A DNA stretch of 64,000 bases. It comes from Pseudomonas izuensis (GTDB lineage: Bacteria > Pseudomonadota > Gammaproteobacteria > Pseudomonadales > Pseudomonadaceae). Each line of letters begins with the position of its first letter. Position 1 is the first letter of the stretch. The DNA lies in contig NZ_WTFT01000026.1 in the NCBI RefSeq assembly GCF_009861505.1, forward strand, positions 62,001 to 126,000, read 5' to 3'. The notes under the pieces are model-generated. The model made no database searches. It was not told the DNA's origin and worked only from the letters and a program-made list of their open reading frames with translations. The position numbers and the translations under genes were made by a program. Shown piece after piece: positions 1 through 64,000 of the stretch.

Positions 1-135
1 GGCAAGTGGTTGAAGGGGGTTTTCCCGATCTCCACGGGGCTGGTGATTTCCGGGCTCGGCCAGCCTCAGTGGCTGATGGAAATCGATGTGATCGCCGTTA
101 TCCCGGATGACTGGAAATCGACGCAATCCCTGTAG
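1..135 (+). CDS. RidA/YjgF-family protein, C-terminal end only
   Basis: The window opens inside a reading frame (frame 1) that ends at a TAG at 133-135. The 44 visible residues include FPISTGLVISGL and then LMEIDVIAVIP, which resemble the last strand of RidA-type proteins (usual end 'VEIEAIAV'). RidA enzymes hydrolyse reactive enamine/imine intermediates of amino-acid metabolism in the cytoplasm. The stop codon lies inside a REP element (the TAG of TGTAGGAGC), so the last four or five residues are encoded by repeat sequence. The family call rests on a short fragment and is moderate. Confidence 0.55.
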   Translation, partial: GKWLKGVFPISTGLVISGLGQPQWLMEIDVIAVIPDDWKSTQSL

Positions 136-222
136 GAGCAAAGCTTGCTCGCGATGACGTCGGCACATCCAACATCAATGCAGGCTGACACACCGCTATC
201 GCGAGCAAGCATTGCTCCCACA
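131..222. repeat. REPIN, two inverted REP copies
   Basis: TGTAGGAGCAAAGCTTGCTC at the left is answered by GCGAGCAAGCATTGCTCCCA at the right, about 45 bases apart. It separates two convergent genes and supplies the stop codon of the left one. Confidence 0.9.
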
Positions 223-234
223 GGTCAAATCAGG

Positions 235-1314
235 TCAAGGGGAGGCCGGGAGGAGGAACCGCGCAATCACCGGCAGGTGATCGGATATACGCAAGGTATC
301 GTCCTGCCTGACCATCGCCTCGACCCGCTTGATGCGTGGGCTGTAAAACAGGTAATCGACGGTGCGGTCCGGGCCGTTCAGGCCCGGGTCGTTCGGGTAG
401 TGGGTCAGCCAGCGGGCGCGGTCAATGCCACTGGCTTCGTTGTTGGTGGGGATCATCGGGTACTTGTCCCACAGCACATGCAGCGCGCTGTCGGCGGAGT
501 AGGGCGTGCGCTGTTCGTTGGGCAGGCGTTGGTATTGCCCCAGCGGCAGCAGATTGAAATCACCGCCGATCAGCCACGGCGTCCCGCGGCCTTCGTATTT
601 GTCGAGGACCTTGGCCACGGCCGAGATTTGCGCTTGCAGTGTCTCGTCGGGTTGCGTCACGCGGTCCAGATGGGTGTTGAGCACGGCCAACTGACCGCCA
701 TCGCTCAACGGCAGGTAGGCAACCACCAAGGCGTTTTTCGGTTGGAACTGGCGGCTGATCAGATTGCTCGGGGCGACTGGTAATTGCAGGCGCTGGGCAT
801 GCTCGATCTGGTAGCGGCTCAGGGTTGCCAATTGCCGGCCCACGCTGCCGAAGATATGCGGATCCGGGACAAAGTCAGCTTTCCAGTCAAAGGCGTGGAC
901 GCTGCACGGATACAGATCGGCGACCCGTTCCTGCAGCAGTTTGAGCTGGTTCTGATAGTCGCTGGCCTTGGCGCCGTCATCGAGCTCCTGTAACAGCACC
1001 ACGTCGGGTTGCTCGTCGCGAATCACCCGCGCCACTTCATCGAGGCTGAAGGCCATGTCTTCGGGGGTAGGGGAGTCGTCGGCGCCGGCCGCCAGGTCAT
1101 TCCAGAACACGTAACGCTTGCCCGCCAGGTACTGGACGTTCCAGGTCATCACCTTCAGCGCCTGGCCGGGGGCCAGGGACGGCGCCCGGGTACTGCAACT
1201 GACCGGCAACACTTCCCGGGCTTCGGGGCGCCAGGTCAGGCTGTAGATCATCACACCGGTCAGCCCGATCACGATCAGCAATCCCAGCACGGTGTAGCGC
1301 AGCAGTCGGGTCAT
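235..1314 (-). CDS. Endonuclease/exonuclease/phosphatase-fold protein, membrane anchored
   Basis: A 359-residue protein of the DNase I/exonuclease III fold. Visible metal-site motifs in order are MTWNVQYLAGK, VVLLQELDDG, NTHLDR, IGGDFNLLP and the C-terminal SDHLPVIARF. The first 26 residues form a hydrophobic helix, so the catalytic domain probably faces the periplasm as an anchored or secreted protein. I chose the ATG at 1314 because the protein then begins directly with the hydrophobic segment; an in-frame ATG at 1353 would add 13 residues with no clear ribosome site. It lies downstream of the YciC-like gene on the same strand and may be cotranscribed. Substrate (nucleic acid, phospholipid or phosphate ester) cannot be told from sequence. 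Confidence 0.85.
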   Translation of the reverse strand: MTRLLRYTVLGLLIVIGLTGVMIYSLTWRPEAREVLPVSCSTRAPSLAPGQALKVMTWNVQYLAGKRYVFWNDLAAGADDSPTPEDMAFSLDEVARVIRDEQPDVVLLQELDDGAKASDYQNQLKLLQERVADLYPCSVHAFDWKADFVPDPHIFGSVGRQLATLSRYQIEHAQRLQLPVAPSNLISRQFQPKNALVVAYLPLSDGGQLAVLNTHLDRVTQPDETLQAQISAVAKVLDKYEGRGTPWLIGGDFNLLPLGQYQRLPNEQRTPYSADSALHVLWDKYPMIPTNNEASGIDRARWLTHYPNDPGLNGPDRTVDYLFYSPRIKRVEAMVRQDDTLRISDHLPVIARFLLPASP

Positions 1315-1380
1315 GGCTCGGCTTATCGCGTTACGGAAATTGACCCCGAGCATACCCGACGGACGGGCGGTCGCCCAAGG

Positions 1381-2055
1381 TCAGAGTGGCCCGTCGATTT
1401 TTTCCGGCACATCGCTGATCAGCATGAACAGACGGAACAGCACCACGCTGGTGAACAGTTGCAGGAAACTGTGAGCACTGTCGATCAACAGCGAGATCAC
1501 CGGGTTCTGCGGCTCGGGATACGCCGCCAGCGTTGCGCCCTTGAGCAGCCATAACGGCCCCATCACGCACAGAATGCACACCAGGATGCGCAGGAAGTGT
1601 CCGCGGGTCAGGCGCAGGCTTTCCTTCATGGCCGCCAGTGGCGCCAGGCCACGTAGCACCAGCAGGTACTCGCCGAAGGCCAGAGTCACCATCAGGTAGA
1701 TACCCGGCAGGAAATACAGCGACAGGCCAAGCAGAATCAGCAGGGTATTGAGGGCGGTCAACAGCGCGAAGCGCGGCCACAGGTAGGCGGAGCGCGACAG
1801 CAACTGGCGGTTGCTTGGCGATTCGCCACGGCTGCGGGCATCAAGGAACAGAATCAGTGCAGCGGTGTACAGCGGATAAACCAGCAGGCCGACGATCACG
1901 CTGACGCCGGGGAAACTGTCCGGTTCGGTGGAGTGGTCGACCACTTGTTGCAACAGGGCCTCGATAATCACCAGCGGCAGGCACAGTTGCACGATCTGGC
2001 CCAGATTGCGCTTGAAGAAGTACAGGGAGTCACGCAGTACGTCGAACGGATTCAT
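1381..2055 (-). CDS. YciC-family inner-membrane protein
   Basis: A 224-residue, very hydrophobic protein starting MNPFDVLRDSLYFFKRN, with about six membrane segments. The N-terminal 'F..L.DSL.FF..N' pattern and overall length fit the YciC (UPF0259) family of inner-membrane proteins, whose role is not established. It is the upstream gene of a probable two-gene unit with the nuclease-fold protein. No unusual composition. Confidence 0.75.
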   Translation of the reverse strand: MNPFDVLRDSLYFFKRNLGQIVQLCLPLVIIEALLQQVVDHSTEPDSFPGVSVIVGLLVYPLYTAALILFLDARSRGESPSNRQLLSRSAYLWPRFALLTALNTLLILLGLSLYFLPGIYLMVTLAFGEYLLVLRGLAPLAAMKESLRLTRGHFLRILVCILCVMGPLWLLKGATLAAYPEPQNPVISLLIDSAHSFLQLFTSVVLFRLFMLISDVPEKIDGPL

Positions 2056-2234
2056 CAGTCGGTATCGCAGGTTGGAAGCAGTGGCTCACTTTAACCGATG
2101 ATGTGCGGGGGGGCGCAAACGTAAACGTTCGGTAAAGGTCATTGAAACAACTTGTTTCAGCCTCCATTAAGGTCGGGCACCTTATCCTTAAGTGGAAAAG
2201 GACAACGATTTCCCCGGCAATCTACGAGGTCGCC

Positions 2235-3029
2235 ATGAACAGCGAAGAGCAAACCCTGATCGATGGACTGTTTTCCCGGCTGCAACAGGCCGAAACGGAA
2301 TCAGCCCCGCGCGACGCCCAGGCCGAGGCGCGGATCAAGGAACACCTGACCCGCCAACCCGCGGCAGGTTATTTCATGACCCAGGCGATTCTGGTGCAAG
2401 AGGCGGCGATCAAGCGCCTCGACGAACAGAACACACAGCTGAACCAGCAGATCCTGCAATTGCAGGCCGATCTGCAACAAGCCAGGGCGCAGGCAGCCGC
2501 GCCGGCCCCTGCTGCGCCGAGCAGCGGTGGTTTCCTGTCGAGCATTTTCGGTGGCGGCTCCCGTGATCAGCAGCCTGCGCCGAGCCAGAGCGCACCTGTG
2601 TCGAGCGGTGGTGGCTGGCGTGAGCCGGGACGGTCTTCGTTCAATTCGCAGGCGCCACAGCAAAACTTCGGTGCGCCACCGCAGCAAAGCTTTCCTCAGC
2701 AAAACTATGCACCGCAACAAGCGGCACCGATGGCGGGCAGCAGCTTCCTCGGCGGCGCACTGAAAACCGCGGCGGGCGTGGCGGGTGGCGTGATGCTGGC
2801 CCAAGGCATCAGCAGCCTGTTCCATCACAATCAGCAACCGCAGGAAATCGTCGAAGTCATCAAGGAAGAACCGGCCCAGGTCAATGACCAGGGCAACAAT
2901 GGCTGGGGTGATGACCAACGCATGGCCGGTAACGATTCCTACGGTAATGACCGGGGTGGCTTTACTGACGCCGACTACAGTGATGACAGTTCATCGTTCT
3001 TTGGCGGTGATGACGATTCCTTCGTCTGA
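2235..3029 (+). CDS. DUF2076 domain protein
   Basis: 264 residues from the ATG at 2235, which has GAGGT eight bases upstream; an in-frame ATG at 2142 has no such site and would add an unlikely leader. The N-terminus (MNSEEQTLIDGLFSRLQQAE) and the coiled-coil segment around residues 55-85 are typical of DUF2076. A Gly/Ser/Gln/Pro-rich linker follows (about 90-165), then a hydrophobic Gly/Ala-rich stretch (GGALKTAAGVAGGVMLAQG) and an acidic Asp/Ser/Gly-rich tail ending DDDSFV. The function of the family is unknown. It may be membrane associated through the Gly/Ala segment. Confidence 0.8.
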   Translation: MNSEEQTLIDGLFSRLQQAETESAPRDAQAEARIKEHLTRQPAAGYFMTQAILVQEAAIKRLDEQNTQLNQQILQLQADLQQARAQAAAPAPAAPSSGGFLSSIFGGGSRDQQPAPSQSAPVSSGGGWREPGRSSFNSQAPQQNFGAPPQQSFPQQNYAPQQAAPMAGSSFLGGALKTAAGVAGGVMLAQGISSLFHHNQQPQEIVEVIKEEPAQVNDQGNNGWGDDQRMAGNDSYGNDRGGFTDADYSDDSSSFFGGDDDSFV

Positions 3030-3054
3030 TTCAACGTTTCAGGTGTTGTAACAC

Positions 3055-3175
3055 TGTGGCGAGGGGATTTATCCCCGTTCGGCTGCGCAGCAGTCGTAAA
3101 TCCGACCAGTTCGGTCAGTCTGGACGGACGCAGGGGGCCGCTTCGCAGCCCAACGGGGATGAACCCCTCGCCACA
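3055..3175. repeat. Long inverted repeat of a second intergenic family
   Basis: TGTGGCGAGGGGATTTATCC at the left pairs with GGATGAACCCCTCGCCACA at the right; the inner arms GGCTGCGCAGC and GCTTCGCAGCC also pair. This is unrelated in sequence to the REP elements elsewhere in the window. It lies in the upstream region of the NYN gene. Confidence 0.8.
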
Positions 3176-3254
3176 ACACTCCTTCAGGCTGGCATACTGG
3201 GCGACTTTTCGGGCCCGGTGCCTGATCCTGCCTGCGCACCAAGGGGATGTTGCG

Positions 3255-3734
3255 GTGAAGAAAATCGCTGTGTTCGCCGATGTCCAGAACCTCTATTACA
3301 CCGTGCGTCAGGCTTACGGTTGTCACTTCAACTATGCCGCGCTGTGGGCCGAGATCAGCAAGCAGGGGCAGATCGTCGAGGCCTACGCCTACGCCATCGA
3401 TCGTGGCGACAGCAAACAGCAGCAGTTCCAGCAGATCCTGCGCAACCTCGGTTTCACCGTGAAGCTCAAGCCGTATATCCAGCGCAGCGACGGCTCGGCC
3501 AAGGGTGACTGGGACGTGGGCATCACCCTCGACATCATGGACGCGGCAGACCATGTCGACGAAGTGGTGCTGGCCTCGGGTGACGGTGATTTCGACATGT
3601 TGCTGGAGCGCATCATCAGCAAGCACGGTGTGCAGGCGGTGGCCTATGGCGTACCGGGCCTGACTGCCAACTCGCTGATCCGCGCCGCCAGCCGTTACGT
3701 ACCCATCGAAGGCGCCTTGCTGCTCAAGAATTGA
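3255..3734 (+). CDS. NYN domain (LabA/DUF88-type) putative ribonuclease
   Basis: 159 residues from the GTG at 3255, preceded by AAGGGG. A longer frame reaching back to 3159 would start inside the inverted repeat and is unlikely. The protein opens KKIAVFADVQNLYYTV, the first acidic motif of NYN/PIN-like nucleases. It then shows GDWDVGITLDIMDAA and VLASGDGDFDMLLERI, the acidic cluster that binds metal in this fold. NYN proteins are usually RNA-processing nucleases. It sits 22 bases before a DEDDh exonuclease gene on the same strand, which suggests a two-gene nuclease unit. Confidence 0.85.
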   Translation: MKKIAVFADVQNLYYTVRQAYGCHFNYAALWAEISKQGQIVEAYAYAIDRGDSKQQQFQQILRNLGFTVKLKPYIQRSDGSAKGDWDVGITLDIMDAADHVDEVVLASGDGDFDMLLERIISKHGVQAVAYGVPGLTANSLIRAASRYVPIEGALLLKN

Positions 3735-3756
3735 TTTTTACGGAGTTGAAACAGGT

Positions 3757-4368
3757 TTGGAACGCATCGCAGTCATCGACTTTGAAACCACCGGGATCTC
3801 ACCGAGCAGCAGCTGTCGAGCCACGGAAATTGCCGTGGTGATGCTTGAACAGGGGCGCATCGTCGAGCGTTACCAGAGCCTGATGAACGCCGGCGTGCGT
3901 GTCCCGGCCTTCATCGAACAACTCACCGGTATCAGCAACGCCATGTTGCGCACCGCGCCCTCGGCGGAGCAGGTGATGAACGAAGTCAACGAGTTCGTCG
4001 GCACCACGCCGTTGCTGGCGCACAACGCCGCGTTCGACCAGAAGTTCTGGGATTTCGAGCTGGGACGGATCAAGCGCACCCGCCTGCAAAACTTTGCCTG
4101 CTCGCTGCTGCTGGCCCGTCGCCTGATGCCCGCGGCGCCGAACCACAAACTCGGCACCCTCACCACCTTCGCCAACCTGCCCCACACCGGCAAGGCCCAC
4201 CGGGCCATGGCCGATGCGGAAATGGCCGCCAACCTGCTGGCGCATCTGGCCGAAGAATTGCGTCAGAAACACGGGCTGCATGAGCTGTCCCATGATTTGC
4301 TGTGCAAATTGCAGAAAGTGCCGGCGGCGAAGGTGGGTGAGCACCTCAAGCGTTATCGCGGTTTTTGA
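3757..4368 (+). CDS. 3'-5' exonuclease, DnaQ (DEDDh) family
   Basis: 203 residues. The start is a TTG at 3757, the only start that keeps the first exonuclease motif near the N-terminus (ERIAVIDFETTG). The second motif is LLAHNAAFDQKFWDFEL and the third HRAMADAEMAANLLAHL, so the D-E-D-H-D catalytic set is present. The protein resembles the proofreading subunit epsilon but lacks the extra C-terminal region that binds polymerase, so it is probably a stand-alone exonuclease acting on DNA or RNA ends. Probably translated with the NYN gene upstream. Confidence 0.85.
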   Translation: MERIAVIDFETTGISPSSSCRATEIAVVMLEQGRIVERYQSLMNAGVRVPAFIEQLTGISNAMLRTAPSAEQVMNEVNEFVGTTPLLAHNAAFDQKFWDFELGRIKRTRLQNFACSLLLARRLMPAAPNHKLGTLTTFANLPHTGKAHRAMADAEMAANLLAHLAEELRQKHGLHELSHDLLCKLQKVPAAKVGEHLKRYRGF

Positions 4369-4381
4369 AACGCAACAGAAC

Positions 4382-4473
4382 CTGTGGGAGCGGGCTTGCC
4401 CGCGATGAGACCATCACATTCAACATCTTTGTTGGCTGATGGTCCGCTATCGCGGGCAAGCCCGCTCCCACAG
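4382..4473. repeat. REPIN, GCGGGC subtype
   Basis: Arms TGTGGGAGCGGGCTTGCCCG and CGGGCAAGCCCGCTCCCACA, separated by about 50 bases, lie between convergent genes. Confidence 0.9.
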
Positions 4474-4478
4474 GTATT

Positions 4479-4931
4479 TTATTTGCCATTCACTTCCAAC
4501 TGCCCCAACGGCACGCGCTTTTCTATTGCGCTCGACAACACGATCGATGTCTTGCTGAACCCGAACGTGGCGATTCGGTTGATCAGCTCCTCAAGCTCCG
4601 GCATCGAGCCCACCGCCGCCTGCATGATCACGCAAGGATCACCGGTCACCCGGTGGCATTCGGTCAGTTGCGGGATTTTGATCAGGTCGTCGTAGGCTTT
4701 CTGGTTGCCGTGCTGGTTCAGGCGCAGTTCGATGACGCATTGGATCGGCAGGCCGAGCTTGGCCATGTCGACCTTTGCCTGATAGCCGGTGATCACGCCG
4801 CTGGCTTCGAGCTTGGCCACGCGCTCAGCCACTGCAGGGGCGGAAAGATTGACCTTGCGCGCAAGATCCGCGTAGGACGCGCGACCGTTTTCCAGCAGGG
4901 CGCCGAGCAGCATGCGGTCGTACTTATCCAT
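4479..4931 (-). CDS. Lrp/AsnC-family transcriptional regulator
   Basis: 150 residues. An N-terminal winged helix-turn-helix (about 1-60: LLENGRASYADLARKVNLSAPAVAERVAKLE) is followed by an alpha/beta RAM ligand-binding domain with RVTGDPCVIMQAAV. Members sense amino acids or related small molecules. It is transcribed away from the YedA-like exporter at 5097, with 165 bases between the two starts, the usual arrangement for a regulator controlling an amino-acid exporter. That link is inference. Confidence 0.9.
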   Translation of the reverse strand: MDKYDRMLLGALLENGRASYADLARKVNLSAPAVAERVAKLEASGVITGYQAKVDMAKLGLPIQCVIELRLNQHGNQKAYDDLIKIPQLTECHRVTGDPCVIMQAAVGSMPELEELINRIATFGFSKTSIVLSSAIEKRVPLGQLEVNGK

Positions 4932-5096
4932 CGTGGTGACTCCTGAACATGAGCGACTTTCGAAAGCACGGTATATAGCCCTGAACTCCGTGTTTTGAAA
5001 AGTGTACCGGCGCTTTAAACAGGTTTTGTAACTTATTTTCCAGCGCCAGCCTTTCTAGAATAGCCGTTCACTTGTACTGCCTGTGAGCTGCCCATC

Positions 5097-6038
5097 ATGT
5101 CCGGCCTACGTCGCTTCCCCTTACCGTTGATCGCTGCCTTTTTCGCCTTGTACGTGATCTGGGGTTCGACTTACCTGGTCATCCGCATCGGCGTGGAGTA
5201 TTGGCCGCCCTTGCTGCTCGCCGGCATTCGTTTCGTGATCGCGGGTAGCTTGATGTACGCCTTCCTGCGCTGGCGCGGCGCGCCGGCACCGACCTGGGGG
5301 CAATGGAAAGCCGCCGGCATCATCGGCATATTGCTGCTGGCGTGCGGTAACGGTGCGGTCAGTGTGGCCGAGCACACGGGCGTGGCCTCCGGGGTCGCGG
5401 CCCTGGCAGTGGCGACGGTGCCGCTGTTTACCTTGCTCTGTGGCTATTTCTGGGGCGCGCGTAATACTCGTCTCGAATGGGCCGGGATTGTGCTGGGGAT
5501 GGTTGGCATTGCCATGCTCAACCTCGGTTCCAACCTGCAATCGAGCCCGTTGGGCGCTGCCCTGCTGATTTTTGCCGCGGCCACCTGGGCGTTCGGTTCG
5601 GTCTGGAGCAAACACTTGCCGTTGCCTCAGGGCGCCATGGCCAGTGCCGTGGAAATGCTGGTGGGGGGCGTAGTGTTGCTGATCGGCAGCGCGATCAGCG
5701 GCGAGCACCTGGACAAGGTTCCTCCGATCGAGGGCTGGGCCGCGTTGGCTTACCTGACCGTGTTCGGTTCAATCATCGCGTTTAATGCCTACATGTACCT
5801 GTTGAAACACGTGCGTCCGGCGGCGGCCACCAGTTATGCCTACGTCAATCCGGCGGTGGCGGTGTTGCTGGGGATCGTGTTTGTCGGCGAGACCATTGGT
5901 ATCGAAGAAGCACTGGCGATGCTGGTGATCATCAGCGCCGTGGTGTTGATTGGCCTGCCACAGTGGCGCCGTACGCCAGAGCAACCGGTGGCGAAGGTCG
6001 TGCCGAAGGTGGTGCCGACTGAATCCCGTGTGAATTAG
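5097..6038 (+). CDS. yedA: DMT-superfamily (EamA) exporter, YedA-like
   Basis: 313 residues with two EamA repeats and about ten membrane helices. The start [25 protein letters not shown] and the segment [20 protein letters not shown] closely resemble E. coli YedA. The substrate is not determined; relatives export amino acids and metabolites across the inner membrane. The divergent Lrp-type regulator supports an amino-acid link. The hydrophilic tail [17 protein letters not shown] extends beyond the last helix. Confidence 0.85.
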
Positions 6039-6093
6039 GGTAAACTGCGCGCCATTGCATCTTGTCCGCGCTGAATTTTCCTACGGTATTCCC

Positions 6094-7431
6094 ATGACTT
6101 TCGCCACTCTTGGCCTGATCGAACCCTTGCTGCGCTCTCTCGAGAAGCTCGGCTACCAGACGCCGACACCGGTTCAGGCGCAAGCCATTCCAGCGGTGCT
6201 GGCCGGTCGCGACCTGATGGCCGCCGCCCAGACCGGTACTGGCAAGACCGCCGGCTTCGCCTTGCCGCTCCTGCAACTGCTGGCCATGGAAGGGCCGAAA
6301 GTCACCGCCAACTCGGTGCGTGCACTGATCCTGGTGCCGACCCGCGAACTGGCCGAGCAGGTTCACGAAGCCGTGCGTCAGTACGCCGAGAACCTGCCGT
6401 TGCGCACCTATGCGGTGTACGGCGGTGTCAGCATCAATCCGCAAATGATGAAGCTGCGCAGCGGCGTAGACCTGCTGGTCGCGACCCCGGGCCGTTTGCT
6501 CGACCTGTTTCGCCAGAACGCGCTGAAGTTCAACCAGTTGCAAACCCTGGTACTGGACGAAGCCGACCGCATGCTCGATCTGGGCTTCTCTGAAGAGCTG
6601 GCGAACATTTACAAGGCGTTGCCGAAAAAGCGCCAGACCCTGCTGTTCTCCGCGACGTTCTCCGATGACATCCGCCTGCTGGCCGGGCAAATGCTCAACG
6701 ATCCGCTGAGCATCGAAGTCAGCCCTCGCAACGTGGCGGCTAACACCGTCAAGCAGTGGGTGGTGACGGTGGACAAGAAGCGCAAGCCGGAACTGTTCGT
6801 GCACTTGATGCGCAAGGGCAAGTGGAAGCAGGTGCTGGTGTTCGCCAAGACCCGCAACGGCGTGGACGCGCTGGTGGAAAAGCTCCAGGGCCTGGGCATC
6901 AACGCCGACGGCATCCACGGTGACAAACCCCAGGCGACCCGTCAGCGTGCACTGGACCGTTTCAAGGCCAGCGACGTGCAGATTCTGGTGGCCACCGATG
7001 TCGCGGCCCGTGGCCTGGATATCGAAGACCTGCCGCTGGTGGTCAATTTTGACTTGCCGATCGTGGCTGAGGATTACATCCACCGGATCGGTCGTACCGG
7101 GCGTGCGGGATCGACCGGCGAGGCGATTTCCCTGGTGTGCGCTGATGAAGTGAATCTTCTGTCGGCCATCGAGATGTTGACCCGCCAGACCTTGAAGCGC
7201 CAGAACGAACCGGACTTCGAGCCTGAGCACCGGGTGCCGGATACGGATGCGAGTGGTCAGGTCGTGAAAAAGCCGAAGAAACCGAAGAAGCCGAAGGCGT
7301 CCGGTGGTGGCGGCAAGCGTAATCTTGGGAAGTGGGTCGATAGCGGCGAGGTTTCGGCGCCAGAGCCTTCGGTCAAGCCTGTGCGTAAAGTGCCGGTGTT
7401 CAATACCGGACCGCGTAAGCGGAAGCCTTGA
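6094..7431 (+). CDS. rhlE: DEAD-box ATP-dependent RNA helicase RhlE
   Basis: 445 residues from the ATG at 6094. The complete helicase set is visible: Q-motif near residue 25 (TPVQAQAIP), Walker [25 protein letters not shown], and the second domain with ARGLDI and HRIGRTGR. The C-terminal tail is basic and of low complexity ([19 protein letters not shown]), typical of the RhlE branch and thought to aid RNA binding. The protein remodels RNA and ribosome intermediates in the cytoplasm. It converges on the TIGR03862 flavoprotein with a REPIN between. Confidence 0.93.
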
Positions 7432-7457
7432 TTAGCTGCGGCGTCTGTTAGGCCGCC

Positions 7458-7523
7458 ATCGCGAGCAGGCTCGCTCCTACAGTTGGAATGCATTTGCCTG
7501 TAGGAGTGAGCCTGCTCGCGATG
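7458..7523. repeat. REPIN, short spacer
   Basis: CATCGCGAGCAGGCTCGCTC and GAGTGAGCCTGCTCGCGATG face outward with only about 20 bases between them. Confidence 0.9.
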
Positions 7524-7538
7524 GACGCGCCTCGGTCT

Positions 7539-8780
7539 TCAGGCCTTGTGCTGCAACCACTCAATCATTCCAAGTCCGGCCGCACGCCCACTGGCGAAAC
7601 ACGCAGTCAGCAGATAGCCGCCGGTCGGCGCCTCCCAATCAAGCATTTCCCCGGCGCAGAACACGCCAGGCAATTGCTTGAGCATCAAACGCTCATCCAT
7701 CGCTTCGAACTTCACCCCGCCCGCGCTGCTGATGGCCTCGTCCAATGGCCGGGTTTTTACCAATGTCAGTGGAAGGGCTTTGATGGCCTTGGCCAGCAGC
7801 GCCATGTCGGCGAAACAGTCGGCGGTTGTCAGCTCTCTCAATAGCGCAGCTTTCACCCCGTCGATTCCCAACTGACTGTGCAGATGCTTGGACATCGATC
7901 GCGAACCCCTTGGTTTGCTCAGTGCGGCCTGGACTTTATCCACAGGCCGGCCTGGCAACAGATCAATATGGATCGTCGCCGAACCATTCAGGTTGATGGC
8001 CTCGCGGATCGGCGCCGACAGGGCGTAGATCAGGCTGCCTTCAATCCCCGTCGCGGTGATCACACATTCGCCCAATCGTGGAATGTCGTCGTTCAAACCG
8101 ATGGCAATGTTTTTCAGCGGGGCGCCGGCGAATTTGCTGACCATCAATTCGCTCCAGGCTTGCACCTCGAAGCCGCAATTGCTCGGTTGCAATGGCGCCA
8201 GTCCGACACCGTGCTGCTCCAGTGGCAGCCTCCACGCACCGTCCGAGCCCAGGCGCGCCCAGCTTGCGCCACCGAGGGCGAGCAGGGTGGCGTCTGCCCG
8301 GACGGTTTTTTCCCCGTCGGGACTGTCGATGCGCAAACCACCGGACTCATTCCAACCGAGCCAACGATGGCGGGTGTGGATAACAACGCCAGCTTCTCGC
8401 AGGCGCTTGAGCCAGGCACGCAACAAAGGCGCGGCTTTCATATCGGTCGGGAAGACCCTGCCGGAGCTGCCGATAAAGGTTTCGATGCCCAGGTCATGAA
8501 TCCACTGGCACAACGCATCAGCACCGAAGCCTCGTAGCAACGGCGCAATCTGCGGCGCGCGTTCGGCGTAGCGCGAGAGGAAGGCGGGGTAGGCTTCGGA
8601 GTGGGTGATGTTCATGCCGCCGACGCCGGCCAGGAGGAATTTTCGCCCCACCGAAGGCATGCCGTCGTACAGGTCGACCTTGATCCCGGCCCCGCTCAAC
8701 ACTTCTGCGGCCATCAGTCCGGCGGGGCCGCCGCCGATGATGGCGACGCGGGAAGGGGCGGAGGTCGGGGATTGGGTCAT
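7539..8780 (-). CDS. TIGR03862-family flavoprotein (HI0933/YhiN-like)
   Basis: 413 residues. The FAD-binding Rossmann motif VAIIGGGPAGLMAAEVLSGAG is followed by KFLLAGVGGMNITHSE and the family signature IGSSGRVFPTDMKAAPLLRAWL. The C-terminal FAD contact GVFCAGEMLDWEAPTGGYLL also matches HI0933-like proteins. These are NAD(P)/FAD-dependent oxidoreductases of unknown substrate. It stands alone, convergent with rhlE. Confidence 0.88.
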   Translation of the reverse strand: MTQSPTSAPSRVAIIGGGPAGLMAAEVLSGAGIKVDLYDGMPSVGRKFLLAGVGGMNITHSEAYPAFLSRYAERAPQIAPLLRGFGADALCQWIHDLGIETFIGSSGRVFPTDMKAAPLLRAWLKRLREAGVVIHTRHRWLGWNESGGLRIDSPDGEKTVRADATLLALGGASWARLGSDGAWRLPLEQHGVGLAPLQPSNCGFEVQAWSELMVSKFAGAPLKNIAIGLNDDIPRLGECVITATGIEGSLIYALSAPIREAINLNGSATIHIDLLPGRPVDKVQAALSKPRGSRSMSKHLHSQLGIDGVKAALLRELTTADCFADMALLAKAIKALPLTLVKTRPLDEAISSAGGVKFEAMDERLMLKQLPGVFCAGEMLDWEAPTGGYLLTACFASGRAAGLGMIEWLQHKA

Positions 8781-8835
8781 GGAGTGCGCTGCGGTTTTGG
8801 CGAATGAAGCCGGGCATTCTATCAGCCCAGCCCTC

Positions 8836-8936
8836 TGTAGGAGCGAGCCTGCTCGCGATGGTCTTGAATGATTACGCGGGTAACCAGATGCCCAGCGGTG
8901 ACGTTGAGTTTTTCGCGAGCAGGCTCGCTCCTACAG
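8836..8936. repeat. REPIN, GCGAGCC subtype
   Basis: TGTAGGAGCGAGCCTGCTCG at the left and CGAGCAGGCTCGCTCCTACA at the right, about 55 bases apart. Confidence 0.9.
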
Positions 8937-9024
8937 GGAGCGTTGGTGATTTTGAGAGTGGTTAAAAAACAACCGCCGCTCTGTAGCCCATGATCTGCAA
9001 GGGCTGTAGTCCCTTTCACTCAGG

Positions 9025-9070
9025 TTATCCACAGGCAGCTCCACAGGCATTGTGGGTAAAGCATCCACAA
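9025..9070. other. Cluster of DnaA-box-like nonamers
   Basis: A consensus DnaA box TTATCCACA (9025-9033), a reverse-oriented near-match TGTGGGTAA (9051-9059) and a partial ATCCACAA (9063-9070) fall within 46 bases of noncoding DNA. They lie just beyond the stop of the histone-deacetylase-like gene. Whether DnaA binds here is unknown. Confidence 0.35.
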
Positions 9071-9071
9071 C

Positions 9072-9992
9072 TCAATGACAACCTGATGATTGCCAGACCC
9101 GCTGTGCGCTGTGATGGAGGATGCCGTGCCGTCGCGCAAGGGCCTGGCGGTCCTTGCTGTAGCCGCCACCGATCACCCCGACCACCGGGATATCGCGGCC
9201 CAGGCAATGGCGCATCACGCTTTCATCGCGGGCCGCCACACCCTCATCGGTCAGTTTCAGGTAACCCAGCGCGTCATCTTTATGCACATCGACGCCCGCG
9301 TCGTACAGCACCAGATCCGGTTGGTAGAGCGGCAGCAGATAATTGAGCGCATCGTCGACGACCTTCAGGTAATCGTCATCGCCCATGCCGTTGGGCAACG
9401 GGATGTCCCAGTCACTTTCGGCCTTGCGTGCAGGAAAATTCTTTTCGCAATGCAGGGAGACGGTCACCGCTTGCGGGGTGTTGTGCAGGATTCGTGCAGT
9501 GCCGTCACCCTGATGCACATCGCAATCGAAGATCAACACCCGATTCACCCGGCCACTTTCCAGCAGGAAATGGCTGATCACGGCCAGGTCATTGAAGATG
9601 CAGAACCCGGCAGGGTGATCGTAATGCGCGTGGTGGGTGCCTCCCGCCAGGTGGCAGGCCAGGCCATGTTCCAGCGCCTGCTCGGCCGCCAGCAACGAAC
9701 CGCCCACCGCCCGCACCGTGCGTCGGGCCAGGGCTTCGCTCCAAGGCAGGCCAAGGCGTCGTTGATCCTCGCGGGACAATTCACCCCCCATATAGCGTTC
9801 GATATACGAAGGGTCATGGGCGAGGGCCAGAATATCCGGCGGGCACAGTTCCGGACGCAGAAGGTCTGCGTCACGGGTCAGGCCGCTTTCCACCAGGTGA
9901 TCGCGCAGCAGGCGAAACTTGTCCATGGGGAAGCGGTGATCCGCCGGAAACTCGGGACTGTAGTCTTCGTGATAGATCAGCGGCAGGGGCAT
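9072..9992 (-). CDS. Histone deacetylase-superfamily hydrolase
   Basis: 306 residues. Zinc-dependent deacetylase motifs are present: HPxH-like GGTHHAHYDHPAGFCIFNDLA, DCDVHQGDGTA (zinc ligands), VLYDAGVDVHKDDALG and GVIGGGY. The short form and motif spacing resemble the HDAC11/class IV-like bacterial branch. Bacterial members hydrolyse acetyl-lysine or small acetylated amines such as polyamines; the substrate here cannot be assigned. It is divergent from the GNAT acetyltransferase at 10084, an acetylase/deacetylase pairing that may be coincidental. Confidence 0.88.
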   Translation of the reverse strand: MPLPLIYHEDYSPEFPADHRFPMDKFRLLRDHLVESGLTRDADLLRPELCPPDILALAHDPSYIERYMGGELSREDQRRLGLPWSEALARRTVRAVGGSLLAAEQALEHGLACHLAGGTHHAHYDHPAGFCIFNDLAVISHFLLESGRVNRVLIFDCDVHQGDGTARILHNTPQAVTVSLHCEKNFPARKAESDWDIPLPNGMGDDDYLKVVDDALNYLLPLYQPDLVLYDAGVDVHKDDALGYLKLTDEGVAARDESVMRHCLGRDIPVVGVIGGGYSKDRQALARRHGILHHSAQRVWQSSGCH

Positions 9993-10083
9993 GACTGATT
10001 TGTCTATAAGGTGTACTGGAGTGAGTGAAGGATCCTACCAGCGTTGTAGACTTGCGACATCCATGCGGAGGGGACGGGGGACG

Positions 10084-10653
10084 ATGGAGCCGATACTGAA
10101 ACTCGAGAGCGCGCGATTGTTGATGCGCCAGTGGCGCGACGAGGATTTGCCGGATTTCGCGGCGATGTGTGCCGACCCGCAGGTCATGCGCTATTTCCCG
10201 GCGCCCTTGAGTCGTCTGGAAAGTGCTTCATTGATCGGGCGAATTAGAGGTCATTTTGCCGAGCACGGGTTTGGCCTGTGGGCACTGGAACGCAAGGATA
10301 CCGGGCAATTCATCGGCTTTACAGGCCTCGGTGTGGTCGGTTTCGACACGCCGTTCACCCCGGCCATCGAGATCGGCTGGCGCTTGGCGCGCGAGCACTG
10401 GGGGCTTGGCTACGCCAGCGAAGCCGCCTGGACCGCTCTGCGCTGCGCCTTTGACCGCCTGCCGGTGAGCGAGGTCGTCTCGTTCACCGCTGACCGCAAC
10501 CTGCCATCGCAAAAAGTCATGCAGGCCATCGGTATGCACCATGACCCTGCCGATGACTTCGAACACCCGAAACTCGCCGTCGATCATCCCCTGCGTCATC
10601 ACGTGCTGTATCGGATCAGCCGTGAACAATGGCTGCAAACCTTGCATGGATAA
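10084..10653 (+). CDS. GNAT-family N-acetyltransferase (RimJ/RimL-like)
   Basis: 189 residues from the ATG at 10084, which follows a purine-rich ribosome site (GGAGGGGACGGGGG). The frame extends upstream to 9991, but that would overlap the neighbouring promoter. It shows ESARLLMRQWRDEDL at the start, GEIGWRLAREHWGLGYASEA-like acetyl-CoA binding motif A (residues about 98-115) and SFTADRNLPSQKVMQAIGM (motif B), as in RimJ/RimL-type enzymes. The acceptor is unknown. Confidence 0.88.
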   Translation: MEPILKLESARLLMRQWRDEDLPDFAAMCADPQVMRYFPAPLSRLESASLIGRIRGHFAEHGFGLWALERKDTGQFIGFTGLGVVGFDTPFTPAIEIGWRLAREHWGLGYASEAAWTALRCAFDRLPVSEVVSFTADRNLPSQKVMQAIGMHHDPADDFEHPKLAVDHPLRHHVLYRISREQWLQTLHG

Positions 10654-10759
10654 CCTGGCCCGGACGTTTACAATGGCCCTCATGTTGGCACGGGCCAGAA
10701 ACTGAATTGACCGACGCAGCCAGAACTGCGCGGCATTGCGTTGTGTGAGGAGAGTCTGA

Positions 10760-11629
10760 ATGAGCCAAGTGTTGGATGATCTGGTGGACCTGCTGACCCT
10801 GGAGCCGATCGAAGAAAACCTGTTCCGCGGTCGCAGCCAGGATCTGGGCTTTCGTCAGTTGTTCGGTGGTCAGGTGCTCGGCCAGTCGCTGTCGGCGGCC
10901 AGTCAGACCGTCGAAGAGACGCGCCACGTGCATTCGATGCACGGTTATTTCCTGCGCCCGGGCGATGCCGGGTTACCAGTGGTGTACCAGGTTGACCGGG
11001 TCCGCGATGGCGGCAGTTTCAGCACGCGCCGGGTAACGGCGATCCAGAAGGGCCACCCGATCTTTACCTGCAGCGCCTCGTTCCAGTACGACGAAGAGGG
11101 TTTCCAGCACCAGAGCCAGATGCCGCAAGTGGTCGGTCCGGAAAACCTGCCGTCGGAACTGGAACTCACCCAGCAGCGCGCGCATTTGATCCCGGAGAAA
11201 ATGCGCGAAAAACTGCTGTGCCCGAAACCGATCGAGTTTCGGCCAATCACCGAGAAAGACCCCTACAATCCGCTACCTTCCGATCCGATCAAGCACGTCT
11301 GGTTTCGTGCCGACGGTGCCTTGGCCGACTCCCCGGCGCTGCACAAATATTTGCTGGCCTACGCTTCGGACTTCGGCCTGCTGACCACCTCGATGCAACC
11401 CCATGGCAAATCCGTCTGGCACAAGGACATGCAGGTCGCCAGCCTCGACCATGCACTGTGGTTCCACGCCGACCTGCGCGCCGATGACTGGTTGCTGTAC
11501 GTCATGGACAGCCCGTGGGCCGGCAACTCCCGCGGGTTCTGCCGTGGCAGCGTGTTCAACCGTGCCGGGCAACTGGTGGCTTCGGTCACTCAGGAAGGCC
11601 TGATCCGCCATCGCAAGGATTGGGCATGA
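10760..11629 (+). CDS. tesB: Acyl-CoA thioesterase II
   Basis: 289 residues with two hot-dog repeats: LFGGQVLGQSLSAASQTV with VHSMHGYFLRPGD in the first, and ASLDHALWFHADLRADDWLLY with GNSRGFCRGSVFNRAGQLVAS in the second. Length and sequence match TesB, which hydrolyses medium- and long-chain acyl-CoA in the cytoplasm. GAGGAG stands in front of the ATG. Its TGA overlaps the ATG of the HAD gene downstream (ATGA at 11626-11629), so the two are translationally coupled. Confidence 0.93.
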   Translation: MSQVLDDLVDLLTLEPIEENLFRGRSQDLGFRQLFGGQVLGQSLSAASQTVEETRHVHSMHGYFLRPGDAGLPVVYQVDRVRDGGSFSTRRVTAIQKGHPIFTCSASFQYDEEGFQHQSQMPQVVGPENLPSELELTQQRAHLIPEKMREKLLCPKPIEFRPITEKDPYNPLPSDPIKHVWFRADGALADSPALHKYLLAYASDFGLLTTSMQPHGKSVWHKDMQVASLDHALWFHADLRADDWLLYVMDSPWAGNSRGFCRGSVFNRAGQLVASVTQEGLIRHRKDWA

Positions 11630-12219
11630 GCCTGGCCGATGTACGCCACTGGGTGTTCGACATGGACGGCACCCTGACGGTGGCCGTGCATGACTTCGCG
11701 GCGATTCGCGTGGCCTTGGCGATCCCGGCCGAACACGACATCCTGACTCACCTCGCCGCGTTGCCGGCCGATGAAGCCGCGGCCAAGCATGCGTGGCTGC
11801 TGGAGCACGAGCGCGACCTGGCCCTCGGTTCGAAACCGGCACCGGGTGCCGTGGACCTGGTGCGTGAGCTGGCCGGGCGCGGGTATCGCTTGGGCATTCT
11901 CACGCGCAATGCCCGTGAGCTGGCGCACGTCACGCTGGAGGCCATCGGCCTGGCCGACTGCTTCGCGGTGGAGGATGTGCTCGGTCGCGATGAGGCGCCG
12001 CCAAAACCGCATCCCGGTGGTTTGCTGAAACTGGCGCAGGCCTGGGGCGTGCCGACGAGCGAGATGGTGATGGTCGGCGATTACCGCTTCGATCTGGATT
12101 GTGGTCGAGCGGCGGGGGCGCGGACGGTGCTGGTGAATTTGCCGGATAATCCGTGGCCGGATCTGGCGGATTGGCATGCGGCCGATTGTGTCGAGTTGCG
12201 GGAAATGCTTTCGGCTTGA
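11626..12219 (+). CDS. HAD-superfamily IA hydrolase
   Basis: 197 residues. HAD motif I is FDMDGTLT, motif II the threonine in LGILTRN, motif III the lysine in PPKPHPGG and motif IV VGDYRFDLDCGRAAG. The alpha-helical cap lies between residues 20 and 80, as in phosphoglycolate-phosphatase-like enzymes. It starts inside the tesB stop codon (ATGA), so the two form an operon. The substrate is unknown. Confidence 0.88.
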   Translation: MSLADVRHWVFDMDGTLTVAVHDFAAIRVALAIPAEHDILTHLAALPADEAAAKHAWLLEHERDLALGSKPAPGAVDLVRELAGRGYRLGILTRNARELAHVTLEAIGLADCFAVEDVLGRDEAPPKPHPGGLLKLAQAWGVPTSEMVMVGDYRFDLDCGRAAGARTVLVNLPDNPWPDLADWHAADCVELREMLSA

Positions 12220-12223
12220 GGGA

Positions 12224-12248
12224 CCCATCGCGGGCTTACCCGCGATGG
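12224..12248. repeat. Solitary REP remnant
   Basis: CATCGCGGGCTTACCCGCGATG forms a perfect hairpin but lacks the flanking GGAGC arm and a partner copy. It may act as a terminator for the tesB unit. Confidence 0.6.
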
Positions 12249-12271
12249 CGTCAGATCAAACAGCTCAAATC

Positions 12272-13243
12272 TCATTGGCCAAACAACGCCTTCTGCCCCT
12301 CGGGCGACGTAAACATCCCATCCCCGTCATGCCCGACCCCGCGCACTTCAATCAACTGCTGATGCAACCCTTGCGGTTTCAGCCGTTTCAGATAATTGAA
12401 GTAAAAGCGTCCACGAGCCAATCGATACGGGCCTTGAGCCTTGGCCTCGCAGCTTTTATCCAGCGCCGGATGATTGGGGTCGATGTCCTGCTGACCCAGC
12501 AGGTAAACGGTGTCTCGCTTGAGGTATTTTTCCTGCAATTGCGCGGCAGTTTGTCCTTCGGCATAGGCGGGTAAATCCGTCAGTCCGTATTTCCAGCGAT
12601 TGAAGCCCGGGCAACCGGCGTGGTTGAAGGCCACTGGCCGGCGCTCATCGAGATACGCGTAGGAAGACGGATTGGCGATCACGTAGCGCACACGTACACC
12701 GGCGGCTTCCAGAGCGGGCTGGTCGTGGCCAAGCAAGGCGTAGCGCTGGACCACCTGAGCGCCACCGGAGTGACCGGCGACGACGATTTGCTTCACGTCC
12801 GGAAACTGCTGGCGATTACCCAGGCGGGCGATGATTTCGTCCAGTGCCTCGTACGAGCTCAAGCGAAACGGCGCGGTGGATTCGCCGCCGGCCATCCATT
12901 CATTGCCTTGCCAGCGCAAGACCGTGTCGGCCACCGGGTGCAGTGCGACGTCGGTTTCATTGAGAAACTGCGGGGCGATCACCAGCGTCGTTGCGTTTTG
13001 CCCGGCCAGTTCGACCGCGTGCTCGCCGCTCTGCAGGTAGGTTTGCGCATTGCGCTGGCGACCGTGGACGATGATCAATACCCGTTCGATTTTTGCCGGG
13101 GCGGGGCCGAGACCTACCGCCATCTCGCCTGATTTCAACAACAGGCGGCCGGGACTGAGTTCCTTGACACCATGCTCGGCAGCCCAGGTATTTGTGCAAG
13201 GGTTTGCGCAAGTGAACAGCAACACCAACAACCATTTTTTCAT
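12272..13243 (-). CDS. Exported alpha/beta hydrolase
   Basis: 323 residues with a signal peptide (MKKWLLVLLFTCANPCTNTWA, cut near residue 21-22). The alpha/beta-hydrolase fold is shown by VLIIVHGRQRNAQTYL and the nucleophile elbow VVAGHSGGAQ; a late His in RGVGHDGDGMF completes the triad. It is probably a periplasmic or secreted esterase or depolymerase-like enzyme of unknown substrate. The gene stops immediately before the zinc metallopeptidase ends (stop at 13244) and shares its strand, so it may be the distal gene of that unit. Confidence 0.82.
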   Translation of the reverse strand: MKKWLLVLLFTCANPCTNTWAAEHGVKELSPGRLLLKSGEMAVGLGPAPAKIERVLIIVHGRQRNAQTYLQSGEHAVELAGQNATTLVIAPQFLNETDVALHPVADTVLRWQGNEWMAGGESTAPFRLSSYEALDEIIARLGNRQQFPDVKQIVVAGHSGGAQVVQRYALLGHDQPALEAAGVRVRYVIANPSSYAYLDERRPVAFNHAGCPGFNRWKYGLTDLPAYAEGQTAAQLQEKYLKRDTVYLLGQQDIDPNHPALDKSCEAKAQGPYRLARGRFYFNYLKRLKPQGLHQQLIEVRGVGHDGDGMFTSPEGQKALFGQ

Positions 13244-14137
13244 TTACAGATTTTTCGCCGCGAAGGTATCGCACTGGCCGACCTGGCCCTGGGCGAATCC
13301 GGTTTTGAACCAGCGCACCCGTTGCGCCGACGTACCATGGGTAAACGAGTCCGGCACCACACGGCCCTGACCCTGTTGCTGAAGTCGATCGTCGCCAATG
13401 GCATTGGCGGCATTCAGTGCTTCTTCGATGTCGCCCGGCTCCAGCCAGTTCAGACGCTTTTGCGCATTGTTGGCCCAGACTCCGGCCAGACAGTCGGCCT
13501 GCAATTCCTGACGGACCAGCAAGCCGCCGTCACCTTCCATCTGCCGGCCTTGCTGGCGGGCTGCCTGAATCTTCGCGGACACGCCGAGCAAGGTCTGAAC
13601 ATGGTGTCCGACTTCATGAGCGATCACGTAGGCCTGGGCGAAATCGCCAGCGGCGGAAAAGCGCTGTGACATCTCCTGGAAGAACGCCATGTCCAGGTAC
13701 ACCTTCTGGTCTGCCGGGCAGTAAAACGGGCCGGTCGCCGACGTCGCCAGGCCACAGGCGGAATTGACCCGATTGCTGAACAGGACCAGGGTCGGGTCCT
13801 TATATTGACGACCGGCCTGCTGGAAAATCTGCCGCCAGGTATCTTCGGTATCGCCCAGGATCGATCGAACGAATTCCGCCCCTTCATCATTGGCCGGCGG
13901 CGCCTTGCGGGTCTGATTGGTGGCCGGTGCCGATTGCTCGCCCATTTGCCCGGTCAGTTGCCCAAGAATCTGCATCGGGTCCTGGCCGGTGATCCAGCCG
14001 ATCCCGACAATCAAAAGGATCGCCGTCAGGCTCAGGCCCTTGCCGCCACCGAAGCGCATCCCGCCGCCACCGCCGCCGACATCATCGCCACGGGCATCGA
14101 CCACGTTGTCGCTGCGTCGGCCTTTTTTCCATAGCAT
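13244..14137 (-). CDS. Neutral zinc metallopeptidase, YpfJ family, copy 1
   Basis: 297 residues from the ATG at 14137 (AGAGGA upstream); a longer frame to 14260 lacks a ribosome site. A short cytoplasmic start MLWKKGRRSDNV and a Gly-rich stretch precede one membrane helix (LSLTAILLIVGIGWITG). The peptidase domain carries the zinc motif HEVGHHVQ and the downstream DCLAGVWA, ending GTSAQRVRWFKTGFAQG. The domain is probably periplasmic. It is followed upstream on the same strand by a clear paralogue, so this is a tandem duplication. Confidence 0.87.
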   Translation of the reverse strand: MLWKKGRRSDNVVDARGDDVGGGGGGMRFGGGKGLSLTAILLIVGIGWITGQDPMQILGQLTGQMGEQSAPATNQTRKAPPANDEGAEFVRSILGDTEDTWRQIFQQAGRQYKDPTLVLFSNRVNSACGLATSATGPFYCPADQKVYLDMAFFQEMSQRFSAAGDFAQAYVIAHEVGHHVQTLLGVSAKIQAARQQGRQMEGDGGLLVRQELQADCLAGVWANNAQKRLNWLEPGDIEEALNAANAIGDDRLQQQGQGRVVPDSFTHGTSAQRVRWFKTGFAQGQVGQCDTFAAKNL

Positions 14138-14285
14138 GTGGGAATCCTCTTCTGTTCTGGGTAAAGCTCCGTGCGATGAGTGTTGCTGCTCAGTGGGAGC
14201 GGCGCCAGTCCGGTCGTCAGACAGCCTTGTGCGGCGGCGGTTCTGTGCATGGCGTGACATTAGGGGTTTCGTTGACGGGCGGGTC

Positions 14286-15155
14286 CTACAGATCTACTGC
14301 GGTGAAGGTATCGCAAGCGTCCGTGCGGCCGGTTTCAAAACCGGTTTTGAACCAGTTCACGCGCTGCTGTGAGGTACCGTGGCTGAACGTCTCTGGCTTG
14401 ACGACGGCATTTTGGGAGCGTTGCAGGTTGTCGTCACCAAACACTGTTGCCGCATGCAATGCCGCTTCGATATCGCCAGCTTCCAGCCAGTCCAGGCGCT
14501 GTTGTGCATGGTGTGCCCAGACGCCGGCCAGGCAATCGGCCTGCAACTCCCCGCGCACCTCCAGGCCTCCATCTCCAGTGACGGTTTGCTGGTCCAGCAA
14601 GGCCTTTTCAAGCGGACCGGACATTCCCAGTACCAATTGGACGTGATGCCCGACTTCGTGAGCGATGATATAGGCCCGAGCGAAGTCTCCGACCACTGAA
14701 AACTGCTGCTCGAGCCTCGTGAAGTAGTCGAGGTCGAGATACACCTGTTGGTTGCTTGGGCAATAAAAGGGACCACTGACCGAGCTGGCGAACCCACACC
14801 CGGTGTCCACGTATTGTTCAAACAGCGTCAGCGAGGGCTTCGGGTAGCGCCTTCCCGATTGCTCAAAAAGTTGTTTCCAGGTGTCTTCGGTCTCGCCCAG
14901 TACCGATTCGACAAACTTCAATTGCAGGTCTTCGGCGGTCTCGATCGCGAGGGGGGCGGCGGATGGGGTCGCTATGTTCGAGGGCGCAAGGGGAATGTCG
15001 CCGGATGTGGTGTCGAGCGTGGAGTAAAGCCCTGCGGCTGCCAGAGCAGCCGCGGCCAGCCCGACACTCAGTGTTTTCCCTGTGAGCGTGCGGGCATCCT
15101 TGCCCTTGCGAGTGTCGTTTACGTTGTCGCTGCGTCTTGCCTTGTTCCATAACAT
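14286..15155 (-). CDS. Neutral zinc metallopeptidase, YpfJ family, copy 2
   Basis: 289 residues, same architecture as the downstream copy: MLWNKARRSDNV start, one membrane helix (SVGLAAAALAAAGLYS), HEVGHHVQLVLG and DCLAGVWAHHAQ, ending GTSQQRVNWFKTGFETG. It differs by lacking the Gly-rich juxtamembrane stretch and having a different linker. Both zinc histidines and the catalytic Glu are kept, so it should be active. The two ATGs sit in closely similar sequence (ATGTTATGG and ATGCTATGG), as expected after duplication. Confidence 0.87.
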   Translation of the reverse strand: MLWNKARRSDNVNDTRKGKDARTLTGKTLSVGLAAAALAAAGLYSTLDTTSGDIPLAPSNIATPSAAPLAIETAEDLQLKFVESVLGETEDTWKQLFEQSGRRYPKPSLTLFEQYVDTGCGFASSVSGPFYCPSNQQVYLDLDYFTRLEQQFSVVGDFARAYIIAHEVGHHVQLVLGMSGPLEKALLDQQTVTGDGGLEVRGELQADCLAGVWAHHAQQRLDWLEAGDIEAALHAATVFGDDNLQRSQNAVVKPETFSHGTSQQRVNWFKTGFETGRTDACDTFTAVDL

Positions 15156-15272
15156 GTTTGCGGTCTCTCATGGATTGATGGGGCGGGTATCGCCGTCTCC
15201 ATGAATAACCGCACAGGCAAAAGGGTGTGGGAGAAATGTGTAAGAGTTAGTGAGGTCGTGGCGGTTTCCGGG

Positions 15273-17021
15273 TTACTGGTCGAACGCATCCCCCACCGGC
15301 GCGAAGTCCGGGCTGATTCCTGCGATGTGGCGTGCGGCGATGTAGCCGAAGGTCAGTGCCGGGCCGATGTTGATGCCGCCGGCGGGGTAGTGCCCGCCCA
15401 TGATGCTGGCCATGTCGCCGCCCGCCGCGTACAGCCCTGCGATGGCCCGGCCCGAGTCATCCAGGACCTGGGCATGTTCGTTGACCTTCAACCCGGCGAA
15501 GGTGCCAAAGCAGCCTGGCTCGACCTTCACGGCATAGAACGGTCCCTGTTCGATCGGCGCGACGCACGGGTTCGGTTGCTGTAATGCGTCACCCTGTTTG
15601 CGGTTGTAGGGTGTCGAGCCGCGGCCGAATTGCGGGTCTTCGCCGTTGCGTGCATGCCGGTTGTAGTCCGACACGGTGTTTCGCAAGCCGCTTGGGTCGA
15701 TGCCGCAGGCTGACGCCAGTTCTTCGAGTGTGTTGCCGGTTTTCAGATAGCCACTGCGGATGAAGGATGACAGCGGCACGGGAAACGGCCGAGAGATGCC
15801 CAAGCCGTAGCGCCGTTGAAATGCATGGCTGCAGATCAGCCAGGAGGCGACCTCTTCACCCTCTGGCGCGGCGGCGATCATGGCCATCACGTAGTCGTAG
15901 TAGCCGTTGGCTTCGTTGACGAAGCGTTGGCCGTTGCTCAGTACGCCGATGATTCCCGGTTTGCCGCGCTCGATGATATGGGGGAAGTGGCCTGTGCTGC
16001 CGTCGCTGTGTGGCACCCGGGAAACCGGCGCCCAGGCAACGGGGGACTGCATGTTGTTGTCCACGTGGGCGCCGACGCTTTCACCCAGTCGCAGGCCATC
16101 GCCGGACACACCGAGTGGCGGCAGGGCCAGGTGTTCATGACCGGTGGGCGTGCGCGGGAACAGCGCCTTGCGCCGCTCGATGTCATTGGCGAAACCACCG
16201 GCCGCCAGCACCACGGCCTTGCGTGCCTTGATCCGTATCGGTCCCTTGGCGGTGCTGACCACCGCGCCGTGCACCTGATTGCTTTCGCGCAGCAGGTCGG
16301 TGACCGGCGCCGATTCCCAGAGCAACACACCAAGGTCCTCGGCGGATTTTGCCAGGCGCGCCACCAGTGCCACGCCGTTGACCAATTGCATTGCCCGACT
16401 GTGCAGGACGAGGTCGAGCAGGTGACGGGTAAATCGCCGGGTGACATGCCAGGCTGCCGACAGCGAACGGGTCAGATTGAGAAACGCCGTGAGGTCTGCA
16501 CCCGCCATGATCGGCATGCCCATGAAGGACGTTTCCCGCATGGTCGTGCGCAGGCGCTTAAGCAACTTGCCGACTTTTCGTGCGTCGTACGGCGCGGCGA
16601 TCACCGAGCGTCCACCGGTACCGGCGCCTGGTGTATCGCCATGAATGTCGGCAATCGCATTGCCGTCGGCGAATTGCAACGAAGTGTGTTGTTCGAAGAA
16701 CGCGACCATCCGAGGGCCGGCCTCCAGGAATGCGTCGATCATCGCTGGCTGGAATTGCTCGCCCAACTCGTGTTTCAGGTAGGTCCGCGGCAACTCCACG
16801 TCTTCGACGATGCCGGCGCGACGGGCCAGGGGATTGCACGGCACCCAGGCCCAGCCGCCTGACCAGGCGGTAGCGCCGCCGAACACCGGATCTTTTTCGA
16901 CCACGATGACTTTCAGGCCATGGTAAGCCGCCGTCACAGCCGCGGATAAACCGGCCGCACCAGAACCGACAACGAGTACATCGCAGTCAACGTCAGGAAG
17001 AAATTGCGGCTCGGCAGGCAT
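15273..17021 (-). CDS. FAD-dependent dehydrogenase of the ketosteroid dehydrogenase/fumarate reductase superfamily
   Basis: 582 residues. The dinucleotide fold VLVVGSGAAGLSAAV is at 15-28, with GGATAWSGGWAWVP following. The C-terminus HYPAGGINIGPALTFGYIAARH (Tyr545, Gly549) matches the Tyr-x3-Gly active-site pattern of 3-ketosteroid delta1-dehydrogenases, which desaturate a C-C bond next to a ring ketone. There is no signal peptide. The ATG follows GGAG. It is transcribed divergently from the IclR regulator, with an operator-like palindrome between them. Quinate/shikimate genes nearby suggest a cyclic-ketone substrate, but that is inference. Confidence 0.8.
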   Translation of the reverse strand: MPAEPQFLPDVDCDVLVVGSGAAGLSAAVTAAYHGLKVIVVEKDPVFGGATAWSGGWAWVPCNPLARRAGIVEDVELPRTYLKHELGEQFQPAMIDAFLEAGPRMVAFFEQHTSLQFADGNAIADIHGDTPGAGTGGRSVIAAPYDARKVGKLLKRLRTTMRETSFMGMPIMAGADLTAFLNLTRSLSAAWHVTRRFTRHLLDLVLHSRAMQLVNGVALVARLAKSAEDLGVLLWESAPVTDLLRESNQVHGAVVSTAKGPIRIKARKAVVLAAGGFANDIERRKALFPRTPTGHEHLALPPLGVSGDGLRLGESVGAHVDNNMQSPVAWAPVSRVPHSDGSTGHFPHIIERGKPGIIGVLSNGQRFVNEANGYYDYVMAMIAAAPEGEEVASWLICSHAFQRRYGLGISRPFPVPLSSFIRSGYLKTGNTLEELASACGIDPSGLRNTVSDYNRHARNGEDPQFGRGSTPYNRKQGDALQQPNPCVAPIEQGPFYAVKVEPGCFGTFAGLKVNEHAQVLDDSGRAIAGLYAAGGDMASIMGGHYPAGGINIGPALTFGYIAARHIAGISPDFAPVGDAFDQ

Positions 17022-17046
17022 TTTTCGGGCTCCAGCGGTTTATTAT

Positions 17047-17066
17047 TTTGGAATTTGATTCCGAAA
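17047..17066. promoter_or_regulatory. Candidate IclR operator, copy 1
   Basis: TTTGGAATTTGATTCCGAAA: an inverted repeat GGAAT-TTG-ATTCC with T- and A-rich flanks, between the FAD dehydrogenase and the IclR gene. The same layout with the same TTG centre recurs at 18146-18164. Confidence 0.6.
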
Positions 17067-17195
17067 AATATAAGAGGTTGATTGAATCGGGCAAGGACGA
17101 TGTCCATAAAATGGGCGGTTATCGGACATTCAGTTCCAGATTTCGTAATCCACCGGATGTCTTCTAGAATCGGCAAAATTTGCGTGGAGACACCC

Positions 17196-17972
17196 ATGGC
17201 CGGCAGTCAGATCGAACGTGTTTTCAGTGTGCTTGAAAGTCTCACCAGCGACCCTCGCGGCCTGCCGATGCAGACGCTGGCGGAGCAACTGGACATCCCC
17301 AAAAGCGCCACTCACCGGCTGCTCGCCGAGCTGATTCGCCTCGGCTATGTGCGCCAGAATCCGGAAAACCTGCGTTACCACTTGTCGACCAAACTGGTGG
17401 CGATGGGGTTCCGGTACCTGTCGAGCAGTGGCGCCGATATCGTGCAGCCGGTGCTCGATCGCCTGGCCCAGGAAACCGGTGAACTGGTGCGTCTGGGGGT
17501 GATCGAAGGCGAGCGGCAGACCTGGATCGCCAAGTCCCAGGGCGCTCGTTCCGGTTTGCGTTACGACCCGGACATGGGCCGTGATGCACCGCTGTTCTAC
17601 ACCGCATCCGGGCATGCCTGGCTGGCGTGCATGAGCGATGCCGAAGCTTTGTCACTGGTGGAGCGCCAGGCGGCGGATCGGCCGCTGGAGTTGGGACCGA
17701 ATGCACCGCGTTCAAACATCGAACTGCTCGAACGCCTGCGTCTGGCGCGCGAGCAAGGTTATGCGTGCGTCGAGGAAAGTTCGGCGGTGGGTACTTCGGC
17801 GATTGCCGCGGTGGTGCGTCATCCCGGTGATGGACGGGTGATCGGTGTGCTCAGCATTGCCGGGCCGAGTGCGCGGATGCCGGGGGCGCGGTTGCATGAA
17901 CTGGCGCCGTTGTTGTTGGCGTTTACCGAGGAGTTATCGGCAGCGAGTGTGGCGTCGGAATTGTTCACTTAG
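17196..17972 (+). CDS. IclR-family transcriptional regulator
   Basis: 258 residues from the ATG at 17196 with GGAG upstream; in-frame codons further up (to 17082) overlap the promoter region. The N-terminal winged helix (QIERVFSVLESL...SATHRLLAELIRLGYV, residues 5-52) is followed by the IclR effector domain with GDGRVIGVLSIAGPSARM near the end. IclR regulators bind aromatic or sugar-acid effectors and control adjacent catabolic genes. It is divergent from the FAD dehydrogenase and followed by the isomerase unit, both of which carry the shared palindrome. Confidence 0.92.
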   Translation: MAGSQIERVFSVLESLTSDPRGLPMQTLAEQLDIPKSATHRLLAELIRLGYVRQNPENLRYHLSTKLVAMGFRYLSSSGADIVQPVLDRLAQETGELVRLGVIEGERQTWIAKSQGARSGLRYDPDMGRDAPLFYTASGHAWLACMSDAEALSLVERQAADRPLELGPNAPRSNIELLERLRLAREQGYACVEESSAVGTSAIAAVVRHPGDGRVIGVLSIAGPSARMPGARLHELAPLLLAFTEELSAASVASELFT

Positions 17973-17991
17973 CTGGTGGACATACGGCTCT

Positions 17992-18082
17992 TGTGGGAGC
18001 GGGCTTGCCCGCGATAAGGGGCTCACATTCAGCATTTATGTCGGCTGACATTCCGCTATCGCGGGCAAGCCCGCTCCCACAG
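17992..18082. repeat. REPIN, GCGGGC subtype
   Basis: TGTGGGAGCGGGCTTGCCCG and its inverted copy about 50 bases on. It separates the IclR gene from the isomerase promoter. Confidence 0.9.
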
Positions 18083-18145
18083 GGTATGGGTTTGCCCTAA
18101 AAATGTGCGGTGTTCGAACACTATCTGCGACTACTTGTGTAAGAA

Positions 18146-18164
18146 TTTGGAACTTGGTTCTAAA
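18146..18164. promoter_or_regulatory. Candidate IclR operator, copy 2
   Basis: TTTGGAACTTGGTTCTAAA: inverted repeat GGAAC-TTG-GTTCT, matching copy 1 in half-site, spacing and TTG centre. It lies 46 bases before the short remnant frame at 18210 and about 88 before the isomerase start. Confidence 0.6.
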
Positions 18165-18209
18165 TTGTTGGAATTCATTCTTCCGACAATAACCGCAAGA
18201 GGGCCGCCC

Positions 18210-18254
18210 CATGAGTTCACCCCTTCGCATCGCCCTGATCGAGGCCAGGCCATG
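18210..18254 (+). pseudogene. 14-codon remnant, probable start of a deleted Gfo/Idh/MocA oxidoreductase
   Basis: An ATG with a good ribosome site (AGAGGG) opens MSSPLRIALIEARP and stops at TGA, which overlaps the ATG of the isomerase (ATGA). The first ten residues look like the beta-1 strand that begins Gfo/Idh/MocA dehydrogenases (typically ..LRIALIGAG..). The reading then jumps to EARP and stop, as if an internal deletion joined the first and last codons of a longer gene. It may now serve as a leader that couples translation to the isomerase. Confidence 0.45.
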
Positions 18255-19067
18255 AGTGAACGCGTCTTTTCCCTGGCCAGCCTGACCGTGCTGGAATTGT
18301 CACCGCCCGACATGGTCGAGGTGGCCGCGCGAGCCGGTTACAGCCATGTCGGTTTGCGCCTGGTGCCGGCGACGCCGCAGGAACATCATTTTCCGTTGGT
18401 GGCCGATGCTGAATTACGACGCCAGACCCTGGCGCGTCTGCGTGACGCCGGCATTCGTGTGCTGGATGTTGAAATCCTGCGGCTGAAGCCGGAAACCGTC
18501 GTAGCCGAGTTCGAGAACATTCTGGCGGTCGGTGCCGAATTCGGTGCCAGCGAATTACTGGTGGCCGGTAATGATTCTGACGAGCAACGGATGACGGAGA
18601 ACTTTGCCGAACTGTGCGATCTGGCAGTGTCCTATGGCTTGCATCCGCACCTGGAGTTCATGCCCTGGACCGACGCGCGCAATCTTGAACAAGCCGTGCG
18701 CATCGTCGAGCGCGCCGGGCGCGAAAACGGTGCAGTGCTGGTGGACGCGTTCCACTTCGACCGTTCGGGTTCACGGCTGGAAGATCTGGCCAGGGTTGCG
18801 CCTTCACGTTTGCGCTATGCGCAGTTGTGTGATGTTGCGGGACAGCGACCGGCTGACATGGCCGAGATCTTGCGTCAGGCGCGCAACGAGCGACGCTTTC
18901 CCGGCGATGGTGATTGTGATTTGACAGGATTGTTGAGTTGTTTGCCGGCTAACATTCCATTGAGCCTGGAGATCCCCACGGTGCGACTGCTGGAGCAGGG
19001 GGTGAGTGGGTTGGACCGGGCGCGAATGGCTTTGGATAAAACCCGGGAATTGTTGGCGCGGCTGTAA
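18252..19067 (+). CDS. Sugar-phosphate isomerase/epimerase-family TIM-barrel protein
   Basis: 271 residues from the ATG at 18252, overlapping the stop of the remnant frame. The AP-endonuclease-2-like TIM barrel is visible as repeated strand motifs: SLTVLELSPPDMVEVAARAGYSHVGLR, VLDVEILRL, HLEFMPWTD (metal Glu), VLVDAFHFDRSG (metal Asp/His) and SLEIPT at the end. Such enzymes isomerise keto-sugars or dehydrate cyclic polyols; the exact substrate is unknown. With the FAD dehydrogenase and IclR gene it forms an unassigned catabolic unit next to quinate genes. Confidence 0.8.
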   Translation: MSERVFSLASLTVLELSPPDMVEVAARAGYSHVGLRLVPATPQEHHFPLVADAELRRQTLARLRDAGIRVLDVEILRLKPETVVAEFENILAVGAEFGASELLVAGNDSDEQRMTENFAELCDLAVSYGLHPHLEFMPWTDARNLEQAVRIVERAGRENGAVLVDAFHFDRSGSRLEDLARVAPSRLRYAQLCDVAGQRPADMAEILRQARNERRFPGDGDCDLTGLLSCLPANIPLSLEIPTVRLLEQGVSGLDRARMALDKTRELLARL

Positions 19068-19083
19068 GCGGTGCTGCGCACCT

Positions 19084-19151
19084 GATCGCGGGCAAGCCTT
19101 GCTCCCACAAGGATCACCTCAATTCTGTGGGAGCAAGGCTTGCCCGCGATG
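19084..19151. repeat. REPIN, short spacer
   Basis: ATCGCGGGCAAGCCTTGCTC and GAGCAAGGCTTGCCCGCGAT face each other with about 20 bases between, in the gap before the exporter gene. Confidence 0.9.
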
Positions 19152-19180
19152 CTTTTGATTTTTAATGCAAAGGAAATCCA

Positions 19181-20059
19181 ATGACCGTCAGCACCCCGCT
19201 CTCCGGCGTCAATCAGCCCTTCAAAGGGATTCTGCTGATCGTTGTCGCCACCTTCCTGTTTTCCAGCCACGACGCCATTTCAAAATACCTGTCCGGGTTC
19301 TATCCGATTGTCATGGTGGTGTGGGCCCGTTATGTGGTCCATACCCTGTTGATGGCCGGGATCTTTCTGCCGCAATCCGGGCTGCGGGTCCTGCGCACGA
19401 AGCGACCGCTGCTTCAGCTGACCCGGGCACTGTGCCTGCTGGGTACCAGCCTGTTTTTCACCACCGGGTTGATGTACATCCCGTTGGCCGAGGCCACGTC
19501 GGTCAACTTCCTGGCACCGGTACTGGTCACTGCGCTGTCGGTGCCGCTGCTAAAGGAGCGGGTGACGCGCGGGCAATGGCTGGCGGTGATTTTCGGATTC
19601 GGCGGCGTGCTGATCATCGTTCACCCCGGTGGTGAGTTGTTCACGCCTGCGGTGTTGCTGCCGTTCTGCTCGGCGCTGTTTTTCTGCTTCTATCAGTTGC
19701 TGACACGCAAGCTCAGCGAGATCGACAGTCCGACCACCAGCAACTTTTTCGCCGGGTTGTGCAACACCCTGGTGATGAGTGCGCTGGTGCCGTTCTTCTG
19801 GCAACTGCCGAGCCTGATGCATGGCGCAATGATGCTGGCGCTGGGGGCTTGCGGGATGACGGCGCATCTATTCCTGACCCAGGCATTCCGCCATGCCGCG
19901 CCAGCCTTGCTGGCGCCGTTCAGCTATTGCCAGATCGTGTTTGCCGGCCTGTTGGGCTGGTGGCTGTTTTCCCACACGCCGACTCTGACCACCGTGATCG
20001 GTATTGCTGTGATTTGTTGCAGTGGACTGGCGGCGGCGTGGCAGCAAAGCCGCAAATAG
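19181..20059 (+). CDS. DMT-superfamily (EamA) transporter
   Basis: 292 residues and about ten membrane helices in two EamA halves (GILLIVVATFLFSSHDAISKYL at the start; YIPLAEATSVNFLAPVLVTAL in the first half). These inner-membrane carriers move small metabolites, often outward. It follows the isomerase gene on the same strand, with a REPIN between, so cotranscription is uncertain. Substrate unknown. Confidence 0.85.
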   Translation: MTVSTPLSGVNQPFKGILLIVVATFLFSSHDAISKYLSGFYPIVMVVWARYVVHTLLMAGIFLPQSGLRVLRTKRPLLQLTRALCLLGTSLFFTTGLMYIPLAEATSVNFLAPVLVTALSVPLLKERVTRGQWLAVIFGFGGVLIIVHPGGELFTPAVLLPFCSALFFCFYQLLTRKLSEIDSPTTSNFFAGLCNTLVMSALVPFFWQLPSLMHGAMMLALGACGMTAHLFLTQAFRHAAPALLAPFSYCQIVFAGLLGWWLFSHTPTLTTVIGIAVICCSGLAAAWQQSRK

Positions 20060-20076
20060 CAGCCACCACAAAACAC

Positions 20077-20166
20077 TGTAGGAGCGAGCCTGCTCGCGAT
20101 GACGGTGGGTCAGGCAACATCAGTGTTGAATGACAGTCCGCTATCGCGAGCAGGCTCGCTCCTACA
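20077..20166. repeat. REPIN, GCGAGCC subtype
   Basis: TGTAGGAGCGAGCCTGCTCG and CGAGCAGGCTCGCTCCTACA lie between two convergent transporter genes. Confidence 0.9.
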
Positions 20167-20184
20167 AGGGTATTGCGCTGAATT

Positions 20185-21531
20185 TTATTCGGTAACGGTT
20201 GGAATCTTGCGCGGTGCCATGAAGTACATCCAGGTCAGCGCGATGAAGTACATCGCCGGGATCAGGGTGAACAGCACGGTGTAGTTGTTGTTGGTGACGG
20301 TCAGGATGTGGCCGACCAACTGGGTCATGAACATCCCGCCAATGGCGGCGCACATGCCACCGAAGCCGAACACCGTGCTCATCATGTGCTTGGGCGTGTA
20401 GTCCATCACCAGGCTCCAGATGTTCGCGGTCCAGGCCTGGTGCGCGCCGATGGCCAGGGAAATCGCGAATACCGCCACCCACAAGTTGCTGGAGCCGGCC
20501 GCCATGATCACGCCGATGATGCAGCAGGCGAACAGGAGCATGGACATCAGTCGCGCCTTGATCGGGTTGATCCCGCGGCCGATCAGGAACGAAGACAGTA
20601 TCCCGCCGCCGACACTGCCGAAGTCGGCGGTGAGGTAGATGATGATCAGCGGAATGCCCATCTGGGTCACGTTGATGCCCAGGTTGTATTGCTGATTGAG
20701 GAACGGTGGCAGCCAGTACAGGTAGAACCAGAACACCGGAGCGGTCATCGAATAGGCGAGGGCGAAGGCCCAGGTGCCGCGCATGCGCAGGATTCGCGAG
20801 AAGGGTACGCGGGTTTGTTCCGGTTCGACTTCGTTCTGGATGTACTCGAGTTCCGACTGTTTGACGCTCGGGTGATCTTCCGGATTGAAGTACTTCAAGG
20901 CCCAGAACAACACCCAGATGCCGCCCAGTGCCGACATGCACAGGAACGCGGCCTGCCAGCCCCAGGTGTGCAGGATCAGCGGCAGCAGCATCGGCGTGAA
21001 CATCGCGCCGACGTTGGTCCCGGCGTTGAAAATGCCGGTGGCCACGGCGCGCTCGCCGGCCGGGAACCACAGGCGCGTGGTTTTCACGCAGGCGGGATAG
21101 TTGGCGGCTTCGGTCAAGCCGAGAATGAAGCGACAGACCATGAAACCGACGGCCGAAGTAGCCAGGCCGTGGGCGCCTGTCGCCAGGCTCCAGAGCAGCA
21201 CGGCGCAGAAGAACACGCGCTTGACGCCGACCCGGTCGATCAGGCGGCCTTGCAGCACGAAACCGATGGCATAACCCACCTGAAACCAGAAGTTGATGTT
21301 GGCGTAGTCCATCGCCGTCCAGCTCATTTCCTTGGCGAGGATCGGCTGCATGACGCCGAGCGCGGCGCGGTCGATGTAGTTCAGGGTGGTGGCGAAGAAC
21401 ACCAGCGCCAGCATGCCCCAGCGGGTTTTGCCAACCGCCATGGCACCGCGGATTTTGTCGCCGATGCCACCAGTGGCGGCGCTCATGGCCGGAGCCATGC
21501 GAGAGCTTTGAGTAGGATTCATCTGTGCCAT
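20185..21531 (-). CDS. MFS transporter, anion:cation symporter family; probable quinate/shikimate or related acid importer
   Basis: About 448 residues with twelve membrane helices. LNYIDRAALGVMQPILAKE near helix 1 and GLTEAANYPACVKTTRLWFPAGERAVATGIFNAGTN-type sequence are typical of the hexuronate/phthalate (ACS) family of organic-acid/proton symporters. The start is unclear: ATGs at 21531 and 21522 and a TTG at 21549 are all in frame and none has a strong ribosome site. It is divergent from quiC across a 570-base gap that carries a TetR-type operator. The quinate/shikimate substrate is inferred from context. Confidence 0.8.
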   Translation of the reverse strand: MAQMNPTQSSRMAPAMSAATGGIGDKIRGAMAVGKTRWGMLALVFFATTLNYIDRAALGVMQPILAKEMSWTAMDYANINFWFQVGYAIGFVLQGRLIDRVGVKRVFFCAVLLWSLATGAHGLATSAVGFMVCRFILGLTEAANYPACVKTTRLWFPAGERAVATGIFNAGTNVGAMFTPMLLPLILHTWGWQAAFLCMSALGGIWVLFWALKYFNPEDHPSVKQSELEYIQNEVEPEQTRVPFSRILRMRGTWAFALAYSMTAPVFWFYLYWLPPFLNQQYNLGINVTQMGIPLIIIYLTADFGSVGGGILSSFLIGRGINPIKARLMSMLLFACCIIGVIMAAGSSNLWVAVFAISLAIGAHQAWTANIWSLVMDYTPKHMMSTVFGFGGMCAAIGGMFMTQLVGHILTVTNNNYTVLFTLIPAMYFIALTWMYFMAPRKIPTVTE

Positions 21532-21903
21532 CCGTTCAATGACTGACAAGCGAAGCTCGTCTGGACTTCAAGGGCGCGTGATCAATCGATGCGGTGGGCG
21601 CGGGACTGATCGGCTGGTTTCGTCGACTGACGGGTTATTCAGCGAGCGGCACGGTGATGCCGGCGGTGCGCAAGGTTCGGATGGACGCCAGGCAAGGCGT
21701 AATGACGGTGGTTCGAGCGAGCAAGGCGTTGAATGAGCGCATGAGCGTATACCCGTTTTTTTGAAATTTTTATGTGGTGTTCTGGGTCTTGGTTAACTGA
21801 AGCCGGCATTTGAGGACCGGACTCAATGTGGTGTTGATGTTGCGCAGCGAACAAAAAATCGTCAATTCACCAAAGTCCATTGTGTTCGATAATCGCACGC
21901 AAA

Positions 21904-21919
21904 ACTAACCGGATAGTAC
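21904..21919. promoter_or_regulatory. Candidate TetR operator, copy 1
   Basis: ACTAACCGGATAGTAC, a near-palindrome (ACTA-ACCGGA-TAGT). Its reverse complement GTACTATCCGGTTAGT matches 12 of 16 bases of a site before aroQ at 26228. Confidence 0.55.
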
Positions 21920-21980
21920 ACTTTGAATTGCTGTGTTGGATCGCGCAGCCAATAATTCAATCCAAGATAAACGCAATCCC

Positions 21981-22046
21981 TGTAGGAGCCGGCTTGCTGG
22001 CGAAGGCGATCTCGCGGACGCCATCGCCAGCAAGCCGGCTCCTACA
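21981..22046. repeat. REPIN, GCCGGC subtype
   Basis: TGTAGGAGCCGGCTTGCTGG and CCAGCAAGCCGGCTCCTACA, short spacer, about 55 bases before the quiC start. The upstream flank ACGCAATCCC is identical to that of the REPIN at 131. Confidence 0.9.
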
Positions 22047-22100
22047 TTAAAAAGCGCGCAATGCCCTTAACAAGATTGCCTCCACCCCGGGAGTCGAAAT

Positions 22101-24002
22101 ATGCAGCGTTCCATTGCCACCGTGTCCTTGAGCGGTACCCTGCCGGAAAAACTCGAAGCCATTGCCGCCGCCGGCTTTGACGGTGTCGAGATTTTCGAGA
22201 ACGACCTTCTCTACTACGACGGCAGCCCTCGGGAAATCAGGCAGATGTGCGCCGATCTCGGGATCGCCATCACCTTGTTTCAACCCTTCCGGGATTTCGA
22301 AGGTTGCCGCCGTGACCGCCTGTCGCGCAATCTGGAGCGGGCCGAGCGAAAATTCGACCTGATGCAGGAACTGGGCACTGACCTGGTGCTGGTGTGCAGC
22401 AACGCCTCGGCCGACGCCATCGGTGATGAACAGATTCTGGTCGATGACCTGCGCCTGCTGGCCGAACGCGCCGGCGCGCGTGGCCTTCGTATTGGTTATG
22501 AAGCACTGGCCTGGGGGCGGCATGTGAACACCTGGCAACAGGTGTGGAATATCGTCCGTCAGGCTGATCACCCGAACCTCGGCGTGTTGCTCGACAGCTT
22601 CCATACGCTGTCGCTCAAGGGCGATCCGAGTGCCATCGCCGAGATTCCCGGCGACAAGATCTTTTTCGTGCAAATGGCCGATGCACCGATCCTGGCCATG
22701 GACGTGCTGGAGTGGAGTCGGCACTTCCGCTGCTTCCCGGGCCAGGGCGAATTCGATTTGCCGGGCTTCCTCGCTCCGATCATCAAGAGTGGCTACACCG
22801 GACCGCTGTCGCTGGAGATCTTCAATGACGGTTTCCGCGCCGCACCGCCACGGGCCAACGCCGCCGACGGCCTGCGCTCATTGCTGTACCTGGAGGAGAA
22901 AACCCGGCAGCGTCTGGCGCAGCAAACCCAGCCATCGAACAACCTCGACATTTTGTTCGAGACACCGAAGGCCAGCGAGTACAACGGCATCGAGTTTCTC
23001 GAATTCGCCGTGGACGAAAGCCTCGGCGCCAAACTCTCCCACTGGCTGGAACGGCTGGGCTTCGTCAAGGCCGGCCAGCATCGCTCCAAGAACGTCAGCC
23101 TGCTGCGCCAGGGTGATATCAACCTGATCCTCAACGCCGAACCTTACTCGTTCGGTCACAGTTTCTTCGAAGCACACGGCCCGTCGCTATGCGCCACTGC
23201 CGTGCGGGTCAAGGACAGTGCCAGCGCTCTGGCGCGGGCCGTGGCCTACAAAGGCCAGCCCTATCGCGGACTGGTCGGCCCCAATGAACTGGAGCTTGCC
23301 GCGGTGCGCGCGCCGGACGGCAGCCTGATTTACCTGGTGGATCAGGAGGCCGACGTCTATGGCACCGACTTCAATCTATTGCCTGGCGCCGTGGCCCGAG
23401 GCGGCCTCAAGCGGATCGACCATATGGCCATGGCGCTGCCTGCCGATAGCCTCGACAGTTGGGTACTGTTCTACAAGAGCTTGCTGGATTTCGAGGCCGA
23501 TGACGAAGTGGTTCTGCCCGATCCTTATGGTCTGGTGAAAAGTCGCGCGCTACGCAGTCGGGACAGTTCGATTCGCTTGCCGCTGAACATTTCAGAGAAC
23601 CGCAACACCGCGATCTCACACGCGTTGTCGAGTTATCGCGGCTCTGGGGTGCATCACATCGCTTTCGATTGCGACGACATCTTTGCCGAAGTCAGCCGCG
23701 CGAAAGAGGCGGGTGTGCCGCTGCTGGATATTCCGCTGAACTACTACGACGACCTGGCGGCCCGGTTCGATTTCGATGACGAATTCCTGAGTGAGCTCGC
23801 TTACTACAACGTGCTTTACGACCGCGATGCGCAAGGTGGCGAATTGTTTCATGTCTACACCGAGCCATTCGAGGGGCGGTTCTTCTTCGAGATTATTCAG
23901 CGCAGGAACGGCTATGCCGGTTACGGCGCAGCCAACGTCGCGGTGCGCCTGGCGGCCATGGCGAAATCGCGAAGTGGTGCCGTACGTCAGACAAAGTTGT
24001 AG
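22101..24002 (+). CDS. quiC: 3-dehydroshikimate dehydratase fused to an HPPD-like domain (QuiC1 type)
   Basis: 633 residues. The N-terminal TIM barrel (about 1-280: SIATVSLSGTLPEKLEAIAAAGFDGVEIFENDL, IGYEALAWG, LGVLLDSFHTL, FVQMADAP, PLSLEIFND) is the dehydratase, turning 3-dehydroshikimate into protocatechuate with a divalent metal. The C-terminal half (about 290-610) has two vicinal-oxygen-chelate modules like 4-hydroxyphenylpyruvate dioxygenase (GLKRIDHMAMALP, GVHHIAFDCDDI, GRFFFEIIQR), the known QuiC1 fusion of Pseudomonas. GGGAG precedes the ATG. TetR regulator follows on the same strand. Confidence 0.92.
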   Translation: MQRSIATVSLSGTLPEKLEAIAAAGFDGVEIFENDLLYYDGSPREIRQMCADLGIAITLFQPFRDFEGCRRDRLSRNLERAERKFDLMQELGTDLVLVCSNASADAIGDEQILVDDLRLLAERAGARGLRIGYEALAWGRHVNTWQQVWNIVRQADHPNLGVLLDSFHTLSLKGDPSAIAEIPGDKIFFVQMADAPILAMDVLEWSRHFRCFPGQGEFDLPGFLAPIIKSGYTGPLSLEIFNDGFRAAPPRANAADGLRSLLYLEEKTRQRLAQQTQPSNNLDILFETPKASEYNGIEFLEFAVDESLGAKLSHWLERLGFVKAGQHRSKNVSLLRQGDINLILNAEPYSFGHSFFEAHGPSLCATAVRVKDSASALARAVAYKGQPYRGLVGPNELELAAVRAPDGSLIYLVDQEADVYGTDFNLLPGAVARGGLKRIDHMAMALPADSLDSWVLFYKSLLDFEADDEVVLPDPYGLVKSRALRSRDSSIRLPLNISENRNTAISHALSSYRGSGVHHIAFDCDDIFAEVSRAKEAGVPLLDIPLNYYDDLAARFDFDDEFLSELAYYNVLYDRDAQGGELFHVYTEPFEGRFFFEIIQRRNGYAGYGAANVAVRLAAMAKSRSGAVRQTKL

Positions 24003-24104
24003 GAAAATCGTAATCACGTCGACAAACCGTTGCCGCACGGCTTCCTTCACTGTGCGGCGCGGCTCATAATCGCCCACCTGTGCAGTGATGGCCGTGAGCC
24101 CGCA

Positions 24105-24779
24105 ATGACAATGACTTCAGAACTCCCCGCAGCGCCAGAGCAACCTGTCGAGCCGCGCAAGAGTCGCAAGAACAACCCGGAAAAAACTCGCGAGAACATC
24201 CTTCAAGAAGCGATTGTCGAGTTCGTTCAACAAGGTCTTTCCGGGGCGCGCGTCGATGCCATCGCCGAACGCATCCACACCTCCAAGCGCATGATCTATT
24301 ACTACTTCGGCAGTAAGGAACAGCTCTACGTCGAGGTTCTGGAAAAGCTCTATGGCGATATCCGCAGCACAGAAAACCGATTGCACCTGGCCGAACTGGC
24401 CCCGGTGGAGGCGATTCGGCGGCTGGTGGAGTTCACTTTCGATCATCATGACCGCAACGTCGATTTCGTGCGCATCGTCAGCATCGAGAACATTCACAAC
24501 GCCGAATATGTGAAACGCTCCGATGCGATCAAGGCGATGAACAACACCATTCTTGATTCATTGGGCGAGATTCTGCGTCGTGGCGCCGAACAAGGGCTGT
24601 TCCGCGCCGGTCTTGATCCATTGGATGTGCATCTGCTGATCAGTTCGTTTTGCTTCTATCGCGTGTCGAACCGCCACACCTTTGGCGAGATTTTCCAGAT
24701 CGATCTGCCGGATGAAAGCATCAAGCAGCGTCATCGCGAGATGATCTGCGAGTCTGTTTTGCGATACCTACAGGCCTGA
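24105..24779 (+). CDS. TetR/AcrR-family regulator of the quinate/shikimate genes
   Basis: 224 residues from the ATG at 24105. A basic leader (RKSRKNNPEKTRENIL) precedes the helix-turn-helix (GLSGARVDAIAERIHTSKRMIYYYFGSKEQLY, residues about 45-76). The all-helical C-terminal domain includes FVRIVSIENIHNAEYVKRSD. It lies 102 bases behind quiC. The two similar palindromes before quiC/MFS and before aroQ are candidate binding sites for it; the assignment to this regulator is inference. Confidence 0.85.
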   Translation: MTMTSELPAAPEQPVEPRKSRKNNPEKTRENILQEAIVEFVQQGLSGARVDAIAERIHTSKRMIYYYFGSKEQLYVEVLEKLYGDIRSTENRLHLAELAPVEAIRRLVEFTFDHHDRNVDFVRIVSIENIHNAEYVKRSDAIKAMNNTILDSLGEILRRGAEQGLFRAGLDPLDVHLLISSFCFYRVSNRHTFGEIFQIDLPDESIKQRHREMICESVLRYLQA

Positions 24780-24794
24780 CCGGGAACTGCTTTT

Positions 24795-24861
24795 TGTAGG
24801 AGCCGGCTTGCTGGCGATAGCGTCTTTGAGAGCGTCATCGCCAGCAAGCCGGCTCCTACAG
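24795..24861. repeat. REPIN, GCCGGC subtype
   Basis: TGTAGGAGCCGGCTTGCTGG and CCAGCAAGCCGGCTCCTACA lie between the convergent TetR and quinate/shikimate dehydrogenase genes. Confidence 0.9.
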
Positions 24862-24865
24862 TATT

Positions 24866-25729
24866 TCAGGTGTTCATGCTCTGAAAATGCGCCAGCATCC
24901 GCTGGGCATCCGGCACCACGCCGCTGAACAATTCGAACGCCTTCACCGCCTGGAACACCGCCATGTTGCCACCATCCAGCGTCCGGCAACCCAGGGCACG
25001 GGCACTGCGCAGCAGTTCGGTTTCCAGTGGGAAATAAACAATCTCCGCCACCCACAGTTGCGCTCGAAGCAACTCTACCGGCACCGGCGTGCCCGGCAGT
25101 TTTTTCATGCCCATAGGTGTCGTATTCACCAGGCCGTCAGCCTCAATCAAGGTGCCAGCGAGGTCATGGCCGGCCACTGCACGGCCCTCGCCGAAATGCT
25201 GATTGAGGTTGTCCGCCAGACTCTGGGCGCGGCTCGTATCCACATCGAAAATGCTCAGCTGCTGTACGCCTTCGCTCAGTAGCGCGTGGGCTACCGCTGC
25301 GCCAGCGCCACCGGCACCCATTTGAACGACACGTTCAACGGCAACGCCCTTCAGCCCTCTGCGAAAACCCTCGGCAAACCCCAGGCAATCGGTGTTGTGG
25401 CCGATGCGTTTGCCGTCCTTCAGCACCACGGTATTGACCGCGCCAATGCCGCGGGCTTCCGGCGATAATTCGTCGAGCAACGGGATGATCGCCTGCTTGC
25501 ACGGGAAGGTGATGTTCAGTCCTGTGAAATTCATGCGCTCGGCAGCCATCAACAGGTCGGGCAGGGCGTTGCTGTCGAGTTGCAGTTGATCAAGGTCGAT
25601 CAGGCGATAGAGGTAACGTAAACCCTGGGCATCGCCTTCATGCTCGTGCAGCGTCGGTGTGCGCGAAGCCTGGATGCCGGCACCGATCAGTCCTGCCAAT
25701 ACAGTCTGGTTCTGTTTCACGATGCTCAC
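24866..25729 (-). CDS. Quinate/shikimate dehydrogenase, QsuD-like (AroE family)
   Basis: 287 residues of the AroE fold. Instead of the SxS..HN substrate motif of biosynthetic AroE it has [15 protein letters not shown], as in the catabolic NAD-dependent enzyme QsuD. The catalytic Lys is in ITFPCKQA and Asp in HNTDCLGF; the nucleotide motif is [10 protein letters not shown] and the C-terminus [16 protein letters not shown]. It should oxidise quinate to 3-dehydroquinate and/or shikimate to 3-dehydroshikimate. Its ATG overlaps the aroQ stop (25726-25729), so the two are coupled. Biosynthetic AroE must lie elsewhere. Confidence 0.88.
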
Positions 25730-26166
25730 CCTTTCAGACGTTGGCTGAAATGCTCCAGCGCCAGGCGATAGCCGTGGCTGCCGAACCCGGCCATTACGGC
25801 AGTGGCAATGGCGGATACGAAGGAGTGATGGCGGAATGGTTCACGGGCGTGGACGTTGGACAGGTGGACTTCGATCACTGGCAGTTCACTGGCGATCAGG
25901 GCATCGCGGATCGCCACCGAGGTGTGTGTCCAGGCGGCGGGGTTGATCACGATCCCGGCGCATCGGCCGCGTGCGTTGTGAATCCAGTCGAGCAATTCGC
26001 CTTCGTGATTGGTCTGGCGAAACTCCACCGCCAGGCCGAACTCTTCGGCGGCACGGCCGCACAAGGCTGAAATGTCCGCCAGGGTTTCATGGCCGTAAGT
26101 CGCCGGTTCACGGGTGCCGAGCAGGTTCAGATTCGGGCCGTTGAGCACCAGAATGATGGGGGACAT
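25726..26166 (-). CDS. aroQ: Type II 3-dehydroquinate dehydratase
   Basis: 146 residues. Signatures are [19 protein letters not shown] (with the flexible-lid Arg/Tyr), [50 protein letters not shown] and GYRLAL, all typical of dodecameric type II dehydroquinases. It converts 3-dehydroquinate to 3-dehydroshikimate in the cytoplasm. As the first gene of an operon with the QsuD-like dehydrogenase it most likely serves quinate breakdown. A copy of the TetR-type operator lies 62 bases upstream of its ATG. Confidence 0.93.
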
Positions 26167-26227
26167 CGACTTTTCTCCACTTATTGTTTTTGGCGTTGGC
26201 CAAGGGTTCGGCCTGTGGAGATAAATT

Positions 26228-26243
26228 GTACTAGATGGTTAAT
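26228..26243. promoter_or_regulatory. Candidate TetR operator, copy 2
   Basis: GTACTAGATGGTTAAT, sharing GTACTA-n3-GGTTA-n-T with the reverse complement of the site at 21904. The similarity extends into both flanks, with 19 of 25 bases equal. It lies upstream of aroQ. Confidence 0.55.
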
Positions 26244-26304
26244 TTGGTCAATTGAAGCGGAAACTTCCCAGCGGTTTGTGTGCGGTGATCGGACGGTTTC
26301 GCTT

Positions 26305-27216
26305 TCAGCGTGGTAAATGCTCCACCAGAAAATCAATAAACGCCCGCAATCGCAGGGGCATGTGACGGGTTTGCGGATAGAGCAACGTAAACGGTCGCGA
26401 ACGCCCGCCATAGGGTTTGAGCACTTCCACCAATGTGCCATCGGCCAGTTCTTTTTCGACGATAAAGCGATACGTCTGAAACAGACCGGCACCGTGTTTC
26501 GCCAGCGTCACGCCACCCAACACATCGTCGGAACAGCTGAAGTTGCCCTCGGCCAGAATTTCGCGCTGCACGCCCTGGTCATTGAACAACCAGGCGATGC
26601 GCCGACCGCTGCTGGGCAGTTCGTACTGGATGCATTCGTGCTGTTGCAAGTCGTCGAGGGTTTGCGGGGTGCCGGCACGCTTGAGGTATTCGGGGCTGGC
26701 AATCATCACCAGTGCGGCGTCTTCCAGTTGCCGGGCGATCAGGCCGGAGTCAGGAATCGCGCGCACGCGGATTGCCATGTCATAGCCTTCACCGACGAAA
26801 TCGATGTTGCGATTACTGATGTGCGACTCGACCTTCACCGCCGGAAAGCGCGCACGAAATTCAGGGAGCAACGGCAGGATTCGATGGTGTGCGTAGGTGG
26901 TCGGAATACTGATGCGCAACGTCCCGGACGGCACTTGCTGTTGGCCCATGACTTCGCGCTGGGCCTCCACCAACTGTGCCAATGCCTGACGACATTCCTC
27001 GTAGTAGCGTCGACCACTGTCGGTCAGGTTGACGCTACGGGTGGTGCGTGCAAACAGTCGCACGCCCAGACGCTCCTCCATGCGTGACACCGAGCGACTC
27101 ACCGCGGCCGGCGTGACGCCCGCCACCAGCGCGGCCGCGGTGAAACTGCCGGCCTCGGCGGCCAGGCAAAACAGCTCGATGCTGCCTAGTTGAAGATCGT
27201 CGAATTGTCGCTGCAT
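26305..27216 (-). CDS. LysR-family transcriptional regulator
   Basis: 303 residues. The N-terminal helix-turn-helix (ELFCLAAEAGSFTAAALVAGVTPAAVSRSVSRMEERLGVRLF, residues 14-56) and the substrate-binding domain with GTLRISIPTTYAHHRILPLL place it in the LysR family, near the CrgA-like group. It is divergent from the tautomerase at 27337, which it probably controls. It shares its strand with aroQ but ends 138 bases before it, so I do not count it as part of that operon. Confidence 0.9.
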   Translation of the reverse strand: MQRQFDDLQLGSIELFCLAAEAGSFTAAALVAGVTPAAVSRSVSRMEERLGVRLFARTTRSVNLTDSGRRYYEECRQALAQLVEAQREVMGQQQVPSGTLRISIPTTYAHHRILPLLPEFRARFPAVKVESHISNRNIDFVGEGYDMAIRVRAIPDSGLIARQLEDAALVMIASPEYLKRAGTPQTLDDLQQHECIQYELPSSGRRIAWLFNDQGVQREILAEGNFSCSDDVLGGVTLAKHGAGLFQTYRFIVEKELADGTLVEVLKPYGGRSRPFTLLYPQTRHMPLRLRAFIDFLVEHLPR

Positions 27217-27336
27217 GATTGATTACACCGGGGATCAAATTAAGTGTGTAAACCAGTATTTAACAGATGCCCGCACACAGATACAGTGAGCTTCAATGGG
27301 TAAGCCTTTCTGAATCAACCGAGCAGGAGAAGCAGC

Positions 27337-27543
27337 ATGCCTTTCGTCAGCGTACGTATCACCCGTGACGGCGTTACCCGGGAGCAGAAAGCCCAGGTCA
27401 TCGCCGAAATCACCGAAACCCTGCAACGCGTCCTCGGCAAGCCTCCGGAGCTGACCCATATCGTGATCGAGGAAATCGACACGGATAACTGGGGGTATAA
27501 GGGCATTACCACGACCGAGTATCGGAAAAATCAGCCGGGGTGA
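27337..27543 (+). CDS. 4-oxalocrotonate tautomerase-family enzyme
   Basis: 68 residues. After loss of Met the protein begins with the catalytic Pro1 (PFVSVRITRDG). VIIEEID-like sequence (THIVIEEIDTDNWG) follows at the place of the conserved strand, with Trp near residue 50. This is the small beta-alpha-beta tautomerase family, which acts on enol/keto acids or dehalogenates. AGGAG lies before the ATG. It is divergent from a LysR gene and followed by a strong terminator; the substrate is unknown. Confidence 0.88.
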   Translation: MPFVSVRITRDGVTREQKAQVIAEITETLQRVLGKPPELTHIVIEEIDTDNWGYKGITTTEYRKNQPG

Positions 27544-27560
27544 TTTTGCCGAAAACAAAA

Positions 27561-27587
27561 AAGCCGTCGTGATGACGGCTTTTTTGT
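27561..27587. terminator. Bidirectional intrinsic terminator
   Basis: AAGCCGTC-gtgat-GACGGCTT with T-run on the right and A-run on the left, between the convergent tautomerase and trmA. Confidence 0.85.
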
Positions 27588-27602
27588 GGGTGACATCTGC
27601 AA

Positions 27603-28682
27603 TCAGCGCCGGGTCAACAACACCCCGGATTCCATGTGATGCGTCCACGGGAACTGGTCGAACATCGCGCATTGGGTGATGCGGTGGGTGTCGTGCAGTT
27701 GGGCGATGTTGGCCGCCAGGGTTTCCGGGTTGCAGGAGATATAGAGGATGTTGTCGAAACGCCGGGTCAGTTCGCAGGTGTCGGGGTCCATGCCGGCGCG
27801 GGGCGGGTCGACGAAGACGCTACCGAACTCGTAGCTTTTCAGGTCGATGCCGTGCAGGCGTCGGAACGGGCGCACTTCATTCAACGCTTCGGTCAGTTCT
27901 TCGGCGGATAGGCGCACCAAAGTGACGTTATCCACAGCGTTTTCGCTGAGGTTGCTCAACGCAGCGTTGACCGAGGTTTTGCTGATCTCGGTGGCCAGCA
28001 CCTTGCGCACGCGGGTGGCCAGCGGCAGGGTGAAGTTGCCATTGCCGCAGTACAGTTCCAGCAAGTCGTCGGTACGATCACCGAGTGCGTCGAATGCCCA
28101 GTTGAGCATCTTCTGGTTCACCGTGCCGTTGGGCTGGGTAAATGCGCCTTCGGGTTGACGATAGCTGAAGGTGCGACCGCCGACTTCCAGTTTCTCCACC
28201 ACATAATCGTGGCCGATGACTTCGCGTTTGCCCTTGGAACGACCGATGATGCTGACGTTCAGCTCGGCCGCCAGCTTCGAGGCCGCCGCGTGCCAGTGCT
28301 CGTCCAGCGGGCGGTGATAGCACAAGGTAATCATCGCATCGCCGGCCAGGGTAGTCAGGAACTCCACCTGGAACAGCTTGTGGCTCAGGGCCGAACTGGC
28401 CTGCCACGCCGCTTTGAGCTGCGGCATCAACTGATTGATGCGCAGGCTGGCGATCGGGAACTCTTCGATCAGGATCGGCGTACGTTTGTCTTCCTGGGAA
28501 AACATCGCGTAATGGCGTTCGCCGGCTTCGCGCCACAGGCGGAATTCGGCGCGCAGGCGGAAATTCTGCAGTGGCGAGTCGAAGACGACCGGCTCCGGCG
28601 CATCGAAGGGGGCCAGCAGATCACGCAGACGCGTGACCTTGTCTTCGAGCTGTAGGGCGTAGGCCTGGGAATCAAAAGTCAT
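27603..28682 (-). CDS. trmA: tRNA (uracil-5-)-methyltransferase
   Basis: 359 residues from the ATG at 28682; an upstream in-frame codon at 28694 lies inside the permease gene. Methyltransferase motifs include [27 protein letters not shown] and the catalytic-Cys segment [15 protein letters not shown]. TrmA makes 5-methyluridine at position 54 of tRNA. Its ATG overlaps the stop of the purine permease (ATGA), suggesting translational coupling of two functionally unrelated genes. Confidence 0.93.
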
Positions 28683-29974
28683 GCGTTGAACCAACCCAGC
28701 TTGATCACGAACAGAATCGACAGAATCACCAGCGCCGGGTTCAGCTCACGGCCGCGACCGGACATTAGCTTGATGGCGGTCCAGGAAATGAAACCGAAGG
28801 CAATGCCATTGGCGATGGAGTAAGTGAATGGCATTGCCAGCGCGGTGATCACCACGGGCGCGGCAACAGTGATGTCGTCCCAGTCTATTTCGGCCAGCCC
28901 GGATGTCATCAGCACGGCGACGAACAGCAGGGCCGGTGCGGTGGCGAAGGCTGGAACGCTGGCGGCCAGTGGCGAGAAGAACAGCGCCAGCAGGAACAGA
29001 ATAGCGACGACTATGGCGGTCAGGCCGGTACGGCCACCGGCACTCACGCCCGCAGCGGATTCGATATAGCTGGTGGTGGTCGAGGTGCCCAGCAGGGAAC
29101 CGGCCATCGCAGCGGTACTGTCGGCGATCAGGGCGCGGCCCATTTTCGGCATGTGGCCGTCCTTGCCCATCAGGCCGGCGCGCTTGGCGACGCCGATCAG
29201 GGTGCCGGAGTTGTCGAACAGGTCGACGAACAGGAACGCGAAAATCACGCTGACCAGACCGATGTCCAGCGCGCCCTTGATATCCAGTTGCAGGAAGGTC
29301 GGTGCCAGCGAAGGTGGCATCGACATCACGCCGCCGAACGGCGTGAAGCCCATGACGATGGAAACGATGGTCACCACCAGAATGCCGATCAGCACTGCGC
29401 CACGCACGGCGAGGGCTTCGAGGGCAACGATCAGCGCGAAACCGAGGGTCGCGAGGATCGGAGCCGGTTGCTTCAGGTCGCCCAGGCCGACCATGGTTGC
29501 CGGGTTGCTGACCACGATGCCTGCGTTGTGCAGGGCAATCAGCGCCAGGAACAGACCGATACCGGCGGCGATTGCCGAACGCAGCGGCAGCGGGATGCTG
29601 TTGATGATCCACTCACGGATGCGGAAGATCGACAGCAGGAAGAAGCACACGGCCGAAATGAACACCGCACCCAGCGCCACTTGCCAGGTGTGGCCCATGT
29701 GCAGGACTACGGTGTAGGTGAAGAAGGCGTTCAGGCCCATGCCCGGCGCCAGGGCAATCGGGTAGTTGGCGATCAGGCCCATCACCGTGGAGCCGATGGC
29801 CGCTGCCAGACAGGTGGCGACGAACACGGCGCCCTTGTCCATGCCGGTTTCGCCGAGGATGCTCGGATTGACGAACAGAATGTAGGCCATGGCCAAAAAG
29901 GTCGTGACGCCCGCCAGAATCTCGGTGCGTACGTTGGTGTTGTGTGCCTTGAGTTGAAACAGCCTTTCCAGCAT
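28679..29974 (-). CDS. NCS2-family purine permease (AdeP/PurP-like)
   Basis: 431 residues and about 13 membrane helices. [19 protein letters not shown] at the start, [16 protein letters not shown] and [18 protein letters not shown], and then [23 protein letters not shown] are signatures of the AzgA-like adenine/guanine/hypoxanthine:proton symporters in the inner membrane. It is first in a two-gene unit with trmA. I looked for a purine riboswitch in the 217 bases upstream and saw none. Confidence 0.9.
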
Positions 29975-30191
29975 GTCTGCTCCCCGTGGCGCGCCCGGCG
30001 CCGTGAATGTATCGACCTCAACAGCAAAGCACAGACCGCTGCAGGCGCCTGGGAATTTACTGTGGGTCGGAAAAAGCCGCGCATCATACCAGCCGCGTGG
30101 GTTTATGGCTGCTTATGGCAGTGAACGTCGTCGATGTTTTGCGTTTAACCTGAGTCAGCCATACTGCGCGCTGGTTTTTTTGGGGGGTTGC

Positions 30192-30629
30192 ATGAAAAAG
30201 TGTCTATTGATCTTGATTGCCATGGTCCTGGGGGCACAAACCGCCTCGGCGGCCTCGGCACCGCCGCTGACCCAACTGAAAGTGCTCAAGGTCGAGTCGC
30301 CGGGCTGTGGTTTTGAAACCATTGAAGAAGGGCAGACACAGACCCGCTGCAATCACAGTGGCCCGAACATCAGGGTTTTCGTGCTGGAAGTGGGCTACGG
30401 TGGCAGCCAGCCCCGTGTCGCGCTGGATGGCTTCGAGGTGAACGGATCCCGCACGCCGGTGTGCGCCTTCGATAACGGCAACCTCACCGATTGCGTCGCG
30501 GGTCGAAAAACGGTCGGCAACCTGTACGTTTTCGATCTGGCTGGCAAGCAGGAAGGCACGTTCACCTTCAGCAACACGTCGATCAATGCACCGGGCAACA
30601 CGATGTCGACACAGCTTTACATCAAGTAA
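30192..30629 (+). CDS. Exported DUF4879-like protein
   Basis: 145 residues from the ATG at 30192 (GGGGGG upstream). The signal peptide is MKKCLLILIAMVLGAQTASA, cut before ASAPP. The mature part has VLKVESPGCGFETIEEGQTQTRCNHSG and VFVLEVGYGGSQP. Four cysteines (in SPGCGF, TRCNHS, PVCAFD and TDCVAG) could form two disulphides in the periplasm or outside. The pattern resembles DUF4879 (YolA-like) secreted proteins; role unknown. It stands alone. Confidence 0.7.
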   Translation: MKKCLLILIAMVLGAQTASAASAPPLTQLKVLKVESPGCGFETIEEGQTQTRCNHSGPNIRVFVLEVGYGGSQPRVALDGFEVNGSRTPVCAFDNGNLTDCVAGRKTVGNLYVFDLAGKQEGTFTFSNTSINAPGNTMSTQLYIK

Positions 30630-30696
30630 GGGCGGCCCTCGAACAAGGGTAAGGAAAGCTGACTACGCTTAAAGGATCATTCTGTGGATTGCACTC

Positions 30697-31248
30697 ATGA
30701 CCTTTAGAGCTTTGATTACCCTTGCAGAGGGCATTGATGACCTGCAAACCGTAACCCTGGTCGACGTATTGCGCCGCGCCAAGGTGGAAGTAGTGGTAGC
30801 CAGTATTGAAGGACGGCGCATGCTCACCTGCGCCCGGGGGACCCGCCTTACCACCGATGCGATGCTGGTGGACTTGCTGGCCCAGCCCTTCGACCTGATC
30901 GTCCTGCCTGGCGGTGCCGTGGGGGCGCAACACCTGGCAGCCCATCAACCCCTGCAGCAACTGATCAAGGACCAGGCCGCGGCCGGTCGCCTGTTCGCGG
31001 GCATCGCCGAAGCCCCGGCACTGGCGCTGCAAAGCTATGGCGTGCTGCGTCAGCGGCGCATGACGTGCCTGCCTTCGGCCAGTCATCAGCTGTCGGGGTG
31101 TAACTTTGTGGATCAACCGGTGGTGGTCGATGGCAACTGCATCACTGCCCAGGGTTCAGGCGCTGCGCTGGCATTTGCCCTGACCCTGGTGGAACAGTTG
31201 TGCGGCCAAGCCATGCGGGCGACAGTGACGGGGGAGTTGGTTGTTTAG
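30697..31248 (+). CDS. DJ-1/PfpI-family protein lacking the usual cysteine
   Basis: 183 residues with the DJ-1 fold: FRALITLAEGIDDLQTVTLVDVLRRAKVEV at the start and FDLIVLPGGAVGAQHL before the elbow. At the elbow, where DJ-1 and YajL have I-C-A-(G/A)-P, this protein has I103-A104-E105-A106-P107, so the reactive cysteine is replaced by alanine. Either it has no Cys-dependent activity or uses another residue. It converges on the MFS gene. Confidence 0.75.
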   Translation: MTFRALITLAEGIDDLQTVTLVDVLRRAKVEVVVASIEGRRMLTCARGTRLTTDAMLVDLLAQPFDLIVLPGGAVGAQHLAAHQPLQQLIKDQAAAGRLFAGIAEAPALALQSYGVLRQRRMTCLPSASHQLSGCNFVDQPVVVDGNCITAQGSGAALAFALTLVEQLCGQAMRATVTGELVV

Positions 31249-31253
31249 ACCCT

Positions 31254-32495
31254 TCAGGCCTTCGCTTCTTCCTCAACCGGTACGTGCATTCGATCGCGCC
31301 GGGCCAGGGTCGGGAACAGTTTGATCCAGGTGCCGGTCACCACCAGCGTCCCGATGCCGCCCATGACGACCGCCGGCACGGTGCCGAACCAGTGGGCCGT
31401 CAGCCCGGATTCGAATTCGCCCAGCTGGTTCGAGGCGCCAATGAACAGACCATTGACCGCGCTGACACGGCCGCGCATTTCGTCCGGGGTTTCCAGTTGC
31501 ACGAAAGAGGCACGGATCACCATGCTGATCATGTCGGCCGCGCCCAATACCACCAGCACGGCCAGCGAGAACCAGAACGAGGTCGACAGACCGAAGGCGA
31601 TGGTCGCCACGCCGAATACGCCCACCGCGGTGAACATCACCCGTCCGACATTGCGTTCCACGGCAAACCTCGCCAGGAACAATGACATCAACAGCGCCCC
31701 CACCGCCGGCGCCGAGCGCAGCAGGCCAAGTCCCCACGGGCCGGTGAGCAGAATGTCCTTGGCGAAGACCGGCAGCAGCGCCGTCGCGCCACCGAGCAGG
31801 ACCGCGAACAGGTCCAGGGAGATCGCACCGAGAATGTCCGGCCTGCTGCGAATGAAGCGAATCCCGGCCAGTAGCGAATCCAGCGTGGCCTTGCCCTTGT
31901 TCAAAGGTGTCTGGCGGGCCGGCAAATTGAGCATCAGGGTGCAGGCAATAAGGTAGAGGATCACCGTCGGGCCGTAGACCCACACGCTGCCGAAAGCGTA
32001 GAGCAGACCGCCAAGGGCCGGTGCGACAATGGTCGCTGATTGCTGGGCCGATTGCGCGGCGGCCACGGCCCGGGGGAACAGGGCGCTGGGCACAATGCTC
32101 GGCAGCAAGGCTTGGGTGGTCGGCATTTCGAAGGAGCGGGCGGCGCCCAGCAGGAAAGCGAGGATGAAGATCATTTCCCGGGTGACATGGTCGGTCGCGC
32201 TGCCGATAGCCAGCGACAGGGCGATCAGCGCTTGCAAGGACTGGCAGATCGCCGCGACCTTGCGCCGGTCGTAGCGGTCGGCGACGTGCCCGGTGTGCAG
32301 CATGAACAGGACACGTGGGGCGAACTCCACCAACCCTACCAGGCCCAGGTCGAGCACATTGCCGGTCAGTTGGTAGAGATTCCAGCCGATGGCCACGGTG
32401 AGCATCTGAAAGCCACTGGCGGTAAAAATCCGGGCCAGCCAGAACGCGAGGAAAGGACGGTGGTGACGTAACAGCAAAGGCTCTTGGCTGGGCAT
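31254..32495 (-). CDS. MFS transporter, EntS/MdtG-like exporter
   Basis: 413 residues and twelve membrane helices. FLAFWLARIFTASGFQMLTVAIGWNLYQLTG at the start and the loop motif GHVADRYDRRKV after helix 2, then MRGRVSAVNGLFIGASNQLGEFESG in the second half, resemble the EntS/MFS_3 group of siderophore and drug exporters. The substrate is unknown. It converges on the DJ-1-like gene with only five bases between stops. Confidence 0.85.
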   Translation of the reverse strand: MPSQEPLLLRHHRPFLAFWLARIFTASGFQMLTVAIGWNLYQLTGNVLDLGLVGLVEFAPRVLFMLHTGHVADRYDRRKVAAICQSLQALIALSLAIGSATDHVTREMIFILAFLLGAARSFEMPTTQALLPSIVPSALFPRAVAAAQSAQQSATIVAPALGGLLYAFGSVWVYGPTVILYLIACTLMLNLPARQTPLNKGKATLDSLLAGIRFIRSRPDILGAISLDLFAVLLGGATALLPVFAKDILLTGPWGLGLLRSAPAVGALLMSLFLARFAVERNVGRVMFTAVGVFGVATIAFGLSTSFWFSLAVLVVLGAADMISMVIRASFVQLETPDEMRGRVSAVNGLFIGASNQLGEFESGLTAHWFGTVPAVVMGGIGTLVVTGTWIKLFPTLARRDRMHVPVEEEAKA

Positions 32496-32609
32496 TTGAG
32501 GCGAGTCTGGGGGAGAGGAAGGGTGAGGTTATCACCAACCTGTAACGGGAAGTTGCGGTGCCGGAAAATTTCGTTAGCCAGACATCGATTGCCGCAACGA
32601 GACAAATCC

Positions 32610-32700
32610 TGTGGGAGCGAGCCTGCTCGCGAAGGCGGAGTGTCAGTCAACATCAACGGTGGACGTGCCGATCTATTCGCGAGCAGGCTCGCTCTCACAG
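32610..32700. repeat. REPIN, GCGAGCC subtype
   Basis: TGTGGGAGCGAGCCTGCTCG and CGAGCAGGCTCGCTCTCACA stand in the divergent region between the MFS exporter and cioA; the right arm carries one mismatch (CTCTCAC). Confidence 0.9.
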
Positions 32701-32803
32701 GGAGATGTGTTTCTGCCTGTTACCCCAACCATGAGGCAACTTGTCACGCGGCAAAAGACCACGCGGTTCATCCCCAAAAATGGGACTACTCTTTCAACGT
32801 TGC

Positions 32804-32817
32804 TTGATCCAGATCAA
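32804..32817. promoter_or_regulatory. Anr/FNR box upstream of cioAB
   Basis: TTGATCCAGATCAA, a full match to the TTGAT-n4-ATCAA consensus of Anr, 160 bases before the cioA start. Anr represses or tunes cioAB under low oxygen in other pseudomonads; the effect here is inferred. Confidence 0.75.
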
Positions 32818-32977
32818 TCCCCTCAAGGGAATTGATCCGGCGGTCGCAAGGCCAGATTCCCTGCGTAGCGATGCGTGTAAAAAAAGAACAAATAGAGATT
32901 TGCCACACTTCATACCCGTGGGGGCCGTGGGTGCAGGCTTCCGGCCAGCAGCCGTATTACCTGACAGAGGAAGACTT

Positions 32978-34402
32978 ATGTTCGGTTTAGAGGCACTTGA
33001 TCTCGCCCGAATTCAGTTCGCGTTCACCATCTCGTTCCACATCCTGTTCCCTGCCATCACCATTGGCCTGGCGAGTTACCTGGCGGTACTCGAAGGCTTG
33101 TGGCTGAAAACCCACAACGACACCTACCGTGACCTCTACCATTTCTGGTCGAAGATCTTTGCCGTCAACTTCGGCATGGGCGTGGTCTCGGGGTTGGTCA
33201 TGGCCTATCAGTTCGGTACCAACTGGAGTCGTTTCTCGGACTTCGCCGGGTCCGTGACCGGGCCTTTGCTGACATACGAAGTCCTGACGGCTTTCTTCCT
33301 TGAAGCCGGTTTCCTCGGTGTGATGCTGTTCGGCTGGAACAAGGTCGGCCGCGGCCTGCACTTTTTCGCCACGGTCATGGTCGCCATCGGCACATTGATC
33401 TCGACCTTCTGGATTCTCGCCTCCAACAGCTGGATGCAGACGCCGCAGGGCTTTGAGATCGTCAATGGCCAGGTCATTCCAACCGACTGGCTGGCGGTGA
33501 TCTTCAACCCGTCATTCCCCTATCGCCTGATGCACATGGCCACCGCGGCGTTCGTCGCGACCGCCTTCTTCGTCGGCGCCTCGGCGGCCTGGCATTTGCT
33601 GCGCGGCAAGGACAACCCGGCGATCCGCAAGATGCTCTCGATGGCCATGTGGATGGCGCTGATCGTTGCGCCGATTCAGGCGGTCATCGGTGACTTCCAC
33701 GGCCTCAACACGCTCGAGCATCAGCCGGCCAAAATCGCCGCGATCGAGGGCCATTGGGAAAACAAGGGTAACGAGGCGACCCCGCTGATCCTGTTCGGCT
33801 GGCCGGACATGAAAGAAGAGCGGACCAAATTTGCCGTCGAGATCCCCTACCTGGGCAGTCTGATCCTGACCCACTCCCTGGATAAACAGGTGCCGGCGCT
33901 CAAGGAGTTCCCACCGCAGGACCGGCCTAATTCGACCATCGTGTTCTGGTCGTTCCGGATCATGGTTGGCCTGGGCTTCCTGATGATTTTCACCGGTCTG
34001 TGGAGCCTCTGGCTGCGCAAACGCGACACGCTCTATACCTCGCGGCCATTCCTGCACCTGGCGTTGTGGATGGGGCCGTCGGGTCTGATCGCGATTCTCG
34101 CGGGTTGGTTCACCACTGAAATCGGCCGCCAGCCGTGGGTGGTCTACGGTCTGATGCGCACGGCGGATGCGTCCTCCCACCACAGTTTCATGCAGATGAG
34201 CATCACCCTGATCCTGTTTGTCGTGGTGTATTTCGCGCTGTTCGGTGCCGGTCTGGGCTACATGATGCGCCTGGTACGCAAAGGGCCGAAGATCGACGAA
34301 GGCAAGGAAACCAACGACGGAGGTCCCGGCCAGAAGCGCACACCGGCGCGTCCGCTGTCCGCTGCCGACGATGAGCACCACACCCTGACCAAGGAGATTT
34401 GA
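32978..34402 (+). CDS. cioA: Cyanide-insensitive terminal oxidase subunit I
   Basis: 474 residues from the ATG at 32978 (AGAGGAAG upstream). It begins MFGLEALDLARIQFAFTISFHILFPAITIG, the CydA-like start with the first haem His. It has GRQPWVVYGLMRTADASS, the conserved segment near the quinol/haem site, and a short hydrophilic Q-loop characteristic of CioA. With CioB it forms a quinol oxidase of the bd type in the inner membrane that works in the presence of cyanide. Its stop lies three bases before the cioB start. Confidence 0.95.
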   Translation: MFGLEALDLARIQFAFTISFHILFPAITIGLASYLAVLEGLWLKTHNDTYRDLYHFWSKIFAVNFGMGVVSGLVMAYQFGTNWSRFSDFAGSVTGPLLTYEVLTAFFLEAGFLGVMLFGWNKVGRGLHFFATVMVAIGTLISTFWILASNSWMQTPQGFEIVNGQVIPTDWLAVIFNPSFPYRLMHMATAAFVATAFFVGASAAWHLLRGKDNPAIRKMLSMAMWMALIVAPIQAVIGDFHGLNTLEHQPAKIAAIEGHWENKGNEATPLILFGWPDMKEERTKFAVEIPYLGSLILTHSLDKQVPALKEFPPQDRPNSTIVFWSFRIMVGLGFLMIFTGLWSLWLRKRDTLYTSRPFLHLALWMGPSGLIAILAGWFTTEIGRQPWVVYGLMRTADASSHHSFMQMSITLILFVVVYFALFGAGLGYMMRLVRKGPKIDEGKETNDGGPGQKRTPARPLSAADDEHHTLTKEI

Positions 34403-34404
34403 AC

Positions 34405-35412
34405 ATGGGTATTGATCTTCCGCTGATCTGGGCCGTGATCATCATCTTCGGCATCATGATGTACGTGGTCATGGACGGCTTCGACCTCGGCATCGGCATT
34501 CTCTTCCCGTTCATACCGGGCAAGAGTGACCGCGACGTAATGATGAACACCGTTGCGCCAGTCTGGGACGGCAACGAAACCTGGCTGGTACTGGGGGGGG
34601 CGGCGTTGTTCGGCGCCTTCCCGCTGGCCTATTCGGTGGTGCTCTCGGCGCTTTATCTACCGCTGATTTTCATGCTGATCGGGCTGATTTTTCGCGGCGT
34701 GGCGTTCGAGTTCCGCTTCAAGGCGCGGGACGATAAACGCCATCTCTGGGACAAGGCTTTCATTGGCGGCTCGCTGGCTGCAACGTTCTTCCAGGGGGTG
34801 GCGCTGGGCGCTTTCATCGATGGCCTGCCGGTGGTCGATCGCCAGTTTGCCGGCGGTTCACTGGACTGGCTGACGCCCTTCACGATGTTCTGCGGCGCCG
34901 CGTTGGTAGTGGCCTATGCGCTGCTTGGCTGCACCTGGTTGATCATGAAGACCGAAGGCAAATTGCAGGAGCAGATGCATGATCTTGCGCGGCCATTGGC
35001 GTTCGTGTTGCTGGCGGTGATCGGTATCGTCAGCATCTGGACGCCGCTGGCTCACGCAGAAATCGCCGCGCGCTGGTTCACCTTGCCCAACCTGTTCTGG
35101 TTCCTGCCGGTGCCGATTCTGGTGCTGGTGACCCTGTACGGTCTGATCCGGGCGGTGGCGCGCAATGCGCACTACACGCCATTCCTGCTGACGCTGGTGC
35201 TGATCTTCCTCGGCTACAGCGGTTTGGGGATCAGCCTGTGGCCGAATATCGTGCCGCCGTCGATCTCGATCTGGGATGCCGCTGCACCGCCGCAAAGCCA
35301 GGGTTTCATGCTGGTGGGCACGCTGTTCATCATCCCGTTCATCCTGGGCTACACCTTCTGGAGCTACTACGTGTTCCGCGGCAAGGTTACCCACGGAGAC
35401 GGTTACCACTAG
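34405..35412 (+). CDS. cioB: Cyanide-insensitive terminal oxidase subunit II
   Basis: 335 residues from the ATG at 34405 with AAGGAG upstream inside the end of cioA. MGIDLPLIWAVIIIFGIMMYVVMDGFDLGIGILFPF is the signature of CydB/CioB. WDGNETWLVLGGAALFGAFP follows at residues about 53-72. Eight or nine membrane helices. It pairs with CioA in the inner membrane and is followed, after a REP remnant, by the small third gene. Confidence 0.95.
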   Translation: MGIDLPLIWAVIIIFGIMMYVVMDGFDLGIGILFPFIPGKSDRDVMMNTVAPVWDGNETWLVLGGAALFGAFPLAYSVVLSALYLPLIFMLIGLIFRGVAFEFRFKARDDKRHLWDKAFIGGSLAATFFQGVALGAFIDGLPVVDRQFAGGSLDWLTPFTMFCGAALVVAYALLGCTWLIMKTEGKLQEQMHDLARPLAFVLLAVIGIVSIWTPLAHAEIAARWFTLPNLFWFLPVPILVLVTLYGLIRAVARNAHYTPFLLTLVLIFLGYSGLGISLWPNIVPPSISIWDAAAPPQSQGFMLVGTLFIIPFILGYTFWSYYVFRGKVTHGDGYH

Positions 35413-35427
35413 AGCGCGTATCAAACC

Positions 35428-35474
35428 TGTAGAAGCAAAGCTTGCTCGCGATGGCGTCTTCACAGGCGCCATCT
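35428..35474. repeat. Degenerate REP between cioB and the third gene
   Basis: TGTAGAAGCAAAGCTTGCTC carries one change from the consensus TGTAGGAGC. The second arm is short and eroded. It sits inside the operon, 19 bases before the DUF2474 start. Confidence 0.65.
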
Positions 35475-35492
35475 TCCTCGGAGTATTAAGCA

Positions 35493-35660
35493 ATGACCGG
35501 CAAACATTCCCTGCACGACATTGAAGAAGCCGAAAAAAAGCCGCTGTGGCAGCGGCTTGGCTGGCTGGCCCTGATCTGGGTTGGCAGCGTCGGTGCGTTG
35601 TTCGTCGTGGCCAGCCTGATGCGCATGTTCATGAACGCCGCGGGCCTGACCACTCACTGA
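35493..35660 (+). CDS. DUF2474 small membrane protein, putative third Cio subunit
   Basis: 55 residues, MTGKHSLHDIEEAEKKPLW then a single membrane helix (WLALIWVGSVGALFVVASLMRMFM). It is placed 80 bases after cioB with CGGAG before its ATG and a terminator behind it. Small one-helix proteins such as CydX stabilise bd-type oxidases, and DUF2474 genes regularly follow cioB-like genes, so a similar role is likely. Confidence 0.8.
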   Translation: MTGKHSLHDIEEAEKKPLWQRLGWLALIWVGSVGALFVVASLMRMFMNAAGLTTH

Positions 35661-35702
35661 AAACCGACATCCCGTCCCGTCGCCTTCAGGCGCGGATTGA
35701 TG

Positions 35703-35728
35703 ACCCTCCGGCTGGAGGGTTTTTTTTG
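35703..35728 (+). terminator. Intrinsic terminator of the cio operon
   Basis: ACCCTCC-ggct-GGAGGGT followed by eight T. Confidence 0.9.
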
Positions 35729-35736
35729 CGAACCCG

Positions 35737-36861
35737 TTACTTGCGGGCCTTGAGAATGACGAACTTCGGCGTAGCTGCCACTTGCTCGACACCGCGGAAC
35801 AAACGCGCCAGTTTGCTGTGGTAACCCAGGTGACGATTGCCGACGATGTACAACGCACCCCCCACCACCAGGGCCTCCCGGGCTTGCTGGAACATCCGCC
35901 AGGCGAGGAAGTCGCCAACAACCTGTTGCTGGTGGAACGGTGGATTGCACAGTACTACGTCCAGCGATTGAGGATCCTGCCCGGCCAGGCCATCACCGGC
36001 ACGCACGATGACATCGCGGTCACCCAGTGCCGCGCGCCAGTTTTCGGCGGCCGACTGCACCGCCATGAACGATTCGTCCACCAGCGTGTAATGGGCGTCG
36101 GGGTTTTGCAGGGCGCTGGCGATGGCCAGCACGCCATTACCGCATCCGAGGTCGGCAACCCGTACCGCGCCAAGGTTTTTCGGCAAGTGCGGCAAAAATG
36201 CCCGCGTGCCGATATCCAGGCCTTCGCGGCAGAAGACGTTGGCGTGGTTAAGCAGTTCGATGGACGGGGTGTCGAGACGATATCGGGTCGGGTAGGGCGA
36301 CGAGGCCGGTGCCTTGGCTTCAACCGTGGCAATCAGCAACCGGGCTTTCTTCACCGCCAGTGACGCCTGCACCGGTCCGATGTAGCGCTCCAGCAGATCA
36401 CCCGCGGCCCGTGGCAAATGTTTGATCATCGCTCCCGCAATCACTTGAGCGCCGGGAGCCAATTGGCCTTGCAGGCGGATTAGTTGCTCTTCCAGTAACG
36501 CCAGAGTCTTTGGCACCCGTACCAGCACCTGGTCAAACGGCCCCGTCGGTATTTCGCTGGCGGGTATGGCCGGCACCGCATCAAACGCCTGGCCATTGCG
36601 GGCCAGGTTCTTTTCCAGGCCTTGAAAGGCCAGGAACGAGTCGCCACTACTGGTCACCCTGACCTTGCCGGCCAGACTGGCGGCCAATGCGCCGAAACTG
36701 TCGTTCAGCACCAGGACCCGCGTGTCGACCGAGGGCTTCTGCTCGGCCAGGTGATTGAGCAGGTACTCGTCTGCCGCATCAAAAGCTTGCAGCGGTTCGT
36801 TCTGCTGTTCGGGCTGGCGGATCAGGTCAAGGCTGGCGAAAGGTGTTTCGAGCAAAGGCAT
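35737..36861 (-). CDS. rlmG: 23S rRNA (guanine-1835 N2)-methyltransferase
   Basis: 374 residues. The N-terminal half is a degenerate methyltransferase-like domain; the C-terminal half (from about 190) has the AdoMet site VADLGCGNGVLAIASAL and catalytic DVVLCNPPFHQQ. Layout and length fit RlmG, which methylates G1835 in 23S rRNA on naked rRNA. It converges on the cio operon terminator. Confidence 0.92.
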   Translation of the reverse strand: MPLLETPFASLDLIRQPEQQNEPLQAFDAADEYLLNHLAEQKPSVDTRVLVLNDSFGALAASLAGKVRVTSSGDSFLAFQGLEKNLARNGQAFDAVPAIPASEIPTGPFDQVLVRVPKTLALLEEQLIRLQGQLAPGAQVIAGAMIKHLPRAAGDLLERYIGPVQASLAVKKARLLIATVEAKAPASSPYPTRYRLDTPSIELLNHANVFCREGLDIGTRAFLPHLPKNLGAVRVADLGCGNGVLAIASALQNPDAHYTLVDESFMAVQSAAENWRAALGDRDVIVRAGDGLAGQDPQSLDVVLCNPPFHQQQVVGDFLAWRMFQQAREALVVGGALYIVGNRHLGYHSKLARLFRGVEQVAATPKFVILKARK

Positions 36862-37026
36862 GGTGCGGGGCTCTGGGTAATCAACGGGTATCCCGTGCCC
36901 AGGGGCGTCCTGGCGGGCGGGGCCGTCCGAGTGGACTGCGTCGTGGGAAACTCACACGTCATCACTCAGGATGGGACCGCGAATAGTACGTTTTTTTGTA
37001 TCGGATTACTCGCAGGTTTTTTCGGC

Positions 37027-37761
37027 TCAGCGCATCGTGTTGCTATTGAGATAACCAGCCTTCACGGCGGCGATAACGGCAGAAACCTTGTTATTGACCC
37101 CGAATTTGCGGATGGCTTCCTGTACATGGAAATTGATTGTGCGGGCGCTGAGATTGAGAATCCGGGCGCTTTCATAAGCGGTCTTGCCGGCTGCCGCCAG
37201 TTTCAGTACGTCGATTTCCCGTGGCGATAATTGCGGTGTAGACGATTTGGCCGGTTCCTTGGGCAGGGTTTGCACGACCAGCTTATGCAAGTGACGGCCA
37301 ATGAACACGGAGAAACCCAGGTTTTCATAGAGCTCCCACGGACTGATCGGGCAATGGCTTCTGGCCAGGCTCAGAATACTGCAGAAGCCGCTATCGTCGT
37401 CGTGAACGGCTTGTGACCAGCCATGCTGTATTCCTTGCTGCTCAAGTGTCGCCCAAATCCATGGCACCTCGCAGAAAAGTTCTTCACTCCAAAGAATGGG
37501 TAGCATAGATTGATTGCAATGAGCCACTACTGGGTCGAAGGATCCGTACTTCCTTTTTTCATATTCGGTGTTCCAGTATTGTGGGTAATTATTGAACCGC
37601 ACCGTATGGAAGTGCTCAGTTTTTGTTGGGCAAGTCGTTGAAAAGGCGAAAAATTTAAATCCGATATTTTTCACGAAATTCAATGATATTCGGTAAGCGC
37701 TCTCCAGTTCGGTAGTAGAAGATATTTGTTTAAGTTGAGACTCCTTCCATTTTTCCATCAT
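37027..37761 (-). CDS. LuxR-type quorum-sensing regulator (solo)
   Basis: 244 residues. The N-terminal autoinducer-binding domain keeps all the usual acyl-homoserine-lactone contacts: Trp63, Tyr67, Asp76, Pro77 and Trp91 in the spacing of TraR (W57, Y61, D70, P71, W85). The C-terminal LuxR helix-turn-helix is LSPREIDVLKLAAAGKTAYESARILNLSARTINFHV-like, with the invariant Glu, Leu and Gly. No luxI-type synthase is in the window, so it is a solo here. Codon use is AT-rich compared with its neighbours (AAA, TTT, ATA), suggesting acquisition. Confidence 0.9.
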   Translation of the reverse strand: MMEKWKESQLKQISSTTELESAYRISLNFVKNIGFKFFAFSTTCPTKTEHFHTVRFNNYPQYWNTEYEKRKYGSFDPVVAHCNQSMLPILWSEELFCEVPWIWATLEQQGIQHGWSQAVHDDDSGFCSILSLARSHCPISPWELYENLGFSVFIGRHLHKLVVQTLPKEPAKSSTPQLSPREIDVLKLAAAGKTAYESARILNLSARTINFHVQEAIRKFGVNNKVSAVIAAVKAGYLNSNTMR

Positions 37762-38082
37762 GAGGCTCCACAGTCGTGATAGCTTGAGGGCGCGGATTGG
37801 ATCCAGATGATCAGCGAGAAAGGGAGTGTAGGATGTTTCCGATACGTATGTTGAGAATTTTTTAATTCATTAATGTCTTTCATGAAATTTTATGGTTCTA
37901 ACCGTGATTCATCGCTAGGCAGTTAATTTGAATGACAGTGTTAATCTTATTTTGAACTGAGCAGTTAATGCTTATATCAAGGTAATGAGAATCGGAGTAT
38001 TTGCCAAAGACACTACAAAGCGTCGGTGTTTATCGGGCTCGCTTTGCGAGACACTGCGGTTATCTGTTGAATGGAGCCCACC
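37762..38082. promoter_or_regulatory. AT-rich divergent promoter region, luxR solo and fprB
   Basis: 321 bases, strongly AT-rich between 37830 and 37995. It carries a short direct repeat GCAGTTAAT (near 37919 and 37962). I see no lux-box-like palindrome and no gene. Confidence 0.5.
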
Positions 38083-38859
38083 ATGACTGCCAGCGAAGAG
38101 AAATTTACTCGCCAGAGTTTGCTCGACGTCCAGCCATTGACCCCGAACCTGTTCACCCTGCGCGCCACCAGGGATTCGGGCTTTCGTTTTCGTGCAGGGC
38201 AATTTGCCCGGTTGGGCGTGACAAAAGCCGATGGCAGTACCGTATGGCGTGCTTATTCCATGGTGTCGTCGCCCTTTGACGAGTTTCTCGAGTTCTTTTC
38301 CATTGTCGTGCCGGGAGGCGAGTTCACCAGTGAACTGAGTCGGCTAGGCGTCGGCGATACACTGCTGGTTGACCGCCAGGCCTTCGGTTACCTGACGCTC
38401 GATCGTTTTGCCGAGGGGCGTGATCTGTGGTTGTTATCCTCCGGTACTGGCCTGGCGCCGTTTCTGTCGATTCTCCAGGACTTCGAGGTGTGGGAGAAGT
38501 TTGAGCGGATCATCCTGGTCTACAGCGTGCGCGAATCTCGGGAGTTGGCCTATCAGAAGCTCATAGCGGAGCTCGGGCAGCGTGAATACCTGGCGGAATT
38601 CGCGCACAAGTTGCAGCTCATCAACACGGTGACTCGTGAGCAACATCCTGGTGCGCTGAATGGCCGGATCACCACGCTGATCGAAAATGGTGAGCTGGAG
38701 CGGGCTGCCGGGGTGGCGATGACACCCGAGCACTCGCGGGTTATGTTGTGCGGCAACCCGCAGATGATCGATGACACGCGCAAATTGCTCAAACAGCGTG
38801 ACATGCACTTGAGCCTGAGCCGGCGACCCGGTCAGGTGGCGGTGGAAAACTTCTGGTAA
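38083..38859 (+). CDS. fprB: Ferredoxin--NADP(+) reductase
   Basis: 258 residues from the ATG at 38083 with GGAG upstream. The FAD motif is RAYSMVSSPFDEFLEFFSIVV (RxYS), NADP binding is LLSSGTGLAPFLSIL and VMLCGNPQMIDDT, and the terminal VENFW matches bacterial subclass I reductases. It shuttles electrons between NADPH and ferredoxin or flavodoxin in stress and iron metabolism. I use fprB because it neighbours mscL, as in P. aeruginosa (PA4615 beside PA4614). Confidence 0.88.
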   Translation: MTASEEKFTRQSLLDVQPLTPNLFTLRATRDSGFRFRAGQFARLGVTKADGSTVWRAYSMVSSPFDEFLEFFSIVVPGGEFTSELSRLGVGDTLLVDRQAFGYLTLDRFAEGRDLWLLSSGTGLAPFLSILQDFEVWEKFERIILVYSVRESRELAYQKLIAELGQREYLAEFAHKLQLINTVTREQHPGALNGRITTLIENGELERAAGVAMTPEHSRVMLCGNPQMIDDTRKLLKQRDMHLSLSRRPGQVAVENFW

Positions 38860-38860
38860 G

Positions 38861-38890
38861 AAAACGGCGCCCTCAAGGCGCCGTTTTTTT
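38861..38890. terminator. Bidirectional intrinsic terminator
   Basis: AAAACGGCGCC-ctcaa-GGCGCCGTTTT with T-runs on both strands lies between convergent fprB and mscL. Confidence 0.9.
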
Positions 38891-38901
38891 CGCTCAAACG
38901 C

Positions 38902-39315
38902 TCAAGGTCGATTGTTCTGGGCTTTGAGCAGGTCACGGATCTCACCCAGCAGCTCTTCTTCCTTGGTCGGTACTGGCGGCAGGGTAGGGGCGACAGCCTC
39001 TTCGCGCTTCAGGCGGTTGATGGCCTTGACGCCCATGAAGATTGCAAAGGCCACGATGATGAAGTCGATCATGCTCTGAATGAACTTGCCGTACGCCAGC
39101 ACCACCGCCGGGGCGTTTCCGCTGGCGGCCTTGAGCGTAATGGCCAGGTCACTGAAGTCCACCCCGCCGATCAGCAGCCCGATGGGAGGCATGACCACAT
39201 CACCCACAAACGATGTAACGATCTTGCCGAAGGCCGCGCCGATGATGATGCCGACGGCCATGTCGACCACATTGCCTTTGACCGCGAAGGCCTTGAACTC
39301 ATTTAGCACGCCCAT
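38902..39315 (-). CDS. mscL: Large-conductance mechanosensitive channel
   Basis: 137 residues. [46 protein letters not shown] holds the N-terminal helix and first membrane helix with the pore-lining Gly pattern. The second helix is [18 protein letters not shown] and the C-terminal bundle [14 protein letters not shown]. It opens under membrane tension to release solutes during osmotic downshock. Confidence 0.95.
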
Positions 39316-39882
39316 AGGTTATTTCCTTGTTACGGATGAGGTTGGTGAGGGCAGTGTAAATCAGCCAATCACATCTTGCTCGATTCACCTGCCTGCAACG
39401 ATGCCTGCCATCGACCCGTACATTGGGAAAATTTACAAAATGCCATCACTGCAGGACGATCGCGATAGGCACTCGCATAATAATTTCACGATCATGTTTA
39501 TTTTTTTAGTTTGGACTATTTGATTTTTAAATAAGGAGGTTGGAGTGAATGGATAAACAAAAATATAAATCAAGTTTCACTTGAAGTTCCCGTGGAGTTC
39601 AAGTCTGAGCGAGAGCGGGCCGGTGGGTTTAAGTATGAGTAGTGTTTGGGATTCATTTTTATATTCAGTTGTACGTGAAAGCAGTAATTGTCGCAGGCTT
39701 GTACAAGTTATTTGGGTCGGAGTTGAGGGGGCAGCCCGTACAGTGGTACAGGTTTTCGAAACTTTCCACTTATGAACTAAATTAAGACATCCAAACAAGA
39801 TAATACCGACGACTCGTCTGCAACACTGTCGCGCCGACCCGTCTCACCTGAGCTATCATCGCGGTTTTTGCCGGGAGTTCAG
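39316..39882. other. AT-rich intergenic island with candidate small frames
   Basis: 567 bases between mscL and radA without a supported gene. From about 39480 to 39800 the sequence is far richer in A and T than its surroundings. A very strong ribosome site (AAGGAGG, 39533-39539) precedes an ATG at 39549 that reads only 11 codons. A second frame of 46 codons begins at 39635 with GGTGGG upstream and ends at 39775 (MSSVWDSFLYSVVRESS...). Neither resembles a known family; I do not call them genes. Confidence 0.3.
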
Positions 39883-41250
39883 ATGGCCAAGGCCAAGCGC
39901 ATGTACGGCTGCACCGAGTGCGGCTCAACCTTCCCGAAGTGGGCCGGTCAATGCGGCGAATGCGGCGCCTGGAACACGCTGACCGAAACCATGGTGGAAA
40001 GCGGCGGGGCAGCGGCACCCAGCGGGCGCACCGGTTGGGCCGGCCAACAGGCGCAGATCAAGACCCTGGCCGAAGTCAGCGTCGAAGAGATACCGCGCTT
40101 TTCCACCGTATCCAGCGAGCTGGATCGGGTATTGGGCGGGGGGCTCGTCGACGGTTCCGTGGTGCTGATCGGCGGTGACCCCGGCATCGGCAAATCGACC
40201 ATTTTGTTGCAGACCTTGTGCAACCTGGCCAAGAGCATGCCGGCCCTCTACGTCACCGGTGAAGAATCCCAGCAACAGGTGGCCATGCGCGCCCGACGCC
40301 TGGGCTTGCCTCAGGACCAGCTGCGGGTCATGACCGAAACCTGCATCGAAACCATCATCGCCACGGCCCGACAGGAAAAACCCAAGGTCATGGTGATAGA
40401 TTCGATCCAGACGATTTTCACCGAGCAGTTGCAATCGGCACCGGGCGGCGTTTCCCAGGTGCGCGAAAGCGCGGCCTTGTTGGTGCGCTATGCCAAGCAG
40501 AGTGGCACGGCGATCTTCCTTGTCGGCCACGTGACCAAGGAAGGTGCATTGGCCGGGCCGCGAGTGCTGGAGCACATGGTCGATACCGTGCTGTATTTCG
40601 AGGGCGAATCCGACGGGCGTTTGCGTTTATTGCGGGCCGTGAAAAACCGTTTCGGCGCGGTCAACGAATTGGGTGTGTTCGGCATGACTGACAAGGGCCT
40701 GAAAGAAGTCTCCAACCCATCGGCGATTTTTCTGACCCGTGCGCAGGAAGAAGTCCCCGGCAGTGTGGTCATGGCGACATGGGAGGGCACACGGCCGATG
40801 CTGGTGGAAGTCCAGGCATTGGTGGATGACAGCCATTTGGCCAACCCGCGTCGGGTGACGCTGGGGCTGGATCAGAATCGTCTGGCGATGTTGCTGGCGG
40901 TGCTGCATCGTCACGGCGGTATTCCCACCCACGATCAGGACGTGTTCCTCAACGTGGTCGGCGGCGTAAAGGTGCTGGAAACGGCGTCGGACCTGGCATT
41001 GATGGCGGCGGTGATGTCCAGCTTGCGCAACCGGCCGCTGCCCCATGACTTGCTGGTGTTTGGTGAAGTGGGGTTGTCCGGCGAAGTGCGCCCGGTGCCA
41101 AGCGGCCAGGAGCGCCTGAAGGAAGCGGCCAAGCACGGTTTCAAGCGTGCCATCGTGCCTAAGGGCAATGCGCCGAAGGAAGCCCCGCCCGGGTTGCAGA
41201 TCATTGCGGTCACCCGGCTGGAGCAGGCGCTCGACGCGTTGTTCGAATAA
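39883..41250 (+). CDS. radA: DNA repair protein RadA
   Basis: 455 residues from the ATG at 39883. A zinc finger (Cys10, Cys13, Cys24, Cys27) is followed by Walker A GGDPGIGKST, the RadA-specific KNRFG motif, and a C-terminal Lon-like domain (DLALMAAVMSSLRNRPLPHDLLVFGEVGLSGEVRPV). RadA is a RecA-like branch-migration ATPase acting in recombination repair. It stands alone, ahead of a REPIN. Confidence 0.95.
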   Translation: MAKAKRMYGCTECGSTFPKWAGQCGECGAWNTLTETMVESGGAAAPSGRTGWAGQQAQIKTLAEVSVEEIPRFSTVSSELDRVLGGGLVDGSVVLIGGDPGIGKSTILLQTLCNLAKSMPALYVTGEESQQQVAMRARRLGLPQDQLRVMTETCIETIIATARQEKPKVMVIDSIQTIFTEQLQSAPGGVSQVRESAALLVRYAKQSGTAIFLVGHVTKEGALAGPRVLEHMVDTVLYFEGESDGRLRLLRAVKNRFGAVNELGVFGMTDKGLKEVSNPSAIFLTRAQEEVPGSVVMATWEGTRPMLVEVQALVDDSHLANPRRVTLGLDQNRLAMLLAVLHRHGGIPTHDQDVFLNVVGGVKVLETASDLALMAAVMSSLRNRPLPHDLLVFGEVGLSGEVRPVPSGQERLKEAAKHGFKRAIVPKGNAPKEAPPGLQIIAVTRLEQALDALFE

Positions 41251-41261
41251 ACACACCTCTG

Positions 41262-41345
41262 TGTAGGAGCTGGCTTGCCAGCGAAAGCGGCCTGCAAAAC
41301 ACCACAAGGTTCTAGGCCTATTCGCCGGCAAGCCGGCTCCTACGA
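41262..41345. repeat. REPIN with unlike arms
   Basis: The left arm is GGAGCTGGCTTGCCAGCGAA and the right arm TTCGCCGGCAAGCCGGCTCC, so the two copies belong to different core subtypes. All other REPINs here have matching arms. Confidence 0.85.
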
Positions 41346-41351
41346 TGGCGT

Positions 41352-41720
41352 TCACACCTCTATAAGTGCACCCAACTCCCGCTCAAGCTCCTGCGGATCA
41401 CCCAGATTGAATTCAATCAATCGCCGCAGGCGCTCAATGGACTCCAGGCTGATGTGCCGGCAGACAAACCCGAGCTGGCCATGGTCTTCATGGGCCAGTT
41501 GCACATCCATTTCGATGTCGGTGTCTTCGCTCAGATGAATGTCGACAAAAAAATCTTGCTTCGGATTGCCCAGCCACGGTTCAGGCCGCTGGATCAGCAG
41601 CCCCTTGAGCGACAGATCGATCAGCTTCACCGGCCAGATGAACGCCCCCTGGCTCAGCTCGGTTTTGGCATCGAACGCAATACGTTTGAAGCGGCGGCGA
41701 TCGGCAGGGTGTTCGCTCAT
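41352..41720 (-). CDS. mapZ: Single-domain PilZ cyclic-di-GMP receptor, MapZ-like
   Basis: 122 residues. The c-di-GMP motifs RRRFKRIAFD (RxxxR, residues 8-17) and DLSLKGLLI (D/NxSxxG, 36-44) are intact. The C-terminal part SIERLRRLIEFNLGDPQELERELGAL closely matches PA4608, which binds the chemotaxis methyltransferase CheR in P. aeruginosa. A role in chemotaxis or motility control is likely. It is divergent from cstA. Confidence 0.87.
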   Translation of the reverse strand: MSEHPADRRRFKRIAFDAKTELSQGAFIWPVKLIDLSLKGLLIQRPEPWLGNPKQDFFVDIHLSEDTDIEMDVQLAHEDHGQLGFVCRHISLESIERLRRLIEFNLGDPQELERELGALIEV

Positions 41721-41868
41721 GGCGCAATCCTCTAGATGTTCGCTGACTATAGACCCGCCTTGTTAGAACCTGCCAGCAGGACAGGGCTCTAGACCAACGT
41801 TGGGGTATGGCCTTTGTTGTCAGGAGAGCTAAACTCGGGGTGGTTGTCTTTCTGTCCACTCTGGCTGG

Positions 41869-41892
41869 AATAATAAAATGAAAAATAATAAT
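41869..41892 (+). promoter_or_regulatory. Candidate Hfq/Crc catabolite-repression site over the cstA start
   Basis: AATAATAA (41869-41876) directly before the ATG and AAAAATAATAAT (41881-41892) just after it fit the A-rich ARN-repeat (AANAANAA) motif bound by Hfq with Crc to block translation in pseudomonads. Confidence 0.55.
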
Positions 41893-43944
41893 AGCCCGCT
41901 ACGCCACTTACCCTGGCTGGTGCTGGCAATCGTTGGGGCCTGTGCCCTCGGGGTAGTGGCATTGCGCCGAGGTGAGGCGATCAACGCCTTGTGGATTGTG
42001 GTCGCTGCCGTGGCTATCTATCTGGTCGCGTATCGCTACTACAGCCTGTTCATCGCTAACAATGTGATGCAACTCGACCCGCGACGGGCCACCCCCGCCG
42101 TGCTCAATAACGATGGTCTGGACTACGTCCCAACCAACAAACACATTCTTTTCGGTCACCACTTCGCGGCCATCGCCGGCGCGGGGCCACTGGTCGGTCC
42201 GGTCCTGGCGGCGCAGATGGGCTACCTGCCCGGCACGTTGTGGCTGATCGCCGGCGTGGTGCTGGCCGGTGCCGTGCAGGACTTCATGGTCCTGTTCATG
42301 TCCACCCGCCGCAACGGCCGCTCGCTCGGCGACATGGTCCGTGAAGAAATGGGCCGCATCCCTGGCACCATTGCGCTGTTCGGCTGCTTCCTGATCATGA
42401 TCATCATCCTCGCGGTGCTGGCGCTGATCGTGGTCAAGGCCCTGGCCGAAAGCCCGTGGGGGATTTTCACGGTGATGGCGACCATCCCGATCGCGATGTT
42501 CATGGGCATTTACATGCGCTACATCCGTCCGGGCCGCATCGGTGAAATTTCCGTGGTCGGCGTGGTGCTGCTGCTGGGTTCGATCTGGCTGGGCGGGCAG
42601 ATTGCCGCCGACCCGGTGTGGGCCAAGGCGTTCACCTTCAATGGCGTGCAGATTACCTGGATGCTGATCGGTTACGGTTTTGTCGCCGCCTCGTTGCCGG
42701 TATGGCTGATCCTGGCACCCCGTGACTACCTGTCGACTTTCCTGAAAATCGGCACCATCGTCGCCCTGGCGATCGGCATCCTGATCACTATGCCCGAGCT
42801 GAAAATGCCGGCGTTGACCCAATTCGTCGACGGCACCGGCCCGGTGTGGAAGGGCGGCCTGTTCCCGTTCCTGTTCATCACCATCGCCTGTGGCGCGGTC
42901 TCCGGTTTCCACGCGCTGATTTCTTCCGGCACCACGCCGAAGCTGCTGGATAACGAGACCAATGCTCGTTACATCGGTTACGGCGGCATGCTGATGGAAT
43001 CCTTCGTGGCCATCATGGCCATGGTCGCCGCGTCGGTGATCGAGCCCGGCGTGTACTTCGCCATGAACAGCCCGGCGGCGGTGGTCGGCGGCGATGTGGT
43101 GGCAGTGGCGACAGCCGTCAGCAACTGGGGCTTCGCGATTACACCGGAGGCGCTGCAAGCGGTGGCCCATAACATCGGGGAAACCACCGTCCTCGCCCGG
43201 GCCGGTGGTGCACCGACCCTGGCGGTGGGTATCGCACAGATCCTGCACAGTGTGCTGCCGGGTGAAAACACCATGGCGTTCTGGTATCACTTCGCGATCC
43301 TGTTCGAGGCGCTGTTCATCCTGACCGCGGTGGACGCCGGTACCCGTGCCGGACGTTTCATGCTGCAGGACTTGCTCGGCTCTTTCGTGCCGGCGCTGCA
43401 ACGTACCGAATCCTGGACCGCCAACCTGATCGCCACCGCCGGTTGTGTGGCCATGTGGGGTTGGCTGCTGTACCAGGGCGTGATCGATCCGCTGGGTGGT
43501 ATCAACACCCTGTGGCCGCTGTTCGGCATCTCCAACCAGATGCTGGCCGGTATCGCGCTGATGCTCGGCACGGTGGTGCTGATCAAGATGAAACGCCAAC
43601 GCTATATCTGGGTGACTTTGCTGCCAGCGGTCTGGCTGCTGATTTGCACCACCACTGCCGGCTTCATCAAGCTGTTCGACGCCAACCCGGCGATCGGCTT
43701 CCTGTCGCTGGCGAAAAAATACAGCGATGCCCTGGCCAATGGTCAGATCCTCGCCCCGGCCAAGGACATCACGCAGATGCAGCACGTGATCTTCAACGCC
43801 TACACCAACGCCACGCTGACCGCACTGTTCCTGTTTGTGGTGTTCAGCATCCTGTTCTATGCACTCAAGGTCGGCATTGCCGCCTGGGGTAAAAAAGAAC
43901 GTACGGATAAAGAATCGCCCTTCCAGGCGCTGCCGGATGCTTGA
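41878..43944 (+). CDS. cstA: Pyruvate transporter / carbon starvation protein CstA
   Basis: 688 residues and about 16-18 membrane helices. [28 protein letters not shown] and [21 protein letters not shown] are signatures of the CstA/BtsT pyruvate-proton symporters. GGAA is the only ribosome-site candidate and it lies next to the A-rich motif, so translation may be tunable. First of a conserved unit cstA-ybdD-yjiA, the same order as E. coli btsT-yjiX-yjiA. Inner membrane. Confidence 0.94.
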
Positions 43945-43958
43945 TCGAGGAATGCAGC

Positions 43959-44156
43959 ATGTTCAATGACCTGAGTCGCCTCGGCAAATACCTCGGTCAG
44001 GCCGCGCGCCTGATGGTCGGCATGCCCGACTACGACAATTACGTCGAGCACATGCACAGCAAACACCCGGACAAACCGGTGATGAGCTACGAAGCGTTCT
44101 TCCGCGAGCGCCAGGAAGCCCGTTACGGTGGCAAGGGTGGGCCGAAGTGCTGTTGA
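43959..44156 (+). CDS. ybdD: YbdD/YjiX-family small protein
   Basis: 65 residues from the ATG at 43959 with GAGGA upstream. [38 protein letters not shown] and the Cys-Cys end (GGPKCC) match YbdD/YjiX, small soluble proteins always found behind cstA-like genes and needed for full pyruvate uptake in E. coli. It lies 15 bases behind cstA. Confidence 0.9.
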
Positions 44157-44183
44157 TCCGGCAGCCAGGTTGACGCAATACCC

Positions 44184-44273
44184 TGTGGGAGCGGGCTTGC
44201 CCGCGATGGCGGACTGTCAGTCAACAATGATGTTGAATGTCAAGTCGCTATCGCGGGCAAGCCCGCTCCCACA
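44184..44273. repeat. REPIN, GCGGGC subtype, inside the cstA unit
   Basis: TGTGGGAGCGGGCTTGCCCG and CGGGCAAGCCCGCTCCCACA lie between ybdD and the GTPase gene, so they may attenuate or separate the third gene of the unit. Confidence 0.9.
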
Positions 44274-44319
44274 TTGGTTTTGTGTTTCTTTCCAATTATT
44301 GCGAAACAGGAGATCCAGT

Positions 44320-45291
44320 TTGTCCTCTCCCATCCCTGTAACGATCCTCAGCGGCTTCCTCGGCGCAGGCAAAACCACCTTGCTGCGCCACCTGCTCAAA
44401 GCCGAGCACGGCCTGAAAATCGCCGTGATCGAAAACGAATTCAGTGACGCCGGTATCGACACCCAATTGCTGGGTGACGAGCCGGTGCAAGTGATGACGC
44501 TGTCCAATGGCTGCGTCTGCTGCACCATCCACACCGACCTGACAAAGGCTCTGTACCTGCTGCTCGAACGCCTGGACAGCGGGGAAATCGCTTTTGACCG
44601 TCTGGTGATCGAGTGCACCGGTCTGGCCGATCCGGCGCCGGTCGCACAAACCTTCTTCATCGACGAAGAGCTGCGCGAGCGTTACATCCTCGACGGCATC
44701 ATCACCCTGGTGGATGCGGCGCACGCAGGCACGCACCTGACCCAGACCATCGCCCAGGCGCAGATCGGTTTCGCCGACCGCCTGCTAATCAGCAAGCGGG
44801 ATCTGGTGGACGAGCCGACATTCACTGCATTGAGTGAGCGCCTGACCCGCATCAACCGCCGCGCGCCCATTCGTGTGGTAGACCACGGCAGGATCGATCT
44901 GGCCGAACTGCTCGACGTGCGTGGTTTCAATCTCAATGCCGACCTTGGTGGAGGTGTGAGCTTGCGACCAGTCAGCACCGCACCCTCCGTCGACCGCATT
45001 TCCAGCTTGGTGCTACGCACCGACAAACCGCTGGATATCGACAAACTCAGCGAATTCATGAACGAGCTGCTGGAAGACCATGGCAAGCAATTGCTGCGGT
45101 ACAAGGGAGTGCTGAACATCCTGGGCGAACCACGCCGCATGGTGTTTCAGGGCGTGCTGAAGCTTTATGGGTTCGACTGGGACACGGAGTGGGAGAACGA
45201 TGAGGCGCGAGAAAGCGTAATCGTGTTCATCGCCGATGATTTGCCGGAAGAGAAAATTCGTGAAGGCTTTGCACGTGTTGCGGCCGAGTAG
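44320..45291 (+). CDS. yjiA: CobW/COG0523 GTPase, YjiA-like
   Basis: 323 residues from a TTG at 44320, five to ten bases behind AGGAG; no ATG gives a sensible N-terminus. Walker A is GFLGAGKTTLL, the metal-binding motif GCVCC (C-x-C-C) is present, Walker B-like ECTGLADP and the base motif SKRDLV. The C-terminal CobW domain ends EEKIREGFARVAAE. These are GTP-dependent metal chaperones or insertases; the one linked with cstA has no assigned client. Confidence 0.9.
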   Translation: MSSPIPVTILSGFLGAGKTTLLRHLLKAEHGLKIAVIENEFSDAGIDTQLLGDEPVQVMTLSNGCVCCTIHTDLTKALYLLLERLDSGEIAFDRLVIECTGLADPAPVAQTFFIDEELRERYILDGIITLVDAAHAGTHLTQTIAQAQIGFADRLLISKRDLVDEPTFTALSERLTRINRRAPIRVVDHGRIDLAELLDVRGFNLNADLGGGVSLRPVSTAPSVDRISSLVLRTDKPLDIDKLSEFMNELLEDHGKQLLRYKGVLNILGEPRRMVFQGVLKLYGFDWDTEWENDEARESVIVFIADDLPEEKIREGFARVAAE

Positions 45292-45332
45292 CGTCAAATA
45301 GTCAGGATCTGCAATTGTCGCGAGCAAAAAAA

Positions 45333-45358
45333 ACCGGCCATCTCTGGCCGGTTTTTTT
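45333..45358. terminator. Intrinsic terminator between yjiA and glyA
   Basis: ACCGGCCA-tctc-TGGCCGGT with T-run to the right and A-run to the left; serves both convergent genes. Confidence 0.9.
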
Positions 45359-45382
45359 ATTGCTGCGGTTTAGCGGGGCTAA

Positions 45383-46636
45383 TTAAGCACCGTATACCGG
45401 CAACTTCTTGCAGATGGCCTTGACCTTCTCACGAACGGCGTCGATCACCGCTTCGTTGTTCAGGTCGGCCAGGATGTCGCAGATCCAGCCGGCCAGTTCC
45501 TTGCACTCTGCTTCCTTGAAGCCGCGAGTGGTCACAGCCGGAGTGCCGAAGCGCAGGCCGGAAGTGACGAACGGGGAGCGTGGGTCGTTTGGCACGGAGT
45601 TTTTGTTTACGGTGATGAATGCCTTGCCCAGAGCGGCGTCGGCATCTTTACCGGAGATTTCCTGTTTGATCAGCGACAGCAGGAACAGGTGGTTTTCAGT
45701 ACCGCCGGAGACCACGTCGAAACCGCGCTCGATGAACACGCTGGCCATGGCCTGGGCGTTTTTCACCACTTGTTGCTGGTAAGCCTTGAACTCAGGCTGC
45801 AGCGCTTCCTTGAAGCAAATCGCTTTAGCCGCGATCACGTGCTCCAGCGGGCCGCCCTGGGCACCCGGGAATACTGCGGAGTTCAGCTTCTTCTCGATGT
45901 CGGCGTTGGCGCGAGCCAGGATCAGGCCGCCACGTGGACCGCGCAGGGTCTTGTGGGTGGTGGTGGTCACGACGTCAGCGAACGGAACCGGGTTCGGGTA
46001 GACGCCAGCGGCGACCAGACCGGCCACGTGGGCCATGTCGACGAACAGGTAGGCGCCAACCTTGTCGGCGATTGCGCGGAAGCGCGGGAAGTCCAGGATC
46101 TGCGAGTAGGCAGAGAAGCCGGCCACGATCATTTTCGGCTTGTGCTCGACGGCCAGGCGCTCGACTTCGTCGTAGTCGATCAGGCCGTTGGCGTCGATGC
46201 CGTACTGGATGGCGTTGTACAGCTTGCCCGAAGAGGAAACGCTGGCACCGTGGGTCAAGTGACCGCCGTGGGCCAGGCTCATGCCCAGGATGGTGTCACC
46301 GGCCGACAGCAGGGCCAGATAAACGGCGCTGTTGGCTTGCGAGCCGGCGTGCGGCTGGACGTTGGCGTAATCGGCGCCGAACAGCTCTTTGGCGCGATCG
46401 ATAGCCAGTTGCTCGACGACGTCGACGTACTCACAACCACCGTAGTAGCGCTTGCCCGGGTAACCTTCGGCGTACTTGTTGGTCAGTACCGAGCCTTGAG
46501 CTTCCATCACCGCGGGGCTGGTGTAGTTTTCCGAAGCGATCAGCTCAATGTGCTCTTCCTGGCGCTGAGCTTCTTGCTCCATGGCGGCAAAGAGATCGGC
46601 GTCGTACTTGGCAATAGTCAAATCACGGCTGAACAT
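45383..46636 (-). CDS. glyA: Serine hydroxymethyltransferase
   Basis: 417 residues from the ATG at 46636 (GAGGA upstream); an in-frame codon at 46648 is less likely. [39 protein letters not shown] and the PLP-lysine segment [14 protein letters not shown] are diagnostic. It interconverts serine and glycine while loading tetrahydrofolate. Pseudomonas carry more than one glyA; this is the copy next to morA. Confidence 0.95.
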
Positions 46637-46765
46637 GGCGGTCCTCAAGGATCGGGGGCAGAAAAGGGGGGCATTCTACCCCATCGGGTTTTAGATGGCA
46701 TATGAAACGGCATCATGTCGCAGACAAGTGGGCTTCATGACTGATATGCGGCGCCTGTGCAGGCC

Positions 46766-46860
46766 CTATCGCTGGCAAGCCAGCTCCCACAATGTCCGTG
46801 TTTCAGCCATGAATATTGATCCACAGCGGGACCCTGTGGGAGCTGGCTTGCCAGCGATGA
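46766..46860. repeat. REPIN, GCTGGC subtype
   Basis: ATCGCTGGCAAGCCAGCTCC and GGAGCTGGCTTGCCAGCGAT lie in the gap between glyA and morA. Confidence 0.9.
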
Positions 46861-46884
46861 GGCCGGCCGCCTCACTGCAAAACC

Positions 46885-49800
46885 TCAGTCAAACATGAAG
46901 AGCGCATCATTGCTGAACTGCAGTTCGAACTTGTTCGCCGGCATCGGGTGGCCGAACAGATAACCCTGAACCTCGTCACAGCCGTGCTCCCTCAGGAAAT
47001 CAAGCTGCTCGTGGGTTTCGACGCCCTCGGCGATGACCGCGAGGTTGAGGCTGTGGGCCATGGCGATGATCGCCCGGGCGATCTGCGCGTCCTGTTCACC
47101 GGACGGCAGGCCATCGACGAAAGTGCGGTCGATTTTCAGCACATCGATCGGGAACTGCTTGAGGTAGTTGAGCGATGAATAACCCGTACCGAAGTCGTCA
47201 ACCGCAATACTCAACCCAAGGTTCTTCAGGCCATCGAGAATATGCATCGCTTCGCTGACTTCGCGCATCAGGATACTTTCGGTCAGCTCCAGTTCCAGGC
47301 ACGCCGGCGGCAGGCCGGTGTCCTTGAGGATGGTGGCGATCCGCGTACCGAGCTGGCCGTCGGAGAACTGCCGCGCCGAAATGTTCACCGACACCTTCGG
47401 GACGCGCACTTTGGCCTGATGCCAGGTCTTGAGCTGGCGGCAGGCTTCGCTGATCACCCAATCGCCCACATCCACGACCAGACCGAGTTCTTCGAGCACC
47501 GGAATGAAGTCTCCCGGCGGGACCAGACCACGGCGCGGATGACGCCAGCGCAATAGAGCCTCGGCACCGGTCAGGCGTTTGCCGTCGCCGCTGAATTGCG
47601 GCTGATAAAACAGCACGAACTCGTTCTGTTCCAGGGCATGGCGCAAATCGCTTTCCAGTTCCAGACGCTCCAGGGCGCTGGCGTTCATGTCCGCCTGATA
47701 GAACTGGAAGTTGTTCTTGCCGCGCTCCTTGGCGTGGTACATGGCGGTGTCGGCGTTCTTCATCAACTGGCTGAGTTCGTTGCCATCCTGCGGACTCAGG
47801 GCGATGCCGATACTGGCCGTGACAAAGAACTCGCGACCTTCGAGCACGAACGGTTTCACCAGACTGGCGAGAATCTGTTCCGCCACGTGAATGGCCCGGT
47901 TCAAGGCGATCTCACGGTTGACCCGCGGTTGCAGGAGCAAGGTGAACTCGTCGCCACCCATGCGTGCCACGGTGTCGTCATCGTCGACGCAACCGAGCAG
48001 GCGGGTAGCCATTTCCTTGAGCATGCGGTCGCCGGCGGCGTGGCCCAGGGAGTCGTTGATCGGCTTGAAGCGGTCGAGGTCAAGGAACATCAACACCACC
48101 CAGGACTTTTGCCGGTCGGCCGCTTGCAGCGCAGTGTGCAGGCGATCCTGGAACAGTGTGCGGTTGGGCAGATGCGTCAGGGCGTCGTAATAGGCGAGGC
48201 GATGGATCCGTTGCTCGCTGGCCTTGCGTTCGCTGATGTCGCTGAAGAAGCAGACGTAACTGGCCAGATCGCCTTCGTCGTCCAGCACCGCGGTAATGCC
48301 GACCCACGCCGGGTAGTGCTCGCCATTGCGGCGCTTGAGCCAGACTTCGCCTTCCCAGGTGCTGTTCTGGTTCAGTTGCTTGAGCACGTAGCGCAGATGG
48401 GTTTCCTGTTGCTCGTCGACGGTCAGCATGTTCGGCAACTGGTCGAGCACCTGTTCCACCGCGTACCCGCTGACGCGGCTGAAGGCCTCGTTGGCCTGGA
48501 CAATGTAGCCGGCGGGGTCGGTGATCAGGATCGCCGAAGTCGAGTGTTCAAAAACCGTAGCGGCCATGCGCAGGTCTTTTTCGGCGCGGCGTTGCTGGCT
48601 GATGTCGCGGCCCACCCCGAGCACGCCTTCGAATGCGCCGTGTTCATCCCAGACCAGCACCAGCCGCAGCTCGATGGGTATCTTGCGCCCGTCGGCCCGC
48701 AGGCAGTCGAACAGGAACAATTGGGTCTGTACCTGACTGCGCAACAGTGCCAGTTGCTCAGGTTGATCAAGCGCTTTGCTGACGCGCTCCATCAGGCTGC
48801 GGATGCCCGTCAATTGCTGCGGGTTGGCAATGGTCGATTGCCAACCGTTCTGGAAAATCCACTCGGCGTCGTAACCCAGAACGGCTTGCACCGATGGGCT
48901 GACATAGTTGAGCGTCATGCGGTTGTCGGTGGAGAAAATCACATCACTGATGCTTTCGGCGAGCATCCGGTAGCGCTGTTCGCTGTCGCGTAGGGACTCA
49001 CTGGCTTCGATCTGCTCGGTGACGTCCTTGGCCACGCCAATGATGCGGGTCACCTGGTCGTGCCTGTCTCGCGCCAGCGCCTGTTCACGAATGTCGAAGC
49101 GGCGCCATTCGCCGTCCCGGTGACGGAAGCGCAACTGGCATTGCATCAATTGACTGTAGCCACCCTGCCGCTGGTGCTGGCGCGAACGGTGGTAGTAGTC
49201 GGCGTCGTCGGGGTGCAGGAGGATTTCCCAGAAGTACTCGCCCATCTGCTGCAATTCGGTGCGGTTGTAGCCCAGGGTCTGGCCCAGATGGTGGTTGCTG
49301 TAGATCATGCGCTGGCTGATCACGTCCTGCACGTAGAGGTGATCGGGGACGGTGCGCACCACATCGGACCAGAATCCTTCGCGTTCCTGCAGCGACAACT
49401 CGATGAGCTTGCGGCTGGTGATGTCGGTGATGCTCAGGATCACCGCTTTATAGTCTTCGGGGCTTTGCGGCAGGCGCAGCACCAGCCACAGGTGCTGGTC
49501 GCGGCCCGTGGCATCCTGGAGTTTGATCTCCAGCTCAAGTTGTTGCTGCTGGTTGAACACCGCTTCGAGCACTTGATTGCCGATGGCGCTGCCATCGAGC
49601 GGGTTGCCGTCGATCAGCAAGTCCCAGGCTTGCCCGCAGGTGCTGACATTGAGCAGCTGCAAGGCCACCTGGTTGACTTCGGTAATACGCAGCGCCAGCA
49701 GCAACTGCAGGCGTTGTTGCGGATCTTCGAGCCAAGGTTGCAGTTGCTCATTGCCTTGCAGTCGAGCCTTGTCGAAGGTGCTCTTGAGGCCGGACATGTC

Positions 49801-50733
49801 GAGTACGCACAACGCAACGCCGGTGCCTTCGAATATTTCCTGATAACGCCGACGACCCTCATGCAACTGGCGCTGACGTCGGCGCATGTTCAGCAGGACG
49901 ATAAACGGCAGCATGGAAAAGGCCAGGCCCAGCAGGCATTTGCCGATGAAGGCCGGCAGCAGCTCTTCGAGCACACGCTGGCGATCGAACAGACCGCGCA
50001 GTTGCCAGTCGCTGCTACTCAGGGGAACGGTCAGTACGCTATTGCCCAGGTCGTCCTGGGTCAGCGTGCCCGGGTTGACCAGCGGCAGTGCTTCATCGCG
50101 GCTGATGATTTGGTGGTTGTAGCGGTTCTCCACCAGCCACTGCGGACGGCCATCGGTCTCGTTCAGTCGGGTCAATGACGAAAAAAACGTTGGTTTGAGG
50201 CGCAAGGCCCAGTAGCCACGAGTGCTGCCGCTGACCTGATGCAACAGTAGATGCACCACCGAGCCATCAATGGCATTGCTGAAGTAATGAGGTTGGGCAT
50301 GACTGCGCCGGACCAGTTCACTCAAGTAGTCGGCGTCTTCGCTATTGGTGGCGCTGTCCTTGAGGATGGTCCCGGAGGGGCTGAGCAGGGCGAGGCTGGT
50401 CAGGTCCGGCAAGGATTTTTGCAGCTTGCGCAGGAGCTCCTGCTGTTCGTCGGTACTTTGCGGCTGTTCAACGATCGGTAGCAGATTGAGGGCAATCTGC
50501 GCGTTGAGCGCCATGTTCTGGCTGACTTGCGCGGCCAGGTCGGCGGTGTAGTCGATGGTGTACTGCCGCTGGGTTTTCCGGGTCTCACGCAGTTGGTCCA
50601 GCAGTTGCCAGAACAGCAGTGCGAGCAACAACAGAACGAGTGTCGCCAGCGCACCTTTCAGAGTCCCGCGCAGGGGCGAACCAGGTGCCGCTGTCGGTAC
50701 ACTGGGGGTCAGGGACGGAGGGACATTGGACAA
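46885..50733 (-). CDS. morA: Membrane-bound GGDEF-EAL protein, motility regulator MorA
   Basis: 1282 residues. A first membrane helix (about 28-47) and a second (about 266-285) frame a periplasmic sensor region; four PAS-type segments follow (roughly 300-420, 450-570, 590-710, 725-845). The GGDEF domain has MGGDEF, but the RxxD inhibitory site is replaced (VDDDDTVARMGGDEF). The EAL domain keeps EALLRW, ELTESILM, DDFGTGYSSL, KIDRTFV and EGVET, so phosphodiesterase residues are complete. It tunes cyclic-di-GMP for flagella and biofilm. Position next to glyA matches P. aeruginosa PA4601. Confidence 0.93.
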   Translation of the reverse strand: MSNVPPSLTPSVPTAAPGSPLRGTLKGALATLVLLLLALLFWQLLDQLRETRKTQRQYTIDYTADLAAQVSQNMALNAQIALNLLPIVEQPQSTDEQQELLRKLQKSLPDLTSLALLSPSGTILKDSATNSEDADYLSELVRRSHAQPHYFSNAIDGSVVHLLLHQVSGSTRGYWALRLKPTFFSSLTRLNETDGRPQWLVENRYNHQIISRDEALPLVNPGTLTQDDLGNSVLTVPLSSSDWQLRGLFDRQRVLEELLPAFIGKCLLGLAFSMLPFIVLLNMRRRQRQLHEGRRRYQEIFEGTGVALCVLDMSGLKSTFDKARLQGNEQLQPWLEDPQQRLQLLLALRITEVNQVALQLLNVSTCGQAWDLLIDGNPLDGSAIGNQVLEAVFNQQQQLELEIKLQDATGRDQHLWLVLRLPQSPEDYKAVILSITDITSRKLIELSLQEREGFWSDVVRTVPDHLYVQDVISQRMIYSNHHLGQTLGYNRTELQQMGEYFWEILLHPDDADYYHRSRQHQRQGGYSQLMQCQLRFRHRDGEWRRFDIREQALARDRHDQVTRIIGVAKDVTEQIEASESLRDSEQRYRMLAESISDVIFSTDNRMTLNYVSPSVQAVLGYDAEWIFQNGWQSTIANPQQLTGIRSLMERVSKALDQPEQLALLRSQVQTQLFLFDCLRADGRKIPIELRLVLVWDEHGAFEGVLGVGRDISQQRRAEKDLRMAATVFEHSTSAILITDPAGYIVQANEAFSRVSGYAVEQVLDQLPNMLTVDEQQETHLRYVLKQLNQNSTWEGEVWLKRRNGEHYPAWVGITAVLDDEGDLASYVCFFSDISERKASEQRIHRLAYYDALTHLPNRTLFQDRLHTALQAADRQKSWVVLMFLDLDRFKPINDSLGHAAGDRMLKEMATRLLGCVDDDDTVARMGGDEFTLLLQPRVNREIALNRAIHVAEQILASLVKPFVLEGREFFVTASIGIALSPQDGNELSQLMKNADTAMYHAKERGKNNFQFYQADMNASALERLELESDLRHALEQNEFVLFYQPQFSGDGKRLTGAEALLRWRHPRRGLVPPGDFIPVLEELGLVVDVGDWVISEACRQLKTWHQAKVRVPKVSVNISARQFSDGQLGTRIATILKDTGLPPACLELELTESILMREVSEAMHILDGLKNLGLSIAVDDFGTGYSSLNYLKQFPIDVLKIDRTFVDGLPSGEQDAQIARAIIAMAHSLNLAVIAEGVETHEQLDFLREHGCDEVQGYLFGHPMPANKFELQFSNDALFMFD

Positions 50734-51019
50734 ACTGTAATCCTGCGGTTTGGCTGGACTGGCGCGACATGCACTATAAGCCGGACGCCCGAAGGGCGGC
50801 TAGCATGCCTTGAGTTGTGGCAAAGTGCCAGCCCCGCTCGGCTGGACTGCCTCTCGTCATTAAGGTAGCTTTGCCGGTTACGCGGGAGCGTTCCAGTTCC
50901 TAAAATCAGGCTTTTTTCAGCGCGCACGCATTGGTTTCCATCAAGCGGTCAACGCGCAAGGTCTGGCCAGGCATCGCCTGCGCTCTATTCATTCATCAGT
51001 CACTGACCCTAGGTTCTCC

Positions 51020-52684
<1,665 letters not shown>

Positions 52685-52710
52685 TTTGGGGTTGGTTGCA
52701 TGAAAAAAGA

Positions 52711-52737
52711 ACGGAGCCTTTGGGCTCCGTTTTTTTG
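52711..52737 (+). terminator. Intrinsic terminator of ettA
   Basis: ACGGAGCC-tttg-GGCTCCGT followed by T-run. Confidence 0.9.
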
Positions 52738-52767
52738 CGCGGTTTTTCAGTGATGTCGCAGTGAGTC

Positions 52768-52824
52768 GATCGCGAGCAAGCTTTGCTCCCACACAACTGT
52801 AGGAGCAAAGCTTGCTCGCTATGG
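52768..52824. repeat. REPIN, very short spacer
   Basis: ATCGCGAGCAAGCTTTGCTC and GAGCAAAGCTTGCTCGCTAT, about ten bases apart, lie between ettA and gdhA. Confidence 0.9.
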
Positions 52825-53004
52825 CGGTGTAACTGTTGGTGCATAACTCAAGGATGACCTCCCTATTGAGGTGCAAAAATACCTGGAAAACAGGACTAAT
52901 TTATATCCTGTGCACCATTTAATTTCATAAAGGCGACACTTTGCTCTGTTCCTGTGCGCGAATCGTTTGTTACAGTCCGGCTCAATTTCTTCCAACGACA
53001 ATAA

Positions 53005-54851
<1,847 letters not shown>

Positions 54852-54913
54852 GGTGTTCTCCCGATAGTGGGGTTGGGCCATCGTGCAAGCTTTGCTCTTG
54901 CGAGTTTTGGCCG

Positions 54914-56767
54914 TCAATAGTGATACCACTTCACCTCAAGCATCACTTCATTCTCGGGCGAGGCCAGGTGACTGAATTCACGCTGGGCACTCAGGCGCAC
55001 GCCCAGGTTGCGTGACCATTCCCACTGCTGATTCAGGCTGACGCTGCGGCGCACTTCGCCATTGGTGAAAAAATCACCCCTGGTTTCCAGACTGAGGTTG
55101 CCCAGCGGGTTTTTCCACAACAGGCCCGTGTTGAAACCTGCCGCCGGCGCGATAAATCCGGCGAAATCATTGTTGTGCTCCACGCGCACGGTACCCAGGG
55201 CGAAACCCAGCATGTCGTCGCCCAGTTGCCAGGTGCCGCCGCCCCCGCCATTGACGTGGCTGACCAGGTTCTCATCGTCATGCTTGCCCGGTACCCGCTC
55301 CAGGCCACCCGTGACTTGCCACGACAGTGGTTGCAGCAGCTCATTGCGCGGAGTCAGGGAGCGAATGGTCGCCAGGTCCAGTTGCTGCACTTGCCAATCA
55401 TTGCCTTCGTACTGACGCAGTTTCAGTTGCAGGATTTCGATCTGCGCGCCGAGGGGGAAGCTTTCGGCGTTGTCGTTGAGGTCGTGATAGGCCATGCGCA
55501 GGCCATATTCGCCAAACGCGCGGTCGCCACGGGTGCCGAGGCCGACCTGCCAGGTGCGGGATTCGTGGCCGTCCTCGGGCAGGCCGGGTTGCGGGATGTC
55601 CAGCTCCGGCGCCGGGTTCCGGTTGATTGCCCGCAGCAATTCGAAACTGCGTTGCGCCCGTTGCGGGTCTCGTTCCTGACCGTTGGCGCGGTAGCGTTCC
55701 AGGCGATAGGCTGCGTCGATGATCAGCGCCTGGCGGTCACCGGGTTGTTCCTGGAACGCCGGGGTTTGTAGTTGTTTCTGGTCGGCGCTGACTTTCAGTA
55801 CCCACTGTTGTTCTTCTTCGGTCAGGGACTCGGCGCGACTCAGCAATTCCCGTTCGCGGGAAGGGCGGTATTGAATGGACTCCACCAGCCCGGCCTCCTT
55901 GACGGCTTTGACGGTGTCGGTGGGAATGGCGGTGAGCGGGAATTGTTCGGTCAGACGCAGGCTCGGACGCGCCACTTGCAGCAGTTCCAGCAGGCGATAG
56001 GAGCAGTTTTCGTCGAAGAAGAAGTAATCGAATTTGATCTGCTTCAACTCCCAGACGTGCTCGACCATGCGCTCGGTTTCGGCCTGAGTCAGGTTCAGGC
56101 GGTATTCCCACAGGTCGCGGTTTTCCAGGCTGCGGTATTCCGAGAGTTTTTCCTGATAGGGCACAAGGGCAAACAGGCCGGGATAGCCACCCATCAGGCC
56201 TTTCCAGGCGTAGAGGATGCTGTTGTCCGAGCCTTCGATGTATGCGCCGAAGTTGATCGCGTAACTGAGCAGCGAAGTCTTGTCACTCTGCACATCAGCC
56301 TGATCGATGCGCAACAGGGTATGGCCGAACATGGAGGACGGGCTGTTGAGGTAGGCCGCCGGGAAAATCATCACTGCACTATGGGGCGAGACGTCCTTGA
56401 ACCACTGCTTGAACTCGGCGCAATCCGGCGTCGGCAGACCGGTCAGGTTGAGCTGCGCTTTCAGCCAGCGGGTGCGCGCCGGGTAAACGCATTGCGCATG
56501 TCGTTCACCAGCGCTGGCCGGGGCGTATAGCGCTTGTACGGTAGCCGCCAGTTCATGGTCAGGGTGTTCATTGCCATCGACGGCGAGGAAAAACTTCTTG
56601 TCGCTGACGTAGCTGCGCCAGCCACCGAGCTTGGCGGTTTCGTAGTGACCCAGGGAAATCCAGAAAGGGTCGTTGGCCAGTTGCTGCAAACGTTGATTGT
56701 CAATGTGAGGCGCGGCGGACAGCGGGGCGCAGACACAGAGCGCCAGCCAGGCAAGGCGTTTGAGCAT
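54914..56767 (-). CDS. DUF4105 exported protein
   Basis: 617 residues from the ATG at 56767, which starts a signal peptide (MLKRLAWLALCVCAPLSAAP); upstream in-frame codons would bury it. The DUF4105 core (about 140-290) includes SSMFGHTLLRID and FFFDENCSYRLLELL, with His and Cys spaced as in an NlpC-like hydrolase. The C-terminal 200 residues are beta-rich and end WYHY with a terminal aromatic, consistent with an outer-membrane barrel. Behind the DUF3015 gene on the same strand, a pair usual in pseudomonads. Function unknown. Confidence 0.85.
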   Translation of the reverse strand: MLKRLAWLALCVCAPLSAAPHIDNQRLQQLANDPFWISLGHYETAKLGGWRSYVSDKKFFLAVDGNEHPDHELAATVQALYAPASAGERHAQCVYPARTRWLKAQLNLTGLPTPDCAEFKQWFKDVSPHSAVMIFPAAYLNSPSSMFGHTLLRIDQADVQSDKTSLLSYAINFGAYIEGSDNSILYAWKGLMGGYPGLFALVPYQEKLSEYRSLENRDLWEYRLNLTQAETERMVEHVWELKQIKFDYFFFDENCSYRLLELLQVARPSLRLTEQFPLTAIPTDTVKAVKEAGLVESIQYRPSRERELLSRAESLTEEEQQWVLKVSADQKQLQTPAFQEQPGDRQALIIDAAYRLERYRANGQERDPQRAQRSFELLRAINRNPAPELDIPQPGLPEDGHESRTWQVGLGTRGDRAFGEYGLRMAYHDLNDNAESFPLGAQIEILQLKLRQYEGNDWQVQQLDLATIRSLTPRNELLQPLSWQVTGGLERVPGKHDDENLVSHVNGGGGGTWQLGDDMLGFALGTVRVEHNNDFAGFIAPAAGFNTGLLWKNPLGNLSLETRGDFFTNGEVRRSVSLNQQWEWSRNLGVRLSAQREFSHLASPENEVMLEVKWYHY

Positions 56768-56820
56768 AGTCAGCAACTTAAACAGGAAAATGAAGGCCCA
56801 ACGCGGTTGATGCCGTTTGC

Positions 56821-56909
56821 CTGTAGGAGCTGACTGTAGGAGCTGGCTTGCCAGCGAAGGCGTCTGTACAGACGCCAAAAAGCTTCGCTGGCAAGCCAGC
56901 TCCTACAGT
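56821..56909. repeat. REPIN with partial extra arm
   Basis: TGTAGGAGCTGGCTTGCCAG and CTGGCAAGCCAGCTCCTACA; just before the left arm a truncated duplicate (CTGTAGGAGCTGA) repeats its first ten bases. Confidence 0.9.
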
Positions 56910-56930
56910 TGATTGGCATTGGGCAGGTCC

Positions 56931-56965
56931 AAAAAATAAAGCCCGCTTCCCGAAGAGAGGCGGGC
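56931..56965 (-). terminator. Intrinsic terminator of the DUF3015 gene
   Basis: On the minus strand GCCCGC pairs with GCGGGC around a TTCG loop, followed by TTTATTTTTT. Confidence 0.7.
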
Positions 56966-56974
56966 GGGTCGAGC

Positions 56975-57463
56975 TTATGCTTGAGTGGCGTACTTGGCCA
57001 GACGTGGATCGTTCTTCAGAACAGCGAGGGTATTGGTATGCACATCTTCCGCGGTCACATCCGCCTTGCTGAAGATCTGCTGGAAGTGTTCGTGAGTGAC
57101 GGCAGCGAAGTGCGCACGGTCTTCCGGCGCCACGCCCAGTACCACGGCGTAAGTGGTCAACGCTTCGCCCTGACCCTTGGCCATGTCTTCGGACAGCTCG
57201 TTCATCATGCCATTCATGGCAAACCAGGATTTGCCGCCATAGGTCAGCGCCGCGTTGGTGGCGCAGCCGTTGGTGCCAGACGTCATGCCGAAGGTTGCGT
57301 TGCCGGAGGTGCCGTTGGTGGTGGATGCCAGGAAGTGAGCCGGAGTACCACGCTGACCTTCGAACAGCATGTTGCCCCAACCGCAATCCGGGCCGCCTGG
57401 CGCCTGAGCCATAGCGTTGATGGATACAGCGGTGAAGAGAGTACCGAGAAGAATCCGTTTCAT
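56975..57463 (-). CDS. DUF3015 exported protein
   Basis: 162 residues from the ATG at 57463 (AAAGAGAAC upstream). Signal peptide MKRILLGTLFTAVSINAMA. The mature part has PDCGWGNMLFEGQRGTPAHFLASTTNGTSGNATFGMTSGT-type sequence, typical of DUF3015, and two cysteines likely bridged. It is periplasmic and of unknown role. A terminator and REPIN separate it from the DUF4105 gene behind it. Confidence 0.88.
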   Translation of the reverse strand: MKRILLGTLFTAVSINAMAQAPGGPDCGWGNMLFEGQRGTPAHFLASTTNGTSGNATFGMTSGTNGCATNAALTYGGKSWFAMNGMMNELSEDMAKGQGEALTTYAVVLGVAPEDRAHFAAVTHEHFQQIFSKADVTAEDVHTNTLAVLKNDPRLAKYATQA

Positions 57464-57773
57464 AGCTTTGTTCTCTTTATGTGCGTACCAATGAACAAGG
57501 GTCTGGCCCGGCTCTGTACGCAAACTGCGAGGTTCGTACAGACCCAACGGCGCCATTTGGGCCGGTTATCAGTCCAGCCGCGCAGTTTGGAGTTTAGGCA
57601 CGATCGCGCGGTTCCGTGATTTTTTGCAAAACATTCGAGGAAAGCAGTGATTTTGCGCCGCTCAACGCCGGGGTTTCGGCTTGTCTATGCTTTGGCCTGA
57701 GGCGCTCCTTGCCAGTCAGGCACGGGCGGCGCCAGAATGCCGCTATCTGCCCCGCCTGATGTAAGGAAGCCCG
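57464..57773. other. Divergent promoter region, DUF3015 and Lon-like protease
   Basis: 310 bases with no supported gene. It should hold both promoters. I could not find a clear sigma-32-type -35/-10 pair before the protease. Confidence 0.4.
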
Positions 57774-60212
57774 ATGCCTGATCCTGTTGCTGCCAGCTTG
57801 CGTCTAGCGCCCGAAGCGCTGACCCGTCCGTTTTCCGCTGAACAGTTCAGCTTCTCTACCACCAATGATCTGGAGCCCTTTCGCGGTGTGCTTGGCCAGG
57901 AACGAGCGGTCGAAGCCTTGCAGTTCGGTGTGGCCATGCCACGCCCCGGTTACAACGTATTCGTCATGGGCGAGCCCGGCACCGGCCGGTTTTCGTTCGT
58001 CAAACGCTACCTGAAGGCCGAAGGCAAGCGCCTGCAGACCCCGGCGGACTGGGTCTACGTCAATAATTTCGATGAGCCACGCGAGCCGCGCGCGCTGGAG
58101 TTGCCGTCGGGCACCGCTGGCGCCTTCATCGGTGACATCAACGGTTTGATCGATAACTTGCTGGCCACCTTTCCAGCCGTGTTCGAACACCCGTCCTACC
58201 AGCAGAAAAAAAGTGCCATCGACCGCGCCTTCAACCAGCGCTACGACAAGGCGCTGGACGTGATCGAGCGCCTGGCCCTGGAGAAAGACGTCGCGCTCTA
58301 CCGCGACAGCAGCAACATCGCATTTACCCCGATGCTCGAAGGCAAGGCACTGGATGAGGCGGAATTCGCCCAGTTACCGGAAGTCGATCGCGAGCGCTTC
58401 CACGAGGATATTTCCAACCTCGAAGAGCGCCTGAACGAAGAACTCGCCAGCCTGCCGCAATGGAAGCGTGAGTCGAGCAATCAACTGCGCCATCTCAACG
58501 AAGAAACCATCACACTGGCCTTGCAGCCATTGCTGTCGCCGTTGTCGGAGAAATACGCCGAGAACGCGGCGGTCTGCGGCTACCTGCAAGCCATGCAGGT
58601 GTACTTGCTCAAAACCGTGGTCGAGCAACTGGTCGACGACAGCAAGACCGACGCTGTCGCCCGTAAACTGCTGGAAGAGCAATACGCACCAAGCCTGGTG
58701 GTCGGTCATTCGGCCAGTGGCGGTGCGCCCGTGGTGTTCGAGCCGCACCCGACTTACGAAAACCTGTTTGGCCGCATCGAATACAGCACCGATCAGGGCG
58801 CGCTGTACACCACCTACCGGCAGCTGCGGCCGGGTGCGCTGCACCGGGCCAACGGCGGTTTTCTGATCCTTGAAGCGGAAAAGATGCTCAGCGAGCCGTT
58901 CGTGTGGGACGCGCTGAAGCGCGCCCTGCAATCGCGCAAGCTGAAAATGGAATCACCGCTGGGCGAGATGGGCCGCTTCGCCACCGTGACCCTGACGCCG
59001 CAGCACATTCCGTTGCAGGTCAAAGTCGTCATCATCGGCGCCCGTTCGCTCTATTACACGCTGCAGGACCTCGATCCGGACTTCCAGGAAATGTTCCGCG
59101 TCCTGGTGGATTTCGATGAAGACATCCCGATGGTCGACGAGAGCCTGGAGCAATTCGCCCAGTTGCTGAAAACCCGTACCTCCGAAGAGGGCATGGCGCC
59201 GTTGACCGCCGATGCGGTGGCGCGTCTGGCAACGTACAGCGCACGTCTGGCCGAACATCAGGGGCGGTTGTCGGCGCGGATCGGGGATCTGTTCCAACTG
59301 GTCAGCGAGGCGGATTTCATTCGTCACCTGGCCTCTGACGAAATGACCGACGCCGGTCACATCGAGCGGGCACTCAAGGCCAAGGCCACCCGCACGGGGC
59401 GTGTGTCGGCGCGGATTCTCGATGACATGCTGGCGGGGATCATCCTGATCGATACCGATGGCGCCGCCGTCGGCAAGTGCAACGGCTTGACGGTGCTGGA
59501 GGTCGGCGATTCAGCCTTCGGGATACCGGCGCGCATTTCCGCCACGGTGTACCCGGGCGGCAGCGGCATCGTCGACATCGAGCGTGAGGTCAACCTCGGT
59601 CAACCGATCCACTCCAAAGGCGTGATGATTCTGACCGGGTATCTGGGCAGCCGTTACGCCCAGGAATTCCCCTTGGCGATTTCCGCGAGTATCGCGCTGG
59701 AACAATCCTACGGTTACGTGGATGGCGACAGTGCGTCACTGGGCGAGGCATGCACCTTGATTTCGGCCCTGTCGAAAACACCGCTCAAGCAGTGCTTTGC
59801 CATCACCGGCTCGATCAACCAGTTCGGTGAAGTGCAGGCGGTGGGCGGGGTCAACGAGAAGATCGAAGGTTTCTTCCGGCTCTGCGAGGCCCGTGGGCTG
59901 ACCGGGGAGCAGGGGGCGATCATTCCGCACGCGAACGTGGCCACGCTGATGCTCGACGAGAAAGTGCTGGCCGCGGTGCGCGCGGGGCAGTTCCATGTCT
60001 ATGCGGTACGCCAGGCCGACGAGGCGCTGAGCCTGTTGGTCGGCGAGCCGGCAGGCGAGCCCGACGAGAATGGCGAGTTTCCTGAAGGCAGCGTCAACGC
60101 GCGAGTGGTGGAGCGCTTGCGGGTCATCGCGGAAATGATCAGCGAGGAAGACCTGAAAGAAGCCGAGAAGGAATTGGCCCAGGAAGCGTTGGCTGAAACC
60201 AAACCGGCCTAA
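57774..60212 (+). CDS. Lon-like ATP-dependent protease (AsrA/LonB-type)
   Basis: 812 residues. A first P-loop-like segment VMGEPGTGRFSFVKRYL (about 61-77) has Arg in place of the Walker A Lys. The ATPase region continues through HRANGGFLILEAEKMLSEPFVW. The C-terminal Lon protease domain has the Ser-Lys dyad: DGDSASLGEACTLISALS (Ser) and VNEKIEGFF (Lys). Layout and length fit the Lon-like protease family that includes PA0779 (AsrA), linked to heat and aminoglycoside stress. Cytoplasmic. Its own promoter. Confidence 0.87.
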   Translation: MPDPVAASLRLAPEALTRPFSAEQFSFSTTNDLEPFRGVLGQERAVEALQFGVAMPRPGYNVFVMGEPGTGRFSFVKRYLKAEGKRLQTPADWVYVNNFDEPREPRALELPSGTAGAFIGDINGLIDNLLATFPAVFEHPSYQQKKSAIDRAFNQRYDKALDVIERLALEKDVALYRDSSNIAFTPMLEGKALDEAEFAQLPEVDRERFHEDISNLEERLNEELASLPQWKRESSNQLRHLNEETITLALQPLLSPLSEKYAENAAVCGYLQAMQVYLLKTVVEQLVDDSKTDAVARKLLEEQYAPSLVVGHSASGGAPVVFEPHPTYENLFGRIEYSTDQGALYTTYRQLRPGALHRANGGFLILEAEKMLSEPFVWDALKRALQSRKLKMESPLGEMGRFATVTLTPQHIPLQVKVVIIGARSLYYTLQDLDPDFQEMFRVLVDFDEDIPMVDESLEQFAQLLKTRTSEEGMAPLTADAVARLATYSARLAEHQGRLSARIGDLFQLVSEADFIRHLASDEMTDAGHIERALKAKATRTGRVSARILDDMLAGIILIDTDGAAVGKCNGLTVLEVGDSAFGIPARISATVYPGGSGIVDIEREVNLGQPIHSKGVMILTGYLGSRYAQEFPLAISASIALEQSYGYVDGDSASLGEACTLISALSKTPLKQCFAITGSINQFGEVQAVGGVNEKIEGFFRLCEARGLTGEQGAIIPHANVATLMLDEKVLAAVRAGQFHVYAVRQADEALSLLVGEPAGEPDENGEFPEGSVNARVVERLRVIAEMISEEDLKEAEKELAQEALAETKPA

Positions 60213-60521
60213 AGCACCGACCCTTGTGGGAGCAAAGCTTGCTCGCGATGACGGACTGACATTCAACAAATCTTTTGAATGACCGACCGCTATCGCGAGC
60301 AAGCATTGCTCCCACAGATTTTTTGGGTGTTGCTGAAACTCAAAAGTGCCATCACTCTGGCGTCAATATTCACACAATGACCATTCGGCGCCTTCTGGTC
60401 TCACCTGGCGTGCCAGTCAAACTTTTCCTCTATTATCAGCACAAGGATATGGACAGTAATCACTGGATCGAGACAGCCTTTGCGTAAAGGCTGAATACCG
60501 GATCTACCGAGGGTCGCCGCC
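60213..60521. other. Intergenic region with REPIN and hairpin
   Basis: Beyond the REPIN at 60225 it holds a perfect hairpin CAGCCTTT-gcgt-AAAGGCTG at 60474-60493, 28 bases before the next start. No gene supported. Confidence 0.5.
60225..60317. repeat. REPIN, GCAAAGC subtype
   Basis: TGTGGGAGCAAAGCTTGCTC and GAGCAAGCATTGCTCCCACA follow the protease gene. Confidence 0.9.
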
Positions 60522-60863
60522 ATGTCGCGCAACCTCTGCCTCACCCGTCAATGTCTGGGTCTTGTGACCCGTATCGAATGCGCCATCAAGCCCCTGGCTG
60601 GTGATACGGGCATGTGGACCTTACTGTTCGCCGCCGGAATGGCCGGTGAGCAACCTTCAGCCATCAAAGCCCAAGGCCCGTTTCATGGCCCTTTCGTGGC
60701 TGAGTCCATCCTCGACACCATTGTTGAAAGCCTGACCCTGCACGGTTACGAGCTGGCCGACGATCCGCAAATCTGGTGCCTGCATCTGCAAGCCCAGCTG
60801 CGGGAAATCAATGGTGGCCGTTGCCGCAGCGTGGGTGGCTTCGAGTTCCGTCCAGAGCATTGA
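60522..60863 (+). CDS. Conserved hypothetical protein
   Basis: 113 residues, MSRNLCLTRQCLGLVTRIECAIKPLAG and a C-terminal basic end. I do not recognise a family. No signal peptide or membrane helix. The frame is open with Pseudomonas-like codon use and ends seven bases before the convergent lipoprotein gene, which supports it as real. A hairpin stands in its leader. Confidence 0.6.
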   Translation: MSRNLCLTRQCLGLVTRIECAIKPLAGDTGMWTLLFAAGMAGEQPSAIKAQGPFHGPFVAESILDTIVESLTLHGYELADDPQIWCLHLQAQLREINGGRCRSVGGFEFRPEH

Positions 60864-60869
60864 TTCGCG

Positions 60870-62699
60870 CTATTGGGCCAGCTTGGACATGTCAGCCTTG
60901 TCGAGCTTGACCTCGTAACCATATTGCACGGTGGCGAGGTCGGTTCGCTGATAGGCTTCCAGGCGCGTGGGTTGCCCATAGAAGTAATGCACGGCAAACA
61001 GCCCGGGGCCTTCCGGGCTTGCATCATGGTTGACCGCAAGAATTTCCTTGAGGTAATGACCGCTGTCGTCCTTGGCGTAAAACCGCCAATCCTGCTCGGG
61101 AAACACCTTCAGATCCACCACCAGTGCGTTGCCTTTGAGATCCAGGCCTTTGGGCAGTTGGCGGGCGTCGATGCTCTGTTTGTCGACGGTGGCCAGGAAC
61201 AGCGGTATGGAGCCCACCACGTACGCCGGTGTTTCCGGAAACAGGTTCAAGTCATAAGTGATGGTGCCGCGCAGGGGGTCGACCTGATACGCCTCCGGTG
61301 GCAGTTCGATCGGCTCATAACGTTTACCCTTGCCATCCTCGGTGAAAAAGCTGACCGGGCTTTCACCTGGATTGAAGGAGGTGCCGAGCAGTTCGTCATT
61401 GAAGCTTCTGAGGTGAGTGAACTCGACTCGCGCAGCGCTCGGGTCCTCCACCGATTGGCTGATGCTGACAGCCTTTTTCAGTTGATCCTCGGTCAACGTC
61501 GCACCCTTGAGCCAGTTCGGCGCCTGGTCGTCATACACCACCACGGGCAGGTTCAGGGGCTGGATGGTTTTCTGTGTGGTGTGGCGGTCGAAACGACGGA
61601 CTGGCAGGTCCAGGTCCTTGCGGGTGACCGTGACGGCTGAAAAGTCCAGCAGGCTGACTTCGAGGGTGTCGATCGGTCCGTTGAAATACACCTTCGAATA
61701 CCGGTGGGATTGTTGCTTCTCGAAGGTGCGCTGTTCTTCATCGAGCTGTTTTTCGAATCCCTCGCTCCAGGCCTTTTGTTGCTGCATTTTTGCCAGCTGC
61801 TGCTGATAGAAGGCAATCTGCGCAGCCGTTTCGTTGATCGAGCCTGAACGCGAGAGAAATTGCCCGGTGGCGTCCCGGGCCTGGATGATCAGCGGATTCA
61901 GGGGTGTTTCCCCGATCTCCGGAGCCTGAGGTGCGCTGTTGTTGAATTCGATTTCCGCGTAGTTATTGCCCAGTTTCAGCAGGGTGACGCTGAGATTGTC
62001 GTTCGTGCGAGTCTGGCCGACATCCTTTTTTGTCAGGTCGAAGCTGTAGAGCCGGCGCGGCGCAATGACTTCCACCTTGCCTTGCAGGCTGACCGGTTGC
62101 GGCTGCTTCTTGATGTCGACATCGAGGCCTTCGATGAACGGGTAGGCCACGGTCAGGTCATCGGGATTGGTCAGGTTGGAGCTCGAAGGGCTCAGCTGGA
62201 TACCGGGATCGGTTTCCGACCATTCCGGCTGGAAGGCAATGACGCGTTTATTGCTCAGGGTGACCGACTGCCATTCCAGCCCATGGGGAAAAAGAAACGC
62301 GGCCGGCGCGCTGAAGTTGAAGGGAAACACCGGTTGCAGGTCGGTCAGGTAGTCGGAACTGGAGTCCTTATGCAGCACGAACAGGCCGTTGATGTAAGTG
62401 TCGACCAGGGCTTGTGGTGAGGGGTAGTGCTTGAGAATGGCGAGGGCGTCTTCACCGTATTCGGTCACTACCGGTTTGCTGTCGAGCTTGAGTTGCGCCC
62501 GTTCGAGCAATAACAGCGAGCCACCGAGTTCGGCCACGGCATCCTTGAGTTTCGGATCTGCAATGGTATCCAGCGATTTTTCGAACTGCGCCGTTTTCTC
62601 CTCAAGGCTGACCTCGCGCTTCTCGTCGCTGGGTGAGCAAGCGCTCATCAGCAGAGCCAGGCAGACTCCGGCACTGGTTAAAGGCAAACGCAGATCCAT
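60870..62699 (-). CDS. Large lipoprotein of unknown function
   Basis: 609 residues. The signal ends in a lipobox LLMSAC (Cys21), so the mature protein is lipid-anchored, probably to the outer or inner membrane; the residue after Cys is Ser, which favours outer-membrane sorting. A coiled-coil segment lies around residues 300-335 (IAFYQQQLAKMQQQKAWSEG). The rest is mixed alpha/beta with repeated two-strand patterns. I recognise no domain. Confidence 0.75.
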   Translation of the reverse strand: MDLRLPLTSAGVCLALLMSACSPSDEKREVSLEEKTAQFEKSLDTIADPKLKDAVAELGGSLLLLERAQLKLDSKPVVTEYGEDALAILKHYPSPQALVDTYINGLFVLHKDSSSDYLTDLQPVFPFNFSAPAAFLFPHGLEWQSVTLSNKRVIAFQPEWSETDPGIQLSPSSSNLTNPDDLTVAYPFIEGLDVDIKKQPQPVSLQGKVEVIAPRRLYSFDLTKKDVGQTRTNDNLSVTLLKLGNNYAEIEFNNSAPQAPEIGETPLNPLIIQARDATGQFLSRSGSINETAAQIAFYQQQLAKMQQQKAWSEGFEKQLDEEQRTFEKQQSHRYSKVYFNGPIDTLEVSLLDFSAVTVTRKDLDLPVRRFDRHTTQKTIQPLNLPVVVYDDQAPNWLKGATLTEDQLKKAVSISQSVEDPSAARVEFTHLRSFNDELLGTSFNPGESPVSFFTEDGKGKRYEPIELPPEAYQVDPLRGTITYDLNLFPETPAYVVGSIPLFLATVDKQSIDARQLPKGLDLKGNALVVDLKVFPEQDWRFYAKDDSGHYLKEILAVNHDASPEGPGLFAVHYFYGQPTRLEAYQRTDLATVQYGYEVKLDKADMSKLAQ

Positions 62700-62857
62700 T
62701 TCCAGTTTTCCTGTCCGATATCACTGAGCTGTCAATGGTTTGGACACTAGCAGAAAAACTTTGACACACACGCGCAGGTGACGGATTTCCCGACGGTTTC
62801 TGGGGGCAACAGGCGGCTGTTATACTCGCGGCCATTTTCAAACACGTGTGAGATTCA

Positions 62858-63346
62858 ATGGAACGCTTTATCGAAAACACAATGTACGCCTCCCGCTGGC
62901 TGCTGGCGCCTATCTACTTCGGCCTGTCCCTTGGGCTGCTGGCCCTGGCACTGAAGTTCTTCCAGGAAGTCTTCCACGTCATCCCCAATGTCTTTTCCAT
63001 GGCCGAATCGGACCTGATCCTGGTGTTGCTGTCGTTGATCGACATGGCGCTGGTGGGTGGTTTGCTGGTGATGGTAATGATCTCCGGTTACGAAAACTTC
63101 GTTTCCCAACTGGACATCGACGACAGCAAGGAAAAGCTCAACTGGCTGGGCACCATGGACTCGTCTTCCCTGAAGATGAAGGTGGCGGCTTCCATCGTGG
63201 CGATTTCCTCCATCCATTTGCTTCGAATCTTCATGGACGCCAAGAACGTCGATCCTGAGCACCTGCAGTGGTACGTGATCATTCACATGACGTTCGTAGT
63301 GTCGGCGTTCGCCATGGGTTACCTGGATAAAGTGACCAAGCACTGA
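62858..63346 (+). CDS. yqhA: YqhA-family membrane protein
   Basis: 162 residues. [38 protein letters not shown] and [10 protein letters not shown] match E. coli YqhA (TIGR00645) closely. About four membrane helices; inner membrane; function unknown. It precedes the DUF6482 gene on the same strand by 90 bases. Confidence 0.92.
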
Positions 63347-63382
63347 AACAGACAGACGGTGGCGTTTGTGGCTTGTACTTTG

Positions 63383-63425
63383 ATGCGGCGAGGCATATCC
63401 CTGTAAAGGTAATGGCTCGCCGCAT
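63383..63425 (+). other. Stem-loop before the DUF6482 gene
   Basis: ATGCGGCGAG (63383-63392) pairs perfectly with CTCGCCGCAT (63416-63425) around a 23-base loop. The ribosome site GAGGTG begins at 63426, directly after the stem. No T-run, so it is not an ordinary terminator. Confidence 0.6.
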
Positions 63426-63436
63426 GAGGTGCGTTC

Positions 63437-63745
63437 ATGAACCTGCAAGAGTTGAATGCTTATGCCGTCGCCGGAAAGGTCGATGAGCTGAATCTGATCT
63501 CGATGGAAGGCGGGATCTACCTGCTGGAGGCGCGGATGCATGGCGCAGCCTATCCATTGAGCGACACTCACGGCCACATGATGCACCTGCGTTCCGTGGA
63601 GCATGCCCGCGATGTGCTGCGCTCCTTTCCCAGGTTGAACTTCAACCTTGTGCATCATCTGGTGCATGACGAGATGTGCGGGCTCGGTGGTATCGATGAA
63701 AGTCTGAAGGTGCCGATCGATCAGCGTTCCACACCGCAGCGCTGA
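63437..63745 (+). CDS. DUF6482 family protein
   Basis: 102 residues. MNLQELNAYAVAGKVDELNLISMEGGIYLLEARM with HMMHLRSVEHARDVL following fits the DUF6482 family of small soluble Pseudomonas proteins. No known function. It has its own leader hairpin and GAGGTG ribosome site. Confidence 0.8.
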   Translation: MNLQELNAYAVAGKVDELNLISMEGGIYLLEARMHGAAYPLSDTHGHMMHLRSVEHARDVLRSFPRLNFNLVHHLVHDEMCGLGGIDESLKVPIDQRSTPQR

Positions 63746-63815
63746 CGGCTCTGATCAACACGATGGCATCTGTGCTAGTCTGCTGGCCCTTTTGGTTCCG
63801 GGCGTTCCGGGACGC

Positions 63816-63857
63816 GCTGTGCGTGCACGGCAAGTTCCCGGGCCGTCCGCACAGCGG
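63816..63857 (+). other. Stem-loop before the prolyl isomerase gene
   Basis: CGCTGTGCG (63816-63824) pairs with CGCACAGCG (63849-63857), with an inner ACGGC/GCCGT stem. The ribosome site GGAG begins at the end of the stem, ten bases before the ATG. Confidence 0.6.
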
Positions 63858-63866
63858 AGCAGTGTC

Positions 63867-64000
63867 ATGTCCGAAGTAAATCTGTCCACCGACGAAACCC
63901 GCGTCAGCTACGGTATTGGCCGTCAGTTGGGCGACCAACTGCGCGACAACCCGCCACCGGGCGTTAGCCTGGACGCGATCCTGGCAGGTCTGACCGACGC
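63867..64000 (+). CDS. fklB: FKBP-type peptidyl-prolyl isomerase, N-terminal end
   Basis: Only 44 residues are in the window: MSEVNLSTDETRVSYGIGRQ followed by LGDQLRDNPPPGVSLDAILAGL. This is the dimerisation domain of FklB/FkpA-type isomerases ('VSYGIGRQLGDQL'). No signal peptide, so a cytoplasmic FklB is most likely. The catalytic domain lies beyond the window. Confidence 0.85.
   Translation, partial: MSEVNLSTDETRVSYGIGRQLGDQLRDNPPPGVSLDAILAGLTD

Follow-up and report, generated by a model that had tools for sequence, protein, structure and literature searches.

Does the LuxR-type protein encoded beside fpr in this stretch of Pseudomonas izuensis DNA act as a receptor for acyl-homoserine lactones (AHLs) of neighbouring bacteria, as an initial annotation had proposed, or is its conserved function exerted without a ligand? 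The region concerned, positions 37027-38082 of the window (the whole 64-kb stretch that was analysed), comprises luxR, which has an ATG start and ends at 37761, and the intergenic region 37762-38082 up to the ATG of the divergent fpr gene at 38083 (Table 1). Pfam searches identified both domains over their cut-offs, the autoinducer-binding domain Autoind_bind (PF03472, aa 21-159, E 2e-22) and the GerE/LuxR helix-turn-helix (HTH; PF00196, E 2.7e-15). The gene order in the window is rlmG - luxR - fpr - mscL - radA, of which the last two, to the right of fpr, are presumed from their sequence to be mscL and radA.

Table 1. Features of the luxR locus in the window
Feature	Position	Strand	Basis
rlmG-like 23S rRNA methyltransferase, left neighbour	35737..36861	-	RlmG model 283 bits, under cut-off 468
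luxR solo, ppoR orthologue, 244 aa	37027..37761	-	ORF, PF03472/PF00196, gene order and 89 syntenic relatives
GerE/LuxR-type HTH, aa 177-231	37069..37233	-	PF00196
Ligand-binding half, aa 1-165	37267..37761	-	PF03472 and AlphaFold2 model
Stretch with the five pocket residues W63, Y67, D76, W91 and G114	37420..37575	-	Alignment
Probable ribosome binding site of luxR, GGAG in luxR orientation	37764..37769	-	Sequence; conserved block in 20 aligned loci
Conserved GGATCC element between luxR start and footprint	37799..37804	-	TTGGATCC in 46/90 loci
Promoter-like footprint TCCTACACT (luxR orientation), -10-like	37825..37833	-	TCCTACA in 88/90 intergenic regions
Imperfect 18-bp palindrome TGTAGGA-N4-TCCTACA overlapping footprint	37827..37844	.	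2 mismatches in window
fpr, ferredoxin-NADP+ reductase, right neighbour	38083..38859	+	Best NCBIfam model ferredoxin--NADP(+) reductase, 218.5 bits, under cut-off 390

The order rlmG-luxR-fpr defines the PpoR group, 'subgroup A' in the available portion of Bez 2021, which had previously been predicted to bind AHLs. As this is the order published for PpoR, the window gene is almost certainly an orthologue of Pseudomonas putida PpoR. With the members of that group, including Ppu16R and PplR, it shares the gene order, both domains, the five AHL-contact residues, including the W57 and D70 equivalents, and the absence of a paired luxI; it is a divergent member of a group whose conservation is given as 31-52% or 40-79% in the published sections consulted. 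A whole-protein search, which returned 12 loci, identified relatives at 69-81%, for example in Pseudomonas azerbaijanoccidentalis, P. moorei and P. fluorescens C2, together with two distant matches outside Pseudomonas (25% and 35%). PpoR is an already described and surveyed group, to which the window gene adds one member; the initial annotation had not made this assignment.

The protein had been credited with five hallmark ligand-pocket residues at the spacing of TraR, and the alignment upheld the first part of this claim and most of the second. W63, Y67, D76, W91 and G114 correspond to TraR W57, Y61, D70, W85 and G113; all five are there and four are spaced as in TraR, with steps of 4, 9, 15 and 23 against the 4, 9, 15 and 28 that follow from the TraR numbering in the available part of PMC8546723. 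The step to the pocket glycine is thus 5 shorter than in TraR and, from the alignment, the same as in QscR. The solved proteins most similar in sequence were QscR (E 7.1e-34), RhlR variants, LasR and SdiA. An AlphaFold2 model of the window protein, built from 25 sequences (mean pLDDT 82.2, pTM 0.61), resembled RhlR, QscR and SdiA in structure comparison, including SdiA with 3-oxo-C6-HSL, with whole-chain TM-scores of just ~0.6 and an rmsd of ~9-10 A, as though the domains were differently placed. QscR of P. aeruginosa and SdiA of E. coli, which rank high among the solved relatives both in sequence and in fold, are likewise AHL-binding solos, but their genes occupy other positions; QscR responds to the cell's own AHLs (PMC8546723, in part), and the SdiA equivalog model NF007561, with its cut-off of 350 bits, gives the window protein 86.

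The window protein has matches at E <= 1e-20 in 210 of the 298 genomes of the genus. Ninety loci were compared: besides that of the window, 29 further top matches and 60 picked from the remaining matches listed, with weaker, unlisted ones left out. The luxR gene is short or broken at five of these loci (L042, L045, L081, L082 and L094), and likewise at a further intact locus (L177); L081 is the closest row to the window in the RlmG + Fpr tree. Among the 85 full-length copies, 78 have all five pocket residues intact. The changes in the other seven fall on W57 (L017), on Y61 (L019, L020, L036, L060 and L061) or on both W57 and D70 (L080), and in these seven the ligand preference may have drifted.

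Binding of AHLs has been reported for orthologues. E. coli making PpoR retained 3-oxo-C6-HSL and, with data not shown, probably smaller amounts of 3-oxo-C8 and 3-oxo-C10 as well (PMC2703642, in the part available); PplR binds C6, C8, 3-oxo-C10 and 3-oxo-C12-HSL, and an AHL-containing extract reduced biofilm in the wild type, whereas the mutant used in the PplR work showed no such reduction (PMC11543582, in the sections at hand). Models of subgroup A retain the AHL contacts (PMC8546723, likewise in part). The view that the gene encodes a receptor for true AHLs, unlike the plant-signal solos, therefore stands as far as the intact W and Y and the published binding by orthologues are concerned, while AHL sensing by the window protein itself is presumed. 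Since orthologues bind AHLs and yet some of their effects are AHL-independent, eavesdropping on the AHLs of other bacteria is, by analogy, plausible for the window protein, and a ligand-independent role is also supported.

The reading that we prefer is that the window gene is a PpoR orthologue with AHL sensing as its main mode, to which as a joint claim we assign a probability of about 0.6. It draws on the pocket intact in 78/85 copies, on nearest solved structures that are AHL receptors and on a genome without the LuxI family. According to this reading, the PpoR orthologue is a transcription factor of the LuxR type that lacks a LuxI partner and is vertically inherited at a fixed rlmG-ppoR-fpr site; its fold is most likely that of QscR and SdiA, its intact pocket would bind AHLs from neighbouring bacteria, as the published relatives suggest, and its C-terminal HTH would act on genes that presumably lie mostly outside the rlmG-fpr locus.

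Against AHL sensing as the main mode stand the seven altered pockets, the five broken genes among the 90 loci, a clade in which only the HTH is left, and several published observations. Ppu16R, a member of subgroup A, gave no promoter response and no AHL-dependent solubility in the portion of PMC8546723 available, and other effects of PplR and PpoR are described as AHL-independent in that of PMC11543582. It is thus possible, though we consider it somewhat unlikely, that the conserved job of the same protein is ligand-independent, with the HTH half regulating and the AHL pocket secondary or relaxed. Mean pairwise identity in the 85 full-length copies is higher in the HTH (0.611) than in the ligand half (0.454), as would be expected on that account; however, 78 of these copies retain the five pocket residues despite fast divergence, and the orthologues PpoR and PplR bind AHLs (PMC2703642 and PMC11543582, both in part).

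Further evidence on a ligand-independent job comes from genomes of the genus in which the protein had no match at E <= 1e-20. Twenty of the 88 such genomes were inspected. In six of them, ~700 bp between rlmG and fpr contained an HTH-only ORF; in the other 14, no luxR remnant was detected by tblastn, and in one of these fpr was missing as well. A search with one HTH-only protein gave 30 loci, of which 25, mostly selected for a short open frame, were examined; the five outside this selection have open frames of 238-263 aa. All 25 are flanked by rlmG and fpr, and they comprise 21 HTH-only ORFs (77-112 aa), two partial forms (L166, 155 aa; L168, 131 aa) and two full-length genes (L170 and L173). 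With L175 as the 22nd HTH-only gene, the stripped forms at the rlmG-fpr locus are L145-L158, L160, L162-L165, L171, L172 and L175.

A profile of the ligand half found no trace of that domain in the 21 HTH-only loci, and detected it in full-length controls. The same profile detected residues 100-163 in L166 and was silent on L168, whose alignment to the full-length profile begins at position 133; these two sister genomes retain only the last 64 or ~31 residues of the AHL-binding domain. The four HTH-only proteins submitted to Pfam all matched GerE and no autoinducer-binding domain, and one of them also barely reached the cut-off of the sigma-70 region 4 model. In 20 of the 21 HTH-only ORFs the chosen start directly follows GGAG, the starts having been picked partly by that criterion, and the footprint is found in its strict pattern at 17 of the 21 loci, the other four showing by eye CTA[A/G]ACT at a like distance. 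The median dN/dS of the HTH core was 0.135 (47 pairs with dS 0.05-1.5, in which pairs share rows and many dS values are near 1).

In an RlmG + Fpr tree of 130 loci, the 22 HTH-only rows form one side of a branch (SH-aLRT 98), as do the 24 rows that include the two partial forms (SH-aLRT 96). An earlier tree of 128 rows agrees; L064, with a short RlmG piece, was omitted from the trees, which are quick searches without bootstraps. We suspect the clade to be the P. syringae group. Because full-length forms lie all around it, the direction of change would be loss of the sensor, and the simplest history suggested by these sequences is one stepwise sensor loss in which the DNA-binding half was retained. 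HTH-only forms of PpoR were not found reported in the literature searched, largely without subscription journals; both surveys on which the definition of the group rests took the ligand-binding domain as their entry point, and so could not have picked up such forms. Intact HTH-only orthologues with low dN/dS in a 22-genome clade favour a ligand-independent job; recognition-helix positions differ between clades, however, and the HTH-only proteins may not act on the same genes.

No luxI partner had been noted in the window, and a search of the whole genome extended this result: the LuxI family (PF00765) had no match in the genome's 6.87-Mb draft (92 contigs, completeness 100, contamination 0.53), and hence no cognate luxI was found. 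The same search found the family in 60 of the 298 genomes of the genus, which served as a working control, and was also silent in 14 named control genomes. The gene is the sole PF03472 match of its genome, and with both domains present and no LuxI-family match, its designation as a LuxR solo holds. A search for a LuxM-type synthase gave no match, and its controls were equally silent. HdtS-like enzymes have been reported in Pseudomonas, and a working control existed for the LuxI family alone, both of which count for an own AHL from a non-LuxI synthase of the LuxM or HdtS type; the LuxM-type search, its controls being silent, carries little weight against it, and we regard such a supply as quite improbable.

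That the protein senses a plant compound or some other ligand that is not an AHL, as a solo of the PAB type such as OryR or PipR, is highly improbable. Solos of this type are common in pseudomonads (PMC8546723, in part), they share the two domains and the solo state with the window protein, and hallmark residues are changed in seven of the 85 relatives. In OryR and PipR, however, W57 and Y61 are changed and pip adjoins the gene, the PAB solos showing W57M and Y61W in the portion of PMC8546723 consulted, whereas the window protein has W and Y at these positions and its gene has fpr and rlmG, not pip, as neighbours.

The gene and its upstream region had been described as AT-rich, and the base-composition profile confirmed it. 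The GC content is 0.484 in luxR and 0.411 in 37762-38070, whereas 735-bp windows across the 64 kb have a median of 0.601 and the lowest of them coincide with the luxR region. The GC3 of luxR is 0.555 against 0.709-0.783 in four neighbours. A second AT-rich dip is seen at ~39051-39985, spanning mscL and the mscL-radA gap. The accompanying hint of an imported island did not hold. Both neighbours, rlmG and fpr, are in place at 90/90 loci, and the GC of luxR is below that of both neighbours at 90/90 (means: luxR 0.511, fpr 0.600, rlmG 0.632, intergenic 0.439). The mean p-distance of LuxR in the 85 full-length copies is 3.67 times that of Fpr (0.516 vs 0.141), and LuxR and Fpr distances are correlated (Mantel r 0.793, with none of 999 permutations as high). 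From the shared synteny, the shared low GC and this correlation it follows that the AT-richness is long-standing and belongs to the orthologue, a gene that evolves fast and is inherited vertically; luxR is an old resident. Recent acquisition as a foreign gene in an AT-rich island, to which the window's lowest GC and the deviating GC3 lend themselves, can practically be dismissed on the same three grounds, and no tRNA was found in the 64-kb window.

The region between luxR and fpr carries a conserved component, the footprint. TCCTACA occurs in 88 of the 90 intergenic regions, against a mean of 2.9 and a maximum of 8/90 in base shuffles, a contrast between related, non-independent species that is to be taken as conservation and not as a P value. 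It lies 50-90 nt from the luxR start in 86 of the 88, the other two being broken copies with the start elsewhere. The base next to it is C in 79 copies and A in 9, and the one after that is T in 87. From the sequence comparison, its position and tolerated changes look like those of a -10 element; a consensus scan of 37700-38100 found no sigma-70 promoter, and the footprint combined with AAGGAGG had no match in the window's own genome.

The overlapping 18-bp palindrome is less constant, its best match having at most one mismatch at 44/90 loci and at most two at 65/90. The partner arm (at least 5/7 bases) is present in 54 of the 63 nearer copies, where control offsets give 1.0%, and in 9 of the 23 farther ones, where they give 0%; it is mostly absent in the HTH-only clade (at least 5/7 bases in 1 of 17 scored). 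This absence would be compatible with binding of the full-length dimer there and is a point for autoregulation of luxR through the palindrome, which is nevertheless not favoured: the footprint stays constant across clades that differ at recognition-helix positions 210, 214 and 218, and the published ppoR promoter is independent of PpoR (PMC2703642, in part). With at most two mismatches, the palindrome occurs at 20 places in the own genome against 12 for a reversed control, and the 15 sites viewed, one of them the luxR site itself, revealed no coherent gene set, and no regulon is proposed; a tighter pattern with at most one mismatch was matched in 5 of 14 genomes (own and 13 relatives).

CTA[C/A/G]A[C/A]T, the invariant half, is similar to the sigma-S extended -10 consensus, and the palindrome to the GacA box, TGTAAG-N6-CTTACA. 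Neither identification was retained, as ppoR was unchanged in the published rpoS mutant and unaffected in the gacA mutant (PMC2703642, in part), and the scan for a sigma-70 promoter was negative as well. Expression of ppoR climbs sharply at the entry into log phase, independently of rpoS, psrA, gacA and ppoR, and its overexpression altered 62 genes with one biological sample per strain (available sections of PMC2703642).

Two further elements were observed. A strongly conserved block before fpr, at 38006-38056, reads ACTACAAA...GGTGTTTA...TTTGCG.GACACT and may be the FinR/promoter region described for fpr. Inverted pairs of the form TGTAGGAG[TC]GAGCCTGCT / AGCAGGCTCGCTCCTACA are located at 7464-7516, 8836-8935 and 20077-20166 of the window, and resemble Pseudomonas REP elements.

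The interesting part of this locus is the HTH-only PpoR clade together with the promoter footprint, and the stripped forms are new here. We tentatively suggest, at somewhat less than even odds, that nature has run a sensor-removal experiment at the ppoR locus, in which one clade lost the AHL domain stepwise and kept the bare HTH, with low dN/dS, and a promoter footprint; if the bare HTH acts on PpoR targets, the conserved job would need no ligand, and AHL binding would only tune it. Comparison with relatives is accordingly more useful than the window gene itself, which is one more PpoR in a surveyed group. The footprint may offer a way to the 'yet unidentified regulator' behind the growth-phase control of ppoR (PMC2703642, in part). 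Published work leaves room for PpoR acting via AHL or without it, and with the HTH-only orthologues one could cleanly determine in which of the two halves the conserved function resides.
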